From Actinomycetes bacterium (GTDB lineage: Bacteria; Actinomycetota; Thermoleophilia; Solirubrobacterales; Solirubrobacteraceae): a DNA stretch of 52,605 nt. Of this stretch, positions 1-52,605 are shown piece by piece. Where the stretch lies: NCBI GenBank assembly GCA_021851525.1, contig JAJZDA010000003.1:1-52605 (forward strand). The letters run 5' to 3'. Made by a program: the position numbers and the translations under genes. A model generated the notes under the pieces. The model made no database searches. It was not told the DNA's origin and saw only the letters and a list, made by a program, of their open reading frames with translations. Numbering within the stretch: position 1 is the first letter of the stretch; every line of letters starts with the position of its first letter.

Positions 1-1041
1 GGCGCCGCCGGGGGTGTGGGCACCGGCGGGGCCGTGAATGCCCCCCGAGCCGAACGCGCCGCCCGAGCCGAACGCGCCGGCACGGGCCGCCACCCTGCTA
101 CCGCCGCCGCGCGAGGCAAGCTCGAGGTCGGCTGTCAGCTCGATCGCCTGACGCAGCCTTTCCACACCCATCCGCCGCGCGTCGGCGATCAGTTGATCCG
201 CGGCCTTCGGCGGCATCCGCAGGCCGGAGCGAACGGTCGCCTGAGACTGTCCTGCCTCCAGTGCGACGGCCGCCTGATGGGCCTGGCGCAGACGTGCGCC
301 CATCCAGTACACCAGACCGGGCAGACGCTCGCCCTGGGCGCGGGTTTGCAGGTATAGGCGCACCGCCCGGGGGGCGTCGCCCGCGAGGATCGCGTCGGCC
401 AGTGACCAGGCCCGATGCTCCGCTGAGCTGGCGCTCAGCTCGTGGACCTGATCGGCATCGAGTTGGATCGGTGACCGCGGCTGCCCAGCGGGCGCGTCGG
501 CCAACTCCAGCGCCAGCTTCTCCAGTTCTCGCAGCAGCCGCTGCTGGCGCTCACCGACCTGGCGGACCAGCACGCGCGCCGCCTCCGGCGTCAGTTCGAT
601 CCCCAGTGCCCGCGCCTGGGTCACTGCCCACTTGGGCAGCTCCCACGGCTTGACGTTCTCCTCGGTGGCGATGTCCCCACCCGCGCGCCGAACAGCATCG
701 ACCAGGCGCTTGGGCACCTTCTGGCGCCCCTCCTCACGCGCGAAGAACGCCACGGTCGTGTCCGGCGGGATCGCCTTGATGGCTGCCTCCAGCGCTTCCA
801 GGTCCCGTTCCTTCCAGCGCTCGACGCCATCAACGATGATGAAGCGGCGTCCGATCGCGAAAGTCATCGCGTTCAACGCCGCCGCCACGGCGTCCGGGGT
901 CGCACCCTCACCCTCGAAGAGCTCGAACCCCTGGGCTCCGCTCGCCGCCTCCGCCAGCCCCCGCAGATTCGCGCGTCGCTCGGCGATGCGGCCGTGATCA
1001 TCTCCATGGATCAGATACGCGGGCTTGAACGAAGGTGGCAT
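1..1041 (-). CDS. holA: DNA polymerase III subunit delta (partial, C-terminus cut by window edge)
   Basis: Delta is the clamp-loader subunit that opens the sliding clamp during replication. The first 347 codons are visible; the gene runs off the left edge without a stop. It begins MPPSFKPAYLIHGDD and continues with a helicase-like N-terminal fold (IIVDGVERW, VAFFAREEG, KVPKRL) and a helical region with LRELEKLAL and WSLADAILAGDAPRAVRLY, the usual layout of HolA. Family members are commonly about 320-350 residues. The visible C-terminus is an odd Gly/Ala/Ser-rich tail with repeated GAFGSGG, so the protein is slightly long. The ATG at 1041 has no Shine-Dalgarno sequence but a TAGACT box ends six bases before it, suggesting a leaderless mRNA. 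Identity is from recognised family pattern only. Confidence 0.8.
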   Translation of the reverse strand, partial: MPPSFKPAYLIHGDDHGRIAERRANLRGLAEAASGAQGFELFEGEGATPDAVAAALNAMTFAIGRRFIIVDGVERWKERDLEALEAAIKAIPPDTTVAFFAREEGRQKVPKRLVDAVRRAGGDIATEENVKPWELPKWAVTQARALGIELTPEAARVLVRQVGERQQRLLRELEKLALELADAPAGQPRSPIQLDADQVHELSASSAEHRAWSLADAILAGDAPRAVRLYLQTRAQGERLPGLVYWMGARLRQAHQAAVALEAGQSQATVRSGLRMPPKAADQLIADARRMGVERLRQAIELTADLELASRGGGSRVAARAGAFGSGGAFGSGGIHGPAGAHTPGGA

Positions 1042-1047
1042 TGCTCG

Positions 1048-1053
1048 AGTCTA
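1048..1053 (-). promoter_or_regulatory. Candidate -10 box (TAGACT) of leaderless holA
   Basis: TAGACT on the minus strand, followed by exactly six bases (CGAGCA) and the holA ATG. A transcript starting at the usual distance from a -10 box would begin at or next to the A of the ATG. No clear -35 box is seen. The same spacing recurs at five other genes here. Confidence 0.45.
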
Positions 1054-1250
1054 TGCGGGCCGGCGGCCGGCTCCACACACGGATGCGTGCCCCAACCGGG
1101 GGCTGCGCAACCGGGCCCTGCGCGATCCGCAGCCACGCGACCGGAGCCGCGTCACAGCGCCCCTGCGCGAGCGCGATGACGCCAGTGCGTAGCCCATCCC
1201 CGACCGGCTCAGCTCACGACGCCCGGGCGCGGCACCGGAGCACCACGGCT

Positions 1251-1389
1251 GCCCAGGTCGCCGTGGCGGGCCACCGTGGCTGCCCAGTCCGCCGGGGCGG
1301 GCACCGTGGCGGGCCAGTTCGCCGGGGCGGGCCACCGTGGCGGGCCAGGTCGCCGGGGCGGGCCACCGTGGCCAGCCCCGGTCGCCGGT
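1251..1389. repeat. 31-bp tandem repeat, four units plus a partial one
   Basis: Units start at 1251, 1282, 1313 and 1344, with a partial unit from 1375. The core is CGCCGGGGCGGGCCACCGTG with a few substitutions; the unit at 1282 has small compensating differences. The array fills the space between the stop of the LOG-like gene (1393) and holA. The 31-bp period is not a multiple of three, so it is open in several frames but is unlikely to be coding. Confidence 0.85.
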
Positions 1390-1392
1390 TGC

Positions 1393-1851
1393 CTAACCCA
1401 CCACGGAGCCGAGCGCGCGGTCCACCGCATCCGCCGGCGTGGATACCGGCGTGATGCCCTCGATCGGCCAGGTGTGCAGGCCAAACACAGTCATCCCGGC
1501 CTGCAACGCGAGCGCCACCTCGGAGAGCGTCCCGTAGGAACCGCCGACCGCGATGATCACGTCGGCGGTGCGCACGATCAGGCCGTTGCGCAACTCCCCC
1601 AAACCCGTCGGGATCGCGTATGACACCCACTCGTTGGCGTCACTGCGATCGTCGCCCGGGAGCATGCCGATCACCGCTCCGCCCGCCTCGGCGCACCCCT
1701 TGGAGACGGCCGCCATCACACCACCACGCCCGCCGCAGACCACGATCGCGCCGCGCTCACCGAGCAACCTGCCCACCTGCTCCGCGTCGAGCAGATCCTG
1801 CTCGGTCGCCCTGCTGGCTCCGACCACGCCGACGTAGACGGGGCCGACCAT
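1393..1851 (-). CDS. LOG/TIGR00725-like Rossmann-fold protein
   Basis: A 152-residue protein with the fold of the lysine-decarboxylase-like (LOG) superfamily. It starts MVGPVYVGVVGAS, has CGGRGGVMAAVSKG at about residues 39-52, and the conserved GGSYGTLSE at about 102-110. In related LOG proteins the PGGxGTxxE motif forms a nucleotide or phosphoribohydrolase site; the SYGTLSE version is typical of the small TIGR00725 group, whose biochemical role is not settled. The start lies two bases after the leuS stop, so the gene is probably translated from the leuS transcript. A function in nucleotide or cytokinin-type hydrolysis is only a possibility. Confidence 0.75.
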   Translation of the reverse strand: MVGPVYVGVVGASRATEQDLLDAEQVGRLLGERGAIVVCGGRGGVMAAVSKGCAEAGGAVIGMLPGDDRSDANEWVSYAIPTGLGELRNGLIVRTADVIIAVGGSYGTLSEVALALQAGMTVFGLHTWPIEGITPVSTPADAVDRALGSVVG

Positions 1852-1853
1852 GC

Positions 1854-4352
1854 TCAGCGCACGACTATGTTGACGAGCTTCCCGGGAACCACGACGACCT
1901 TCACCAGCTCGTGGCCGTCCAGATGCTGGCGCACTCCCGGAGCATCGAGCGCGAGTTGCTCGAGCAGCTCGCGCTCGGCGTCGGATGGCGCCTGCACCCG
2001 GTCACGAACCTTCCCGTTCACTTGGCAGACCAACTCGAAGGTCTCTGCGCTCAGCATCTCTGGGTCAGCTGCCGGCCACGGCTCCTCCCAGACGCGCCGC
2101 CCGGTGAGCCGCTGGAACAATTCAGCGCCCAGGTGCGGCGCGAACGGAAACAGCAGTGAGGCCGCGGTGGTCACGGCGAACGTGCGTGCCCCGCGCTCGG
2201 CCTGGGGGTAGCGGTAGAGGTCGTTGACCAGTTCCGTGATCGCGGCGATCGCATTGTGGAAGCCGAAGCGCCCGCTCAACTCGGTTGTGACCCTGTCAAT
2301 CGCCCAGTTGGCCTTGCGCACCAGCGTGAGTGCCTCACCCTGAGGTTCGCTCGGCTGCGCGGCCGCGTCTGTCGGCGCAATCGCCTCCGCGGAGCAGAGC
2401 TCATCAGCCAGCGTCCAGATGCGTGAGAGCAAGCGATGAGCGCCCCCCAGCGCACCCTCGTTCCAGGCGGCGTCCTGCTCCGGCGGGCCCATGTTGAGGA
2501 TGTACGTCCTCACCGTGTCGGCGCCGAAGCGCTCGACCAGCGGTGAGGGAGGGATCACGTTGCCCCGGGACTTGGACATCTTCTGGCCGTCAGGACCCAG
2601 GATCATCCCCTGCGTGAACAGCCGCCTGAATGGCTCCTGTACTTCCAGCAGACCAAGGTCGGCGAAGACCTTCACAAAGAAGCGCGCGTAGAGCAGATGC
2701 AGGATCGCGTGCTCAACGCCGCCGATATAGATGTCCACGCCCATCCATTGGCTCAACACCTTCGGATCCCAGGCGGCGTGCGTGTTCTGGGGGTCGCAGT
2801 AGCGCAGGAAGTACCAGCTGGAGTCGACGAAGGTGTCCATCGTGTCGGTCTCACGGCGAGCGTCGGCGCCACACTCCGGGCAACGTACCTGGACCCAGTC
2901 CTCAGCCGCGGCGAGCGGCGAACGGCCCTGGGGTTGGTAGTCCTCTATCTCTGGCAGGCGCACCGGAAGCTCGTCCTCCGGGACCTCCACGACCCCGCAT
3001 CGCTCGCAGTAGACGATCGGGATCGGGCAGCCCCAGTAGCGCTGACGGGAGATCAGCCAGTCGCGCAGGCGGAAGTTCACTGAGGCGTGACCGATGCCTT
3101 GCCGGTCCAACCACGCGACGATCCGTTCGAACCCCTGCTTTGGCGTGAGCCCGTCAAACTCCCCGGAGTTGATCAGCACCGCGTCATCACCCTTGGTGAC
3201 GTAGGCCGCGTCCGCGGGCGGGGTGGATCCGTCAAGGGGTGCGACCACGTGGCGGACCGGCAGCCCGAACTGACGCGCGAACGCGAAGTCCCGCTCGTCA
3301 TGGGCGGGCACGGCCATGATCGCGCCGGTGCCGTACTCCATCAGCACGTAGTCCGCCACGTACATCGGGATCTCCTCGCCCGTCACCGGGTTGGTGACCG
3401 TGCGCCCGAGGAACACGCCGGTCTTGGTCTTCTCAGCGTCACCGCGGTCCTCCAGGGACTCGGTCAGCGCGTGGTTGACGTAGGCGTGCACCTCGGCCTC
3501 GCGCTCGGTGCCGGCCGCCAGCCGCAGCACGTCCGGATGCTCCGGGGCCATCACGAAGAAGGTGGCACCGAACAGCGTGTCCGGCCGCGTCGTGAACACC
3601 GGATAGTCGATGCCCAGCTCCTGACAGCGGAAGTTCACCTCTGCGCCGACGCTGCGCCCGATCCAGTTGCGCTGCATCAGCTTCACGTGCTCAGGCCATT
3701 CGATCGTGTCGAGATCGTCCAGCAGCCGCTCCGCGTAGTCGGTGATACGCAGGAACCACTGTTCCAGCTGACGCAGCTCCACCTCATACCCGCAGCGCTC
3801 GCAGCGACCGTCGACCACCTGCTCGTTGGCCAGCACTGTCTGGTCGTTGGGGCACCACTTGACCGCCGCCTCCTTGCGGTAGGCGAGCCCGCGCCTGTGC
3901 AGCTGCAGGAAGATCCACTGGGTCCAGCGGTAGTACTCCGGTGTGTGGCTGGCGATCTCCCGTGACCAATCGATCGAGATCCCCCAGGAGCGGAACGCCC
4001 TCTGGAAGGAGGCGATGCTCGCCTCGGTGGCCACGCGCGGGTGCACACCGGTCTTGATCGCGTTGTTCTCCGCCGGCAGCCCAAAGGAGTCGAAGCCCAT
4101 CGGATGCAGCACGCGATGCCCTGTGCGCCGTTGGAAGTGGGCAATCGCGTCGCCGATCGCGTAGTTCTTCAGGTGGCCGATGTGGGGCTCACCACTCGGA
4201 TAGGGGAGCATCTCAACGACGTAGGACTTGGGCTGGCGCGCGCCCGCCGGGGCATGGTTCTCCACATGCCAGGTCTGTTCGCGCTCCCACAGCTCCTGCC
4301 ACCGGGATTCAATTTCACCGGCCTGATACCGGCGCTCGCTGGTCTCGCTCAT
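1854..4352 (-). CDS. leuS: Leucyl-tRNA synthetase
   Basis: Class I synthetase charging tRNA-Leu in the cytoplasm; 832 residues, normal for a bacterial LeuRS. The HIGH signature is at residues 57-60 ([11 protein letters not shown]) and the KMSKS loop is present as [11 protein letters not shown]. The CP1 editing domain is intact ([26 protein letters not shown]), a cysteine-rich stretch ([17 protein letters not shown]) lies in the insertion region, and the anticodon-binding domain ends with [17 protein letters not shown] box ends nine bases before the ATG with no Shine-Dalgarno sequence, so the leader is probably only a few bases. The LOG-like gene follows closely on the same strand. Confidence 0.97.
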
Positions 4353-4361
4353 CTGCGCGGG

Positions 4362-4367
4362 AGGTTA
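4362..4367 (-). promoter_or_regulatory. leuS: Candidate -10 box (TAACCT) of leuS
   Basis: TAACCT nine bases upstream of the leuS ATG on the minus strand. This would give a 5' leader of roughly two to four bases. The remaining space up to 4508, between the divergent leuS and coiled-coil genes, shows no further gene. Confidence 0.3.
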
Positions 4368-4508
4368 GAGATTCCCTGCGGGGGCGGCGCCCACGAGCGG
4401 CGTCCTGCTCCAGCCCGATTCACGCCCTGGCCCGCAGCTCACCGCCCGCAACGGCCGCCCGCGCCGGAACGAGGGTGGCACCTTGCGCCCCTGGCTTGCG
4501 TTCCCATT

Positions 4509-4514
4509 TACCAT
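4509..4514 (+). promoter_or_regulatory. Candidate -10 box (TACCAT) of leaderless coiled-coil gene
   Basis: TACCAT followed by six bases (CCCCGC) and ATG at 4521. There is no Shine-Dalgarno sequence upstream of this start. A TTGCGC at 4483-4488 could be a -35 element, but the 20-bp spacing is long. Confidence 0.4.
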
Positions 4515-4520
4515 CCCCGC

Positions 4521-5231
4521 ATGCCCGACGGTCACGCTTCAGTTTCAGATCAGGTCGCCGCGATCCTCGCGGCTGCAGAAAAGACCGCGGAGCAACTGCG
4601 CACGGAGGCCGAGCAGCGACTGCGCGCGCGGATCGCGGAGGCTGACCGGGCCGCCGCCAACCGCGTGAGGGCCGCCGAGGAGGAGGCTGAGGAGATCGTC
4701 AAGGCCGCGCACGATGAGGCGCAGCGCGTTGCCCGGGACACGGTCGCCCGGGCTCAGGCTGAGTCGGACCGGATCCGCATGGAGGCCGAGGAGATCAAGA
4801 CGAAGGCCACGGGCGAGGCCCTGGCGATCGTTGCACGGGCCCAGGAGAACGCCGAGGAGACGATGCGCGAGGCGTCAGACGCGGCCGTCAAGACGCGTGC
4901 CGAGGCCGATGAGAAGTCGCGCGAACTCCTGCGTGGCGCGCGGGACGTGGCCGGCGATCTGCAGACCGACGGCCGTGAGCTCGTCAGCCATGTGCGTGAG
5001 CTCGGTGACTCGCTGCGCTCCAACGCTGAGCGCCTCCTCCGTGATGTGCAGGCTGTGCATTCCACCTTCCTCGCGGAGATCGACAAGGTCGATCCCTCGC
5101 GCCAGTTCCTCAATCCGGGGGCGCCGACCCAGCGCTCCGGCAGCGGCTCTGGCACTCGCGCCAAGCGCGACGTGACGCTCGACGATGATCTGGACGTCCC
5201 GGAGTTCATCCCTCGCAGCACTAGCCGGTGA
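4521..5231 (+). CDS. DivIVA-like coiled-coil protein with an FtsZ-type C-terminal peptide
   Basis: A 236-residue soluble protein. Residues about 8-190 are almost all charged/alanine heptads (EAEQRLRARIAEADRAAANR and similar), predicting one long coiled coil like DivIVA or ATP-synthase b subunits. Residues 196-219 are a flexible Gly/Ser/Thr linker, and the protein ends LDDDLDVPEFIPRSTSR (220-236). That tail closely resembles the conserved C-terminal peptide of FtsZ (acidic-LD-I/V-P-x-F-hydrophobic-x-R). I do not recognise the family. The ATG at 4521 is chosen because the coding pattern and the leaderless -10 fit it; in-frame codons upstream overlap the leuS promoter. The gene stands alone, upstream of a tRNA. 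A division or polarity role is an inference. Confidence 0.75.
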   Translation: MPDGHASVSDQVAAILAAAEKTAEQLRTEAEQRLRARIAEADRAAANRVRAAEEEAEEIVKAAHDEAQRVARDTVARAQAESDRIRMEAEEIKTKATGEALAIVARAQENAEETMREASDAAVKTRAEADEKSRELLRGARDVAGDLQTDGRELVSHVRELGDSLRSNAERLLRDVQAVHSTFLAEIDKVDPSRQFLNPGAPTQRSGSGSGTRAKRDVTLDDDLDVPEFIPRSTSR

Positions 5232-5311
5232 AGTACGGCGTGCGCGAGGCCGCCGACGCGACCGTCAGGACCAGCTTCGCGCATGCCGCCACGCAACAAC
5301 CGGCGCGCATG

Positions 5312-5317
5312 TATTAA
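5312..5317 (+). promoter_or_regulatory. Candidate -10 box (TATTAA) for the tRNA gene
   Basis: TATTAA, 25 bases before the first tRNA base, in an otherwise very GC-rich stretch. A good -35 at the expected distance is not evident. Confidence 0.35.
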
Positions 5318-5342
5318 CCTTGCCACCGGATTCGCTTTCGAA

Positions 5343-5415
5343 GGGGCTGTAGCTCAGCTGGGAGAGCATTCGGCTGGCAGCCGAAAGGTCAGGGGTTCGA
5401 GCCCCCTCAGCTCCA
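5343..5415 (+). tRNA. tRNA-Ala (anticodon GGC)
   Basis: A 73-base cloverleaf. The acceptor stem GGGGCTG pairs with CAGCTCC, including the G3-U70 wobble that is the alanine identity element. The D arm is GCTCAGCTGGGAGAGC, the anticodon stem-loop TTCGG-CTGGCAG-CCGAA carries GGC, and the T arm GGGGTTCGAGCCCC is perfect. The discriminator is A and CCA is not encoded. It reads GCC codons, which are heavily used here. Confidence 0.97.
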
Positions 5416-5691
5416 CTTCTTCGTTCGTGTAACGCCCCGATGATGCCTGCCGGCGCACCGGGGTCGGCGGCCGCGGCGGAGTCGCCGCCCAAAGGCCCCC
5501 GCCCCGAGGGCACCGGCCATCCGCGGGGACCCGACCGAGGGGACAGGCAAGTCCAACAGCACCCGATCGACGGCACCTACCGCCCAACGGGATTGGGCCG
5601 AACGGACCCTCGGGAAGCCGCCCGAGCGGCGCATCTCCGGCGGTGGCGCGGGGTCGTGATGCGAAAATCTGCAGCCGCATCGCGCGCCTGC
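5416..5691. other. Intergenic stretch, no gene seen
   Basis: This lies between tRNA-Ala and the cold-shock promoter. Long minus-strand open frames cross it, but they run antisense through the tRNA or have Arg/Pro-rich translations typical of GC-rich noncoding DNA. No repeat, terminator with a U-tract or RNA gene was recognised. Confidence 0.4.
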
Positions 5692-5814
5692 TATGCTCCT
5701 GAGCTTGCAGGCCGGGAATTCGCCCGGCCGATAACTCAGTGTCAGCGTTTCTCGCAGTAGCACCTCTTGGTGCCCTCCGTGGTTCGCAACACATACCCGT
5801 GGAGGGAACTAGCA
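5692..5814 (+). promoter_or_regulatory. Promoter and long structured 5' leader of the cold-shock gene
   Basis: TATGCT at 5692-5697 is a reasonable -10 box; the -35 is weak. If transcription starts near 5704, the leader is about 110 bases. It contains a GC hairpin at 5710-5729 (GGCCGGG/CCCGGCC around AATTCG) and a second at 5760-5773 (GCACC/GGTGC around TCTT). A strong Shine-Dalgarno sequence GGAGGGA is at 5801-5807. Long structured leaders are known for CspA-family mRNAs, where they control temperature-dependent translation; that this one does so is inferred. Confidence 0.45.
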
Positions 5815-6018
5815 ATGGCTACAGGAACCGTGAAGTGGTTCAGCGACGACAAGGGCTTCGGCTTCATCACGCCTGACGACGGCGGCAAGGACCTGTTCGT
5901 GCATCACAGCGCGATCCAGGGCAACGGCTTCCGCTCGCTGACCGAGGGCGCCGCAGTCAGCTTCGACGCCGAGCAGGGGCCCAAGGGCCCGGCTGCCGCC
6001 AACGTCCGGCCGGTCTGA
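5815..6018 (+). CDS. Cold-shock protein (CspA family)
   Basis: A 67-residue single cold-shock domain that binds single-stranded RNA/DNA and acts as an RNA chaperone. RNP1 is KGFGFITPD and RNP2 is DLFVHHSAI; the start [17 protein letters not shown] is almost canonical. The ATG has GGAGGGA seven bases upstream, and the length matches the family, so the further-upstream in-frame codon is not used. The gene is monocistronic, with its own leader and a perfect terminator immediately after it. Confidence 0.97.
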
Positions 6019-6035
6019 GCGCCACAACGACTTGC

Positions 6036-6071
6036 GGGGTGGTCGCTGCGCGATTGCGCAGCGACCACCCC
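6036..6071 (+). terminator. Very strong terminator after the cold-shock gene
   Basis: A perfect 16-bp stem, 6036-6051 with 6056-6071, closed by a GATT loop and followed by TTATT. It begins 17 bases after the cold-shock stop. It can serve transcription from either side, but the U-rich end favours the plus strand. Confidence 0.85.
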
Positions 6072-6245
6072 TTATTCGGCCCGCGGGCCAGGGGGAGCAG
6101 AAGTGGGACCAGATGGCACGCGCCGCCTGACGTGCGCGAACCGCGGCTACGCGAGCGAGAGTTCGCCGCTACATGTGGGCACGAGCACTGAGCGCGCACC
6201 GCGCTCTCGCGCTTCACACTCCCGCGCGCAGGATCTGCAGACGGG

Positions 6246-6316
6246 CTCCCGTACATCTGCTCACGGTTCACTGCGGCGCTCCTCCCGTACATCTGCTCAC
6301 GGTTCACGGCGGCGCT
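6246..6316. repeat. 36-bp direct repeat, two copies
   Basis: CTCCCGTACATCTGCTCACG and the following bases occur at 6246-6280 and again at 6282-6316 with one difference (T/G). The copies end about 20 bases before the desaturase start and could duplicate a promoter region. The rest of 6072-6335 shows nothing recognisable. Confidence 0.85.
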
Positions 6317-6335
6317 CGGCACACGAGCCGCAGCG

Positions 6336-7358
6336 ATGAGCAGCCCCTCCACCCCATGGCGGGCGGCGGTGGCCGACTACGCCGAGCCGCACATCGGCCG
6401 CACCCTCGTTGACCTCGCCACCTCCGTGCTGGCCTACCTGGGCCTGCTGGTGGCCACCGGATTTGCCGCGCACGTCTCGGTGTTGCTCGCGCTCGCGCTC
6501 GCCCCACTGACCGCCGGCTTCCTGCTGCGGACGTTCATCGTCTTCCACGATTGCGCACACGGCTCGATGTTCGCCTCGCGCCGCGCCAACCGCGCCGTTG
6601 GCACCGTGCTGGGCCTGCTGCTCTACACCCCGTTCGCAACCTGGGCTCACAGCCACGCGGTGCACCACGCCACCGCCGGCAACCTCGATCGCCGTGGGAT
6701 CGGCGACGTGCCGACGCTGACCGTCGAGGAGTATCTCGCGCGCACACCGCGCGGACGGCTCGCATACCGCCTGTTCCGCAACCCGCTGATCATGTTCGGC
6801 CTCGGCCCGCTGCTCTCGTTCGTGGTCCTGCCGCGCCTCGCCAGGCGAGCGATGCGTCCACGGCTGCGGCGCGCGGTGATCCGGACCAACGTGATCCTCG
6901 CGGCGGCCGTGGTCGCGCTCTGCGTCTGGCTGGGCCCGCTCGATTACCTGCTCGTGCAGTGGCCCGCGGCATGGCTCGCCGGCTCCGCCGGAATCTTCCT
7001 GTTCTACGTGCAGCATCAGTTTGAGGACGCTTACTGGGAGAACGGCGACAACTGGGACTTCACGGACGCCGCAATCAGAGGCAGCTCGTTCCTCAGACTG
7101 CCGGCGATCCTGCGCTTCTTCTCGGGCAACATCGGCTACCACCACGTGCACCACCTCAGCGCCCGGATCCCCAACTACAACCTGCGTCGTGCACATGACT
7201 CGGTGGAGCTCTTCCGTGAGGTTCCGGTGCTCACATTGAGAGCCGCGCTATCCAGCACCAGGCTGAAGCTCTGGGATGACCAACGCGGCCGTCTGGTGAC
7301 GTTCGCGGAAGCGCACGCGCTGCCCGCCCGCGACGCGCACGCGCTGCCCGCCACCTGA
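6336..7358 (+). CDS. Membrane fatty-acid desaturase
   Basis: A 340-residue integral membrane di-iron desaturase. The three histidine boxes are present: HDCAH at residues 71-75, HAVHH at 107-111 and HHVHH at 269-273. Hydrophobic segments lie at about 27-68, 90-104, 150-165 and 183-225. The family introduces a cis double bond in acyl chains and controls membrane fluidity, and the neighbouring cold-shock gene fits that theme. Regiospecificity cannot be told from the sequence, though the short boxes resemble the DesA/delta-12 group. The C-terminus has a small duplication (DAHALPA). No clear Shine-Dalgarno sequence precedes the ATG. Confidence 0.9.
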   Translation: MSSPSTPWRAAVADYAEPHIGRTLVDLATSVLAYLGLLVATGFAAHVSVLLALALAPLTAGFLLRTFIVFHDCAHGSMFASRRANRAVGTVLGLLLYTPFATWAHSHAVHHATAGNLDRRGIGDVPTLTVEEYLARTPRGRLAYRLFRNPLIMFGLGPLLSFVVLPRLARRAMRPRLRRAVIRTNVILAAAVVALCVWLGPLDYLLVQWPAAWLAGSAGIFLFYVQHQFEDAYWENGDNWDFTDAAIRGSSFLRLPAILRFFSGNIGYHHVHHLSARIPNYNLRRAHDSVELFREVPVLTLRAALSSTRLKLWDDQRGRLVTFAEAHALPARDAHALPAT

Positions 7359-7376
7359 GCAAAGCCACCTTCGGGC

Positions 7377-7478
7377 GTCGCGCGCACCCCAGCGTCGCGC
7401 GCACCCCAGCGTCGCGCGCACCCCAGCGTCGCGCGCACCCCAGCGTCGCGCGCAGCCCAGCGTCGCGCGCACCCCAGC
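7377..7478. repeat. 17-bp tandem repeat, six units
   Basis: Six head-to-tail copies of GTCGCGCGCACCCCAGC, starting at 7377, 7394, 7411, 7428, 7445 and 7462, with one substitution in the fifth unit. The array starts 18 bases after the desaturase stop and runs directly into a hairpin. No spacers, so it is not a CRISPR array. Confidence 0.9.
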
Positions 7479-7529
7479 GTTCTTTGCGTCCCCGTACGCG
7501 CTATTGACGTATGGCGACGCAAAGAGCGC
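7477..7529. terminator. Long hairpin between convergent desaturase and arfB genes
   Basis: Arms 7477-7498 and 7508-7529 pair over 22 positions with two G-U pairs and a single C-C mismatch, around a 9-base loop. Each arm contains TCTTTGCGTC or its complement. The position between two converging genes fits a bidirectional terminator; there is no long U-tract. Confidence 0.65.
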
Positions 7530-7562
7530 CTCGCAGCGCGCCGGCCCCACGCGGGACGAAAC

Positions 7563-7976
7563 TCAGTCCTCTGCCTGCGGACCGCGGCGTCCGCGCTTGA
7601 GCTCACCCTGCTGGCGCTTGGCCTCCAGCCGGCGTGCCTGCGAAGAGCGGGTGGGGCGTGTGGGGGTGCGCGGCGGCTCCACACGCAGCGCGGCCTCGAG
7701 GCGCTCGCGCAGCCGTGTGAGCGCCAGCTCGCGGTTCTGCATCTGGCTGCGGGCGTCCTGCGCGACGGCGCTCACCCGCGGCCCCAGACGTTTCGTGATC
7801 AGTTGCTTCTGCGCATCCGTGAGGCTGGTTGAACCAGCCACATCAAAGACCGCCTCGATGCGGGACGCGGTGACGTTGGCGTGCTGTCCCCCAGGACCGG
7901 ATGAGCGCGATGCGCGAAGTGTGATCTCCGCAAGCGGGATCTCTGCGCCAGCACCAATCTGCATTGGATCATCCAT
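7563..7976 (-). CDS. arfB: Alternative ribosome-rescue factor ArfB (YaeJ/ICT1-like peptidyl-tRNA hydrolase)
   Basis: A 137-residue class I release-factor-like protein that frees peptides from stalled ribosomes. The catalytic GGQ is in SSGPGGQHANVTASRIE near the N-terminus, followed by the short fold and a basic C-terminal tail (RRLEAKRQQGELKRGRRGP) that in this family enters the empty mRNA channel. Full RF1/RF2 codon-recognition domains are absent, which separates it from prfA/prfB. The ATG at 7976 gives the standard length (about 140 residues); the open frame continues upstream into repeat DNA and is not credible there. An ATG at 7964 is an alternative. Confidence 0.9.
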   Translation of the reverse strand: MDDPMQIGAGAEIPLAEITLRASRSSGPGGQHANVTASRIEAVFDVAGSTSLTDAQKQLITKRLGPRVSAVAQDARSQMQNRELALTRLRERLEAALRVEPPRTPTRPTRSSQARRLEAKRQQGELKRGRRGPQAED

Positions 7977-8165
7977 CTCAAATTCCAGTTCTCGGGCGCC
8001 GCCAGCACACCCCGGACGCACGATAGAGCCATGGCGGTGAGTCACCGGCGGCGCCGCGCACCTGAGCGATGCCGCAGATGCCCATGGCCCCAGCCGCCGC
8101 GCGGAGGAACCAGGCGGTGGGCTGCGTGCCGCGAAGCACGCCGGAAGCTCACGGCCGGGCGACCA

Positions 8166-8281
8166 GGACGCCCAAACCAGAGGCCGGGCGGGCAGGACAC
8201 CCAAACCAGAGGCCGGGCGGGCAGGACACCCAAACCAGAGGCCGGGCGGGCAGGACACCCAAACCAGAGGCCGGGCGGCCA
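8166..8281. repeat. 29-bp tandem repeat, four units
   Basis: Units begin at 8166, 8195, 8224 and 8253, each containing ACCCAAACCAGAGGCCGGGC. The first has a G for A at one position, and a decayed fifth unit follows. The array lies in the 508-base space between the divergent arfB and nickel-permease genes, where no other gene is apparent. Confidence 0.9.
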
Positions 8282-8413
8282 GGGCACCCAGGAGCCGAGG
8301 GCCGGGTGACGGGACGGCGGGCCGTCAGGTCCCCGGCCCTCGGCCCCCGCGTCCGCGTCGCGCCACCGGCGAGAGTCGCGGAACTGTGCGCTTGCGGCTC
8401 AGTGGAGTGCACG

Positions 8414-8443
8414 CTGTCAGCGCCGAGGATGCTGCGATACGTT
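8414..8443 (+). promoter_or_regulatory. Candidate promoter of the nickel/cobalt permease
   Basis: CTGTCA at 8414-8419 and TACGTT at 8438-8443 with an 18-bp spacer resemble a vegetative promoter. A transcript would have a leader of about 35 bases ending in AGGAG (8474-8478). No metal-sensing riboswitch was recognised. Confidence 0.35.
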
Positions 8444-8484
8444 GCCCTTGGCGACGGGCGTGACTCCCAGGACAGGAGCCGGCC

Positions 8485-9654
8485 GTGCGCAGAAAGGCGC
8501 CTCAGACGATGCTGACGAGCAGATCGACCCGCGCTCCGCGCCGTGCAGGCGGGCTCACCGCGCGCTGGCGATCGCTGCCGGCCGGGAAGCGGCGGATCCT
8601 GGTTTGGATGGCGCTCGTGGTCCTCGCGCTTCACGTGGTCGGCTTCGCCGCGCTCATCTGGCTGGTGACGCCACGCGGTGGCGCCGGCGCACTGACGGCG
8701 GGGGTCGGTCTGACCGCCTACGCGCTGGGGTTGCGGCACGCCTTCGATGCCGACCACATCTCCGCGATCGACAACACCACCCGGGCCCTCATGGAGCAGG
8801 AGGACCACCCGGTCAGCGTGGGGTTCTGGTTCTCACTGGGGCATTCGACTGTCGTGTTTGCGCTGGCGCTGCTGATCGCTCTCGGCGTGCGCACTCTCAA
8901 CGGCCCGGTGCGCAACGAGCACTCCGAACTGCACACGCTCACGAACCTCGTCGGTACCGGCATCTCCGGCCTGTTCCTCTACCTGATCGCGGCGCTCAAC
9001 GCACTGATCCTGATCAACATCCTGGGCGTCCTGCGCGACCTGCGCGCGGGCCGTTTCGACGAGCGGGAACTGGAGCGGCAACTGAGCCAGCGCGGGCTGA
9101 TGAACCGCTTCTTCGGGCGGCTCACCGGCAGGATCCGCAGGCCTGCGCAGATCTACCCGATCGGCCTGCTCTTCGGACTCGGCTTCGACACCGCCAGTGA
9201 GGTCGCGCTGCTCGTGCTGGCCGGCTCAGCCGGCGCCGGCGCGATGCCGTGGTACGCGATTCTCTGCCTGCCGGTCCTGTTCGCCGCCGGCATGGCCCTG
9301 ATGGACACGCTCGACGGAGCGTTCATGGGCCACGCCTACCAGTGGGCGCTCGCCCGGCCGACCCGCAGGCTCTTTTACAACCTGACGATGACCGGGCTGT
9401 CGGTGACCGTGGCGCTGGTGGTGGGGACGATCGAGGTCCTGGGGCTGGTCGCCTCGCAACTGCACCTCGCTGGCGCGCCCTGGCACTGGATCGAGGGGAT
9501 CGACATCAACGCGCTGGGCATCGTGATCGTTGTGTTGTTTGCGGCCACATGGCTGGTGGCGCTGTTGGTGTGGCGATTCGGACGCCTGGAGCAGCGCCTG
9601 ACCCCGACACAGCCCCCGGAGCCTGAGTCATTGAGCCTGAGTCATCTAGGGTAA
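8485..9654 (+). CDS. Nickel/cobalt transporter (NiCoT, HoxN/NixA family)
   Basis: A 389-residue secondary transporter for Ni2+ or Co2+. The signature RHAFDADHI is at residues 84-92, followed by FWFSLGHSTVVF at about 113-124, FGLGFDTASEVALL, GMALMDTLDGAFMGHAY and FYNLTMTGLSV, all hallmarks of NiCoT proteins, with about eight hydrophobic helices. The GTG at 8485 is preferred because AGGAG lies six bases upstream; an ATG at 8509 is possible. Metal specificity is not visible. No nickel enzyme is encoded in the window. The last codons contain the duplicated bases GAGCCTGAGTCAT. Confidence 0.93.
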   Translation: MRRKAPQTMLTSRSTRAPRRAGGLTARWRSLPAGKRRILVWMALVVLALHVVGFAALIWLVTPRGGAGALTAGVGLTAYALGLRHAFDADHISAIDNTTRALMEQEDHPVSVGFWFSLGHSTVVFALALLIALGVRTLNGPVRNEHSELHTLTNLVGTGISGLFLYLIAALNALILINILGVLRDLRAGRFDERELERQLSQRGLMNRFFGRLTGRIRRPAQIYPIGLLFGLGFDTASEVALLVLAGSAGAGAMPWYAILCLPVLFAAGMALMDTLDGAFMGHAYQWALARPTRRLFYNLTMTGLSVTVALVVGTIEVLGLVASQLHLAGAPWHWIEGIDINALGIVIVVLFAATWLVALLVWRFGRLEQRLTPTQPPEPESLSLSHLG

Positions 9655-9784
9655 CCCTCAACCTGAGCCTGAGACTAGGGCTGAGCCCCGGCCTCCCAGC
9701 GCACGGGGAGGCGCGACCCGCCGGCCGCCAAGCGCTGCAGCCGCTGCGCCAATCCACGCCAGCCCCCACGAGGTTGCGCGGAGA

Positions 9785-10060
9785 GGGAGCGCAGCGGGAG
9801 CGCAGCGGGAGCGCAGCGGGAGCGCAGCGGGAGCGCAGCGGGAGCGCAGCGGGAGCGCAGAGGGAGCGCAGCGGGAGCGCAGCGGGAGCGCAGAGGGAGC
9901 GCAGAGGGAGCGGAGAGGGAGCGCAGCGGGAGCGGAGAGGCTGCGCGCAGCAGAGCGGGAGCGGAGAGGCTGCGCGCAGCAGAGCGGGAGCGGAGAGGTT
10001 GCGCGCACCGGAGCGCACCGGAGCGCACCGGAGCGCAGCGGCTGCGCGCAGCTCAGCGGT
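9785..10060. repeat. Long array of an 11-bp repeat (GGGAGCGCAGC) and derivatives
   Basis: About ten near-perfect 11-bp units start at 9785, then degenerate into GGGAGCGGAGA, GGCTGCGCGCAGCAGAGC and GGAGCGCACC variants up to about 10060. Higher-order duplication is visible: a block of about 30 bases around 9940-10000 is repeated. Because 11 is not a multiple of three and the units lack stops, all three minus-strand frames stay open as an 11-residue Leu/Arg/Ser/Ala/Pro repeat, which is better explained as noncoding. It occupies most of the 463 bases between the permease and the next gene. Confidence 0.9.
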
Positions 10061-10117
10061 CGCCACCCCACCGCAGCGCCCACCAGGCCGCGCCGGGCGC
10101 CCGCGTCACACCGCGGG

Positions 10118-10747
10118 TCACTGCTGCCGAGCAGCCTCGAGCGCGGCCTGCGGAGCGAGCGTCGAGTCCCGCTGGAACAGGGTCAGCGCCCTGTCGGCCA
10201 GCTCCGCCGCCTCGGCGCCCGTTGTCGACTCATCGCCCAGCGCCAGCGCGAGCAGCGTCTGACGCAGCAGCTCCGGGTTCTGCAGGTCCGGCGGCGGGCC
10301 GGCGGGTGGCAGCGTGCGGGCAGCGCCAAGCAGCGCCCGCACACTGCCGCCAGCGCCGAACAGGCGCCCGGGGTGTCTGTCTGGCACCTGCAGCGCGACC
10401 GCGCCGCTGGCGGGGTTGACCAGGTTCAGCTTCGAGCGCAGGCCCGAACGCTCGAGCGCAACCCGGTAGCCGGAGAGCCGCAGGTACCCGAGCTGCGCGG
10501 CGAGCTGCTGATAGGCGAGCGCGTCGCTCTCATCGGTGAGCCGCTGTTGATGCAGCGCGATGTGGGTCATCTGCACGGTGCCGGTGGCGTCCGGGTCGGG
10601 AGCGGCCAGCAGGAAGATCTGCTGGCCGATCCGCCCGGCTCCCACGCCACCGACATCCACCAGCAGCTGATAGCCGCTGAGCGTCAGCGCACCGACGACC
10701 CCCGGGGGCAGCGGGTTCTCCTGGAGGTGTCCGGTGGCGAAGGCCAT
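10118..10747 (-). CDS. Unknown protein downstream of AIM24 gene
   Basis: A 209-residue soluble protein that I do not recognise. The first about 125 residues look beta-rich (GVVGALTLSGYQLLVDVGG, QQIFLLAAPD, GYRVALERSGLRSKLNLVNPASGAVALQVP). After a Gly/Pro-rich linker (about 130-155) a helical C-terminal part follows with LLRQTLLALAL and AAELADRALTLF. There is no signal peptide or membrane segment. The ATG is two bases after the stop of the AIM24 gene, so the two are almost certainly co-translated and may act together. The coding pattern and its tight coupling support a real gene; the function is unknown. Confidence 0.7.
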   Translation of the reverse strand: MAFATGHLQENPLPPGVVGALTLSGYQLLVDVGGVGAGRIGQQIFLLAAPDPDATGTVQMTHIALHQQRLTDESDALAYQQLAAQLGYLRLSGYRVALERSGLRSKLNLVNPASGAVALQVPDRHPGRLFGAGGSVRALLGAARTLPPAGPPPDLQNPELLRQTLLALALGDESTTGAEAAELADRALTLFQRDSTLAPQAALEAARQQ

Positions 10748-10749
10748 GA

Positions 10750-11526
10750 TCAGTTGTCAAGCAGTCCGCTGATCAGGCCGCCGAGCCCGCCGGCGCCGGT
10801 CTGACCCTGGCCGCCGCCGGCTCCGGTCTCGGCACCGGGCGGGTGATAGTAGGCGCTCTGCAGGCCGACGCGACCGGGTCCGGTGAAGCGGTTGAAGACG
10901 AGGTTGCCGGCGCCGCTCAGCAGCCCGGTCTTGAACCCGTAGACCTCCTGGCTCATCTGCACCGAATGGTCGTAGTAGAGCCAGCCGCCAGGCTCGATGT
11001 CAATCGACTCACCGGGCTCGAGCTGCTTCTCGAAGACGTTCCCGTAGCCGTGCAGCCAGACGACCCCCTCACCCTGGGTGCACATGAACTGGTCGATGAA
11101 GAAGCCGCCGCCGAAGGCCATGTTGGCGAAGCCCTTCATCCGCGTGTAGTCGTACTCCACGTTCTGGGTGACGGCAAGGAACTGGTGCTCGCGCACCTGG
11201 ATGCCCTCCCCCGCCTGCAGGTGCAGCGCGACCACGTGCCCCGGGGCGTCGCGACTGAACGCCACCTCGCCGGCGCTCTCCGCCTGGAGCAGCAGCAGCG
11301 GCATGCCGGCGAACGCGCGCTTGATCAGCCCCTTGCGCAGCGGATGCAGCCCCAGCCGCATCTCCGGATACTTCCACAGCAGCACGTGATGCTCGAAGTA
11401 GACCGGGGTGCTCCCATCCAGGGCAAGGTGCAACACGGGCACAAGCTCGCCCTCCAGGCGATAGCTGAGCCCCGTGGCTGTCCCCTCGGTGATCTGCGTG
11501 GGAAGGATTCTCGGCGCCGAAGGCAT
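10750..11526 (-). CDS. AIM24 family protein
   Basis: A 258-residue protein of the AIM24/TIGR00266-like double-stranded beta-helix family. Conserved-looking features are PVYFEHHVLLWKYPEM (about 41-56), FAGMPLLLLQAES, GHVVALHLQAGEGIQVREHQFLA, a Gly-rich GGGFF, and GVVWLHGYGNV with EPGGWLYYD. The C-terminal about 30 residues are Gly-rich. Yeast Aim24 affects mitochondrial inner-membrane organisation; bacterial members have no settled role. The start is supported by GGAG seven bases upstream. It is the first gene of a two-gene unit and lies divergent from the pyrophosphatase gene across 113 bases. Confidence 0.85.
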   Translation of the reverse strand: MPSAPRILPTQITEGTATGLSYRLEGELVPVLHLALDGSTPVYFEHHVLLWKYPEMRLGLHPLRKGLIKRAFAGMPLLLLQAESAGEVAFSRDAPGHVVALHLQAGEGIQVREHQFLAVTQNVEYDYTRMKGFANMAFGGGFFIDQFMCTQGEGVVWLHGYGNVFEKQLEPGESIDIEPGGWLYYDHSVQMSQEVYGFKTGLLSGAGNLVFNRFTGPGRVGLQSAYYHPPGAETGAGGGQGQTGAGGLGGLISGLLDN

Positions 11527-11627
11527 GACCGCTCCGTTCTGGGTGACCTGAGTCTGTTTGCAGGGTTGCGAGATTCGCGCGACACGCTACCGCCCCGAAG
11601 CAAACGCCGCAAAAGTCACGATCCGGA

Positions 11628-11633
11628 CATAAT
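11628..11633 (+). promoter_or_regulatory. Candidate -10 box (CATAAT) of leaderless pyrophosphatase gene
   Basis: CATAAT followed by exactly six bases (CCCGCT) and the GTG start at 11640. No Shine-Dalgarno sequence is present. Confidence 0.45.
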
Positions 11634-11639
11634 CCCGCT

Positions 11640-12947
11640 GTGCAACCTGTTTACGTCTCCGGGCACCGCAACCCTGACCTCGACTCGATCGCCTCAGCGG
11701 TCGGATACGCGGAGCTGAAGTCCCGACTCGAGCCCGACACCCAGTATCTGCCGGTGCGCCTGGGCGAGCTGAACCCCCAGACCCGCTGGGTGCTGGAGCG
11801 CGCCGGCGCGCAGGAGCCGCAGTACCTGCCACACATCCGCCTGCGTGCATGCGACCTGATGCGCACGCAGCTGACCTGCGTCGGTGAGGGCGACGCTGTG
11901 CGCCACGCGGGCATCGCGATCGACAGCGACGACTATGACCTGGTCCCGATCGTCAACGGCGAAGATGTCCTGGTGGGCGTGGTCACCGCCCGCGCACTGG
12001 CTCGCCGCTACGTGCGCGAACGTCACGACACGGGCGTGGACACGCTCGCCGTACCGTGCAGCGAGCTGATGGAGGACGCTGAGGTGCTGGCCAGCCCTGA
12101 CGACCTTGTGAGCGACGTCGGCGAGCAGCTCAAGCACTCCCACCAGGGCACCGCAATAGTGCTTGACGAGGAGGGACGCCCCGCAGGGCTGCTGACCCGC
12201 TCGGACCTCGTCTCACCGATGCGGCGCCGGGTGCTGCTCGTGGATCACGCGGAGCAGGCGCAGGCGGTGCCGGGGATCGAGCAGGCGGAGATCGTGGAGA
12301 TCCTCGACCACCACCACATCGGCTCGATCGAGACCCGCGCGCCGGTGAAGGCCGTGTTCGACCCGGTCGGGTCCACGGCGACATTGGTGATCGAACGCTT
12401 CCGCCGCAACGGCGTTGAGCCCAGCCGGGAGAGCGCGCTGCTGCTGCTGGGTGCGGTGCTCTCCGACACGGTGATCCTCAAGTCACCAACCACCACCGAC
12501 CGCGACGCCGCGGTGGTCGACTATCTCGAGCGCGCGCTGGAGATAGACGCGCGGGACTTTGGCAGGCAGATGTTCGAGGCCAGCTCAAACGTCGCCGACA
12601 TCAGCGCCGAGGAGATCGTGCGGCGCGACGCCAAGGGCTACAAGTCCGCGAGCGGAACGCCGTTCCTGGTGGCTCAGATCGAGGTCGTGGGCCGCGGACT
12701 GCTGGCGCGTCAGGATGAGCTGCTGGATGCGATGCGCCGCGAGCGCAGTTCCCAGGGTGTCGCCCTCTACGCGCTGATGGTCACCGACATCCTCGACAAC
12801 GGCACCGAGCTGCTGGTGGCCGGTGACGTCGGCGCGGCCGCGCGCGCATTTGGGGTGGAACCCGCCAACGGCAGCAGTTCGCTCACGCTGCCGGGCGTGA
12901 TGAGCCGCAAGAAGCAGGTTGCGCCGAAGCTGCTGGCGGCGCTCTGA
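11640..12947 (+). CDS. Family II (Mn-dependent) inorganic pyrophosphatase with CBS pair
   Basis: A 435-residue DHH-family enzyme hydrolysing pyrophosphate. GHRNPDLDS (residues 8-16), VDHAE (201-205) and DHHHIG (223-228) supply the metal-site motifs, and the C-terminal DHHA2 domain ends with the substrate-binding SRKKQ. Between the first two motifs, residues about 70-195 form two CBS domains (ACDLMRTQLTCV, PCSELMEDAEVL, GLLTRSDLVSP), known in CBS-pyrophosphatases to bind adenine nucleotides and control activity. No DRTGG domain is present. The GTG start is supported by the motif-proximal N-terminus and a leaderless -10 box. The gene converges on rsfS. Confidence 0.9.
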   Translation: MQPVYVSGHRNPDLDSIASAVGYAELKSRLEPDTQYLPVRLGELNPQTRWVLERAGAQEPQYLPHIRLRACDLMRTQLTCVGEGDAVRHAGIAIDSDDYDLVPIVNGEDVLVGVVTARALARRYVRERHDTGVDTLAVPCSELMEDAEVLASPDDLVSDVGEQLKHSHQGTAIVLDEEGRPAGLLTRSDLVSPMRRRVLLVDHAEQAQAVPGIEQAEIVEILDHHHIGSIETRAPVKAVFDPVGSTATLVIERFRRNGVEPSRESALLLLGAVLSDTVILKSPTTTDRDAAVVDYLERALEIDARDFGRQMFEASSNVADISAEEIVRRDAKGYKSASGTPFLVAQIEVVGRGLLARQDELLDAMRRERSSQGVALYALMVTDILDNGTELLVAGDVGAAARAFGVEPANGSSSLTLPGVMSRKKQVAPKLLAAL

Positions 12948-12960
12948 GCCGCTGAGCAGG

Positions 12961-12982
12961 CGCGCGGCCAGCTGGCCGCGCG
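12961..12982. terminator. Palindromic bidirectional terminator between pyrophosphatase gene and rsfS
   Basis: A perfect 22-base palindrome (arm CGCGCGGCCAG) in the 36-base gap between two converging stop codons. It can form an 11-bp GC stem, or slightly fewer pairs with a loop. There is no U-tract. Confidence 0.6.
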
Positions 12983-12983
12983 C

Positions 12984-13352
12984 TCAGGCGACCGAGGTTG
13001 CCTGCTCGAACTCGAAGCTCTTCAGGGGCGCCTCGCCCCAGAGCTGCTCCAGGCGGTAGAACTCACGCGTCTCAGGCGTGAACACGTGGACGATCACGTC
13101 GCCGTAATCCATCAGGATCCAGGTCGCCTCGGTCACCCCATCAACGCGCGTGGGAGTCAGCCCGTGCTGCTGCTTCATCCCCAGCGAGATGCCCTCGTGG
13201 ATGGCTCGCGTCTGGCGATCGCTGCGCCCGCTGCAGATCAGGAAGTAATCCGCAACCGACGTGAGACCTCGCATGTCCAGCTCAACGATGTCCACGGCCT
13301 TGCGGTCCGCGGCCAGCTCAGCTATTGCCAATGCGATCTGATCGGGCTTCAT
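12984..13352 (-). CDS. rsfS: Ribosomal silencing factor RsfS (Iojap/YbeB)
   Basis: A 122-residue protein that binds L14 of the large ribosomal subunit and blocks subunit joining under starvation. Family features include AIAELAADRKAVDIVELDMRG at the N-terminus, SVADYFLICSGRSDRQTRAI and WILMDYGDVIVHVFTPETREFYRLEQLW. The ATG overlaps the nadD stop by one base (TGATG), the usual nadD-rsfS coupling, which fixes the start; the longer open frame would run through nadD in another frame. Confidence 0.95.
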   Translation of the reverse strand: MKPDQIALAIAELAADRKAVDIVELDMRGLTSVADYFLICSGRSDRQTRAIHEGISLGMKQQHGLTPTRVDGVTEATWILMDYGDVIVHVFTPETREFYRLEQLWGEAPLKSFEFEQATSVA

Positions 13353-13960
13353 CACTGTGTGCGACCTCCGTAGAGACGGTGCTCGTCGATGTAACTCGCC
13401 ACCTGATCCGGGACGAGGTAGGTGATCGGCTGCTGCAGCTGAACTCGCCGGCGGATCTCCGTGGAGGAGATCCCGATCCTCGGCATCCGAAAGAACCTCG
13501 CCCGGTCTCCGCCCTCGAGGGTGGAGAGCGCCGCGTCGATCGACGCCCGTGTCGTGCCGCGACGCCTGGCAACAGCCAGTGTAGCCAGCGCCAGAACACG
13601 CTCCGGCTGATGCCACGTCGGCAACCCTGCCGCAACGTCGCCGCCGACGATCAGGAACAACTCACTATCGGGCATCAGTGAGCTCAGTGCGCAAAGCGTA
13701 TCCACCGTGTAGGACGGTCCCTCGCGCGTGACCTCGAGGTCGGACACCTCAAAGCGGCTGTCCGCGGCGACCGCGCGGCGGCAGAGCTCGAGGCGATGCA
13801 GCGGCCCGGGATCCCCGGGCAGCGACGGCTTGTGCGGCGGCCGGCCGGCCGGCATCAGGATCACGCGATCCAGACCGAGCTGCAGGTGAGCCTCCTGTGC
13901 GCAGATCAGGTGCCCGAGATGCGGGGGATTGAACGTGCCCCCGAGAATTCCGATGCGCAC
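13352..13960 (-). CDS. nadD: Nicotinate-nucleotide adenylyltransferase
   Basis: A 202-residue enzyme converting NaMN and ATP to deamido-NAD in NAD synthesis. The nucleotidyl-transfer motif GGTFNPPHLGH is at residues 7-17 and ISSTEIRRR near the C-terminus. PAGRPPHKP and SYTVDTL are further NadD markers. It begins with GTG. Only a poor AGAGG is visible upstream, very close to the start, and the gene is 58 bases after proA on the same strand, so it is probably read as part of the obg-proB-proA transcript. Confidence 0.96.
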   Translation of the reverse strand: MRIGILGGTFNPPHLGHLICAQEAHLQLGLDRVILMPAGRPPHKPSLPGDPGPLHRLELCRRAVAADSRFEVSDLEVTREGPSYTVDTLCALSSLMPDSELFLIVGGDVAAGLPTWHQPERVLALATLAVARRRGTTRASIDAALSTLEGGDRARFFRMPRIGISSTEIRRRVQLQQPITYLVPDQVASYIDEHRLYGGRTQ

Positions 13961-14018
13961 CTCTCAGGCCCCCGCGGCCGGGTGTGACGGCGCCGCTCGG
14001 CGCGGTGCGAGCACTGAC

Positions 14019-15284
14019 TCAGAGGCGGACGTGGCCGGAGCCCTCAACTAGGTATTTGGTGGTGCACAGCTCACGCAGACCGATCGGCCCGCGGGCGTGG
14101 AGCTTCTGCGTGGAGATGCCGATCTCAGCCCCCATACCGAACTCCGCACCATCGGTGAAACGCGTGGAGGCGTTGACGTACACGCACGCCGCGTCAACGG
14201 CCAGCTGAAAGCGGCGCGCAGAGGTCGTGTCGGATGTGACGATCGCCTCCGAATGGCCGCTGCCGAAGCGGTTGATGTGCGTGATCGCCTGATCCACCGA
14301 TGAGACCACGCCGACGGCCAGCTCCAGCGCCAGGTACTCGGTAGCCCAATCCTCGTCGGTCGCGGCACGCATCGGCAGATCCGCCACCAGCTCACGGGCG
14401 CGCGCGTCGCCGTGCAGCTTGACGCCCGCGTCATGCAGCGCGTGCAGCACCCTGGGCAGGAAGCTGGGCGCAACCTGCTCGTGCACCAGCAGCGTCTCCG
14501 CCGCATTGCAGACCCCGGGGCGCTGAACCTTGGCGTTGACCACGATCTCCTGCGCCGAGCCGAGGTCGGCGCTCGCGTCCACGTAGACATGGCAGTTGCC
14601 CGACGCGGCGTAGATCACCGGGACCGTCGCCACGCCCCTGAGCGCCTGCTTGAGCCCCTCGCCACCGCGCGGGATGATGAGGTCCACGACGCCTGACTGC
14701 GTGGCGAGCTCCGCCAGCTCCTCACGGCCGCCGCCGGCGACCAACGAGAGCGCACCCTCGGGAATCCCCTCCTGCGTGGCCGCCTCCGCGGCCACACGGG
14801 CCAGCACCGCGTTGGAGTGCATCGCGGCCGATGAGCCACGCAACACGATCGCGTTGCCGGACTTCAGGCAGAGGGCGGCCGCATCGATCGTCACGTTGGG
14901 TCGCGCCTCGTAGACCACGGCGACCACACCGAGCGGGACCCGCACCTTGCGCACGTCCAGCCCGTTGGGGGCGCGGAAGCCGTCGATCACCTCCCCCACC
15001 GGATCCGGCAGCGCCGCGACCCTGCGCACACCGTCGGCGATCGCCTCGAGCCGCCGGCGATCGAGCGTCAGCCGGTCGATCAGGGCGTCGCTGAGACCGG
15101 CCTCACGGCCCGCCTGGAGATCTTCCCGGTTTGCGTGCAGGATCTCCTCGGAGCGCTCCTGCAATGCCAGCGCGACGCGCTGTAGGGCGCGATCCTTGAC
15201 CGCGGATCCGAGCATGCCGAGCTCCCGCGAGGCGCGCTTGGCACCCGCGCAGATCTCAGCCACAGATGCTGCTGCAACGGCCAT
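14019..15284 (-). CDS. proA: Gamma-glutamyl phosphate reductase
   Basis: A 421-residue enzyme reducing glutamyl-5-phosphate to glutamate semialdehyde, the second step of proline synthesis. The catalytic cysteine lies in QRPGVCNAAETLLVH. VRVPLGVVAVVYEARPNVTIDAAALCLKSGNA and the C-terminal RFTDGAEFGMGAEIGISTQKLHARGPIGL are characteristic. It begins 12 bases after proB, so the two enzymes of the labile intermediate are made together. Confidence 0.98.
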   Translation of the reverse strand: MAVAAASVAEICAGAKRASRELGMLGSAVKDRALQRVALALQERSEEILHANREDLQAGREAGLSDALIDRLTLDRRRLEAIADGVRRVAALPDPVGEVIDGFRAPNGLDVRKVRVPLGVVAVVYEARPNVTIDAAALCLKSGNAIVLRGSSAAMHSNAVLARVAAEAATQEGIPEGALSLVAGGGREELAELATQSGVVDLIIPRGGEGLKQALRGVATVPVIYAASGNCHVYVDASADLGSAQEIVVNAKVQRPGVCNAAETLLVHEQVAPSFLPRVLHALHDAGVKLHGDARARELVADLPMRAATDEDWATEYLALELAVGVVSSVDQAITHINRFGSGHSEAIVTSDTTSARRFQLAVDAACVYVNASTRFTDGAEFGMGAEIGISTQKLHARGPIGLRELCTTKYLVEGSGHVRL

Positions 15285-15296
15285 CCGAGCTAAAGA

Positions 15297-16394
15297 CTAC
15301 GCAAGCACGAAGTAATCACGGTGAACGGCCTCCTCGCCGGCCTGAGGCAGCAGCTCACGGACCTCCGCCGAGCGACGCCCGCACACCCGGCGAAGCTCCG
15401 GCGCCGAGTAGTTGCTGATGCCCTTGCCGACCGCCTGCTCAGCGTGGAAGATCTCGATCGCGTCGCCCGCCTCGAAGCTGCCCTGCACCGCGACCACGCC
15501 GACCGGCAGGAGGCTGGTGCCACCCTCGCGCAGCGCCCGCGCCGCGCCCGCGTCGACCTGCACCCGCCCGCGGGCTGGCTTGGCGTACTTCAGCCAGAGC
15601 TTGAAGCTCGAGTAGCGGTCGCTCTGCGCCGGGAAGCTCGTGCCGCCCCGCTCGCCGCGGGCGGCGCCGAGCACCGCTCCCCGACGCTGTCCGTTGACTA
15701 TCACGGTCGGGATGCCCGCGGCCGTGGCCATCTCCGCCGCAACCACCTTGGAGCGCATGCCTCCCGAGCCGAGCACCGAGGTCACCTGGCTGATGGCGAG
15801 CTGCGAAAGCGCCTGAAAGTCGGTGACCTCCTCAACCAGCCGCGCGTCCGGGTCGCTGCGCGGATCGGCGGTGAACAGACCGTCCGTGTTGGTGGCGAGC
15901 ACCAGCCGCGTGGCCCCGACCAGGATCGCCACCTGCGCGGCGAGGAAGTCGTTGTCACCGAAGGAGATCTCGTCGGTGGTGGTGGTGTCGTTCTCATTGA
16001 TCACGGGCACCACCCGCCACTCCAGCAGCTTGCGCAGGGTCTGCCTGGCGTTCAGGTAGTGGCTGCGGGCGCTGAGGTCGAAGAACGTCAGCAGCACCTG
16101 GGCGCTGCGCACACCGCGGGCGCCGAGCAGCTCGTCATACACGCGGTAGAGCTTGCCCTGGCCGACCGCGCTGGCGGCCTGCAGCTCCTCCACCGCACGT
16201 GGGCGCCGCGCCGGCGGGATGCCGAGCACGCCGAGCCCGCGTGCGATCGCACCGCTGGTGACGACTATCGGCGCCAGTGATTCGCGCTGCAGCTCCGCGA
16301 CATCGTCACAGATCTGCGTGAGCACGTCCGTGCGCACGGTGCCATCGTCGGTAGCGACGACGCTCGAGCCCAGCTTGATGACGACTGCACCCAT
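15297..16394 (-). CDS. proB: Glutamate 5-kinase with PUA domain
   Basis: A 365-residue kinase that phosphorylates glutamate at the start of proline synthesis; this step is normally feedback-inhibited by proline. The amino-acid kinase domain (VIKLGSSVVATDDG, VTSGAIARGLGVLG, NENDTTTTDEISFGDNDFLAA, VLGSGGMRSKVVAAEMAT) covers about 1-255. A PUA domain (GRVQVDAGAARALREGGTSL onwards) covers about 275-355. It starts 12 bases after obg and is followed by proA. Confidence 0.98.
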   Translation of the reverse strand: MGAVVIKLGSSVVATDDGTVRTDVLTQICDDVAELQRESLAPIVVTSGAIARGLGVLGIPPARRPRAVEELQAASAVGQGKLYRVYDELLGARGVRSAQVLLTFFDLSARSHYLNARQTLRKLLEWRVVPVINENDTTTTDEISFGDNDFLAAQVAILVGATRLVLATNTDGLFTADPRSDPDARLVEEVTDFQALSQLAISQVTSVLGSGGMRSKVVAAEMATAAGIPTVIVNGQRRGAVLGAARGERGGTSFPAQSDRYSSFKLWLKYAKPARGRVQVDAGAARALREGGTSLLPVGVVAVQGSFEAGDAIEIFHAEQAVGKGISNYSAPELRRVCGRRSAEVRELLPQAGEEAVHRDYFVLA

Positions 16395-16406
16395 CGGGGC
16401 AGAGTG

Positions 16407-17711
16407 TCACGGATCAAGGTCGAAGACGACCCCGCCGATCTCCACCTCATCCCCGGGCTCAAAGCCCGCGGACTCAAGCGCGCGGATCACACCCAGGCCG
16501 CGCAGTCGCCGCTCGAGGTGCGCCAGCGCATCCTCATTGTCCAGGTCATATCGCGCCACCAGCCTCTCCACGTTCTCCCCCTTCACCCGGAAGCTCCCCG
16601 GCTCAGGCTGGCTGACCTCAAAGCCGCGCCTGCCGGTGGGCCTGAAGACGCGATGCTCGGGAAGCTCCCCTGCCGCGGGCGCACCGGCGGCAGGCAGCGG
16701 CTCAGCGTCCGCTTCTCCGGCCAGCGGGAGCCTGTGCAGCAGCTCTGTGACGAGCTGGTCAAGTCCCTGCCGTGTCGCTGAGGAGGTGAGGATCACGGGC
16801 ACCTGCGGGCCCATGCGCTGCTGCCAGTCTGCGCGCGTCGCCTCAGCGTCCGCTGGGGCGACGAGGTCAGCCTTGGACAGTGCGACGATCCGCGGCAGCC
16901 CGGCCAGCCGCTGCTGATAGAGCTCGATCTCGCGCTCAACCGTGTTGAAGTTCTGCAGCGGGTCTGAGCCATCGAGGGGCGCCAGGTCCAGCACGTGCAC
17001 CAGCAGCCTGGTGCGCTCGACGTGCGCGAGAAAGTCATGCCCCAGCCCAACCCCGTCGCTGGCTCCCTCGATCAGCCCCGGAATGTCCGCGATCACCAAC
17101 TGCCGGTCGCCCGCGTGAAGCGTCCCGAGCGCCGGCTCGAGGGTCGTGAACGGGTAGTCGGCCACCTTCGGCGTGGCGCGCGTGATCCGGCTCAGCAGCG
17201 AGGACTTGCCGGCGTTGGGGAGGCCCACGAGCCCCGCGTCCGCGAGCAGCTTGAGCTGCAGTGTCAGCCACGACTCGTCACCGCCGAGCCCGCGCTCCGC
17301 GAACCGCGGTGACTGCCTGGTGGAGCTCGAGAAGTGGCGGTTGCCGCGCCCGCCGGCGCCGCCCCGCGCGACTGTCGCGCGCTGCCCCGGACGCACCAGA
17401 TCGTGACGGGTGCCGTCCGCCTCAACGAGGATCTCGGTGCCCGGCGGGACGGGAATCTCGAGCGTCGCACCGTCGGCTCCGTGGCGCTGCGAGCCCTGCC
17501 CGTGGGCGCCGCGCTTGGCGGCAAAGTGTGAGCGGCGGCGGAAGTGCTCGAGGTCCCGGTAGGAGTCGTCACAGACCATCACCACGTCCCCACCGTGGCC
17601 ACCGTCGCCACCGTCGGGACCGCCCTTGGGCACGTGCGCCTCGCGGCGGAAGCTCATGCAACCGTCGCCGCCGCCGCCGGCCTCCACGTGAATTCGCGCT
17701 CGATCTTTCAT
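16407..17711 (-). CDS. obg: GTPase Obg/CgtA
   Basis: A 434-residue ribosome-associated GTPase needed for 50S assembly and stress responses. The N-terminal Obg domain with Gly-rich turns (GGGGDGCMSFRRE, GGPDGGDGGHGG) covers about 1-158. The G domain has G1 GLPNAGKSS (163-171), G3 DIPGLIEG and G4 SKAD. A C-terminal OCT domain (HRVFRPTGRRGFEV to the end) marks it as the Gram-positive type of Obg. In many bacteria rplU-rpmA lie directly upstream; here they are about 2.7 kb away, with two plus-strand genes between. Confidence 0.98.
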   Translation of the reverse strand: MKDRARIHVEAGGGGDGCMSFRREAHVPKGGPDGGDGGHGGDVVMVCDDSYRDLEHFRRRSHFAAKRGAHGQGSQRHGADGATLEIPVPPGTEILVEADGTRHDLVRPGQRATVARGGAGGRGNRHFSSSTRQSPRFAERGLGGDESWLTLQLKLLADAGLVGLPNAGKSSLLSRITRATPKVADYPFTTLEPALGTLHAGDRQLVIADIPGLIEGASDGVGLGHDFLAHVERTRLLVHVLDLAPLDGSDPLQNFNTVEREIELYQQRLAGLPRIVALSKADLVAPADAEATRADWQQRMGPQVPVILTSSATRQGLDQLVTELLHRLPLAGEADAEPLPAAGAPAAGELPEHRVFRPTGRRGFEVSQPEPGSFRVKGENVERLVARYDLDNEDALAHLERRLRGLGVIRALESAGFEPGDEVEIGGVVFDLDP

Positions 17712-17941
17712 TTGCAGGAAGTTCTGAAGGTTAGTTGGCGCCGGCGCGAGCGCCCGACTGCGGTCTCAGGACCGGCCGCGGGCGGGATCAAGATGAGCGG
17801 CGGCTGAGACGCGACGGGCCAGGGACCGAGGCGGGATGAGGCGCGGCGACCCATGACAAGCCTGAGGCGGGCGCACGGGGCGCTGAGAGCAAATCCACGG
17901 GGGCGGGCGAGCGAAGCGGCGTGAGAGCGCGCGGGCAGGCA

Positions 17942-17947
17942 TAGAAT
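17942..17947 (+). promoter_or_regulatory. Candidate -10 box (TAGAAT) of the LRR protein gene
   Basis: TAGAAT about 56 bases before the ATG at 18004. A G-rich stretch precedes the start codon and may act as a ribosome site. The 292 bases between the divergent obg and this gene hold no other feature that I can support. Confidence 0.35.
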
Positions 17948-18003
17948 CCCTCCGGCGGCGGGTCGGCCGCGCAAACAACCGAGTTCTGGGGGGTGGGTGG
18001 ACG

Positions 18004-19500
18004 ATGCGGATTTTCAGGGGGGCGCGCGGACTGCCGCTGACCGTCGCGTGCGTCACGGTCGCGCTGCTGATCCCGGCGGCAGCTGCAGCGGACCTGAGCG
18101 GAAGCGACCTGACGACGATGAAGCAACTGCAGGCAACCGGCCTGGGCCAGGCGCTCGGCTGGAGCGCGAAAACCAACCCCTGCCCGACCACCGGAGCCGA
18201 CTGGAACGGCGTCACCTGCGATGGCAACCAGGTCATCTACATCACCGGCCTCTGCAGCGGAGCGTTAGCCAGTGGCCAGTTTCCGGGCACGGAACTTGCC
18301 CAGCTGAGTGGTCTGACCGTACTGGATCTCAAGAACTGCTACCAGCAGAGCCAGCCGGTGACTGGGCTGGCGTCCCTGGGCTCGTTGTCCCAGCTGGGGA
18401 CTCTCGAGCTCTCGGGGAACACGGGTTTGAGCGGCACGATCGCTGACATCTTCCCCAACGGCGTCGACGCGAGCTCCACCCAGCTGGCCAGGATCTATCT
18501 GGACCACACCGGGTTGAGTGGGCCGATCCCTTCGTGGATCGCGGATCTCCCGGGTACCACACCCGTTTTCCTGGAGGACGCCCACTTCAGCGGGACGCTC
18601 CCGGCGCGTGACCCGAGCGCCGGGCCGCCTGACACGAACAGGACTTTCTTTGCGCAGGGCAACGAGCTCTCCGGGACGCTTCCGGCCTGGGCGCTGGCGG
18701 ACCAGGGCGATATTAACTTGGACTACAACATGCTGGACGTGGCCGGCACGCCAGCGGGCAACATCGATAAGGCCGATCCAAACTGGCGCCTGACCCAAAC
18801 GGTCCCGCCCGCAAACGTCCAGGTCAGTTCGAACTCCGTGGGTACGGCCACGCTCTCCTGGACCCCGATCGCCTACCAGGCCAACGGCGGCGGTTACGAG
18901 GTGCTGGTCTCGCAGTCACCCGCGGGCCCCTACACGCAGGTCGGCTCGACGATCGGAGCCGGTGGCAAGGCGGCCACCGGCATCACCTTGAGCGGCCTGC
19001 CGGCGGGGACCGATTACTTCGTTGTGCGCACCAACACGCCAGCGAACGTGGACAACCCCAACGACCTGACCAGCGTCGGCAGCGCACCCGTGAGCGCGAC
19101 GGTGCCGGGGCCGCCGAGCACGCAGAGCTCGGGCACGGGCACCACCCCCACGCCCACCACGACCCCGCCGACAACCGCCCTTCCGACCACCGCGCTGCCG
19201 ACCACCGCGCTGCCGACCACAGCCGTCAGCGGGAGCGGACACCGCAGGCCGCCGCGCCGCTGCGTGGTGCCCCGCCTGCGTGGCGTGACGCTGGCGCGCG
19301 CCGCACACCTGCTGAGGGCGGCGGGCTGCCGCCTGGGCAGGGTGCACCTGGTCACCACCAGGGCCACCCGGCGGCGCGACAGGCGCAGGCGCTTCACCAG
19401 AAGGCAACTGCGCCATCAGCGCGTGCTGCGCAGCGCGCCCGGACGCCGGCACGTGCTGCGGCACGGGCATCGGGTGGCGGTCTGGATCGTGCGCCCGTAG
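18004..19500 (+). CDS. Secreted LRR-fibronectin III-PASTA protein
   Basis: A 498-residue exported protein. The signal peptide (MRIFRGARGLPLTVACVTVA) has a likely cleavage after the AAAAA run near residue 29. Residues 35-75 resemble the plant-type LRR cap (PCPTTGADWNGVTC, 60-72), then LRRs with the LSGxIP consensus (LSGLTVLDLKN, LGTLELSGNTGLSGTI, GLSGPIPSWIADL, ELSGTLPAW) to about 250. An FN3 domain covers about 267-367. A Thr/Pro linker with three TTALP copies (386-408) leads to a basic C-terminal PASTA-like module (CVVPRLRGVTLARAAHLLRAAGCRLG). The probable role is surface adhesion or ligand binding; no enzyme motif is seen. Confidence 0.8.
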   Translation: MRIFRGARGLPLTVACVTVALLIPAAAAADLSGSDLTTMKQLQATGLGQALGWSAKTNPCPTTGADWNGVTCDGNQVIYITGLCSGALASGQFPGTELAQLSGLTVLDLKNCYQQSQPVTGLASLGSLSQLGTLELSGNTGLSGTIADIFPNGVDASSTQLARIYLDHTGLSGPIPSWIADLPGTTPVFLEDAHFSGTLPARDPSAGPPDTNRTFFAQGNELSGTLPAWALADQGDINLDYNMLDVAGTPAGNIDKADPNWRLTQTVPPANVQVSSNSVGTATLSWTPIAYQANGGGYEVLVSQSPAGPYTQVGSTIGAGGKAATGITLSGLPAGTDYFVVRTNTPANVDNPNDLTSVGSAPVSATVPGPPSTQSSGTGTTPTPTTTPPTTALPTTALPTTALPTTAVSGSGHRRPPRRCVVPRLRGVTLARAAHLLRAAGCRLGRVHLVTTRATRRRDRRRRFTRRQLRHQRVLRSAPGRRHVLRHGHRVAVWIVRP

Positions 19501-19560
19501 CAGCACCCGTAGCAGCACCCGCAGCAGCACCCGCAGCCGGCGCCCGCAGCCGGCGCGCCC
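19495..19560. repeat. 12-bp tandem repeat running out of the LRR gene stop codon
   Basis: CAGCACCCGTAG at 19501-19512 and CAGCACCCGCAG at 19513-19524 and 19525-19536, then degenerate copies. The genuine stop of the LRR gene is CCCGTAG at 19494-19500, so the repeat copies the stop-codon context. The rest of 19561-19646 contains only the mscL ribosome site. Confidence 0.75.
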
Positions 19561-19646
19561 CTGGTCGCAGCCGCAGCCGCGCCTAAGCTCAGGCGATCCG
19601 GGCGGGCCGCCGGCCCGCACTCCGAGCCGACAGGAGGCGACAGCAG

Positions 19647-20057
19647 ATGCGGGCGCTGATCCGCGATTTCAAGAAGTTCCTGATGCAGGGCAACCTCGTG
19701 ACGCTGGCGGTCGCGGTGATCGTCGGCACCGTCTTCTCATCGGTGGTGAAGGCGTTCATCACCGATCTGATCACCCCGATCATCGCGCTGGTGGCGGGCA
19801 AGCCCGACTTTGGGGCGCTGTCGTTCACGATCAACGGCAGCCACTTCCAGTACGGGGATTTCATCAACGCGCTGTTCACGTTCGTCACCACGGCCGCCGC
19901 CGTGTTCTTCTTCGTCGTCAAGCCCTACCAGGTGTTTGACGAGCGCCGCACGAAGGAGGACCCGAGCGTGAAGGAGTGCCCGGAGTGCCTCACCAAGATC
20001 CCCGCGGGTGCGCGACGCTGCTCCGCGTGCACAGCGCCGCAGCCGCAGCGCAGCTGA
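19647..20057 (+). CDS. mscL: Large-conductance mechanosensitive channel MscL with zinc-ribbon tail
   Basis: A 136-residue homopentameric channel that opens on osmotic downshock. The N-terminal FKKFLMQGNLVTLAVAVIVG and TM1 (about 15-50), a short periplasmic loop and TM2 (70-94) are standard. The C-terminus, normally a helical bundle, carries CPEC (111-114) and CSAC (125-128), the spacing of a small zinc ribbon. AGGAGG lies ten bases before the ATG. A perfect hairpin follows the stop. Confidence 0.95.
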   Translation: MRALIRDFKKFLMQGNLVTLAVAVIVGTVFSSVVKAFITDLITPIIALVAGKPDFGALSFTINGSHFQYGDFINALFTFVTTAAAVFFFVVKPYQVFDERRTKEDPSVKECPECLTKIPAGARRCSACTAPQPQRS

Positions 20058-20065
20058 GGTGAGCG

Positions 20066-20095
20066 AGGGGTGGGTGACCGCTGTCACCCACCCCT
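20066..20095 (+). terminator. Terminator after mscL
   Basis: A perfect 13-bp stem (AGGGGTGGGTGAC) with a CGCT loop, starting nine bases after the mscL stop. No U-tract follows. The remaining bases to 20397 show no gene; the open frames there have no recognisable protein character. Confidence 0.7.
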
Positions 20096-20344
20096 GCGGG
20101 CGGGCGCTGCCCGTCCAGCTGACGGCGGAGCGCTGCTGCTGCTCAGACACCACGCCGTGGCGTGCCGGAGGGGTCGATCGATGCGGTGGGTGTCGTGGCC
20201 GAAGCGGGAGCGAGCAGCCACCGGCCGCCCGCGCAGACGACAGGCCCTGTGGCCACCGGAGAGCGCTTCAGACCGCCAGGACTCAGACGGGGCTTGGGGC
20301 GCATCACGAATCGCCCGGGTCGTGCGCCGCGTCGACGCGGATCT

Positions 20345-20373
20345 GTCATCCCGCACCGTCCGGGCGGGATGAC
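20345..20373 (-). terminator. Candidate terminator after rpmA
   Basis: GTCATCCCGC (20345-20354) pairs perfectly with GCGGGATGAC (20364-20373) around a 9-base loop, 24 bases downstream of the rpmA stop on the minus strand. There is no U-tract, so the call is moderate. Confidence 0.5.
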
Positions 20374-20397
20374 CGCTTTCCGACTGAAGCTCGGGCG

Positions 20398-20658
20398 CTA
20401 CGCGGCGTCGGGCGGCGTGATGTTGATCACGCGCCCGCGGCGACCGCGGGTGAACTCCACGACGCCCGCCGACTTGGCGAAGATCGTGTCGTCCTTACCG
20501 ATCCCGACGCCCTCACCGGGCTTGAACACGGTGCCACGCTGGCGCACGATGATCTCGCCGCCGGTCACCTTCTGCCCGGCGAAGACCTTGACGCCAAGCC
20601 GCTGGGCGTTGGAGTCGCGGCCGTTGCGTGAGGAACCAAGTCCCTTCTTATGCGCCAT
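20398..20658 (-). CDS. rpmA: 50S ribosomal protein L27
   Basis: An 86-residue ribosomal protein near the peptidyl-transferase centre. It starts [24 protein letters not shown], without the N-terminal cleaved extension known in Firmicutes, and has [26 protein letters not shown]. It overlaps the 3' end of rplU by 11 bases, which implies translational coupling. Confidence 0.98.
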
Positions 20659-21010
20659 CTTCGGCCTCCGCCTTGGCTGCCGGCTTGCTGGAGCTCCCAG
20701 CCTTGGCCAGCTTGATGTTCTCGATCTGGATCCGCGTCAGATCCTGACGATGGCCGTTGCGGCGCTTGTAGCCACGCTTGGGCTTGAACTTGACGACGCG
20801 GAGCTTGGGGCCACGCTCGTGGCCCAGGACCTTGGCCGCCACCTCAACGCGTGAGATCTGGTCGCCATCGACGACCTCCTCACCGTTGACGTAGAGCAGC
20901 GGGGTCAGCGACACCTGCTCACCGTCCTGGGCCGGCAGGCGCTCAACGAGCAGATGCTGGCCCTCCTGGACACGGTATTGCTTGCCGCCTGTTTTGACGA
21001 TTGCGTACAT
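20648..21010 (-). CDS. rplU: 50S ribosomal protein L21
   Basis: A 120-residue protein beginning [18 protein letters not shown], with the signature [14 protein letters not shown] near the C-terminus and an Ala/Lys-rich tail. The ATG at 21010 gives the standard N-terminus; a GTG two codons upstream (21016) overlaps the RNase gene stop and is less likely. It follows the RNase E/G gene by two bases and overlaps rpmA, the classical rng-rplU-rpmA order. Confidence 0.97.
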
Positions 21011-21012
21011 GA

Positions 21013-23277
21013 TCACTCTGAGGAAGTTTCTTGTGCGGCGCTGACCGCGGCCGCGCTGGCCGTGGAACGCCGCCGGCCTCCGCGCCGTCCGCGACGACGG
21101 ACGGCTGATTCTACGTCATCCGTGCCATCCTGCGCGGCTTCGGCGTCCTGCAGCGCGATGGTAGCGGCTTGCGCAGCACTTTCCGCAACGGAGTCTGCCG
21201 CTTCAGGCTGCTCCGCATCGGGCGCCTGCGCTTCCTTGGCCGCGCTCGCGCGCCGGCGCGTCGGCCGCTTGGCCGGCTTGACCTCATCTGGCGCAGAGGA
21301 CGTCTGCGCGGGAGCGGAGGCGTCCTCTCCGGCCTGCGCCTGCTCACCGGCAGCCTCCTGCTCTGGCTCCGCAGCCGCGGGCGCCGCCGCATCGGCCTGC
21401 GTGACGGGAGGCGTCTGCGCGGGCTTGGGCTTGACCGTGCGCGGGGCGCGCTTGGCACGCGCCGCGGGGGCCGGCTTGGCCGCCGGCGGCTCCTCCGGCG
21501 CGTGCGGATCGTCGATCAGCACCGCGACAGCCGCGGTGCGCCCCACCTCCTCGATCCGCACCAGGCGCTTGCGCCCGACGGACCGCTCCGCACCCTTGAC
21601 AGAGATGATGTAGCCGTCGACCTTGGCGACGGCGTCACCGGCGCTGTACATGTGCGGCTCGATGATCTCGACGTACACCTCCTCACCCTGGCGGAAGGGC
21701 AGCGCACGCTCCAGCACCTGCTCGCGGGTGGCCTGCATCAGCACGTCGAAGTGCTCGAGCGGCAGACCCTCGGAGCCCTCGAAGTGGAACCACTTGCCGG
21801 TCTCATGCTCGATCTGGTGCAGCACGCGGGCGCCGTTGCCGGTGAACTCCGCGCTCACGCGCGGGTTCATCTGAATCAGCAGCGCCTCCTCGGTGACCTG
21901 CGGAGCGAGGTCACGCATGCGGCGCTCGAACTCGATCGCGATCGTCTCCTCGGACTTGATCACGCCCTCACCGTGACAGGTCGGGCATGCCCGGGTCATG
22001 ATCTCCCGGACCCCCTCGGTCACGTTCTGGCGCGTCATCTCGACCAGCCCGAGTGGTGAGATCTCCACCACGAAGGTCTTGGTGCGGTCCTCATCCAGCG
22101 ACTTGCGCAGGGTCTTCAGCACGGCGTCGCGGTTGCGTGCCCTGGCCATGTCGATGAAGTCGATGACGATGATCCCGCCGATGTCACGCAGGCGCATCTG
22201 GCGCACGGCCTCCTCGGCAGCCTCGAGGTTGGTCTTGGTGATCGTGTCCTCCAGGCGGGCGCCCTTGCCGCGCCCGATGAAGCTGCCCGAGTTGACGTCG
22301 ATCACGGTGAGCGCCTCGGCGTAGTCGATCACCAGGTAGCCGCCGCTGGGCAGGTCCACGCGGCGGGAGAGCGTCGAGTCAAGCACCTTGTCAACGCCGT
22401 AGGCCTCAAACAGCGGACGGTCCTCCGTCCACAGCTCCACGTGCTCAACCAGTTCCGGCGCAGTGCGGGAGAAGAACGAGACCAGCCGGTGGTGCTGTTT
22501 CTCATCGTCGACCACGGCACGCTCGAACTCGGCCGAGTAGACGTCGCGCACGACCCGCACCGAGAGGTCGGCCTCCTGGAAGACCAGCGCCGGGCCGGTG
22601 GTCTCCTCGACGCGCTTCTGGAGCACGTCGTTGAGCTTGAACAGGTACAGCAGCTCACGCTCGAAGTCCGCGCGCGTGGCGCCCTCCGCGGCGGTGCGGA
22701 TGATCGCACCGGCACCCTTCAGGTCGAGCTTGGCGGCCTCCTTGCGCAGGCGGTCACGCTCGCGCTCGCCGAGGCGGCGGGAAACGCCGACACCCTCCCC
22801 GTAGGGGGCGTAGACCATGTAACGCCCCGCGATCGTGAGATCCATGGAGAGGCGTGCGCCCTTGGTCTTCAGCGGGTCCTTGACCACCTGGACGACGATC
22901 TCCTGCCCGGGCTTGAGCAGCTCGGTGATCTGGCTGCCGCTGCCGCGGCCGCGGCGAGGGGCCTCGACGCCGGGCAGCACGATCTCATCGACGTGCAGGA
23001 ACCCGTTCTTCTCCAGGCCGATGTCCACGAACGCGGCCTCCAGCCCGGCCAGCACGTTGTCAACGCGCCCCTTGTAGATGTTGCCCACGATCGAGCGCGC
23101 GCCCCGCCGCTCCAGGTAGAGCTCGGCCACCTGGTAGCCCGCGGCCGGGTTGGCGGGACGGCGGCGCCGGCGGCTGCTCGCGGTCCCGGGCTTGCTGGGC
23201 GCCACCTCACCGGTCGCCTCCAGCAGCGCGACCCGGGTTTCCCCGCGGTCGACGCTCACAAGCACTTGCTTCTTCAA
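21013..23277 (-). CDS. rng: Ribonuclease E/G
   Basis: A 754-residue endoribonuclease for mRNA decay and rRNA processing. The S1 region (about 1-150) has a basic insertion, RRRRRPANPAAG, at about 36-47. The DNase I-like catalytic part has D327 (LTVIDVNSGSFIG) and D373 (GGIIVIDFIDM), and CPTC at 431-434 is the zinc-link that joins dimers. Residues from about 590 form an Ala/Pro/Glu/Arg-rich disordered tail, which in RNase E-type enzymes recruits partners or RNA. The TTG start has AAGGA ten bases upstream. The length and tail put it between RNase G and RNase E; the symbol could equally be rne. Confidence 0.93.
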   Translation of the reverse strand: MKKQVLVSVDRGETRVALLEATGEVAPSKPGTASSRRRRRPANPAAGYQVAELYLERRGARSIVGNIYKGRVDNVLAGLEAAFVDIGLEKNGFLHVDEIVLPGVEAPRRGRGSGSQITELLKPGQEIVVQVVKDPLKTKGARLSMDLTIAGRYMVYAPYGEGVGVSRRLGERERDRLRKEAAKLDLKGAGAIIRTAAEGATRADFERELLYLFKLNDVLQKRVEETTGPALVFQEADLSVRVVRDVYSAEFERAVVDDEKQHHRLVSFFSRTAPELVEHVELWTEDRPLFEAYGVDKVLDSTLSRRVDLPSGGYLVIDYAEALTVIDVNSGSFIGRGKGARLEDTITKTNLEAAEEAVRQMRLRDIGGIIVIDFIDMARARNRDAVLKTLRKSLDEDRTKTFVVEISPLGLVEMTRQNVTEGVREIMTRACPTCHGEGVIKSEETIAIEFERRMRDLAPQVTEEALLIQMNPRVSAEFTGNGARVLHQIEHETGKWFHFEGSEGLPLEHFDVLMQATREQVLERALPFRQGEEVYVEIIEPHMYSAGDAVAKVDGYIISVKGAERSVGRKRLVRIEEVGRTAAVAVLIDDPHAPEEPPAAKPAPAARAKRAPRTVKPKPAQTPPVTQADAAAPAAAEPEQEAAGEQAQAGEDASAPAQTSSAPDEVKPAKRPTRRRASAAKEAQAPDAEQPEAADSVAESAAQAATIALQDAEAAQDGTDDVESAVRRRGRRGGRRRSTASAAAVSAAQETSSE

Positions 23278-23372
23278 TTTTTCAGTCCTTTGTGAATTAG
23301 TCGGCCTCTCGACACAACCGTGAGGGAGGCTAAGTGGAGCGGCGGCGGTGGCCGATGGTCAACCGTGCGCCG

Positions 23373-24566
23373 TCATACGATCAGGACCTTCGCCTTGCCG
23401 GCCGACGTCGCACGTGCCTGGACGTGGATCGACTCGAGCAGGCCAATGGCCAAAAAGGTCACGAGTACGGAGGAGCCGCCGTAGGAAACGAGCGGCAGCG
23501 GCACCCCGGTGACCGGCATGATCCCGAGGGTCATGCCGATGTTGAGGAAGGTCTGGAACATGAACATCGCCAGGATCGACCCGGCGATCAGCGTCCCGTA
23601 GAGGTTCTTGGCCATCGTCACTATGCGGATCGTGCGCCAGATCAGCAGGGCGTAGAGCGACAGCAGCACGGCGGCCCCGGCGAACCCGTAGGTCTCCGCC
23701 AGCGCCGCGAAGACGAAGTCCGACGAGGCGACGGGCAGATAGCCGCCGATCGCCTGCGTGGCGTTGGCCGCCCCGACACCGGTCTTCTGGCCGGAGCCGA
23801 TCGCGATCAGCGACTGCTGCAGCTGGTAGCAGGTGGTGTCCTTCTGCGCGTTGCAGTACGCCGGCGGGTTCAGGAAGGTCGTCAGGCGTTGGCTCTGGTA
23901 GCCCTTGAGCAGGTGGACGCCGAAGGTGGGCGCCACCACCACCACGAGCACCGCGGCGACCACGACCAGCGCGCCCAGCGCGCCCAGGTGCTTCCAGCTG
24001 GTGCCCAGGAAGTACAGCACGGCGATGGCGATGATCACGTAGATCAGGCCGGTGCCGAGGTCCGGCTGCTTCATCACGATCATCGCCGGGATCAGCGCCA
24101 GCAGGATTAGCCGCGCCATTGTGCGGTGCTCTGAGAGCCGGCGCGAACGGTCGACCGCGAACGCCGCCAGGGAGAGCACGATCAGGATCTTGCCGAACTC
24201 CGAGGACTGGAAGCTGAAGCCCGGGAACGGGATCCAGCGCTGAGCACCGGCTCCGGGGGGCGCGGGGAACGCGAACACCACCAGGTTCAGCACTATCGCG
24301 AGCCCGTAGAAGACGTAGCGGTACTCACGCAGCAGCGTGTAGTCGAAGCGGCTCACCAGCAGCGCCACCACCACACCACCGGCGGCATAGAAGACCTGCT
24401 TGTGCGCCTCGCTGCCGTAGATGCTGGCGGGCAGGTTGCGCAGCGTCAGGAACGAGCAGACGACCAGCCCGGCGGCGGCGAGCAAGAGCAGCGGGTCAAG
24501 CCCCAGGAAGAGCTGGCGCACGTGCGCGCTGGGCCGCTCGGAGCGCTGGATCGGGCTGGTGCTCAT
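23373..24566 (-). CDS. rodA: Rod-shape SEDS glycosyltransferase RodA
   Basis: A 397-residue polytopic peptidoglycan polymerase of the SEDS family, partner of the class B PBP encoded just upstream. About ten hydrophobic helices are visible. Markers include GAQRWIPFPGFSFQSSEFGKI, MKQPDLGTGLIYV, KGYQSQRLTTFLNPP, a loop with IAIGSGQKTGVGAANATQ, and GVPLPLVSYGGSSVL. The ATG at 24566 overlaps the mrdA stop in an ATGA junction; longer reading is inside mrdA. RodA rather than FtsW is favoured by the mre-mrdA context. Confidence 0.95.
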   Translation of the reverse strand: MSTSPIQRSERPSAHVRQLFLGLDPLLLLAAAGLVVCSFLTLRNLPASIYGSEAHKQVFYAAGGVVVALLVSRFDYTLLREYRYVFYGLAIVLNLVVFAFPAPPGAGAQRWIPFPGFSFQSSEFGKILIVLSLAAFAVDRSRRLSEHRTMARLILLALIPAMIVMKQPDLGTGLIYVIIAIAVLYFLGTSWKHLGALGALVVVAAVLVVVVAPTFGVHLLKGYQSQRLTTFLNPPAYCNAQKDTTCYQLQQSLIAIGSGQKTGVGAANATQAIGGYLPVASSDFVFAALAETYGFAGAAVLLSLYALLIWRTIRIVTMAKNLYGTLIAGSILAMFMFQTFLNIGMTLGIMPVTGVPLPLVSYGGSSVLVTFLAIGLLESIHVQARATSAGKAKVLIV

Positions 24567-26743
24567 AGGTCCTTGGAGCTGCCGCGGTGGAACTGGCCGG
24601 CGTTGCCGAAGAACCACTGCGACAGCATCTGGCGGGCGACCGGCGCGGCCGCGACATCGCCGAACCCGCCGCGCTCGACGCTGACGACGATCACTATCGG
24701 CTTGGTGGCGCTCTTGACGAAGCACGCGTACCAGGCGTAGTCGATCTCGGTGTGGGTGAGGATCTGCTGCTGGGTGCCGACCTGGGCCGTACCGGTCTTG
24801 CCGTAGACGGTCATCGGGAAGCTCGTCATCACGTCCGAGGAGGTGCCGCCGGGCGACTGCGCAGCCTCGTGCAGGCCGGTGAGGATCGCGTTCAGATATG
24901 CCGGGTTGATGTTCAGCTTGCGCTTGGGCGCGGGGTTGATCGGCTGCAGGATCGTGCCGTTCGGCGACTGGACGTCCTGGCCGACATGCGGCGTGACGAT
25001 CGTGCCACCGTTGGCGAGCGCCGCGTAGACGACGGCGAGCTGCATGGGGGTCAGCAGGTCATCGCCCTGGCCGACACCGGACTCCACGTTGTCGCCGACC
25101 GTCCAGCTGTCGTTCTTCCACTGCGGCTGGGCGATCCCGCAGCCACCGGGATGCTTGGGGCTCGGCTTGTAGCCGGGCAGCCGGGTGGCGCTCACCATGC
25201 CCTGGCCATTGGTGTAGGCGTAGGCGCCGGTCGCGGTCTCGCACTGCTTCTCCTCGATGTAGCGCTGCCAGAGGTACCTGGGGGTCGGCAGCACGCCCGG
25301 AGACTCCCCCGGGAGATCGACGCCGGTCGTCTGGCCGAGACCGTAGGCGCGCGCCCACCTCTGCAGCTGGCCGCCGTTGGGATGCTTGTTCGGGTCGAAC
25401 TGCAGCTTGTACCCGAGGTTGTAGAAGAAGACGTCATCAGAGATCCTGATCGCGGACTGCAGGTTGATCGTCCCGCCGACCATGTTGCCGGCGTTGTGCA
25501 GGCAGGACCCGGGAAGCGACGGGTTCTCACCGGGATAGCAGAAGCTGCCCGGGTCGGTGTAGGTGTTGTTCAACGACCACACGCCGCTCTCCAGCGCCGC
25601 CGTGGCGGTGATCGGCTTGAAGGTCGAGCCGTCCGGCAGGGCGCTGCCGATCGCCCGGTTCAGCAGCGGATCGTTGGCCGCCGTGCTGTTGAGCTTGCTC
25701 CACTCCTTGCTGGAGAGCGTCGGCACGAAGTCACTCGGATAGAAGCTGGGCAGTGAGCCCATCGCATAGATCGCGCCGGTGTTGTAGTTCATCGCCACAA
25801 ACGCGCCGCTGTTGGCCGGGGGGTTCTGGGTGATCGCCGTCTGCAGCGCCTTGAGCCCGACCTTCTCCAGGTTCAGGTGAAGCGAGAGCCGCAGGTTGTT
25901 GCCGGCGGCGGGAGCGGTGCGCGTCCCGTAGCCCTGGAACTGACCGGCCGCGTTGACCTTCACGCGCTGCACGCCGTCGATGCCCTTGAGGCTCTGGTTG
26001 TACTGGTACTCCAGCCCGGACAGCCCGACGATGTCAGAGCCGGTCTGGCCCTTGTAGGTCGGCTGCTTGAGCTCCGCCGCGGTGGGCTGCCCGACGTACC
26101 CGAAGACCTGCGCGGCAAGCTTGCCGTATGGGTACTGGCGCAGGTAGATCTCCTGCGTGACGACCCCCTGGTACTGCGGCTGGGTCTGGCGCTCGGCGAG
26201 GTAGGCCTGGACGTCCTGACCCACGTCGGTCTTGATCGTGGCGTTGGCGAACGGGGAGTTGGCGACGCTCTTGGCCACCAGGCAGGCGATCGGCGAGAGC
26301 GCCGGGTTGTAGATCACAGGTCCCGGGTACACGTAGTACGTGCAGCGCTGCGGACGGGTCGACATCTTCAGCACCCTGGCCAGCGCGTTGAAGATCATCG
26401 TGTCCTGCGACGGGATCTGCACCGGGTGCGCCTGCACGGTGGCGAGGCTGATCGGCACGGGCAGCACGGAGGGCGCGATCTGCACCGCCGGCACCGCCTG
26501 CGAGTCGACCAGCACGGTGCCGTTGGCGTCGAGGATCTCCCCGCGCGGGGCGTTGATCGGGACTGTGTTGGTGGTGTTGCCCTGCGCCTGGGCGACGTAC
26601 TGGTTGCCGGAGAGCACCTGCAGGAACCAGAGCCGGAAGAAGATCAGCGCGAAGAGCATCAGCGCGAGCGTGCCGACGACCGCCACGCGCAGCGCGAGCT
26701 GCGGTGTCATCGGCGGGTTGCGGTCATCTGACGGCTGGATCAA
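24563..26743 (-). CDS. mrdA: Penicillin-binding protein 2 (class B transpeptidase, elongasome)
   Basis: A 726-residue membrane-anchored transpeptidase cross-linking peptidoglycan during elongation. There is one N-terminal TM helix (about 16-45) and a PBP dimer domain from NAPRGEILDANG. The active-site motifs are S373TFK, S435DD and K649TG. A Cys-containing loop region (about 400-420, 500-535) lies in the transpeptidase domain. The TTG start overlaps the mreD stop; an ATG 11 codons later (26710) is a credible alternative. It forms an overlapping operon with mreD and rodA. Confidence 0.95.
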   Translation of the reverse strand: MIQPSDDRNPPMTPQLALRVAVVGTLALMLFALIFFRLWFLQVLSGNQYVAQAQGNTTNTVPINAPRGEILDANGTVLVDSQAVPAVQIAPSVLPVPISLATVQAHPVQIPSQDTMIFNALARVLKMSTRPQRCTYYVYPGPVIYNPALSPIACLVAKSVANSPFANATIKTDVGQDVQAYLAERQTQPQYQGVVTQEIYLRQYPYGKLAAQVFGYVGQPTAAELKQPTYKGQTGSDIVGLSGLEYQYNQSLKGIDGVQRVKVNAAGQFQGYGTRTAPAAGNNLRLSLHLNLEKVGLKALQTAITQNPPANSGAFVAMNYNTGAIYAMGSLPSFYPSDFVPTLSSKEWSKLNSTAANDPLLNRAIGSALPDGSTFKPITATAALESGVWSLNNTYTDPGSFCYPGENPSLPGSCLHNAGNMVGGTINLQSAIRISDDVFFYNLGYKLQFDPNKHPNGGQLQRWARAYGLGQTTGVDLPGESPGVLPTPRYLWQRYIEEKQCETATGAYAYTNGQGMVSATRLPGYKPSPKHPGGCGIAQPQWKNDSWTVGDNVESGVGQGDDLLTPMQLAVVYAALANGGTIVTPHVGQDVQSPNGTILQPINPAPKRKLNINPAYLNAILTGLHEAAQSPGGTSSDVMTSFPMTVYGKTGTAQVGTQQQILTHTEIDYAWYACFVKSATKPIVIVVSVERGGFGDVAAAPVARQMLSQWFFGNAGQFHRGSSKDL

Positions 26744-27342
26744 TGTGCGCTCCGGGAGACGCGGGCGGCGCGCTCCGACGGTCGCTGAAGCGGACTCAGC
26801 ACACCGTTGTTGTACACGCGCTGGCGGCGCGGGGCGCGCGGCAGCGCGCGATGGATGAAGCGTCGCACGAGCTCATAGACGGGCAGTGCGATCAGGCTGT
26901 TGATCAGCACCTGCATGATGATCTGCTCGATCAGCAGCAGGCTGACGGGCGCGTCCACCCCGAGCATGAACTGGATGACCGCCATCCCCAACCCGGTGAA
27001 CGCCGTGGCCAGCGCCCCGAGCAGGAGCGGCACGAGCCCGTGCGACGGTGGCCGCAGCTCATTGAGACGGCCGGTCCAGTAGCCCACGGCGATCAGCAGC
27101 AGCGAGCTGATCCCGAGCGTCTGAAACAGCGCGAGGTCAATCAGCAGCCCCACGAAGAACCCCGTCACCGCACCGGTCAGCGAGCCGCACAGCAGGCCGA
27201 CGGACATCACCACGAGCGGTGTGAGGTCGGCATTGATCCCGAAGATCGGAATCTGCGAAACGATCGTCTCCTGCAACACGACGGCGACCAGCACCACGAT
27301 CGAGATGCGGAGCGGGAGGCGGATTGAGAAGTCTCGCTTCAC
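26740..27342 (-). CDS. mreD: Rod-shape-determining protein MreD
   Basis: A 200-residue membrane protein with about five hydrophobic helices (IVVLVAVVLQETIVSQIPI, PLVVMSVGLLCGSLTGAVTG, ISSLLLIAVGYWTG and others) and a basic C-terminus. It is weakly conserved, so identification rests on the GINADLTPLVVMSVGLL and GxLIDL features plus its position between mreC and mrdA. It starts with GTG and follows mreC by 13 bases. Confidence 0.92.
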   Translation of the reverse strand: MKRDFSIRLPLRISIVVLVAVVLQETIVSQIPIFGINADLTPLVVMSVGLLCGSLTGAVTGFFVGLLIDLALFQTLGISSLLLIAVGYWTGRLNELRPPSHGLVPLLLGALATAFTGLGMAVIQFMLGVDAPVSLLLIEQIIMQVLINSLIALPVYELVRRFIHRALPRAPRRQRVYNNGVLSPLQRPSERAARVSRSAH

Positions 27343-27355
27343 GTGGGAATGCGTG

Positions 27356-28225
27356 TCAGAGTCGCGGTCGGGTCAGGATCTGCACGACGCTCAGGTGGGT
27401 GAGATCGACGAACGGCGTGACATTCACCTGCTGGCTGGTGACGACGGTCGTGGAGGCGTCCTGGTTCGAGACCTGACCGATCGGGATCCCCGCAGGGTAG
27501 TACGAGTGGATGGCCGGGTTGGCGGGATCGCTGAAGCCGCTGGTCACCACCATCTGCAGCTGCGCCACCTTCGCGGTCGACGGCAGGGAACTGAGCACCA
27601 GCGCTCCCTGGTTGCCGACCGCCGGCTGCAGGACGCCCGCGTCGTTGCTGCCGTCCTCGACCATCGCGCCGACCGCGAACTTCGGTGAGGTGATCAGGGT
27701 GACCAGGGAGTAGTTGGTGCCCACCTCGGTGACGTCGCCTACCAGCCCACCGCCGCTGACCACCGGGTCATAGATGTGCACGCCGGAGTCCGAGCCGCGA
27801 TCGACCTCAATGAAGTCGTACCAGGCGGAGGGGTTGTAGCCGATCACGTTGGCCGCGACCGGACCGTCCTTCTTGAGGCTGGCGGACGTGTCCAACCCGA
27901 GCAGCTTCTGATCGCGCTGATACTGCACCTTGTAGTAGTTCAGCGACGCGTTCTCATTGCGGTAGGCGGCGTTCTCGGCGCGCAGCTTGACGTTCTGAGA
28001 GCCCGCGTTGAGCGTGCGGGAGATTGAGCTGGAGAAGTTCCTGACCGGCGAGAGCACGGTGCTCGCGGCCGACTGCAGCGGTGAGAGCACCGCGGCGATG
28101 CCCCGCTGCACGGTGTGCAGCGGGCTGCTCGGCGACTCGCCGAAGTAGTCCGTCAGCAGAATCAGGGAGACAGCGACAAGCAGCACGAGGACCGCTCGTC
28201 GTCGCCTGATGGTCTTGTCATGCAC
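27356..28225 (-). CDS. mreC: Rod-shape-determining protein MreC
   Basis: A 289-residue bitopic membrane protein. It has a basic cytoplasmic start and a TM helix (AVLVLLVAVSLILLTDYFG, about 11-29). A coiled-coil stretch (about 75-105) is followed by a two-lobed beta domain with IGYNPSAWYDFIEVDRGSDSGV and GGGLVGDVTEVG. MreC links the cytoplasmic MreB filament to PBP2. The GTG start is preferred because it precedes the TM segment at normal length; no other in-frame start fits. It lies 33 bases after mreB. Confidence 0.94.
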   Translation of the reverse strand: MHDKTIRRRRAVLVLLVAVSLILLTDYFGESPSSPLHTVQRGIAAVLSPLQSAASTVLSPVRNFSSSISRTLNAGSQNVKLRAENAAYRNENASLNYYKVQYQRDQKLLGLDTSASLKKDGPVAANVIGYNPSAWYDFIEVDRGSDSGVHIYDPVVSGGGLVGDVTEVGTNYSLVTLITSPKFAVGAMVEDGSNDAGVLQPAVGNQGALVLSSLPSTAKVAQLQMVVTSGFSDPANPAIHSYYPAGIPIGQVSNQDASTTVVTSQQVNVTPFVDLTHLSVVQILTRPRL

Positions 28226-28258
28226 GGGCTGCTCATCTCCAAAGCTTCGTCCTGGCGC

Positions 28259-29323
<1,065 letters not shown>

Positions 29324-29938
29324 CTAGGAAATCGACGGAAATAAAGCTGAGGGGTGGAGATCGAGCAGTGTCGCGACCGGTAGGCCGACGACGTTCAGGT
29401 AGTCCCCGTCGATCTGCTGCACCAGCGCCGCACCACGACCCTGGATCGCGTAACCACCTGCACGCCCCCGCCACTCGCCGGAGGCCAGGTACCAGTCAAG
29501 CGTACGACGGTCCACTAAACGGAAGCTGACGTTGGTCACAGCGGCCGCGCTGCGCGCGCGGCCGCCCTGCATCAGACAGACGCCGCTGAGCACTCGGTGA
29601 GTCCTTCCGGAGAGCGCTCCGAGCGTGTCGCGGGCCTCACGCTCGTCGGCCGGCTTGCCGTACACGCTGGCGCCGAGCGCGACGATCGTGTCGACGCCCA
29701 GCACGAGCGGCGCCGCCGCTGCGGCGCCGCCCCCCTGCCCGGGCTCCGAGCGATCCTCGCTGCCGAGCGACCGCGCCGCCGCGGCGGCCTTGCGGTGGGC
29801 GTTCTCCAGCACGAGCTCCTCCGGGGGCCCCGCGCTGAGCTCCTCAACGTCGGGGACGATCGTCCGGAAGGCCACCCCCAGCTGTTCCAGGATCGCCCGG
29901 CGCTGGGGCGAGCTGGAGGCGAGGATCAGCTCCGGCAT
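29324..29938 (-). CDS. maf: Maf-family nucleoside triphosphate pyrophosphatase
   Basis: A 204-residue house-cleaning enzyme hydrolysing non-canonical or modified nucleoside triphosphates. The N-terminus LILASSSPQRRAILEQLGV contains the SSSPxRR loop, and VLGVDTIVAL and YAIQGRGAALVQQIDGDYLNVVGLP are typical. The ATG at 29938 is 13 bases after ndk; the open frame extends into ndk but is noncoding there. It is often found next to mreB. Confidence 0.95.
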   Translation of the reverse strand: MPELILASSSPQRRAILEQLGVAFRTIVPDVEELSAGPPEELVLENAHRKAAAAARSLGSEDRSEPGQGGGAAAAAPLVLGVDTIVALGASVYGKPADEREARDTLGALSGRTHRVLSGVCLMQGGRARSAAAVTNVSFRLVDRRTLDWYLASGEWRGRAGGYAIQGRGAALVQQIDGDYLNVVGLPVATLLDLHPSALFPSIS

Positions 29939-29951
29939 GGCGCCGGCTCGC

Positions 29952-30359
29952 TCAGAACTGCTCGGGGAAGAAGATGTGTGCCTCACGCGCGGCCGACTCG
30001 GGCGAGTCGGACCCGTGGACCATGTTCTGGCCGATCGCGACGGCGAAGTCACCGCGGATCGAGCCGGGAGCCGCCTGCAGCGGGTTGGTTGCGCCGATCA
30101 GCTGGCGCGCGGCCTCAACCGCGGACTCTCCCTCGAACACCATCGCGACCAGCGGGCCGGAGGTGATGAAGTCCACCAGCTCACCGAAGAACGGCTTGCC
30201 CTGATGCTCACCGTAATGCTGCTCAGCGGTCTCACGCGAGAGCGTCTGCAGCTTGAGCGCGACGAGCTTCAGACCCTTGCGCTCGAACCTGGCGATGATC
30301 TCGCCTGTCAGGTTGCGGGCGAAGGCGTCGGGCTTGACGAGGATCAGCGTGCGCTCCAT
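29952..30359 (-). CDS. ndk: Nucleoside diphosphate kinase
   Basis: A 135-residue enzyme that transfers the terminal phosphate among nucleoside triphosphates via a phosphohistidine. It begins [21 protein letters not shown], and the active-site His115 is in [23 protein letters not shown] precedes the ATG. It is first or second in the run leading to maf and mreBCD. Confidence 0.98.
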
Positions 30360-30424
30360 GGTGGGGCGGTCTCCTTGTTGGGTGAGGTTCTACTTGGTTG
30401 TGACGGGCGCCAGCTGGCGCCCGG

Positions 30425-30961
30425 TCAGATCAGGTCCGATGTGGGACCGCCGCCGATGGTCTGCCCGGACTCACGCCGAGTCCGCCGTGACCGGCGCACC
30501 ATCGCGGGATCGAGACCTACCTCAGTCTCGCAGTACGGGCAGATCCGCCACTCAGGCTGCAGCGGCTTACCGCAGCCTACACAGGGATCGCGCAGCTTGC
30601 GCATACAGTTGGGGCAGCGCAGGAAGTCGCGTTCCACCTCGTACTCACAGTGCGGGCAGGCGTGGATCCCGAGCTGCGCGAGCCGCGCCTGCGCCGCCTC
30701 GATCTCGAGCTCACGCTCATGCACGTCGTCGAGGTACTCAGGAGGCCTGACGATCATGTAGACCAGCGCGCCGACGAACGGCACCAGCGAGGCCACCGTC
30801 GCCACCCCGACCAGCACGTTGTCATCGATGCGGCGGCGCGCGTCCGCAAAGGTCCAGTAGACCAGCGCCAGCCAGACGATCGCCAGGAAGACGAGGATCA
30901 GCTCCACCACCAGGCTGATGGTGTGGCTGTGAATGCCGAATACGCCTGCTGTGGGGAGCAT
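30425..30961 (-). CDS. Membrane protein with double zinc ribbon
   Basis: A 178-residue protein of unknown function. Two hydrophobic helices (about 14-36 and 48-70, ILVFLAIVWLALVYWTF and VATVASLVPFVGALVYMIV, followed by RPPEYL) resemble the PLD-nuclease N-terminal membrane unit. A helical linker is followed by two zinc ribbons, CPHC...CPNC and CVGC...CPYC, with a basic tail. The ATG at 30961 is chosen because a TACACT -10 box ends ten bases upstream; the longer frame overlaps the divergent promoter. It lies 65 bases upstream of ndk. Confidence 0.8.
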   Translation of the reverse strand: MLPTAGVFGIHSHTISLVVELILVFLAIVWLALVYWTFADARRRIDDNVLVGVATVASLVPFVGALVYMIVRPPEYLDDVHERELEIEAAQARLAQLGIHACPHCEYEVERDFLRCPNCMRKLRDPCVGCGKPLQPEWRICPYCETEVGLDPAMVRRSRRTRRESGQTIGGGPTSDLI

Positions 30962-30971
30962 TAAAGACGCG

Positions 30972-30977
30972 AGTGTA
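30972..30977 (-). promoter_or_regulatory. Candidate -10 box (TACACT) of the zinc-ribbon gene
   Basis: Minus-strand TACACT ten bases before the ATG at 30961, without a Shine-Dalgarno sequence. It predicts a leader of about three or four bases. Confidence 0.35.
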
Positions 30978-31058
30978 GAGCGCGGATCGGTGCCGTTCGC
31001 ACGATTCCCACCGCGCCGCGTTACGGCTTGGTTAGGCCGTGCCACGCGCCGGTGGCGC

Positions 31059-31064
31059 TATAAA
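31059..31064 (+). promoter_or_regulatory. Candidate -10 box (TATAAA) of leaderless lipoprotein gene
   Basis: TATAAA followed by six bases (GCGGCG) and the ATG at 31071. This is the closest of the set to the -10 consensus. Confidence 0.5.
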
Positions 31065-31070
31065 GCGGCG

Positions 31071-31607
31071 ATGCGGACGGCTGCGCGCAGCGCATCGCGG
31101 ATCCGGCGCCCACTGGCGGTGCTGGCGCTGAGCGCCGCGCTCGCGGGGTGCGGCGCGTCGACCAGGGCGCCCGGCGATGCAGCTGCCAGCAGGCTGGCGT
31201 TCAGCTCGGCACTTGACGGCATCTGCAGGTCCAGCACGCTGGCGACCGTCGCGCTGGGGCGGGCACGCAGCGTCGCGCAGCTGGCGCAGGTGCTGGCCAG
31301 GGCGCTGCCGATCGCACGCAGGGAGTACGGCCAGCTGCGGCGGCTGGGCCCGCCCAGCATCTACCGGCACGCCTACCGGAACTTCGTCTGGATCTCCGGG
31401 CGTGAGCTGCGGCTGACCGTAGCGATGCTCGACGCCGCGCGCGCCGACGACCTGATGCGCCTGCGGTCGATCATCGTCCAGGCCAACGGCTACAACCCCG
31501 CCAGCGACCTCGACTCGCGCCTGATGCACGTCAACTGGTGCCTGAGCACCGTGACCGGCACGACCACCACAACCACCCCGCTGCCGAGCTCCACGATCGC
31601 GAGCTGA
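31071..31607 (+). CDS. Putative lipoprotein of unknown function
   Basis: A 178-residue exported protein. The N-terminus has three to four arginines, a hydrophobic stretch (LAVLALSAALAGCG) and a lipobox LAGC with the acylated Cys at about residue 27. The mature part is mainly helical (ARSVAQLAQVLARALPIARREY, LRLTVAMLDAARADDLMRL) with a second Cys pair, and ends in a Thr/Ser/Pro-rich stretch. No family recognised. The ATG at 31071 is preferred over upstream frames by the signal peptide and leaderless -10 box. Confidence 0.7.
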   Translation: MRTAARSASRIRRPLAVLALSAALAGCGASTRAPGDAAASRLAFSSALDGICRSSTLATVALGRARSVAQLAQVLARALPIARREYGQLRRLGPPSIYRHAYRNFVWISGRELRLTVAMLDAARADDLMRLRSIIVQANGYNPASDLDSRLMHVNWCLSTVTGTTTTTTPLPSSTIAS

Positions 31608-31665
31608 GGCGCGCGGATCACGGCGCGCCGGCCGCGCTGCGCGGCGACGCCCCGCGCCGCGCGCC

Positions 31666-31809
31666 GATCGGAGGCGGAGCCTGCCCACCGATCAGAGGCA
31701 GCGCCCGCCGAGCGATCAGAGGCAGCGCCCGCCGAGCGATCAGAGGCAGCGCCCGCCGAGCGATCAGAGGAAGAGCCTGCCGAGCGATCAGAGGAAGAGC
31801 CTGCCGAAG
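31666..31809. repeat. 24-bp tandem repeat, six units, overlapping a gene end
   Basis: Units start at 31666, 31690, 31714, 31738, 31762 and 31786; the consensus begins GATCAGAGGCAGCGCCCGCC. The last unit encodes, on the minus strand, the final residues and TGA stop of the 47-residue protein, and every other unit except the first keeps the same TGA-equivalent triplet. Outside the array, 31608-31665 shows nothing. Confidence 0.9.
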
Positions 31810-31931
31810 ATGTAGCCGATCACGAAGAAGATCAGGATCGTGACCGCCACGCCGGCGGCCACCACCCCGATCATCTTCAGCAGCCGCGGCGGCTCGTGGC
31901 CCTCCGGCAGCTGCTCATCGGTGGCGCTCAC
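31788..31931 (-). CDS. Small single-span membrane protein coupled to folC
   Basis: A 47-residue protein: a short acidic/polar start (MSATDEQLPEGHEPP), a basic LLKM junction, and one TM helix from about residue 21 (IGVVAAGVAVTILIFFVIGY) to the end FGRLFL. The GTG start overlaps the folC stop in a GTGA junction, a strong argument that it is translated. The family is not recognised. The stop codon falls in the last copy of a 24-bp tandem array. Confidence 0.65.
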   Translation of the reverse strand: MSATDEQLPEGHEPPRLLKMIGVVAAGVAVTILIFFVIGYIFGRLFL

Positions 31932-33217
31932 AGGATCGACGCCCGGCGCCGGCCATCGAGCGCCGGCTCAGAGCTCAGGTCGGCGATCAGGTACAGCGAG
32001 CCGGTGGCCACGACCACGCCCTCCGGACCGGCCAGCTCACGGGCGCGCGCAAGCGCCGCGTGCGGCTCACGCACGATCTGGGCCTCCACCTCGGCTCCGG
32101 ACTGGCGCAGCAGCGAGAGCAGGGTCGGCGGTGGCAGCACCCGCGGGTTGTGGGATGCCGTCAGCACCAGCGCGTCGCAGAGCGGTGCCAGCACCCCCAG
32201 CATCGCGGCAGCGTCCTTGTCATCGAGGATCGAGACGACGGCGACCAGGCGGCGTGCGCGGTCCGCGGGGCCCTGCGCCGCGGCGGGCGGCGCGCTGCCG
32301 ACGATCTCCGGAAGCGACTCCGCGAGCGCGCGGATGCCGTCGGGGTTGTGGGCTCCGTCGAGCAGCGTCAGCGGCCGCTCACCGACGATCTGCAGCCGGC
32401 CGGGGACGCGCACGTCGCGCGCGGCGGCGACCACCGCGTGCTCGTCCAGCTCGCCCAGCAGCGCAGACGCCGCGGCCCGGGCAACGGCGAAGTTGCGCCG
32501 CTGGAAGGTCCCCAGCGCGCCGACGTGGGCGTGCGGGTCAGACTCGGCGCGAACGATCCGCGCGCCCCGCTGCGCGGCCACCGCGTCGGCCACCGCGAGC
32601 GCCTCGGGGTGCATCCCCGGGCCGAGCACGAGCGTGGTTCCGGGCTGCAGCACGTCGAGCTTCTCCCGGGCGATGGCGGTGATCGTCGATCCCAGCCAGC
32701 GGGTGTGCTCGAGCCCCACACCGGTGAGCACTGTGACGCTCGAGGGGATCACGTTGGTCGCGTCGTAGCGGCCGCCCAGCCCGGCCTCGATCACCGCCAC
32801 CTCGACATCGCGGCGCTGCAGCTCCGAGTAAGCCGCAGCCGTCAGCAGCTCAAACTGGGTGACGCGATCATCCGCTGCGGCCACGCGGTCAACCTGCTGC
32901 GCCGCGCGCAGCGCGCGTTCAATCGCGTCCGCGAACTCCTGCGGAGTGAGGTCGCTGTCGCCGATGCGCACCCGCTCGCTGTAGGAGACCAGATGCGGGG
33001 AGAGGTAGGTCCCGACCCGCAGGCCGTGGCGCGCGAGGATCGCCGCGGTCATCCGCGCGGTGGAGGACTTGCCGTTGGTGCCGACGACGTGGATCGAACG
33101 GAAGCTGCGCTGCGGATGCCCGAGCGCGGTCATCAGCCGGCGCATGCGGTCCAGCCCGAAGCGCATGCCGAAGAGCTCCAGCTCGAGCAGCCGCTGCTCA
33201 GCCTCGGCCGGTCTCAC
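31928..33217 (-). CDS. folC: Folylpolyglutamate synthase / dihydrofolate synthase
   Basis: A 429-residue Mur-ligase-like enzyme adding glutamate to dihydropteroate and tetrahydrofolates. The P-loop is VGTNGKSSTARMTA (GTNGKSS at 46-52), then YLSPHLVSYSERVRIG, EAGLGGRYDATNVI and LLDGAHNPDGIRAL. The GTG start overlaps the valS stop in a GTGA junction, and the gene continues into a 47-residue membrane protein by a second GTGA overlap. The pairing with valS is common in bacteria. Confidence 0.97.
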   Translation of the reverse strand: MRPAEAEQRLLELELFGMRFGLDRMRRLMTALGHPQRSFRSIHVVGTNGKSSTARMTAAILARHGLRVGTYLSPHLVSYSERVRIGDSDLTPQEFADAIERALRAAQQVDRVAAADDRVTQFELLTAAAYSELQRRDVEVAVIEAGLGGRYDATNVIPSSVTVLTGVGLEHTRWLGSTITAIAREKLDVLQPGTTLVLGPGMHPEALAVADAVAAQRGARIVRAESDPHAHVGALGTFQRRNFAVARAAASALLGELDEHAVVAAARDVRVPGRLQIVGERPLTLLDGAHNPDGIRALAESLPEIVGSAPPAAAQGPADRARRLVAVVSILDDKDAAAMLGVLAPLCDALVLTASHNPRVLPPPTLLSLLRQSGAEVEAQIVREPHAALARARELAGPEGVVVATGSLYLIADLSSEPALDGRRRASIL

Positions 33218-35832
33218 AGCGCCTCCAGCTCAGCCTTCAGCGCCGCGAGCTTGTCACGCTCGCCCTGCACCACATCGGCCGGCGCCCTGCTCACGAAGCT
33301 GTCGTTTGCGAGCTTGCGCTGCGCCCGCTCGATCTCCGCCCGCAGCTGCGCCAGCTTGGCGTCGCGCTTGGCCTGCGCAGCTGCGAGGTCCACGTCCGGG
33401 GTGGGCAGGATCTCGAGCGTCCCGCCGCCGATCGCGATCGACGCGAGCGCCGGGCCGCCGTCGCCATCGGCGCTCAGCTCGAGCCGCGCGAGCCGCGCGA
33501 GCAGATCCACGGTCTGCTCGTGGCCGGGTGCCTGGAGCCTCGCCGGCAGGATCGCCGAGGGCTTGACCTCGGCGGCATCGCGCCAGCCGCGAACCGCCTG
33601 GACACTGGCGATCAGCGTTCCTATCTCAAGCTCAGCTTGAGGGTCAGAGTTGCCCGAGCTGGGGTCCGCCGGCCGGGCCGCGAGCAGTCCCTCGGCCCCG
33701 GGCACGTAGCTGTAGATCTCCTCGCTGACGAACGGGATCAGCGGATGCGCGAGCGTGAGCGTCTGCGTGAGGATGTGCAGCAGCGTGGCCTGCGTGTCGG
33801 GATCGCCATCTCTCAGGCGCGGCTTGACCAGCTCCAGATACCAGTCGCACAGCTCCGCGTAGATGAAGTCGTACAGCTCCAGCGCGGCGCGCGCGAACTC
33901 AAACTGGTCGATCGCCTCGCCGATCGTCACCCGCGCATGCTCCAACCGCGAGAGGATCCAGCGATCCTCGACGGTCTGCGGCCTGGCGGCGGCACGGGTC
34001 TGAGCGTCGACGTTCATCAGGATCAGGCGCGATGCGTTCCAGAGCTTGTTGGTCAGCTGCAGCGCCTGTGCGACCTTCTCCTCGTTGAAGCGCACGTCCT
34101 GGCCGGTGGACATCGCCAGCAGCCCCCAGCGCACCGCATCCGCGCCGTAGGCCGGGAAGTGCCCCGCGTCGGCGCCCGGCGCCGGCGCGAACACCGGCGG
34201 GCGCGGGCCGCCGTCGATCAGGTCGCGCGGGTCGATCCCGGTCCCCAGCGACTTGGACATGCGGCGTCCATCCGGGGCCTGGATGATCGAGTGCACGTAG
34301 ACGTCATGGAACGGGATCTCACCGGTGAACTCCAGGCCCATCATCACCATCCGCGCCACCCACAGGAAGATGATGTCGCGGCTGGTGACCAGCACGTCAG
34401 TCGGGTAGAAGGCCTCGAGCTCCGCGGTCTGCTGCGGCCAGCCGAGCGTCGCAAACGGCCACAGGCCGCTGGAGAACCAGGTGTCGAGCACGTCCGGGTC
34501 ACGCTCCCAGCCGTCACCCTGCGGCGGCTGCGTGTCCACGTGAACCTCATCCCCGCGATACCAGACGGGAATCTGGTGGCCCCACCAGAGCTGCCTCGAG
34601 ATGCACCAGGGCCGGATGTTGCGCAGCCAGTCGAGGTAGACCTTCGCCCAGCGCTCGGGGTGCAGCCGGATACGGCCGCTCTGCACCGCCTCGATCGCCG
34701 GGGCGGCGAGCTCATCCATGCGCATGAACCACTGCAGTGAGATCAGCGGCTCGATGCGCCGCCCGGAGCGCTGCGAGACCGGCACGGTGTGGGTGAGCGG
34801 CTCGGTGTGGCGGATCAGCCCGGCGGCGCGCAGCTCCTGGACCACCGCCTCCTGCGCCGCCTCGACGCTCAGCGCCAGGAAGCGCTCGGGGACATCGCCC
34901 TCGATGCGGCCGTCCTCACCGATCACGCTCGGGCGCGGCAGGTCGTGGCGAGACGCGATCTCAAAGTCGTTGGGGTCGTGCGCCGGCGTGATCTTCAGCG
35001 CGCCGGTGCCGAACTCCGGCTTGACGTAGGCGTCGGCGATGATCGGCAGCTCCCGCCCCACGAGCGGCAGCACGGCGCGCTGGCCCACCAGATGCCGGTA
35101 GCGCTCATCCTCCGGGTGCACGGCGATCGCCACATCCGCGAGCATCGTCTCGGGACGCACCGTGGCGATCGTGATCGCACCCTCACCAGAGGCGAGCGGA
35201 TAGTCGATGTGGTAGAGGGTGTCGGTGAACTCGCGATCCTCGACCTCGAGGTCGGAGATCGCCGAGCGGCTGCCGGGATCCCAGTTGACCAGGTAGCGGT
35301 CACGGTAGATGTACCCCTTGCGGTAGAGGTCCACGAAGACCTTCGCCACCGCCTCGGCGTAGGGCTGGTCGAGCGTGAAACGCTCGCGCTGGAAGTCAAC
35401 CGAGGAGCCGAGCCGCTTGATCTGCTCGATGATCTCGTGGCCGTAGCGCTCACGCCAGACCCAGACACGGCCGACGAACGCCTCGCGACCGATCGTCTCG
35501 CGGTCGGTGCCGAGCGTCAAGAGCTCCTTCTCGACCTGCGTCTGGGTGGCGATCCCGGCATGGTCGGTGCCGAGGATCCAGCGGGAGCGCTTGCCCCGCT
35601 GGCGGGCGCGCCGGATCAGCGTGTCCTGGATCGCGTTGTTGAGCGCATGCCCCATGTGCAGCACGCCGGTGACGTTCGGCGGCGGGATCGCTATCGAGTA
35701 GTTGTCGGCGGCGCTGCCGTCCGCCTCGGGGCTGAACAGGCCGGACTCCAACCACCGCTGCGCGATGCGCGGCTCGGTCTCCGTCGGCTCATAACGGGTC
35801 TTGGCTTGCAGCTGCTCTTGCCGGTCAGACAT
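33214..35832 (-). CDS. valS: Valyl-tRNA synthetase
   Basis: An 872-residue class I synthetase. HMGH is at residues 59-62 (PPPNVTGVLHMGHALNNA), the editing domain is present, and the KMSKS loop is GRRMSKSLGTGIDP. The C-terminal about 65 residues form the expected tRNA-binding coiled coil (LAAAQAKRDAKLAQLRAEIE). An ATG with a TAAACT box nine bases upstream and no Shine-Dalgarno sequence suggests a very short leader. It is followed by folC with overlapping codons. Confidence 0.98.
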   Translation of the reverse strand: MSDRQEQLQAKTRYEPTETEPRIAQRWLESGLFSPEADGSAADNYSIAIPPPNVTGVLHMGHALNNAIQDTLIRRARQRGKRSRWILGTDHAGIATQTQVEKELLTLGTDRETIGREAFVGRVWVWRERYGHEIIEQIKRLGSSVDFQRERFTLDQPYAEAVAKVFVDLYRKGYIYRDRYLVNWDPGSRSAISDLEVEDREFTDTLYHIDYPLASGEGAITIATVRPETMLADVAIAVHPEDERYRHLVGQRAVLPLVGRELPIIADAYVKPEFGTGALKITPAHDPNDFEIASRHDLPRPSVIGEDGRIEGDVPERFLALSVEAAQEAVVQELRAAGLIRHTEPLTHTVPVSQRSGRRIEPLISLQWFMRMDELAAPAIEAVQSGRIRLHPERWAKVYLDWLRNIRPWCISRQLWWGHQIPVWYRGDEVHVDTQPPQGDGWERDPDVLDTWFSSGLWPFATLGWPQQTAELEAFYPTDVLVTSRDIIFLWVARMVMMGLEFTGEIPFHDVYVHSIIQAPDGRRMSKSLGTGIDPRDLIDGGPRPPVFAPAPGADAGHFPAYGADAVRWGLLAMSTGQDVRFNEEKVAQALQLTNKLWNASRLILMNVDAQTRAAARPQTVEDRWILSRLEHARVTIGEAIDQFEFARAALELYDFIYAELCDWYLELVKPRLRDGDPDTQATLLHILTQTLTLAHPLIPFVSEEIYSYVPGAEGLLAARPADPSSGNSDPQAELEIGTLIASVQAVRGWRDAAEVKPSAILPARLQAPGHEQTVDLLARLARLELSADGDGGPALASIAIGGGTLEILPTPDVDLAAAQAKRDAKLAQLRAEIERAQRKLANDSFVSRAPADVVQGERDKLAALKAELEAL

Positions 35833-35841
35833 CGGCCGACG

Positions 35842-35847
35842 AGTTTA
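35842..35847 (-). promoter_or_regulatory. valS: Candidate -10 box (TAAACT) of valS
   Basis: Minus-strand TAAACT, nine bases before the valS ATG, inside the 51-base gap after clpX. valS-folC may therefore be transcribed separately from clpX. Confidence 0.35.
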
Positions 35848-35883
35848 GGTGCTGGACGCCGCCCGGCGCCGGCAGCGAACCGA

Positions 35884-37146
35884 TCAGGCCGCGGCGGCCG
35901 AGTCCTGGTCGACCGCGACGGTCACCAGCGTGGGCGTGGCGCCATTCTCGATCGTCTCGCGCGTGACCACGCACTTGCGCACGTCCTGGCGGGAGGGCAG
36001 CTCAAACTGAACCTCCAGCAGCGCCTCCTCGATGATCGAGCGCAGCCCGCGGGCGCCGGTCTCACGCTCCAGCGCCTTGTCGGCTACCGAGTTCAGCGAG
36101 TCGTCGGAGAAGACCAGCTCGATCCCGTCGAACTGGAAGAAGCGCTGGAACTGCTTGACCAGCGCGTTGCGCGGCTCCGTGAGGATCTGCATCAGCTCGG
36201 CGCGCGAGAGCTGGTGGATAGCCGACATCACCGGGAGCCGGCCGATGAACTCCGGGATCAGCCCGTACTGGATCAGGTCCTCGGGCAGGCAGCGCTCGAA
36301 CATCTCACCGAGGTCGCGCTGGTCCTTGGACTGGATGGTCGCCCCGAAGCCGACTCCCTGATGGCCGATGCGCCGCTCGATCACACGGTCGAGGTTGGCG
36401 AAGGCGCCGCCACAGATGAAGAGGATGTTGGTGGTGTCGATCGAGAGGAACTCCTGGTGGGGGTGCTTGCGCCCGCCCTGGGGCGGCACCGAGGCGGTGG
36501 TGCCCTCGAGGATCTTCAGCAGCGCCTGCTGCACGCCCTCGCCGCTGACATCGCGTGTGATCGACGGGTTGTCGGCCTTGCGGGCGATCTTGTCCACCTC
36601 ATCGATGTAGATGATCCCGGTCTCCGCCTTCTTGACGTCGTAGTCAGCCGCCTGGATCAGCTTCAGCAGGATGTTCTCGACGTCCTCCCCGACATAGCCG
36701 GCCTCCGTCAGCGCGGTCGCGTCGGCGATCGCGAAGGGCACGTTGAGGATCTTTGCAAGCGTCTGCGCGAGCAGCGTCTTGCCGCAGCCGGTCGGCCCGA
36801 GCAGCAGGATGTTGGACTTCTGCAGCTCAATCTCATGCTCATCGGACTGCAGCATCTGGACGCGCTTGTAGTGGTTGTAGACGGCCACCGAAAGCGTGCG
36901 CTTGGCCTGCTCCTGACCGACCACGTACTCATTGAGCACCTCGTAGATCTCACGCGGCTTGGGCAGGTTGTCGATGTCGAAGCTCGACGGTGTGGTGAGC
37001 TCCTCATCGATGATCTCGTTGCAGAGATCGATGCACTCGTCACAGATGTAGACGCCCGGGCCCGCGATCAGCTTCTTGACCTGGCGCTGGGACTTGCCGC
37101 AGAAGCTGCACAGCAGTTGCTCGTTGGAGTCAGTGGGGCGTGCCAT
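35884..37146 (-). CDS. clpX: ATP-dependent Clp protease ATP-binding subunit ClpX
   Basis: A 420-residue AAA+ unfoldase that feeds substrates to ClpP. The zinc-binding domain has C13, C16, C35 and C38; Walker A is GPTGCGKT (117-124), Walker B is IIYIDEVDK, and [11 protein letters not shown], the IGF-type ClpP loop as IGHQGVGFG, and [12 protein letters not shown] follow. The ATG at 37146 has GAGG upstream. It lies 97 bases after clpP on the same strand. Confidence 0.98.
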
Positions 37147-37243
37147 TCGATACCTCGTGGGATCTACGGTCGGGATGACCGGCGACGCTGCCGCACCAAG
37201 GGTAACCACCGCCGGGCCACTGGCCAAGCGGTGGAAACACCCG

Positions 37244-37828
37244 TCAGTGCTGCGAGATCACCCGGTCGATGATTCCGTACTCCTTGGCCTCCTCGGAACT
37301 CATGAAGTAGTCCCGCTCGGTGTCCTTCTTGACCTCTTCAACCGGCTTGCCCGTGTGCTGGGCGATGATCTCATCGAGGCGACCGCGCAGGTCGATGATC
37401 TCGCGCGCATGAATCTCGATGTCAGTGGCCTGGCCCTGGAAGCCGGCCGAGACCTGGTGGATCAGGATCTTGGCGTTGGGCAGCGCCATGCGCTTGCCCG
37501 CCGCGCCGCCCGCCAGCAGCAGGGCGCCCATCGACATGGCGATGCCGACGCAGATCGTCTGCACGTCGGGCTTGATGAACTGCATCGTGTCGTAGATCGC
37601 CAGGCCGGCGTAGACGGAGCCGCCCGGCGAGTTGATGTAGAGCGAGATGTCCTTGTCAGGATCCTCGGACTCCAGGTGCAGCAGCTGCGCCACGATCAGG
37701 TTCGCGATCTGATCATCGACCGGGGTTCCGAGGAAGATGATCCGCTCGTTGAGCAGGCGGCTGTAGATGTCGAACGCACGCTCCCCGCGGGAAGTCTGCT
37801 CAACGACCATCGGAACTAGTGGGCTCAT
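37244..37828 (-). CDS. clpP: ATP-dependent Clp protease proteolytic subunit ClpP
   Basis: A 194-residue serine protease with the complete triad S99 ([11 protein letters not shown]), H124 ([12 protein letters not shown]) and D173 ([13 protein letters not shown]). Only one clpP is present here, whereas many actinobacteria carry two in tandem. The ATG at 37828 gives the normal N-terminus [26 protein letters not shown], with GAGGA upstream. A perfect palindrome adjoins its likely promoter. Confidence 0.98.
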
Positions 37829-37868
37829 GGTCCTCGCTTTTTTCGCTTCAACGTCCGGATTCCTGCCG

Positions 37869-37888
37869 ACTCTAGCAATCGCGATTGC
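37869..37888 (-). promoter_or_regulatory. Palindromic candidate operator and -10 box upstream of clpP
   Basis: GCAATCGCGATTGC (37875-37888) is a perfect 14-base palindrome. On the minus strand it is followed at once by TAGAGT (37874-37869), a plausible -10 box about 40 bases before the clpP start. Its place between the -35 and -10 regions would suit repressor binding. It does not resemble the ClgR site as I know it. Confidence 0.45.
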
Positions 37889-37990
37889 ACGGCCCGGAGG
37901 GGCAGCGGCGAAGCGGCCCGCCCGCCCGCGCGAGCGCGCGCGGGCCGGTGAGCTCACTGGCGCTCAGGGCGCCACGGGAGCGCTGCTCAC

Positions 37991-38020
37991 GGGGAGCCCG
38001 GCCCGCTGGCCGGGCTCCCC
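37991..38020 (-). terminator. Terminator after tig
   Basis: A perfect 13-bp stem (GGGGAGCCCGGCC and its complement) with a 4-base loop, 43 bases downstream of the tig stop. It separates tig from the clpP promoter region. No U-tract. Confidence 0.65.
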
Positions 38021-38063
38021 CGCAGACGCTGATTGGAACGCCGGGACCGACGCTCCGCGGCGC

Positions 38064-39530
38064 TCAGGCCGAGGGCTTCTTGGCGGCGGGCTTCTTCGCG
38101 GCGGGCTTCTTGGGCGCCGGCTTCTTGGCGGCCGGCTGCTCGGGCTCAGCCGGCTGCTCCTGAGCTGCGGCGGCCTTCGCAGCGGCCTTCTTGGCGGCCG
38201 GCTTCTTGGCGGCCGGCTCGGCACCCGGCTCCAGCGGCTTGGCCTGCTCCACCAGCCACTCAACCGCCTTGCGCTCGGCGAGGTCTGAACGCAGCCGCTT
38301 CAGGCGCCCGCGCCTGGCCAGATCGTCGAACAGCTTCTGCGTCGTCGTCTTGCTGCGCTGCGCCGTGGGCTCCAGCGCCTCGAGGATCTCCTCGTCGCTG
38401 ACCTCGATGCCCTCGGCGGCAACCACCGCGGCGGCCACGGCCTCGCGCCTCAACGTCAGCCCCGCCTCCTCCTCCGCCTCGTGCGCCAGCTGCTCCTCAT
38501 CCTGCCCGGTGATGCGCAGGTAGGCCTCCTTGGAGATCCCCTGCTGCTCGAGGTTGCGCACGGTGTCCTCGACCAGCTCATGCGCGCGTGCGTGGATCAG
38601 CTGGTGGGGGATCTCGATCGTCGCGGCGGCGGCGACGGCGTCCAGCACGTCGCGCTCGAACTCGTGCTCGATGTTGTGCGCCTCATACTCCTCCAGGCGC
38701 TTGGCGATGTCCGCGCGCAACTCCGCGAGCGTGTCGAACCCGGCGGCGTCCGACGCGAAGTCATCGTCCAGCTCAGGCAGGCGCTTGACCTTGACCTCGC
38801 TGACGGTCACCTCGAAGGTGGCGGGCTTGCCCGACAGCTCCTCCGCGCCGTAGTCCTCGGGGAAGGTCACCTCCACCAGTCGCTGCTCCCCGGCGCGCGC
38901 GCCGACCAGCTGCTCCTCGAAGCCGGGGATCAGCCGCCCGGAGCCGAGCTCCAGCAGCTGGTCACGACCCTCACCGCCGGGGAACGGCTCACCATCGAGC
39001 CTGCCGACGTAGTCCATCACGACGTGATCACCGTCCTGCGCCTCACGCTCAACGGTCTCGAGCGTCGCCAGCCGGTCCCGCAGCCGCTCGATCTCAGCGT
39101 CTATCGCGGCCTCCTCGGCGCTGGCCTGGCGGCGTTGCACCTCGATCCCCCGGTAGGCGCCGAGCACCGCCACGGGACGCACGCCGATCTCGATCGTGAA
39201 GGTGAGCGGCGCGCCGACCGCGGGCAGCTCACCGAAGTCAATGTTGGGCTCGCCGACCGGGGCGATCCCGGCGATGTCCACCGCGTCCACGTACCAGGCG
39301 CCCAGCGCGTCGCGCATCGCCTCGTCCAGCACGTAGTCACGCCCGAGGCGACGGATCACCACGGGCGGCGGCACCTTGCCCTTGCGGAACCCGGGGATCT
39401 TCAAGTTGTTGCCCAGCCTGCGGGCTGTCTGCTGCAGGCGGCGCTCGACCTCGGCGGGAGCGACCGCGGCCTCGACGCGCACGCGCGACTCCGGCAGCTC
39501 GGTTACGGTGGTGGTTACTGTGGCTGACAT
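38064..39530 (-). CDS. tig: Trigger factor with Lys/Ala/Pro-rich tail
   Basis: A 488-residue ribosome-bound chaperone and prolyl isomerase. The ribosome-docking loop is PGFRKGKVPPPVV at about 46-58. The FKBP-type domain (GDHVVMDYVGRLDGEPFPGG, GSGRLIPGFEEQLVGA) lies in the middle, followed by the long helical chaperone arms. From about residue 435 there is an unusual tail of AAKKPAAKKAAAK-type repeats, like histone H1 tails, giving extra length over the usual 430-450 residues. The ATG at 39530 is fixed by MSATVTTTVTELPESRVRV; further upstream codons belong to the intergenic region. Confidence 0.96.
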   Translation of the reverse strand: MSATVTTTVTELPESRVRVEAAVAPAEVERRLQQTARRLGNNLKIPGFRKGKVPPPVVIRRLGRDYVLDEAMRDALGAWYVDAVDIAGIAPVGEPNIDFGELPAVGAPLTFTIEIGVRPVAVLGAYRGIEVQRRQASAEEAAIDAEIERLRDRLATLETVEREAQDGDHVVMDYVGRLDGEPFPGGEGRDQLLELGSGRLIPGFEEQLVGARAGEQRLVEVTFPEDYGAEELSGKPATFEVTVSEVKVKRLPELDDDFASDAAGFDTLAELRADIAKRLEEYEAHNIEHEFERDVLDAVAAAATIEIPHQLIHARAHELVEDTVRNLEQQGISKEAYLRITGQDEEQLAHEAEEEAGLTLRREAVAAAVVAAEGIEVSDEEILEALEPTAQRSKTTTQKLFDDLARRGRLKRLRSDLAERKAVEWLVEQAKPLEPGAEPAAKKPAAKKAAAKAAAAQEQPAEPEQPAAKKPAPKKPAAKKPAAKKPSA

Positions 39531-39539
39531 GTCCGCCAG

Positions 39540-39549
39540 ACGATAGCTT
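39540..39549. promoter_or_regulatory. Overlapping divergent -10 boxes between tig and a small gene
   Basis: On the minus strand TATCGT (39545-39540) lies nine bases before the tig ATG; on the plus strand TAGCTT (39544-39549) lies eight bases before the ATG at 39558. The two boxes share two bases, so the promoters could not be occupied together. Confidence 0.3.
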
Positions 39550-39557
39550 GGAAAGGC

Positions 39558-39713
39558 ATGCTGAAGCGATTCGCCACCTGGCTGGTCACCGGCCCCCCCG
39601 CGTTCTTCCTCGCCTGGGCGATTGACGTCGTCGTGCTGCTGGCGAAGCTGCGTGCGGTGCGCGCGCGTGAGCGCGCGCACCGCACACCGTGGCTCAGCTC
39701 GGCTCGGCGCTGA
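39558..39713 (+). CDS. Possible 51-residue membrane protein
   Basis: A short frame starting MLKRFATWLVTGPPAFFLAW followed by AIDVVVLLAK and a very basic tail. One TM helix is likely (about 8-30). The third codon positions are almost all G or C, as in real genes here. Against it, there is no Shine-Dalgarno sequence and the 3' end overlaps the glutamate dehydrogenase stop by 20 bases and contains that gene's terminator-like hairpin. The family is not recognised. Confidence 0.45.
   Translation: MLKRFATWLVTGPPAFFLAWAIDVVVLLAKLRAVRARERAHRTPWLSSARR
39652..39685. terminator. Perfect 15-bp hairpin after the glutamate dehydrogenase gene
   Basis: Arms 39652-39666 and 39671-39685 (GTGCGGTGCGCGCGC and its complement) with a GTGA loop, eight bases downstream of the dehydrogenase stop on the minus strand. 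It also lies inside the possible small plus-strand gene. Confidence 0.6.
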
Positions 39714-42700
39714 CCGCCGGCACGATCGCCCGCATGCGCCGCATCGCCGCCTCGATGCGGAAGCTCGCGGCCATCACCACGCTGAGCTCCTGATCGGTCT
39801 GGGCGGCGACCTCGACGATGTCCAGCACCGGCAGCAGGAACGGCAGCGCGGCGGCGCGCGCGGCGAGCTCATCCGGGACGCCGGCACCGGTCAGCTGTGT
39901 GACGCGCTGCTCCAGCGTCTGCGCGTCACTGCCGCCCAGCAGGCGGGGCAGGTCCCGGGCCAGCAGCTCCGCCCCCGGCGCGTAGCGGCTGACCAGCGCC
40001 TCGATGTCCAGCGCCGGGTTCTCACCGTGTGTGCGCACCAGCCAGCGGGTGGCGTGCTCCACCAGGAGCCGCCCGTCGGAGAGCATCTGCAGCTGCACGT
40101 GGGCGTCCACCTGGTTGTCCAGCGCCTCCACCGCATCCCAGAAGGCGCGCATGCCGTAGATCTCGCGGACCACCGCGTAACCGCGCGCGATCAGCGCCGC
40201 CGGGGCGCCGAGCTCCTCCTGCAGGCGGAACACGAAGGTGGTACCGGCGCGGTCGACCAGCTGGTTGGCCACCACCGTGGCGATGATCTCACGGCGCAGG
40301 CGGTGCTCGTGCATCTGCGCGAGGTAGCGCTGCGGCAGCGGATCCGGGAAGTAACGCTCGAGGTCATGCCCCAGGTACCCGTCCTCCGGCAGGTCGGAGT
40401 CCAGCAGCTGGGACTTCAGGTGAATCTTGCAGTGCGCCATCACAACCGCCAGCTCCGGCCCCGTGAGCCCGCGACCGGCCAGCCGCCGCTGCGCGATCTC
40501 ACCGTCGCTGGGCAGGAACTCGACCTCACGGTTGAGGCCGGCGCGCTGCTCGAGGTCTCGGATCAGGCGGGCGTGCACCTCGCTCTGCACCAGCGAGTGA
40601 CGGCAGGCGATGCTCAGCGCCTGGGTCTGGGTGTAGCTGCCGCGCAGCACCTTGGCGGCGACGGCGTCGGTCATCTCGGCCAGCAGCGCGTTGCGCCGCT
40701 GCAGATCGAGCTCACCGGAGGCGATCAGCGCGTCGAGCAGGATCTTGATGTTGACCTCGTGGTCAGAGCAGTTGACGCCGCCGACGTTGTCGATCGCGTC
40801 GGTGTTGATCTGACCGCCGGTGAGCGCGTACTCGATGCGTCCCAGCTGCGTGAACCCGAGGTTGCCGCCCTCCCCCACGACCCGGCAGCGCAGCTCACGC
40901 CCGTCGACCCGGACCGCGTCGTTGGCCTTGTCCCCAACCGCCACGTGGGTCTCCTGCGAGGACTTCACGTAGGTGCCGATCCCGCCGTTCCAGAGCAGAT
41001 CCACCGGTGCTCTGAGGATCGCCGAGATCAACGCCTCGGGCGCCATCTCCGCCTGCTCCACGCCCAGCGCCGCGCGTGCCTGCGGGGAGAGTGAGATCGA
41101 CTTGGCGCTGCGCTCGTAGACACCGCCGCCGGCCGAGATCAGCGTGCTGTCGTAGTCGGTCCAGGCCGAGCGTGGAAGCGCGAACAGGCGCTGGCGCTCG
41201 GCGAAGCCGGCGGCCGCGTCCGGATCCGGGTCGATGAAGATGTGCTGGTGGTTGAAGGCGGCGATCAGCCGCGTCTGGGGCGAGAGCAGCATGCCGTTGC
41301 CGAACACGTCACCGGCCATGTCGCCGATCCCGACCGCCGTGAACGGCGTGCTCTGGATGTCGCTGCCGAGCTCCCGGAAGTGGCGTTTCACCGACTCCCA
41401 GGCGCCGCGCGCGGTGATGCCCATGGCCTTGTGGTCGTAGCCGACGGAACCGCCCGACGCGAACGCGTCCCCCAGCCAGAACCCGTACTCCGCGGAGACC
41501 GCGTTGGCGATGTCCGAGAAGGTCGCGGTGCCCTTGTCCGCCGCCACCACCAGGTAGGGGTCGTCGCCGTCCAGGCGCACGATCCCGGCGGGCGGCACGA
41601 TCCGCCCCTCGACGATGTTGTCGGTCAGGTCCAGCAGGCCGTGCAGGAAGGTCCTGTAGCACGCGATCCCCTCCGCCAGCAGCGCCTCACGGCCACCGTC
41701 GGACGGCGGGCTCTTGACCACGAAGCCGCCCTTGGAGCCGACCGGGACGATCAGCGCGTTCTTCACCATCTGCGCCTTCATCAGGCCGAGCACCTCGGTG
41801 CGGAAGTCCTCACGCCGATCCGACCAGCGCAACCCGCCGCGGGCGACCATGCCGCCGCGCAGGTGCACACCCTCGACGCGCGGCGAGTAGACGAAGATCT
41901 CGAAGCGCGGCAGCGGCAGCGGCAGCACCGGGATCAGCGCCGGGTCGAGCTTGAAGCTCATGTACGGGATGTCCTCGTAACGGGGCGCGTTGAAGTAGTT
42001 GGTGCGCAGGATGCCCTTGATCACGGCCAGGAAGCCGCGCAGGATGCGATCCTCGTTGAGCGACTGCACGGCATCGATCCCGGCCTCGATCTCCTGCTCG
42101 ATGCGCGACGCCGTTGCCTCGTCGCGACGTTCCGGGTCGAGCCTGGCGATGAACAGCTCGACCAGCAGCGCGGCCAGCTCCGGGTTGCCGACCAGCGCCG
42201 CCTCCATCGCCCGGTCGGAGAAGACCCCCCAGGCCTGGCGCAGGTAGCGGGTCACGGCCCGCAGGATCACCACCAGCTCACCGGAGAGCCCGGCCAGCAG
42301 CACCAGCGCTCCGAGCTGGTCGTGCTCCAGCTCACCGCTCCAGACACCGAGGAAGGCGCGCTCGAAGAGATCTCGCACCACCTCCAGGTCATGCACCGCG
42401 CAGGCGAGGCCGAAGTCATAGACCCAGACCTCCAGACCGCCCAGCGGGCGCACCTCGTAGGGGCGCTCGTCGCTGACCGGCGCGCCCATGCGCTCGAACT
42501 TCGGCAGCACGTCGGAGAGCGACACCGGTTGGCGACCGAAGAGCCTGGCACGGACCGCGTCGCCCTCGTGGTAGAGCCTCAGCACCGGCCCCTCCGAGCT
42601 CTGCAGCTGCTCAATCACGGCGATGTCCTCAACCGCCGCGTCAAACGGGATGTCGGCGCGGTAGGCGGGCGGGAAGGCGCGCTCATAGCGCCGGTAGAGC

Positions 42701-44229
42701 GCGGTGCCCGGCTCCTCACCGTGGGCCTGCACCAGCGCGTCGCGCAGATCATCGGTCCACCATCTGGTGGCTGCCGCCACACCCCGCTCCAGCGCGGCCT
42801 CGTCGTATGACGGGATCCCGTCCGGGGTGTGGATCACGAAGCGCATCCGCGCGATCGTGGATTCGGTGCGCTGCAGGTCCCAGTCGTACTGGCTGGCGCC
42901 GAAGGCATCCAGGAGCAGCGCGACCATCGCGTCGCGCGCCTCCGTGCTGACACGGTCACGCGGCAGGCAGACCAGGCATGTGACGAAGCGCTCCAGCTGA
43001 TCCTCGGTGACGAACAGCCGCACCCGCTGGCGCTCGCCCAGCGCGAGGATCCCGGAGGCCGAGCGCAGCAGCTCCGGCGCGCTGATCTGAAACAGCGAGT
43101 CCCGCGGGTAGCCCTCGCAGATCGCGGTCAGAGCCTTGGCGTCGTGGCTGTCGAGCGGGAACCCCGCCTGTTCCAGCACGTACTCGACCTTGCGCCGCAC
43201 GAGCGGAATCGCAAGCGCCGTCTCACGGTGCGCGGCGGTCGTGTAGAGGCCCAGGAAGCGCGCCTCGCCCAGCACCCGGCCGTCCGGCGCGAAGCGTCGC
43301 ACGCCCACGTAGTCCAGGTAGGCGGGACGGTGAACGGTCGCTCGAGAGTTGGCGATCGTCAGCACCAGCGGACTGTTCTCCAGAGCGAGCGCGAGCGCGC
43401 GCTCGCTCAGCGGCGTCGTCGGCGAGCCGGCCTCCTTGCGCAGGATGCCCAGGCCGGTGCCGGGCACGCCCTCCAGGCGCGCCCCGTCGGCGTCGGTCGT
43501 CAGCTCGTACTCGCGATACCCGAGGAACACGAAGCGGTCCTGGGTGAGCCAGTTCAGGAACGCGCGCGCCTCCTCCAGGTCACGTTCGGCGATCCCCGCC
43601 GCACCGGCGCCAACCTCGTCGGCGAGGGCCAGCACCAGCGTGCGCATCGGCTGCCAGTCCTCGACCGCGAGCCGCACGTCCCCGAGCACGCGACGCAGGC
43701 CCGCGTCGAGCTCATCCAGGCGCGTGGCGTCACGCTCGCGATCAAACTCCAGATGGATCACGGACTCCGCGGGGGCGCCCCCGTGCTCGGTGCCGGCCGC
43801 GCTCACGTCGAGCAGGGCGCCGGCCGCGGTCCGCGCGACGCGGATCACCGGGTGGATCGCCAGATGCGTGCCGTAGCCGGCGCGCGAGAGCTCCATCACC
43901 ACCGAGTCCACCAGGAACGGCATGTCGTCGGTGATCAGCTCCAGCACCGTGTGCTGCGCGGTCCAGCCATCGCGTTCGGAGTCCGGGTTGAGCAGACGCA
44001 GCTTGATCTCCCCGGGGAGCCGCTGCGCCATCAGGCTCCAGTGCGAGAGCACAGCGCCGCTGAGGTCGGCGGGGTCGCGCCCGGCGAGATCCTCGCCCGG
44101 GACCCAGCGGAAGTACTGACGCACGAACTCAGCGCAGGCGCTGCGCTGCTGCTCCGGGATCTGGGGAAGCACGCGAGCGCGCACCGCCTCGATCAACTCC
44201 CCCTCCGCCTGCGCCACCTCGATCGCCAT
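39694..44229 (-). CDS. gdhB: NAD-specific glutamate dehydrogenase, large (about 180 kDa) type
   Basis: A 1511-residue NAD-dependent enzyme converting glutamate to 2-oxoglutarate and ammonia, usually catabolic. The N-terminal half contains the ACT-like regulatory regions. The catalytic part has [67 protein letters not shown] and [21 protein letters not shown]. The ATG at 44229 has GGGAGGA upstream; the extra 15 codons before it lack support. The symbol follows usage for this class and could also be written gdh2. It is monocistronic and ends at a strong hairpin. Confidence 0.95.
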   Translation of the reverse strand: [1511 protein letters not shown]

Positions 44230-44310
44230 CTGTCCTCCCTGCCGGCCGGTCCGCCGATTCGTACAAACGTCCACACGAAAGATTGCTTACGTACTTTCGG
44301 TGATGTTGCG

Positions 44311-44324
44311 CGTGAACCTTCACG
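44311..44324. promoter_or_regulatory. Inverted repeat upstream of the secreted protein/sigma operon
   Basis: CGTGAACCTTCACG: six-base arms CGTGAA/TTCACG around CC, immediately before GATAAG, which could be a -10 box. It lies between the divergent glutamate dehydrogenase and the plus-strand operon, 59 bases before the ATG at 44383. It is a candidate operator for either side. Confidence 0.35.
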
Positions 44325-44382
44325 ATAAGGACGCCGACAGCTGAACTCGGCGACGAGCAATCAAAAGGACCGGAGGCCTGAG

Positions 44383-45873
44383 ATGGCAAGCAGATCAAAC
44401 GTGAAGCGCAAGCTCACCGCTTTTGCGGGGGTTGCGGCGGCCGCGGTGAGCGTTTCCGCCTCACAGGCGGGCGCCCACCTGCTGGCGCGCGACTCGCAGG
44501 GCGGCTCAGGTGACCTCAAGACGCTGGTCACCGGCACGGTGCTGACCGTCACCAACGGCAGCTTCACCGCCAACGCCTACGTGCTGATGCCGAGCGCAAT
44601 CGGCACCGGCGCGACCCCGACCCTCACGCCGGTGACGATCACCGAGAGCTCGGAGACGGACATCAACGTGCAGGGTGGCGGCCCGCTGGCGCCCGGAGAC
44701 ACGTTCTACGCGACCTACAAGGGTCAGCCCAACACGACGCCGATCACGACGCTCGTGGCGGCCACCCCCAACAAGATCATGGCGCTCCCGGGGAGCGCTC
44801 CTGAGGTCGAGGTCAAGGGCGTGGTCACCGCCGCGCCGACCGCCACCGCCCCGGACCAGTTCACCGCCACTGCGGAGATCGTGCTGCCGGTGGACCACGC
44901 CTACTGGCAGCTGCAGCAGCAGTCCTCTGGCTCACAGAGCGGCAGCTCCGGCGACGGCTCCGGCAACAGCTCCGGTGACGGGTCAGGATCGGGCGCCAGC
45001 AACTCCGGCAGCACCCAGCTGCTGGGCAGCGGCTCCAGCTCCCCCTCCTCAGGGGGCAGCACCGACAACATCGACCACCTGCGCGCGCATGACTCCGGCT
45101 TCAACGCCGGGACGCCGAACACGGTGATCACCGCGGGGCCCGGCACGACGTTCCAGATCAACGGCAACAGCTCAACGTCCGCCAGCGGGCTGGGCGTCGG
45201 CCAGCAGTTCACCGCGATCTTCGCCGGCAACCCGTATGAGACGCTCGCCCAGATCGTCGCCACCCCGCCGATCTCGGTGATGACCGACGGCTCATCCGGC
45301 GACGGTGGATCGTGGGGCAGCCAGGGATCGGGCGGCAGCCAGGGGTCCGGCGGCGGCCAGCAGACCGTGACCGACTCGCTCTACGCGTTCGTCGGCAAGG
45401 TCACGGCGGTCAACAGCGCCACCACCCCCGAGACGGTCACGGTGGCCGTCACGCAGTCGACCCCCAACGGTCTGCTGACCGGCACCGACACCTTCGACGT
45501 CGGTCTGAACACGCTGCTGCTGGGCAACAACTCGAGCAACCCGCTGTTGAACTCGCTGCAGAGCGTCAACGTCGGTGACATCGTGGCCGGCGGGGTTGTC
45601 GCACCGACCGGTCAGAGCGCCAGCGCGATTGAGAGCTCGACGCTCCAGGTGCTGGTCGACTTCCCGGGCTCCAGCACGGCCGCCAGCACCCCGCAGGTGC
45701 GGATGCTGCGTCATGCCGAGCTGCGCCGGGCGATGCGGGTTCTGGGCAAGCGGCTGAAGGCCGTCAACCGCCACAAGAAGCATCACGGCGGCAAGCACCG
45801 TGGCGGCAAGGGCCACGGCGGCAAGGGCCACGGCGGCAGGGGCCACAGGCACCACAAGCACGGCCGCCCGTAG
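44383..45873 (+). CDS. Secreted beta-rich protein with DUF5666-like modules and His/Lys/Gly tail
   Basis: A 496-residue exported protein. A signal sequence (KRKLTAFAGVAAAAVSVSAS) probably ends near residue 31. Three similar modules, at about 46-110, 145-290 and 330-430, each begin with a small barrel strand pattern (VTGTVLTVTNGSFTANAYVL, VKGVVTAAPTATAPDQFTAT, FVGKVTAVNSATTPETVTVA) and end with a GxxVxA-type segment, like DUF5666 repeats. Module 2 is split by a Ser/Gly-rich insert. The C-terminal about 40 residues are HHGGKHRGGKGHGGKGHGG-like, possibly metal- or wall-binding. GGAGG precedes the ATG. It is 32 bases upstream of the sigma fusion gene. Confidence 0.75.
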   Translation: MASRSNVKRKLTAFAGVAAAAVSVSASQAGAHLLARDSQGGSGDLKTLVTGTVLTVTNGSFTANAYVLMPSAIGTGATPTLTPVTITESSETDINVQGGGPLAPGDTFYATYKGQPNTTPITTLVAATPNKIMALPGSAPEVEVKGVVTAAPTATAPDQFTATAEIVLPVDHAYWQLQQQSSGSQSGSSGDGSGNSSGDGSGSGASNSGSTQLLGSGSSSPSSGGSTDNIDHLRAHDSGFNAGTPNTVITAGPGTTFQINGNSSTSASGLGVGQQFTAIFAGNPYETLAQIVATPPISVMTDGSSGDGGSWGSQGSGGSQGSGGGQQTVTDSLYAFVGKVTAVNSATTPETVTVAVTQSTPNGLLTGTDTFDVGLNTLLLGNNSSNPLLNSLQSVNVGDIVAGGVVAPTGQSASAIESSTLQVLVDFPGSSTAASTPQVRMLRHAELRRAMRVLGKRLKAVNRHKKHHGGKHRGGKGHGGKGHGGRGHRHHKHGRP

Positions 45874-45905
45874 CGGACGGTTGCGCCCGCTAGGAGAATG
45901 AAGTC

Positions 45906-47705
45906 ATGAGCGCGGTGAGCGGTGGTCAGTCCCGCAACCCAAGTGCGGGTCCAAGACCACCGCTCGCCGTGCCTGCGCGGCTGCTGCGGCTGCGCTCCGA
46001 CGCAGCCCTGGCGGAGCGCATCGCAGCCGGGGATGAGGGCGCGTTTGACGTCCTCTACGAGCGCCACCGACCGGTGGTGCTCGCCGTTTGCATGGGCATC
46101 CTCGGCATCCCCCAGGACGCCGAGGATGCAACCCAGGAGGCCTTCTCGGCGCTGACCGTGGCGCTGCGCAGCCAGGGCGTGGATGAGGTCCGGCCCTGGC
46201 TGTTGCGCGTGGCGCGCAACGCCGCGATCGACACCACCCGGCGGCGCAAGCATCGGCTGCTGACCGCCGATGGTGAGCTGCCTGAGCCCGCCGTGGTGCA
46301 ACGCTCCGGCAAGGAGGAGTACGAGGGCAAGGAGGAGTTTGAAGCGGTGCTGGAGGGGATCCGCCGGCTGCCGGAGACGCAGCGCACGGCGCTGCTGATG
46401 CGTGAGCTGAGCGGACACTCCTACGGGGAGATCGCGTCGTTGCTGGAGACCGATGAGGCCACCGTGCGCGGCCTCATCGCACGTGCACGCAGCGGCCTGC
46501 GCAATCAGCGCGAGGCCGCCGATCTGCCCTGCGCCAGCGCCCGCACCTGCATCGACGCGGAGCCGGACGGGCGCCGCTATGACCGCGCCACGCGAAGGCA
46601 CCTGCGCGGCTGCTCGCAGTGCCGCGACTACCGCGCCTCGGTGCGTGAGGACGGCCGCAGGCTGCGTGCCGGCTTTGCGATCCAGTCCGGCAGCGCGATC
46701 GGTGGTGGCGGGCTGGTGGCGGGCGCGATGAGCGCCGCCAAGGCGACGCTCGTGGCCGCCAGCGTGCCGCAGCTTGCCGCCACCTGCGCCTCGGTCTGCG
46801 CGATCGGCACGGTCGGCGGGATCGTGCTGCTGGCACCTTCGCATCCGATCCGCCCGCACCGGGCGCTCAGCGCGGCACCGAACGTCCCACGGACCGGCTC
46901 CACCCCGCAGGCCGCGGGCGCCGGCGCGATCAAGCTTGCACCGGCGCGCCCGACCGGCGATCGCCCACCCGCACACCATCACCACGTCCGCAACACGCTC
47001 CCGCAGCACACGGTGTCGCTGCTGGGCAAGGGCAAGCTGCCGCCTCTGATCGAGCACGAGGGCGAGGCCGGTTCCGGCAGCGCCACGCTGCTGAAGGGCG
47101 GCTCAGGCGACGCGTCGGCGGGGAGCGGCGACGCGAGCTCAGCCGGGCATGGCGCCGCCTCCGACGGCTCCGCCCCGGCGCGGGGTGACGGGCACGGCTC
47201 CTCCTCCGACGGGCATGGCGCTCCGACCGCCGGCAGCTCCTCCGACAGGCAGCCCGCCACCGGCGATGGCGGTGGATCCTCCGGCTCAGACTCGACCAAC
47301 CGGTCCGGCTCCGGGGGCGACACGAGCAGGTCCGGCGGCTCGGGTACCACGACCCTGCTGAACGGCTCAGGCAGTCAGCAGTCCGGTGACGGCTCGAGCG
47401 CAGGGTCCGACGGCTCCACCGCCGCCAGCTCAGACGCGGTGACCTCAACGTCGACCACCGCCGCGAGCAACGCGACGTCCACCACACCGGCGGGCACGAC
47501 GACAACCTCCTCCACGCCGACCGGCACCACGACGTCCACCAGCACGACGCCCACCAGCACCAGCACGACGCCCACCACCACCAGCACGACGCCCACCACC
47601 ACCAGCACGACGCCCACCACCACCAGCACGACGCCCACCACCACCAGCACGACGCCCACCACCACCTCCGCGCCGCCACCGCCTTCCAGCGGCTCCGGCG
47701 CATAG
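45906..47705 (+). CDS. ECF sigma factor fused to a zinc anti-sigma-like motif, membrane segment and surface tail
   Basis: A 599-residue single chain. Sigma-2 covers about 33-117 (FDVLYERHRPVVLAV, DAEDATQEAFSAL, RPWLLRVARNAAIDTTRRRK). Sigma-4 covers about 145-200 (LPETQRTALLMRELSGHSYG and TVRGLIARARSGLR). Directly after it comes a zinc anti-sigma/zf-HC2-like element: C209, C215, then H232xxxC236xxC239 (RHLRGCSQC). Residues about 264-310 are hydrophobic and Ala-rich, with a likely TM helix in AATCASVCAIGTVGGIVLLA. The remaining about 290 residues are Ser/Gly/Asp then Thr/Pro low complexity, ending in TTPTTTS repeats. AGGAGA is upstream of the ATG. Inferred role: a sigma factor tethered to and controlled at the membrane within one polypeptide. 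Confidence 0.85.
   Translation: MSAVSGGQSRNPSAGPRPPLAVPARLLRLRSDAALAERIAAGDEGAFDVLYERHRPVVLAVCMGILGIPQDAEDATQEAFSALTVALRSQGVDEVRPWLLRVARNAAIDTTRRRKHRLLTADGELPEPAVVQRSGKEEYEGKEEFEAVLEGIRRLPETQRTALLMRELSGHSYGEIASLLETDEATVRGLIARARSGLRNQREAADLPCASARTCIDAEPDGRRYDRATRRHLRGCSQCRDYRASVREDGRRLRAGFAIQSGSAIGGGGLVAGAMSAAKATLVAASVPQLAATCASVCAIGTVGGIVLLAPSHPIRPHRALSAAPNVPRTGSTPQAAGAGAIKLAPARPTGDRPPAHHHHVRNTLPQHTVSLLGKGKLPPLIEHEGEAGSGSATLLKGGSGDASAGSGDASSAGHGAASDGSAPARGDGHGSSSDGHGAPTAGSSSDRQPATGDGGGSSGSDSTNRSGSGGDTSRSGGSGTTTLLNGSGSQQSGDGSSAGSDGSTAASSDAVTSTSTTAASNATSTTPAGTTTTSSTPTGTTTSTSTTPTSTSTTPTTTSTTPTTTSTTPTTTSTTPTTTSTTPTTTSAPPPPSSGSGA
47540..47670. repeat. 21-bp coding repeat (TTPTTTS) in the sigma fusion tail
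   Basis: Repeated units of ACGCCCACCACCACCAGCAC and variants encode a Thr/Pro/Ser heptad about six times. The period is a multiple of three, so copy number can change without a frameshift. Confidence 0.85.
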
Positions 47706-47767
47706 GTCAACCCGCAGCCGAGGTCACTGGGCCGCTCGGCTTCAGGCCCGCCCGTGCGATGCGGGGC

Positions 47768-48946
47768 TCAGCAGCCCTCCAGCACCATCGCCAGCCCCTG
47801 GCCCACGCCGATGCAGATCGCCGCCAGCCCGTAACCGCCGCCGCGCTCGTGCAGCGCGTGCGCTACGCGGCCGATGATCCGCGCGCCCGAAGCCCCAAGC
47901 GGATGCCCGATCGCGATCGCGCCGCCGTGGCGGTTGACCTTCTCCGGATCCAGCTCCGGCCAGCCCTGCAGGCAGGCGAGTGACTGTCCGGCGAAGGCCT
48001 CGTTGAGCTCAACCACATCGATCTGGTCCCAGCTCAGACCGGCACGCCGCAGCGCCGTCCTGGCCGCCTCCACCGGGCCGATCCCAAAGACGTCGGGGTC
48101 CACGCCGTGGGCGGCGCGGGAGACGACGCGGGCGAGCGGGGCGCGGCCCAGCGGGGCCGCGCCCCGCTCATCGCCGAACAGGATCGCCGCCGCGCCATCG
48201 TTCAGCGGCGAGGAGTTGCCGGCCGTCACGGTGCCGCCATCGACAAACGCAGGCTTCAGCTTGGAGAGCTTCTCCAGCGAGCTGTCGGCGCGGATCCCCT
48301 CATCCTGGGTGAGCTCGACGCCGCTCAGCGGCACGACCTCACCAAGCACGCCGTCGGCGTACGCCTGCGCGGCGAGCCGGTGGCTGCGCAGCGCGAACTC
48401 ATCCTGCTGCTCGCGGGTGATCCCGTGAGCCTGGGAGAGGCGCTCGACGCTCTCCCCGAGTGAGATCGTCCACTGCGCGGGCATCCGCGGGTTGACCATG
48501 CGCCAGCCCAGCGCGGAGGAGTAGAGCGTCTCATTGTTGGCCGGGAATGCGCGGGACGGTTTGGGCATGATCCAGGGCGCGCGACTCATCGACTCCACCC
48601 CGCCGACGGCGACGATGCTCGCGTCGCCGCACTCGATCGCCCGCGAGGCCTGGATTGCGGCCTCCAGGCTCGACCCGCACAGCCGGTTGACGGTCGCCCC
48701 GGGAACCGAGGTGGGCAGCCCCGCCAGCAGCAGCGCCATCCGCGCGACGTTGCGGTTGTCCTCGCCGGCGCCATTGGCCACGCCGTAGATCACGTCGTCG
48801 ATGCGTGCGGGGTCAAGCTCCGGGACGCGGGCCAGCAGCGCCGTCAGGATCTCTGCTGCCAGATCGTCGGGCCGGACTGCGCTGAGCGCTCCGCCATAGC
48901 GGCCGAACGGCGTCCTGACGGCTTCGTAGATGTAGGCGACACTCAT
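47768..48946 (-). CDS. Thiolase (acetyl-CoA C-acyltransferase)
   Basis: A 392-residue thiolase joining or cleaving beta-ketoacyl-CoA. The acyl-binding Cys is in TVNRLCGSSLEA (about residue 90), NEAFAGQSLA and GGAIAIGHPLGASGARI carry the His site, and the C-terminal Cys is in AAICIGVGQGLAMVLEGC. The start resembles degradative thiolases (AYIYEAVRTPFGRYGGAL), including the PcaF/3-oxoadipyl type. Without neighbours of one pathway the substrate cannot be chosen. It appears monocistronic and leaderless, with GATAAT six bases before the ATG. Confidence 0.93.
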   Translation of the reverse strand: MSVAYIYEAVRTPFGRYGGALSAVRPDDLAAEILTALLARVPELDPARIDDVIYGVANGAGEDNRNVARMALLLAGLPTSVPGATVNRLCGSSLEAAIQASRAIECGDASIVAVGGVESMSRAPWIMPKPSRAFPANNETLYSSALGWRMVNPRMPAQWTISLGESVERLSQAHGITREQQDEFALRSHRLAAQAYADGVLGEVVPLSGVELTQDEGIRADSSLEKLSKLKPAFVDGGTVTAGNSSPLNDGAAAILFGDERGAAPLGRAPLARVVSRAAHGVDPDVFGIGPVEAARTALRRAGLSWDQIDVVELNEAFAGQSLACLQGWPELDPEKVNRHGGAIAIGHPLGASGARIIGRVAHALHERGGGYGLAAICIGVGQGLAMVLEGC

Positions 48947-48952
48947 CCGCTG

Positions 48953-48958
48953 ATTATC
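48953..48958 (-). promoter_or_regulatory. Candidate -10 box (GATAAT) of leaderless thiolase gene
   Basis: Minus-strand GATAAT followed by six bases (CAGCGG) and the ATG at 48946. No Shine-Dalgarno sequence. Confidence 0.5.
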
Positions 48959-49009
48959 GTCGGCGCGCGCCGCCGGGGCGCGCCGGGCTCGCGGACCGGC
49001 ATCCGCAGC

Positions 49010-49130
49010 CCGAGGTCAGCGGTGGCCGGCCCGAGGTCAGCGGGTGGCCGGCCCGAGGTCAGCGGTGGCAGGTCCACGGTCAGCGGTGGCCGGCCCGCGG
49101 TCAGCGGTGGCAGGTCCACGGTCAGCGGTG
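49010..49130. repeat. 21-bp tandem repeat overlapping the kinase stop codon
   Basis: Five to six units begin at 49021, 49042 (22 bp), 49064, 49085, 49106 and 49127, in two forms: GGTGGCCGGCCCGNGGTCAG and GGTGGCAGGTCCACGGTCAG, partly alternating. The minus-strand TGA stop of the kinase gene (49124-49122) lies in the GGTCAGC part of a unit, and all units carry the same triplet. Confidence 0.88.
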
Positions 49131-51533
49131 ACCGGCACGCGCAAGCCCGGAACGCACCGCATGCAGCAGCTGGTCGGCCGTGAACGGCTTGTCCAGCAGC
49201 AGCCACTGGTGGCCGCTGAACCCCTCCGGCGCATAGCCGGACATCAGCACTACCGGTAGCTGCGACGGCATGCTGCGCGCCAGCTGCTCCCCCGACATGT
49301 GAGGCATCTGCACGTCCAGCAGCAGCAGATCGACCCCGCTGGGGTCAACACGGGCAGCCTCTCTTGGATCGGTGAAGCCCAGCACCTCATACCCCGCCCG
49401 CGTGAGGATGCGGGTGATCAGACGCATCAACGCGGGCTCATCGTCGCAGAGCAGGATCCGATCGCCGCCTGCGCCCGCGCCCGTGTCCGGGCCCGCGCCT
49501 GCGTCTGAGCCCGCGCCTGCGTCTGGGCCTGTGTCCGGGCCCGCGCCTGCGTCTGGGCCCGCGCCTGCGTCTGGGCCTGTGCCTGGGCCTGTGCCTTTGG
49601 TTGGCGCAGGAGCCAGATCCCGGGTCCCCGCCGGCTGCACCGCCGGTGACTCCCTGTAGGCCGGCAGCCCCACCAGGAACGTGGTGCCGTGGCCCGGCGT
49701 GGAGCTCACTTCGATGCTGCCCCCGGCCTGTGCCACCGCTCCCTGCACCGCGGCCAGCCCAAGCCCCGTGCCGCTCCTGGCATCGCCGCGCTTGGTGGTG
49801 AAGAACGGCTCGAAGATCCGCTGGCGCAACTGCTCGCTCATGCCCACGCCCGTGTCCGCGATGCTCAGCAGCACACCGCCGCCCCGCGCCGAGGCGGTGA
49901 TGCGCAGCTCCCCGCCGTCGGGCATCGCGTCGCGCGCGTTGAGCACGAGGTTGACGACGATCTGCTCGAAGGTCGCGAGGTCCGCGGCGACATCAGGCAG
50001 CGCGTCGGAGATTGCCACGTGCATCACGACCGCCGGCCCGATCAGCGAGTGCAGCATGCTCTGCAGGCCGCTGAGCGCTGCGGGGACGGCGGTGCGGCCG
50101 GCGCTGAGCGGCTTGCGGCGAGCGTATGCGAGTAGCTGACGCGTCAGCCGTGTGCCACGTTCAGTGGCGGCGAGCGCGTCGTCGAGAGCAGCGTGATCGG
50201 CGCTCGCGGGGAGCCCGTCGGCCACCGCGTGCAGCGCCGCATCGATGATCGCCAGCAGGTTGTTGAAGTCGTGCGCGACACCGCCGGCCAGGCGGCCGAG
50301 CGCCTCCAGACCGCGCGCGCTCTGCAGCGCCTCGGCCATCACCGCTGTCTCGGTGACGTCCACGCCGAGCAGTGCGATCGCGCTCACCCTGCCGTCATGA
50401 GCGGCAACCGGCACCGCGCTGGCCTGCACCTGCACCTTGCTCCCGTCGGCGCGTGTGCGGACCATGATCGTCGGGGCCGGCATCTGGCCGCCGGCGGCAG
50501 CCCTGAGCAGTCCCGGGACCTCATGGAAGTTCTCGACCAGTCGTTGAACCGAGCCGCCGAGCAACTCCTCGCGGGAGCTGCCGACCAGCTGGGCGGCAGC
50601 GGCGTTGCACTCCATCACCGCGCCGGCGGGATCGACTATCACCACCGCGATCGGCGCCGCCTCAAACGTGGCGGCGAGGCGCTGGACGCGCTGCTGAGCG
50701 AGGCGTTCCTCGGTGACGTCGCGAGCTATCACAGCAAAGCCGCGACCACGGACCTCATCGTCGATGCGGCAGAGCGTGTTGGTCAGCTGCAGGATCTCCC
50801 CACCGGGCAGCGGCTGGGCAACGACCAGCCGCTGCGGGTCGGCGCCCGCCATCACCCGCGCCAGCGCCGCCGTCCACTCTGGTCCGGGGTCGCCGGCGGC
50901 GATCACCGCGCTGACGTCGCGTCCATGCAGCTGTGCGGCCGGCATCCCAAGCAGGCGCTCCGCCGCGGGGTTCAGAGCGAGGATCGTCCCGTCGGCCGCG
51001 CAGCGCAACATCGCATCGTCACTGGCGTTGACGACCGCCGCCAACTGCAGGGACTCGGTCAGCGCGATCGCGCGGCCCAGCGCCTCGCCGACGGTCCTGG
51101 TGATCGCCGCGAACGCCTCCCGGTCCTCCTCCGCGCCGGCCGGCACCGCCAGTGCCAGCGCGCCAACCACCTCACCGCCGGCGCTGAGGGTCGCTGAGCG
51201 GATGCGATCACCCTCGCGTGCGCGCAGTGCTCCAGACAGCTCGGGCGTCAACCAGAGGCGCGGGACACCCCCGCCGGCGCGCATGCTGCTGGTGAACTGC
51301 GCAAGGTCCGGTTGCGGCAGTCCGCGACCGGCAAGCATGCCGGTGGCGGCCCCCAGCCGCGTGGCGCCGCTGCGGTCCAGGAACCAGGCGACGGCGTCGG
51401 CGGTTCCCACCGTGGCGCCGGCGTAGAGGCAGGCGACGGCGCAGACATCCTCCTGACCGCGAGCCGCGGTCAGCGCAAGCGCGAACTCATGAGCCAGTCC
51501 GCCCGATGTCACCCCCGCGGGGGTGACGGTCAC
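49122..51533 (-). CDS. GAF-PAS-PAS hybrid histidine kinase with C-terminal receiver
   Basis: An 803-residue cytoplasmic sensor without membrane helices. A GAF-like region covers about 10-155, PAS 1 about 164-275 and PAS 2 about 285-395. The HisKA region has the phosphoacceptor H421 (GGVAHDFNNLL) and the ATPase region has N532, DTGVGMS (560-566) and GTGLGLA. A linker (about 646-690) of GPDAGAGPDTG-type repeats leads to a receiver (692-798) with CDDEP and D740. The GTG start is one base after the stop of the hydrolase gene, so the two are coupled. A separate output regulator is not visible in the window. The 3' end is in a tandem repeat. Confidence 0.92.
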   Translation of the reverse strand: MTVTPAGVTSGGLAHEFALALTAARGQEDVCAVACLYAGATVGTADAVAWFLDRSGATRLGAATGMLAGRGLPQPDLAQFTSSMRAGGGVPRLWLTPELSGALRAREGDRIRSATLSAGGEVVGALALAVPAGAEEDREAFAAITRTVGEALGRAIALTESLQLAAVVNASDDAMLRCAADGTILALNPAAERLLGMPAAQLHGRDVSAVIAAGDPGPEWTAALARVMAGADPQRLVVAQPLPGGEILQLTNTLCRIDDEVRGRGFAVIARDVTEERLAQQRVQRLAATFEAAPIAVVIVDPAGAVMECNAAAAQLVGSSREELLGGSVQRLVENFHEVPGLLRAAAGGQMPAPTIMVRTRADGSKVQVQASAVPVAAHDGRVSAIALLGVDVTETAVMAEALQSARGLEALGRLAGGVAHDFNNLLAIIDAALHAVADGLPASADHAALDDALAATERGTRLTRQLLAYARRKPLSAGRTAVPAALSGLQSMLHSLIGPAVVMHVAISDALPDVAADLATFEQIVVNLVLNARDAMPDGGELRITASARGGGVLLSIADTGVGMSEQLRQRIFEPFFTTKRGDARSGTGLGLAAVQGAVAQAGGSIEVSSTPGHGTTFLVGLPAYRESPAVQPAGTRDLAPAPTKGTGPGTGPDAGAGPDAGAGPDTGPDAGAGSDAGAGPDTGAGAGGDRILLCDDEPALMRLITRILTRAGYEVLGFTDPREAARVDPSGVDLLLLDVQMPHMSGEQLARSMPSQLPVVLMSGYAPEGFSGHQWLLLDKPFTADQLLHAVRSGLARAGHR
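49481..49605. repeat. Coding GC-rich repeat in the kinase linker
   Basis: Imperfect 12- to 18-bp units such as GCCTGCGTCTGGGCC repeat about ten times. They encode alternating GPDAGAG/GPDTG segments that separate the ATPase domain from the receiver. Confidence 0.8.
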
Positions 51534-51534
51534 C

Positions 51535-52359
51535 TCAGCTCACCCCCTCAGCCCGTTCCAGGAAGCTGCGGACCGCGGCGATCACCTCTCCCGGAGCGCT
51601 GAGGATCGGGAAATGCCCGGCGGCGCCCAGCTGGACGAGGTGACCATCTGGCAGGCGCCGCTCCACATCACGCGCGACGCTCAACGGCACGAAGGGGTCG
51701 TCCGGGCCCTGCATCACGAGTGTCGGCACCCGCACCTGCTCGAGTTGAGCGCGGTGGTCGGCAAAGAGGAAGCTGCGAGCCATCGATTGGGCCAGTGGCG
51801 TGGCCTCGGACAGCATCCGTTCCAGCGTCTGGGCGAGCCCGGAGCCTTCGGTAGCACCGACCAGGCGCGGCGCCATCGCGCGGACCCAGCCCGCATAGTC
51901 GCGGTCCAGCGCGACCACCAGCTGCTCGATCTGCGCTCGGTCAAAGCCGCCGACATAACCCTCGTCGTTGAGGAAGCGCGCCGACGGCGCGACCATCACC
52001 AGACGGGCGTAGCGGTCCGGTTGCGACGCTGCCGCCAGCGCGCCAACCATCCCCCCGACCGAATGTCCAACGAGAATTGTCTTCCGCAGGTTGAGCTCGG
52101 CAGCCACCGCGTTGACATCCTGCGCATACCCCCACAACGAGCCGTGGCGCTCCGGGTCCCAGGAGCCCGGTGCGGACTCGCCGGCGCCGGCGTTGTCCAG
52201 CAGGATCACGCGATGGTCCCGCTCGAACGCCGGCGCCACCTGCGCCCAGACAGACTGATTGGCACCGTAGCCGTGGATGAACATCACCGGCTGCCGGTCG
52301 GCGAGACCGCTCTGCCGTACCGCAAGGCGAGCGAGGATTCCAGCGTCCGGGGCGGACAT
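51535..52359 (-). CDS. rsbQ: RsbQ-like alpha/beta hydrolase
   Basis: A 274-residue alpha/beta hydrolase. The triad is S100 (VGHSVGGMVG), D220 or D221 (MQGPDDPFVP) and H249 (GAAGHFPIL). It matches remembered features of Bacillus RsbQ along its length: NQSVWAQVAPAFERDHRVIL, GYAQDVNAVAAELNL, LVMVAPSARFLND, GGFDRAQIEQL and the SFLFADHR segment. RsbQ is an activator of the PAS-domain phosphatase RsbP in the energy-stress pathway and is related to plant karrikin/strigolactone receptors. Here its partner is a PAS histidine kinase gene one base downstream. TATTGT plus six bases precedes the ATG, indicating a leaderless mRNA. Confidence 0.88.
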   Translation of the reverse strand: MSAPDAGILARLAVRQSGLADRQPVMFIHGYGANQSVWAQVAPAFERDHRVILLDNAGAGESAPGSWDPERHGSLWGYAQDVNAVAAELNLRKTILVGHSVGGMVGALAAASQPDRYARLVMVAPSARFLNDEGYVGGFDRAQIEQLVVALDRDYAGWVRAMAPRLVGATEGSGLAQTLERMLSEATPLAQSMARSFLFADHRAQLEQVRVPTLVMQGPDDPFVPLSVARDVERRLPDGHLVQLGAAGHFPILSAPGEVIAAVRSFLERAEGVS

Positions 52360-52365
52360 GGAGCC

Positions 52366-52371
52366 ACAATA
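52366..52371 (-). promoter_or_regulatory. Candidate -10 box (TATTGT) of the leaderless rsbQ-kinase operon
   Basis: Minus-strand TATTGT followed by six bases (GGCTCC) and the ATG at 52359. No convincing -35 box. Confidence 0.45.
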
Positions 52372-52454
52372 GTCACACGCGCTTCACCGCGCGGCGGTAG
52401 GAACGCGAAAGGTGTTCAGTAGTTCCCACGCTCCACGCATGCACTGCGTCGACC

Positions 52455-52512
52455 GGGGTGAGCAGGGCGCGATCCGCGGGGTGAGCAGGGCGCGGTCCGC
52501 GGGGTGGGGTTG
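52455..52512. repeat. 23-bp tandem repeat, two units plus a partial
   Basis: GGGGTGAGCAGGGCGCGATC-type units at 52455-52477 and 52478-52500 differ at one base; a third, partial copy follows. It lies upstream of the rsbQ-like gene and downstream of the gene cut by the right edge. The rest of 52372-52564 shows no gene. Confidence 0.85.
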
Positions 52513-52564
52513 CGTCTCTTAACCGCTGTAAATTCGCGCGGCCTGGTGGTTCCCGGGTTCGAGT

Positions 52565-52605
52565 CTATGCGGCGCTGGCCTCCTCGTCGAGCGTTTCGCG
52601 GTCGA
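52565..52605 (-). CDS. C-terminal end of a gene entering from the right edge
   Basis: Twelve codons (DRETLDEEASAA) and a TAG stop are visible. The RETLDEE stretch resembles the C-terminal end of some FtsH proteases, but this is far too short for an identification. That it is coding at all rests on its protein-like composition and the strand of its neighbours. Confidence 0.35.
   Translation of the reverse strand, partial: DRETLDEEASAA

Follow-up and report, generated by a model that had tools for sequence, protein, structure and literature searches.

The window, that is, the whole analysed stretch of 52,605 nucleotides from a member of the Solirubrobacteraceae, contains two neighbouring open reading frames; these and all features given below lie on the + strand. 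The first (44383 to 45873) encodes a secreted partner protein of 496 aa, and the second (45906 to 47705) encodes a protein of 599 aa in which an ECF sigma factor, a zinc anti-sigma-type domain, a candidate membrane segment and a long tail follow one another. Both reading frames, and the position of the secreted gene directly upstream of the sigma gene on the same strand, had been described in a first-pass annotation and were recovered here, with 32 bases between them. The central claim of that annotation, a sigma factor and an anti-sigma factor in a single chain, is upheld as far as sequence can show.

Domains of the fused sigma factor

The ECF sigma pair is intact, as had been proposed. Sigma-70 region 2 (residues 50-115; 46053 to 46250) matched PF04542 with E 1.7e-13 and sigma-70 region 4 (residues 146-195; 46341 to 46490) matched PF08281 with E 8.9e-14, both above the cut-off; region 2 was modelled mostly at pLDDT 70-83 and region 4 at only about 50-70. 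In a Foldseek search with the 599-aa model, AlgU, E. coli SigE and SigW ranked best, with low whole-model TM-scores, and the NCBIfam matches (the best 25 of 92) were to general sigma-factor models only, with sigma70-ECF above its cut-off.

Region 4 is followed by a predicted zinc-finger (ZAS-type) domain at residues 202-255. This part was matched by a fused-sigma family profile with 36.4 bits and E 1.9e-10, at a search space of 1000; the profile comprised 82 other fused sigma factors, with the orthologue group left out, and matched nothing outside the 599-aa protein among the 44 called ORFs of the window. The motif columns of the profile are occupied by C209, H232, C236 and C239, which are invariant in the two aligned orthologues and present as the same string in the third (L067). 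These four members of the Cys/His set that had originally been pointed out are conserved, and C215 falls outside the conserved set in the alignment with the two orthologues. The domain (46509 to 46670) is predicted to form three helices (209-257), which the AF2 model places at pLDDT about 85 as far as residue 250. Pfam zf-HC2 left the window protein unmatched; 46 of the 108 family members match it at E <= 1. A search of residues 197-313 against viral contigs gave 68 pattern stretches, 0 of which were confirmed.

The hydrophobic stretch reported earlier was found again, with a moderate Kyte-Doolittle peak of 2.0 at residues 290-310. The candidate membrane segment (290-311; 46773 to 46838), which the AF2 model covers without confidence at a pLDDT of about 30 or below, harbors the Cys pair C294/C298; a Cys pair in this segment is found in the window protein and in all three orthologues, as opposed to 1 of 104 other long fusions. 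After the zinc region, a segment with hydropathy of at least 1.6 occurs in 100 of the 107 long fusions versus 38 of 107 shuffled copies, and it starts at a median of 92 residues past sigma region 4; a value of 1.4 is reached by 58 of the 107 shuffled copies, such segments being frequent from composition alone. The 60 residues before the segment contain 10 Lys/Arg versus 3 Asp/Glu, and therefore the sigma part is expected to be inside. A second, weaker hydrophobic stretch is located at 269-287 (1.46); if it also crossed the membrane, the tail would be inside.

The segment is followed by a His-enriched stalk (46839 to 47105; 8 His in 89 residues) and a Ser/Gly/Thr low-complexity tail (47106 to 47702). 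The stalk His contents of the orthologues rank 1, 2 and 20 of 107. The tail of about 290 residues was borne out: altogether, residues 312-599 (288 residues) are Ser/Gly/Thr-rich and of low complexity, contain no Cys, and include a 21-base unit repeated 6.2 times (47536-47666). The orthologues have similar tails of 274, 279 and 332 residues past the hydrophobic segment; the last part of the L067 tail is encoded where two bases are undetermined. A frameshift artefact, the source of error considered in the first-pass annotation, is ruled out by these comparable tails in 3 of 3 orthologues.

The secreted protein and the shared upstream element

The start of the partner is signal-peptide-like according to our own rule, with a hydrophobic core at residues 11-25. 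Three related beta modules had been recognized in this protein, and the comparisons, made with module 2 lacking its insert, support this, with z 5.3 for modules 1 and 2 (reached by 0 of 500 shuffles), 3.1 for modules 2 and 3 (3 of 500) and 1.2 for modules 1 and 3 (72 of 500). Module 1 (44515 to 44793) was seen only in the window species of the four: the two orthologous partners lack it, 40 related genomes yielded no relative of residues 41-175, and the structure model has no confidence for it. In module 2 (44803 to 45285), a Ser/Gly insert separates the first two strands from the rest; in the model, the strands (residues 114-140 and 217-274) have block mean pLDDT of 69-84 (56 at the edge), and the insert has 31 or less. 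Module 3 (45373 to 45663) is an OB-type beta barrel, a fold shared with the CusF-type OB-fold periplasmic metal-binding proteins. The metal site of CusF is formed by His, Met and Trp, whereas module 3 (residues 331-427) holds none of these residues, so that CusF-like metal binding is ruled out and the likeness is one of fold only. The C-terminal end (45703 to 45870) is rich in His, Lys and Gly, with 11 His in 56 residues, and basic, His-rich ends are also found in both orthologous partners. The partner core matched no sequence of a solved structure up to E 10, and the full protein (P0002) matched no Pfam model up to E 1; DUF5666 was matched weakly (E 0.079) by one of the three partner cores, which is not that of the window.

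Three members of the four-species clade, namely, the window species and two of the three orthologues (G006 and G013), have the secreted gene immediately before the sigma gene, and in G013 the gene pair is situated at a different chromosomal place. The nearest orthologue, G041, has kept the sigma factor, the stalk and the promoter element; the partner is absent beside its sigma gene and was not found elsewhere in the genome by profile. The question of whether homologues keep the partner next door is thus answered positively for G006 and G013 and negatively for G041, and the sigma factor without a partner in G041 speaks against an obligatory ligand.

A search for a shared promoter upstream of 44383, proposed in the same annotation, yielded a candidate ECF-type element, ACTTT-N13-CGT (44293 to 44313), 90 bases before the secreted gene; each of the four clade members has it ahead of the gene or the operon. 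It is the sole 5-mer/3-mer dyad (gap 10-22) common to the 250 bases upstream in each of the four; one or more shared dyads turned up in 1% of 400 Markov resamplings, for word lengths picked after the element had been spotted by eye. Throughout the four genomes, the pattern was not enriched, with 24 matches versus 36 for the reversed-pattern control, and a genome-wide regulon based on it was dropped.

Fused sigma factors in the order and in published groups

The architecture had been called unusual, a view that did not survive the comparison: it follows the single-chain plan of sigma factor and zinc finger published for ECF48, ECF52 and ECF53, as described in excerpts of PMC8999054 and PMC5826349, and 85 of the 107 long sigma fusions surveyed in the order carry the zinc string. 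All 41 genomes searched matched the query, many via the sigma part alone, and the frequency of long fused forms among them rules out a one-off oddity. Low-complexity tails are likewise widespread: in 85 of 97 measurable tails, Ser, Gly, Thr, Pro and Ala together account for 60% or more of the residues. Among the literature matches listed, a scope that leaves the main ECF classification papers outside, fused sigma factors of Thermoleophilia or Solirubrobacter were not found.

ECF52, represented by SCO4117 of Streptomyces coelicolor, has an ECF sigma factor, a zinc finger, a membrane region and a long extension in one chain, an order that the window protein, with its candidate membrane segment, resembles; however, according to the excerpt, this extension includes a stretch rich in proline as well as a carbohydrate-binding module (PMC5826349), whereas the window protein has a Ser/Gly/Thr-rich tail with no recognised domain and a secreted protein encoded directly upstream. 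No carbohydrate-binding module was detected in the 599-aa protein, for which Pfam up to E 1 gave sigma and helix-turn-helix models only. ECF48 and ECF53, which resemble the window protein by description, belong to the C-terminal fusions of actinobacteria; they bear a zinc finger, likely of the ZAS type, together with one to two membrane helices, their extensions reach up to 400 residues, and proteolytic release has been proposed for all three groups (PMC8999054, in excerpt). Among the actinobacterial groups, the same excerpt regards SCO4117 as the one understood best (PMC8999054); positive autoregulation has been suggested for it, and the data are read as supporting release (PMC5826349, in excerpt). 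IutY of Pseudomonas putida (ECF243), a sigma factor fused to a membrane-bound anti-sigma part, responds to the siderophore aerobactin by cell-surface signalling and is freed by the proteases Prc and RseP; according to the excerpt, no other fused ECF factor has an experimentally worked-out cutting route, and a zinc domain is not mentioned there for IutY (PMC8999054).

Secreted neighbors occur elsewhere among the fused sigma factors. In a second sigma clade, the gene directly upstream encodes, in 4 of 4 members, a different secreted beta-module protein, which resembles the partner by eye only, homology having been rejected at an hhalign probability of 2.2%; its Pfam matches (CusF_Ec, E 0.026; TTC5_OB, 0.075; SUKH-3, 0.1; each in one of the four members) are weak and prove nothing. 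None of the grouped partner kinds occurs in the largest sub-clade of the survey (48 rows). Altogether, 39 of 202 neighbors of fused sigma genes were classified as secreted; among other genes, the count was 40 of 382 (p 0.005 by Fisher test, uncorrected for kinship). This excess is a lead only, owing to the lack of a kinship correction and the visible errors of our signal-peptide rule (false positives, a CsaA-like protein and Mce proteins; false negatives, L057 and L110). Partner labels, assigned by eye and by locus, cluster in the tree into six groups with 5 changes, a number reached by 0 of 200 shuffles (their mean, 13.8); this is a clustering that near-copies alone could produce.

Proposed release of the sigma factor and possible role of its neighbor

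We consider it rather probable that the 599-aa protein is a self-inhibited, membrane-tethered sigma factor that is freed by proteolysis and drives its own operon, with the partner co-regulated. Judging from the family, the zinc anti-sigma domain between region 4 and the membrane segment would keep the sigma factor inactive. The Ser/Gly/Thr tail or the His-enriched stalk may receive an extracytoplasmic cue that leads to a cut outside and then to one inside the membrane, after which the cytoplasmic part would be trimmed and join RNA polymerase, a course reported, among the fused ECF factors of the excerpted literature, for IutY only. The two M50 intramembrane peptidases encoded in the genome lend weak support to proteolysis, because this family is present in 14 of 14 control genomes. 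The charge bias before the segment, the segments of the other fusions, the tails of the orthologues, the 32-base spacing, the adjacency in G006 and G013 and the shared dyad speak for the main reading; the moderate hydropathy, the low AF2 confidence, the weaker stretch at 269-287, the missing partner in G041 and the lack of motif enrichment speak against it. The freed sigma factor might read the conserved ACTTT-N13-CGT candidate before its own operon, in which case the sigma factor and the secreted OB-module protein would rise together. The latter is most likely an envelope output with feedback on the circuit and, less likely, an obligatory sensor.

The secreted OB-module protein could, alternatively, be a co-sensor that binds the stalk or tail outside and either keeps the first protease away from the sigma factor or, once a ligand is bound, triggers the cutting; CnrX and RseB have comparable roles in other systems. 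Such a role is consistent with the adjacency in three of the four clade members, one of which has the pair elsewhere on the chromosome, with the Ser/Gly low-complexity and His-rich parts of both proteins outside, and with the second clade, in which 4 of 4 members have a secreted beta-module protein of another kind. Nevertheless, the nearest orthologue combines sigma factor, stalk and promoter element with no partner, the largest sub-clade lacks any grouped partner kind, and we regard a co-sensor as possible but doubtful. A metal or redox circuit appears improbable: the His-rich end of the partner would capture metal and pass it to, or compete with, the His stalk, the membrane Cys pair would sense metal or oxidation and set cuttability, and fused sigma factors of the order would repeatedly have gained clade-specific secreted partners.

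Proteolysis would be dispensable if a signal loosened the zinc domain and the sigma factor, active from the membrane, recruited RNA polymerase to membrane-near promoter DNA. A single chain needs no dissociation of a partner, and nothing in the analysis points to a cleavage site; however, the release of IutY by Prc and RseP and the reading of the SCO4117 data, as excerpted (PMC8999054, PMC5826349), make this course very unlikely. Somewhat less far-fetched, although still quite unlikely, is a reading in which the protein has no true membrane segment and stays in the cytoplasm as a sigma factor with zinc domain and disordered tail, next to an ordinary secreted protein. The hydropathy is moderate, of a kind frequent from composition alone, and comes with no AF2 confidence; against this stand the segments of at least 1.6 in 100 of 107 fusions versus 38 of 107 shuffled copies, their median start 92 residues after region 4, the tail devoid of Cys, and the persistence of the gene pair in one orthologue that has it elsewhere on the chromosome.

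Actinobacteria are already known to have sigma factors of this single-chain design; what is new are the features of the four-species clade, namely, the secreted neighbor, the candidate upstream element and the Cys pair in the hydrophobic segment. One-protein transmembrane signalling, in which a single chain combines sigma factor, brake, anchor and outside part, is a known principle that has received little study, and the surveyed bacteria use this plan many times, with an adjoining secreted gene in several sub-clades. If the metal or redox circuit were true, clade-specific secreted partner genes would be the outside arm of one-protein signalling. Members with and without a partner, and with and without the zinc motif, offer natural comparisons on the question of how such a sigma factor leaves its tether and which signal its outside part reads.

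Domains and predicted topology of the fused sigma protein

The two open reading frames described in the first-pass annotation, a secreted partner gene (44383-45873, + strand, 496 aa) and the fused sigma gene (45906-47705, + strand, 599 aa), are present and separated by 32 bases. The proposed sigma-2/sigma-4 pair was borne out, as sigma-70 regions 2 and 4 both exceed the Pfam cut-offs. The top-ranked Foldseek chains for the structure model were the ECF factors AlgU, E. coli SigE and SigW, with low whole-model TM-scores (about 0.2). Among the 31 sigma region-2 matches in the genome, an open frame of more than 500 aa occurs only in this gene. A zinc-region profile was made from 82 other fused sigmas, none of them from the orthologue group. 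Of the called ORFs in the window it matched this protein alone, at residues 202-255 (E 1.9e-10 for a search space of 1000). C209, H232, C236 and C239 fall on its motif columns, so that this part of the postulated zinc motif stands, whereas C215 is not conserved. Pfam zf-HC2 had no match to the zinc region of the window protein and, at E <= 1, matched 46 of 108 zinc regions. In the structure model, for which only three sequences served as input, three helices are predicted at 209-257, with pLDDT around 85 as far as residue 250; a zinc anti-sigma-type domain would be expected to look like this. Sigma region 4 reached a pLDDT of only about 50-70, and the membrane region was uninformative (about 30 or less). 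The hydrophobic peak lies at residues 290-310 (hydropathy 2.0, moderate), and the 60 residues preceding it contain 10 K/R versus 3 D/E; because of these two features, the sigma part is likely to be inside and the tail outside. A second, weaker hydrophobic stretch (269-287; 1.46) makes a two-pass topology possible as well.

Matches to residues 1-314 at E <= 0.001 were found in all 41 genomes (40 related genomes and its own), many of those listed resting on the sigma part alone. The survey covered 101 stretches: nearly every listed match whose open frame reaches about 400 aa (at least G002:C265 and G008:C430 were left out), plus a few with shorter frames. They contained 109 sigma ORFs, 107 of which have at least 120 residues beyond sigma region 4; being sampled for long frames, this set describes the look of long fusions, not their frequency among all sigma factors. 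The full C/H-x18-32-H-x3-C-x2-C string is present in 85 of the 107, and in 85 of the 97 tails long enough to measure, Ser, Gly, Thr, Pro and Ala together make up 60% or more. The single-chain architecture, which looked unusual in the first-pass annotation, is already in print: the C-terminal fusions of the actinobacterial groups ECF48, ECF52 and ECF53 are reported to carry a zinc finger and one or two membrane helices, in extensions that can reach 400 residues; activation via proteolysis is expected for them and has been shown for IutY (PMC8999054). For the ECF52 member SCO4117, a second report suggests positive autoregulation and describes a truncated form that retains part of the function (PMC5826349). 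The main surprise of the first-pass annotation is thereby explained.

A four-member clade, its partner and a candidate promoter

The nearest relatives of the window sigma protein, encoded in genomes G041 (67% identity), G006 (61%) and G013 (55%), form with it a fully supported clade (100/100) found in 4 of the 28 genomes of the genus. No further genome among 232 of the order reached E 1e-41 (ten first-look candidates scored per listed genome). The hydrophobic segment contains a Cys pair, C-x3-C in the window protein and C-x4-C in the orthologues; in a scan of the long fusions, such a pair occurred in 3/3 orthologues versus 1/104 others. The orthologues rank 1, 2 and 20 of 107 in His content of the 90 residues past this segment, and the window stalk contains 8 His in 89 residues. 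As mean stalk His is 4.3% across the fused-sigma family versus 2.2% in window ORFs, this enrichment is partly general. The most His-rich stalk belongs to G041, which has no partner.

The first-pass annotation had asked whether homologues keep the secreted partner next door. G006 and G013 do: immediately upstream of the sigma gene they encode a secreted protein built in the same way, in G013 at a different chromosomal place adjoining a DnaG-like gene (named by eye). G041 does not: it retains the genes flanking the window pair, but the gene next to the sigma gene is only 252 bases away, and the partner profile had no match in this genome (93% complete). Since G041 groups with the window protein in the tree (bootstrap 100, SH-aLRT 61), the absence would be explained most simply by a loss. 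The profile of the partner core matched 4 of the 232 genomes, namely the three pair-bearing ones and G109 (E 8.4e-12) from another genus, where a distant relative (L072 4984-5952) adjoins an Mrp-like gene; the listed ORFs around it showed no sigma gene. A scan of genome contigs with the partner alignment gave matches only in contigs of G006 and G013. In the window partner, a Ser/Gly insert (44884-45111) breaks module 2 after its first strands; it is similar in composition to the neighbouring sigma tail, and both contain an LL-x-GSGS-like stretch.

A look for a shared promoter upstream of 44383 had been suggested, and ACTTT-N13-CGT precedes the first operon gene by 90 (window), 77 (G006), 77 (G013; measured to an inner start codon, 23 to the outer) and 210 (G041) bases. 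No other 5-mer/3-mer dyad with 10-22 bases between its words is common to all four 250-base upstream regions; at least one shared dyad arose in 1% of 400 Markov resamplings, with word lengths chosen after the element had been seen by eye. Its spacing fits that of ECF promoters. Because this candidate promoter stands before the partner where one exists and before the sigma gene where it is absent, we read it as putative autoregulation of the operon. A narrower form, SWACTTT-N13-CGT, excludes the G006 site; it matched once in G013 (the operon site), six times in the window's own genome and 24 times in the four genomes together, versus 36 for the reversed control. It is thus not enriched, and nothing points to a large regulon. 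The surroundings of 13 of the 24 matches were examined; three of these (L154, L161 and L175) precede genes whose starts look exported, by 51, 322 and 95 bases, and those in L161 and L175 also fall inside an opposite-strand ORF.

Secreted neighbours of other fused sigmas

A second sigma clade (L057 5586-6926, L080 2213-3643, L106 2098-3432 and L110 2281-3579) lacks the zinc string, and a different secreted beta-module protein is encoded 37-56 bases directly upstream in 4/4 members. In these four close relatives, both proteins have a Ser/Thr/Gly tail that closes with Asp-Asn. Profile comparison did not show homology of this protein with the window partner. Further clades have other kinds of neighbour, assigned by eye: small secreted proteins, proteins with calcium-binding-like repeats, or a propeller-like protein. 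Altogether, 39 of 202 fused-sigma neighbours look secreted, compared with 40 among 382 other genes (p 0.005, relatedness not corrected); none of the grouped secreted-neighbour kinds occurs in the biggest sub-clade (48 rows). Two genomes each carry three long fused sigma genes near each other (L126 3785-10143; L132 3667-10819), adjoined by secreted genes with, by eye, calcium-binding-like repeats. Downstream of fused sigma genes and on the same strand, L046, L056, L100, L116 and L129 encode small secreted proteins, usually as two copies, that bear GTPFSxCV-type motifs; the gaps are 35-104 bases, but 1068 in L129.

Proposed tethering and release, and possible roles of the partner

We consider it somewhat probable that the window protein is a self-inhibited sigma factor held at the membrane, whose sigma part would be freed by cutting outside and then in the membrane and would act on its own operon. 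The two M50 peptidases of the genome allow in-membrane cutting, but this family occurs in 14/14 control genomes. That the hydrophobic stretch is not a true membrane segment is improbable: a hydropathy window of at least 1.6 lies 30-190 residues past sigma region 4 in 100 of the 107 long fusions, against 38 when the same 107 stretches are shuffled, and at a laxer threshold of 1.4 in 107 versus 58. Composition therefore accounts for part of the signal, not all of it. As composition alone gives some segments, this control makes a tethered, proteolytically released factor slightly less likely and the lack of a membrane segment slightly more so.

For the partner, roles as an output or as a co-sensor are both in play. 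The conserved adjacency suggests a link with the sigma factor, and the probable loss in G041 with the sigma gene kept argues against an obligatory sensor. The window pair genuinely belongs to a plan that is already known; its partner is of interest, and its candidate promoter can be tested.
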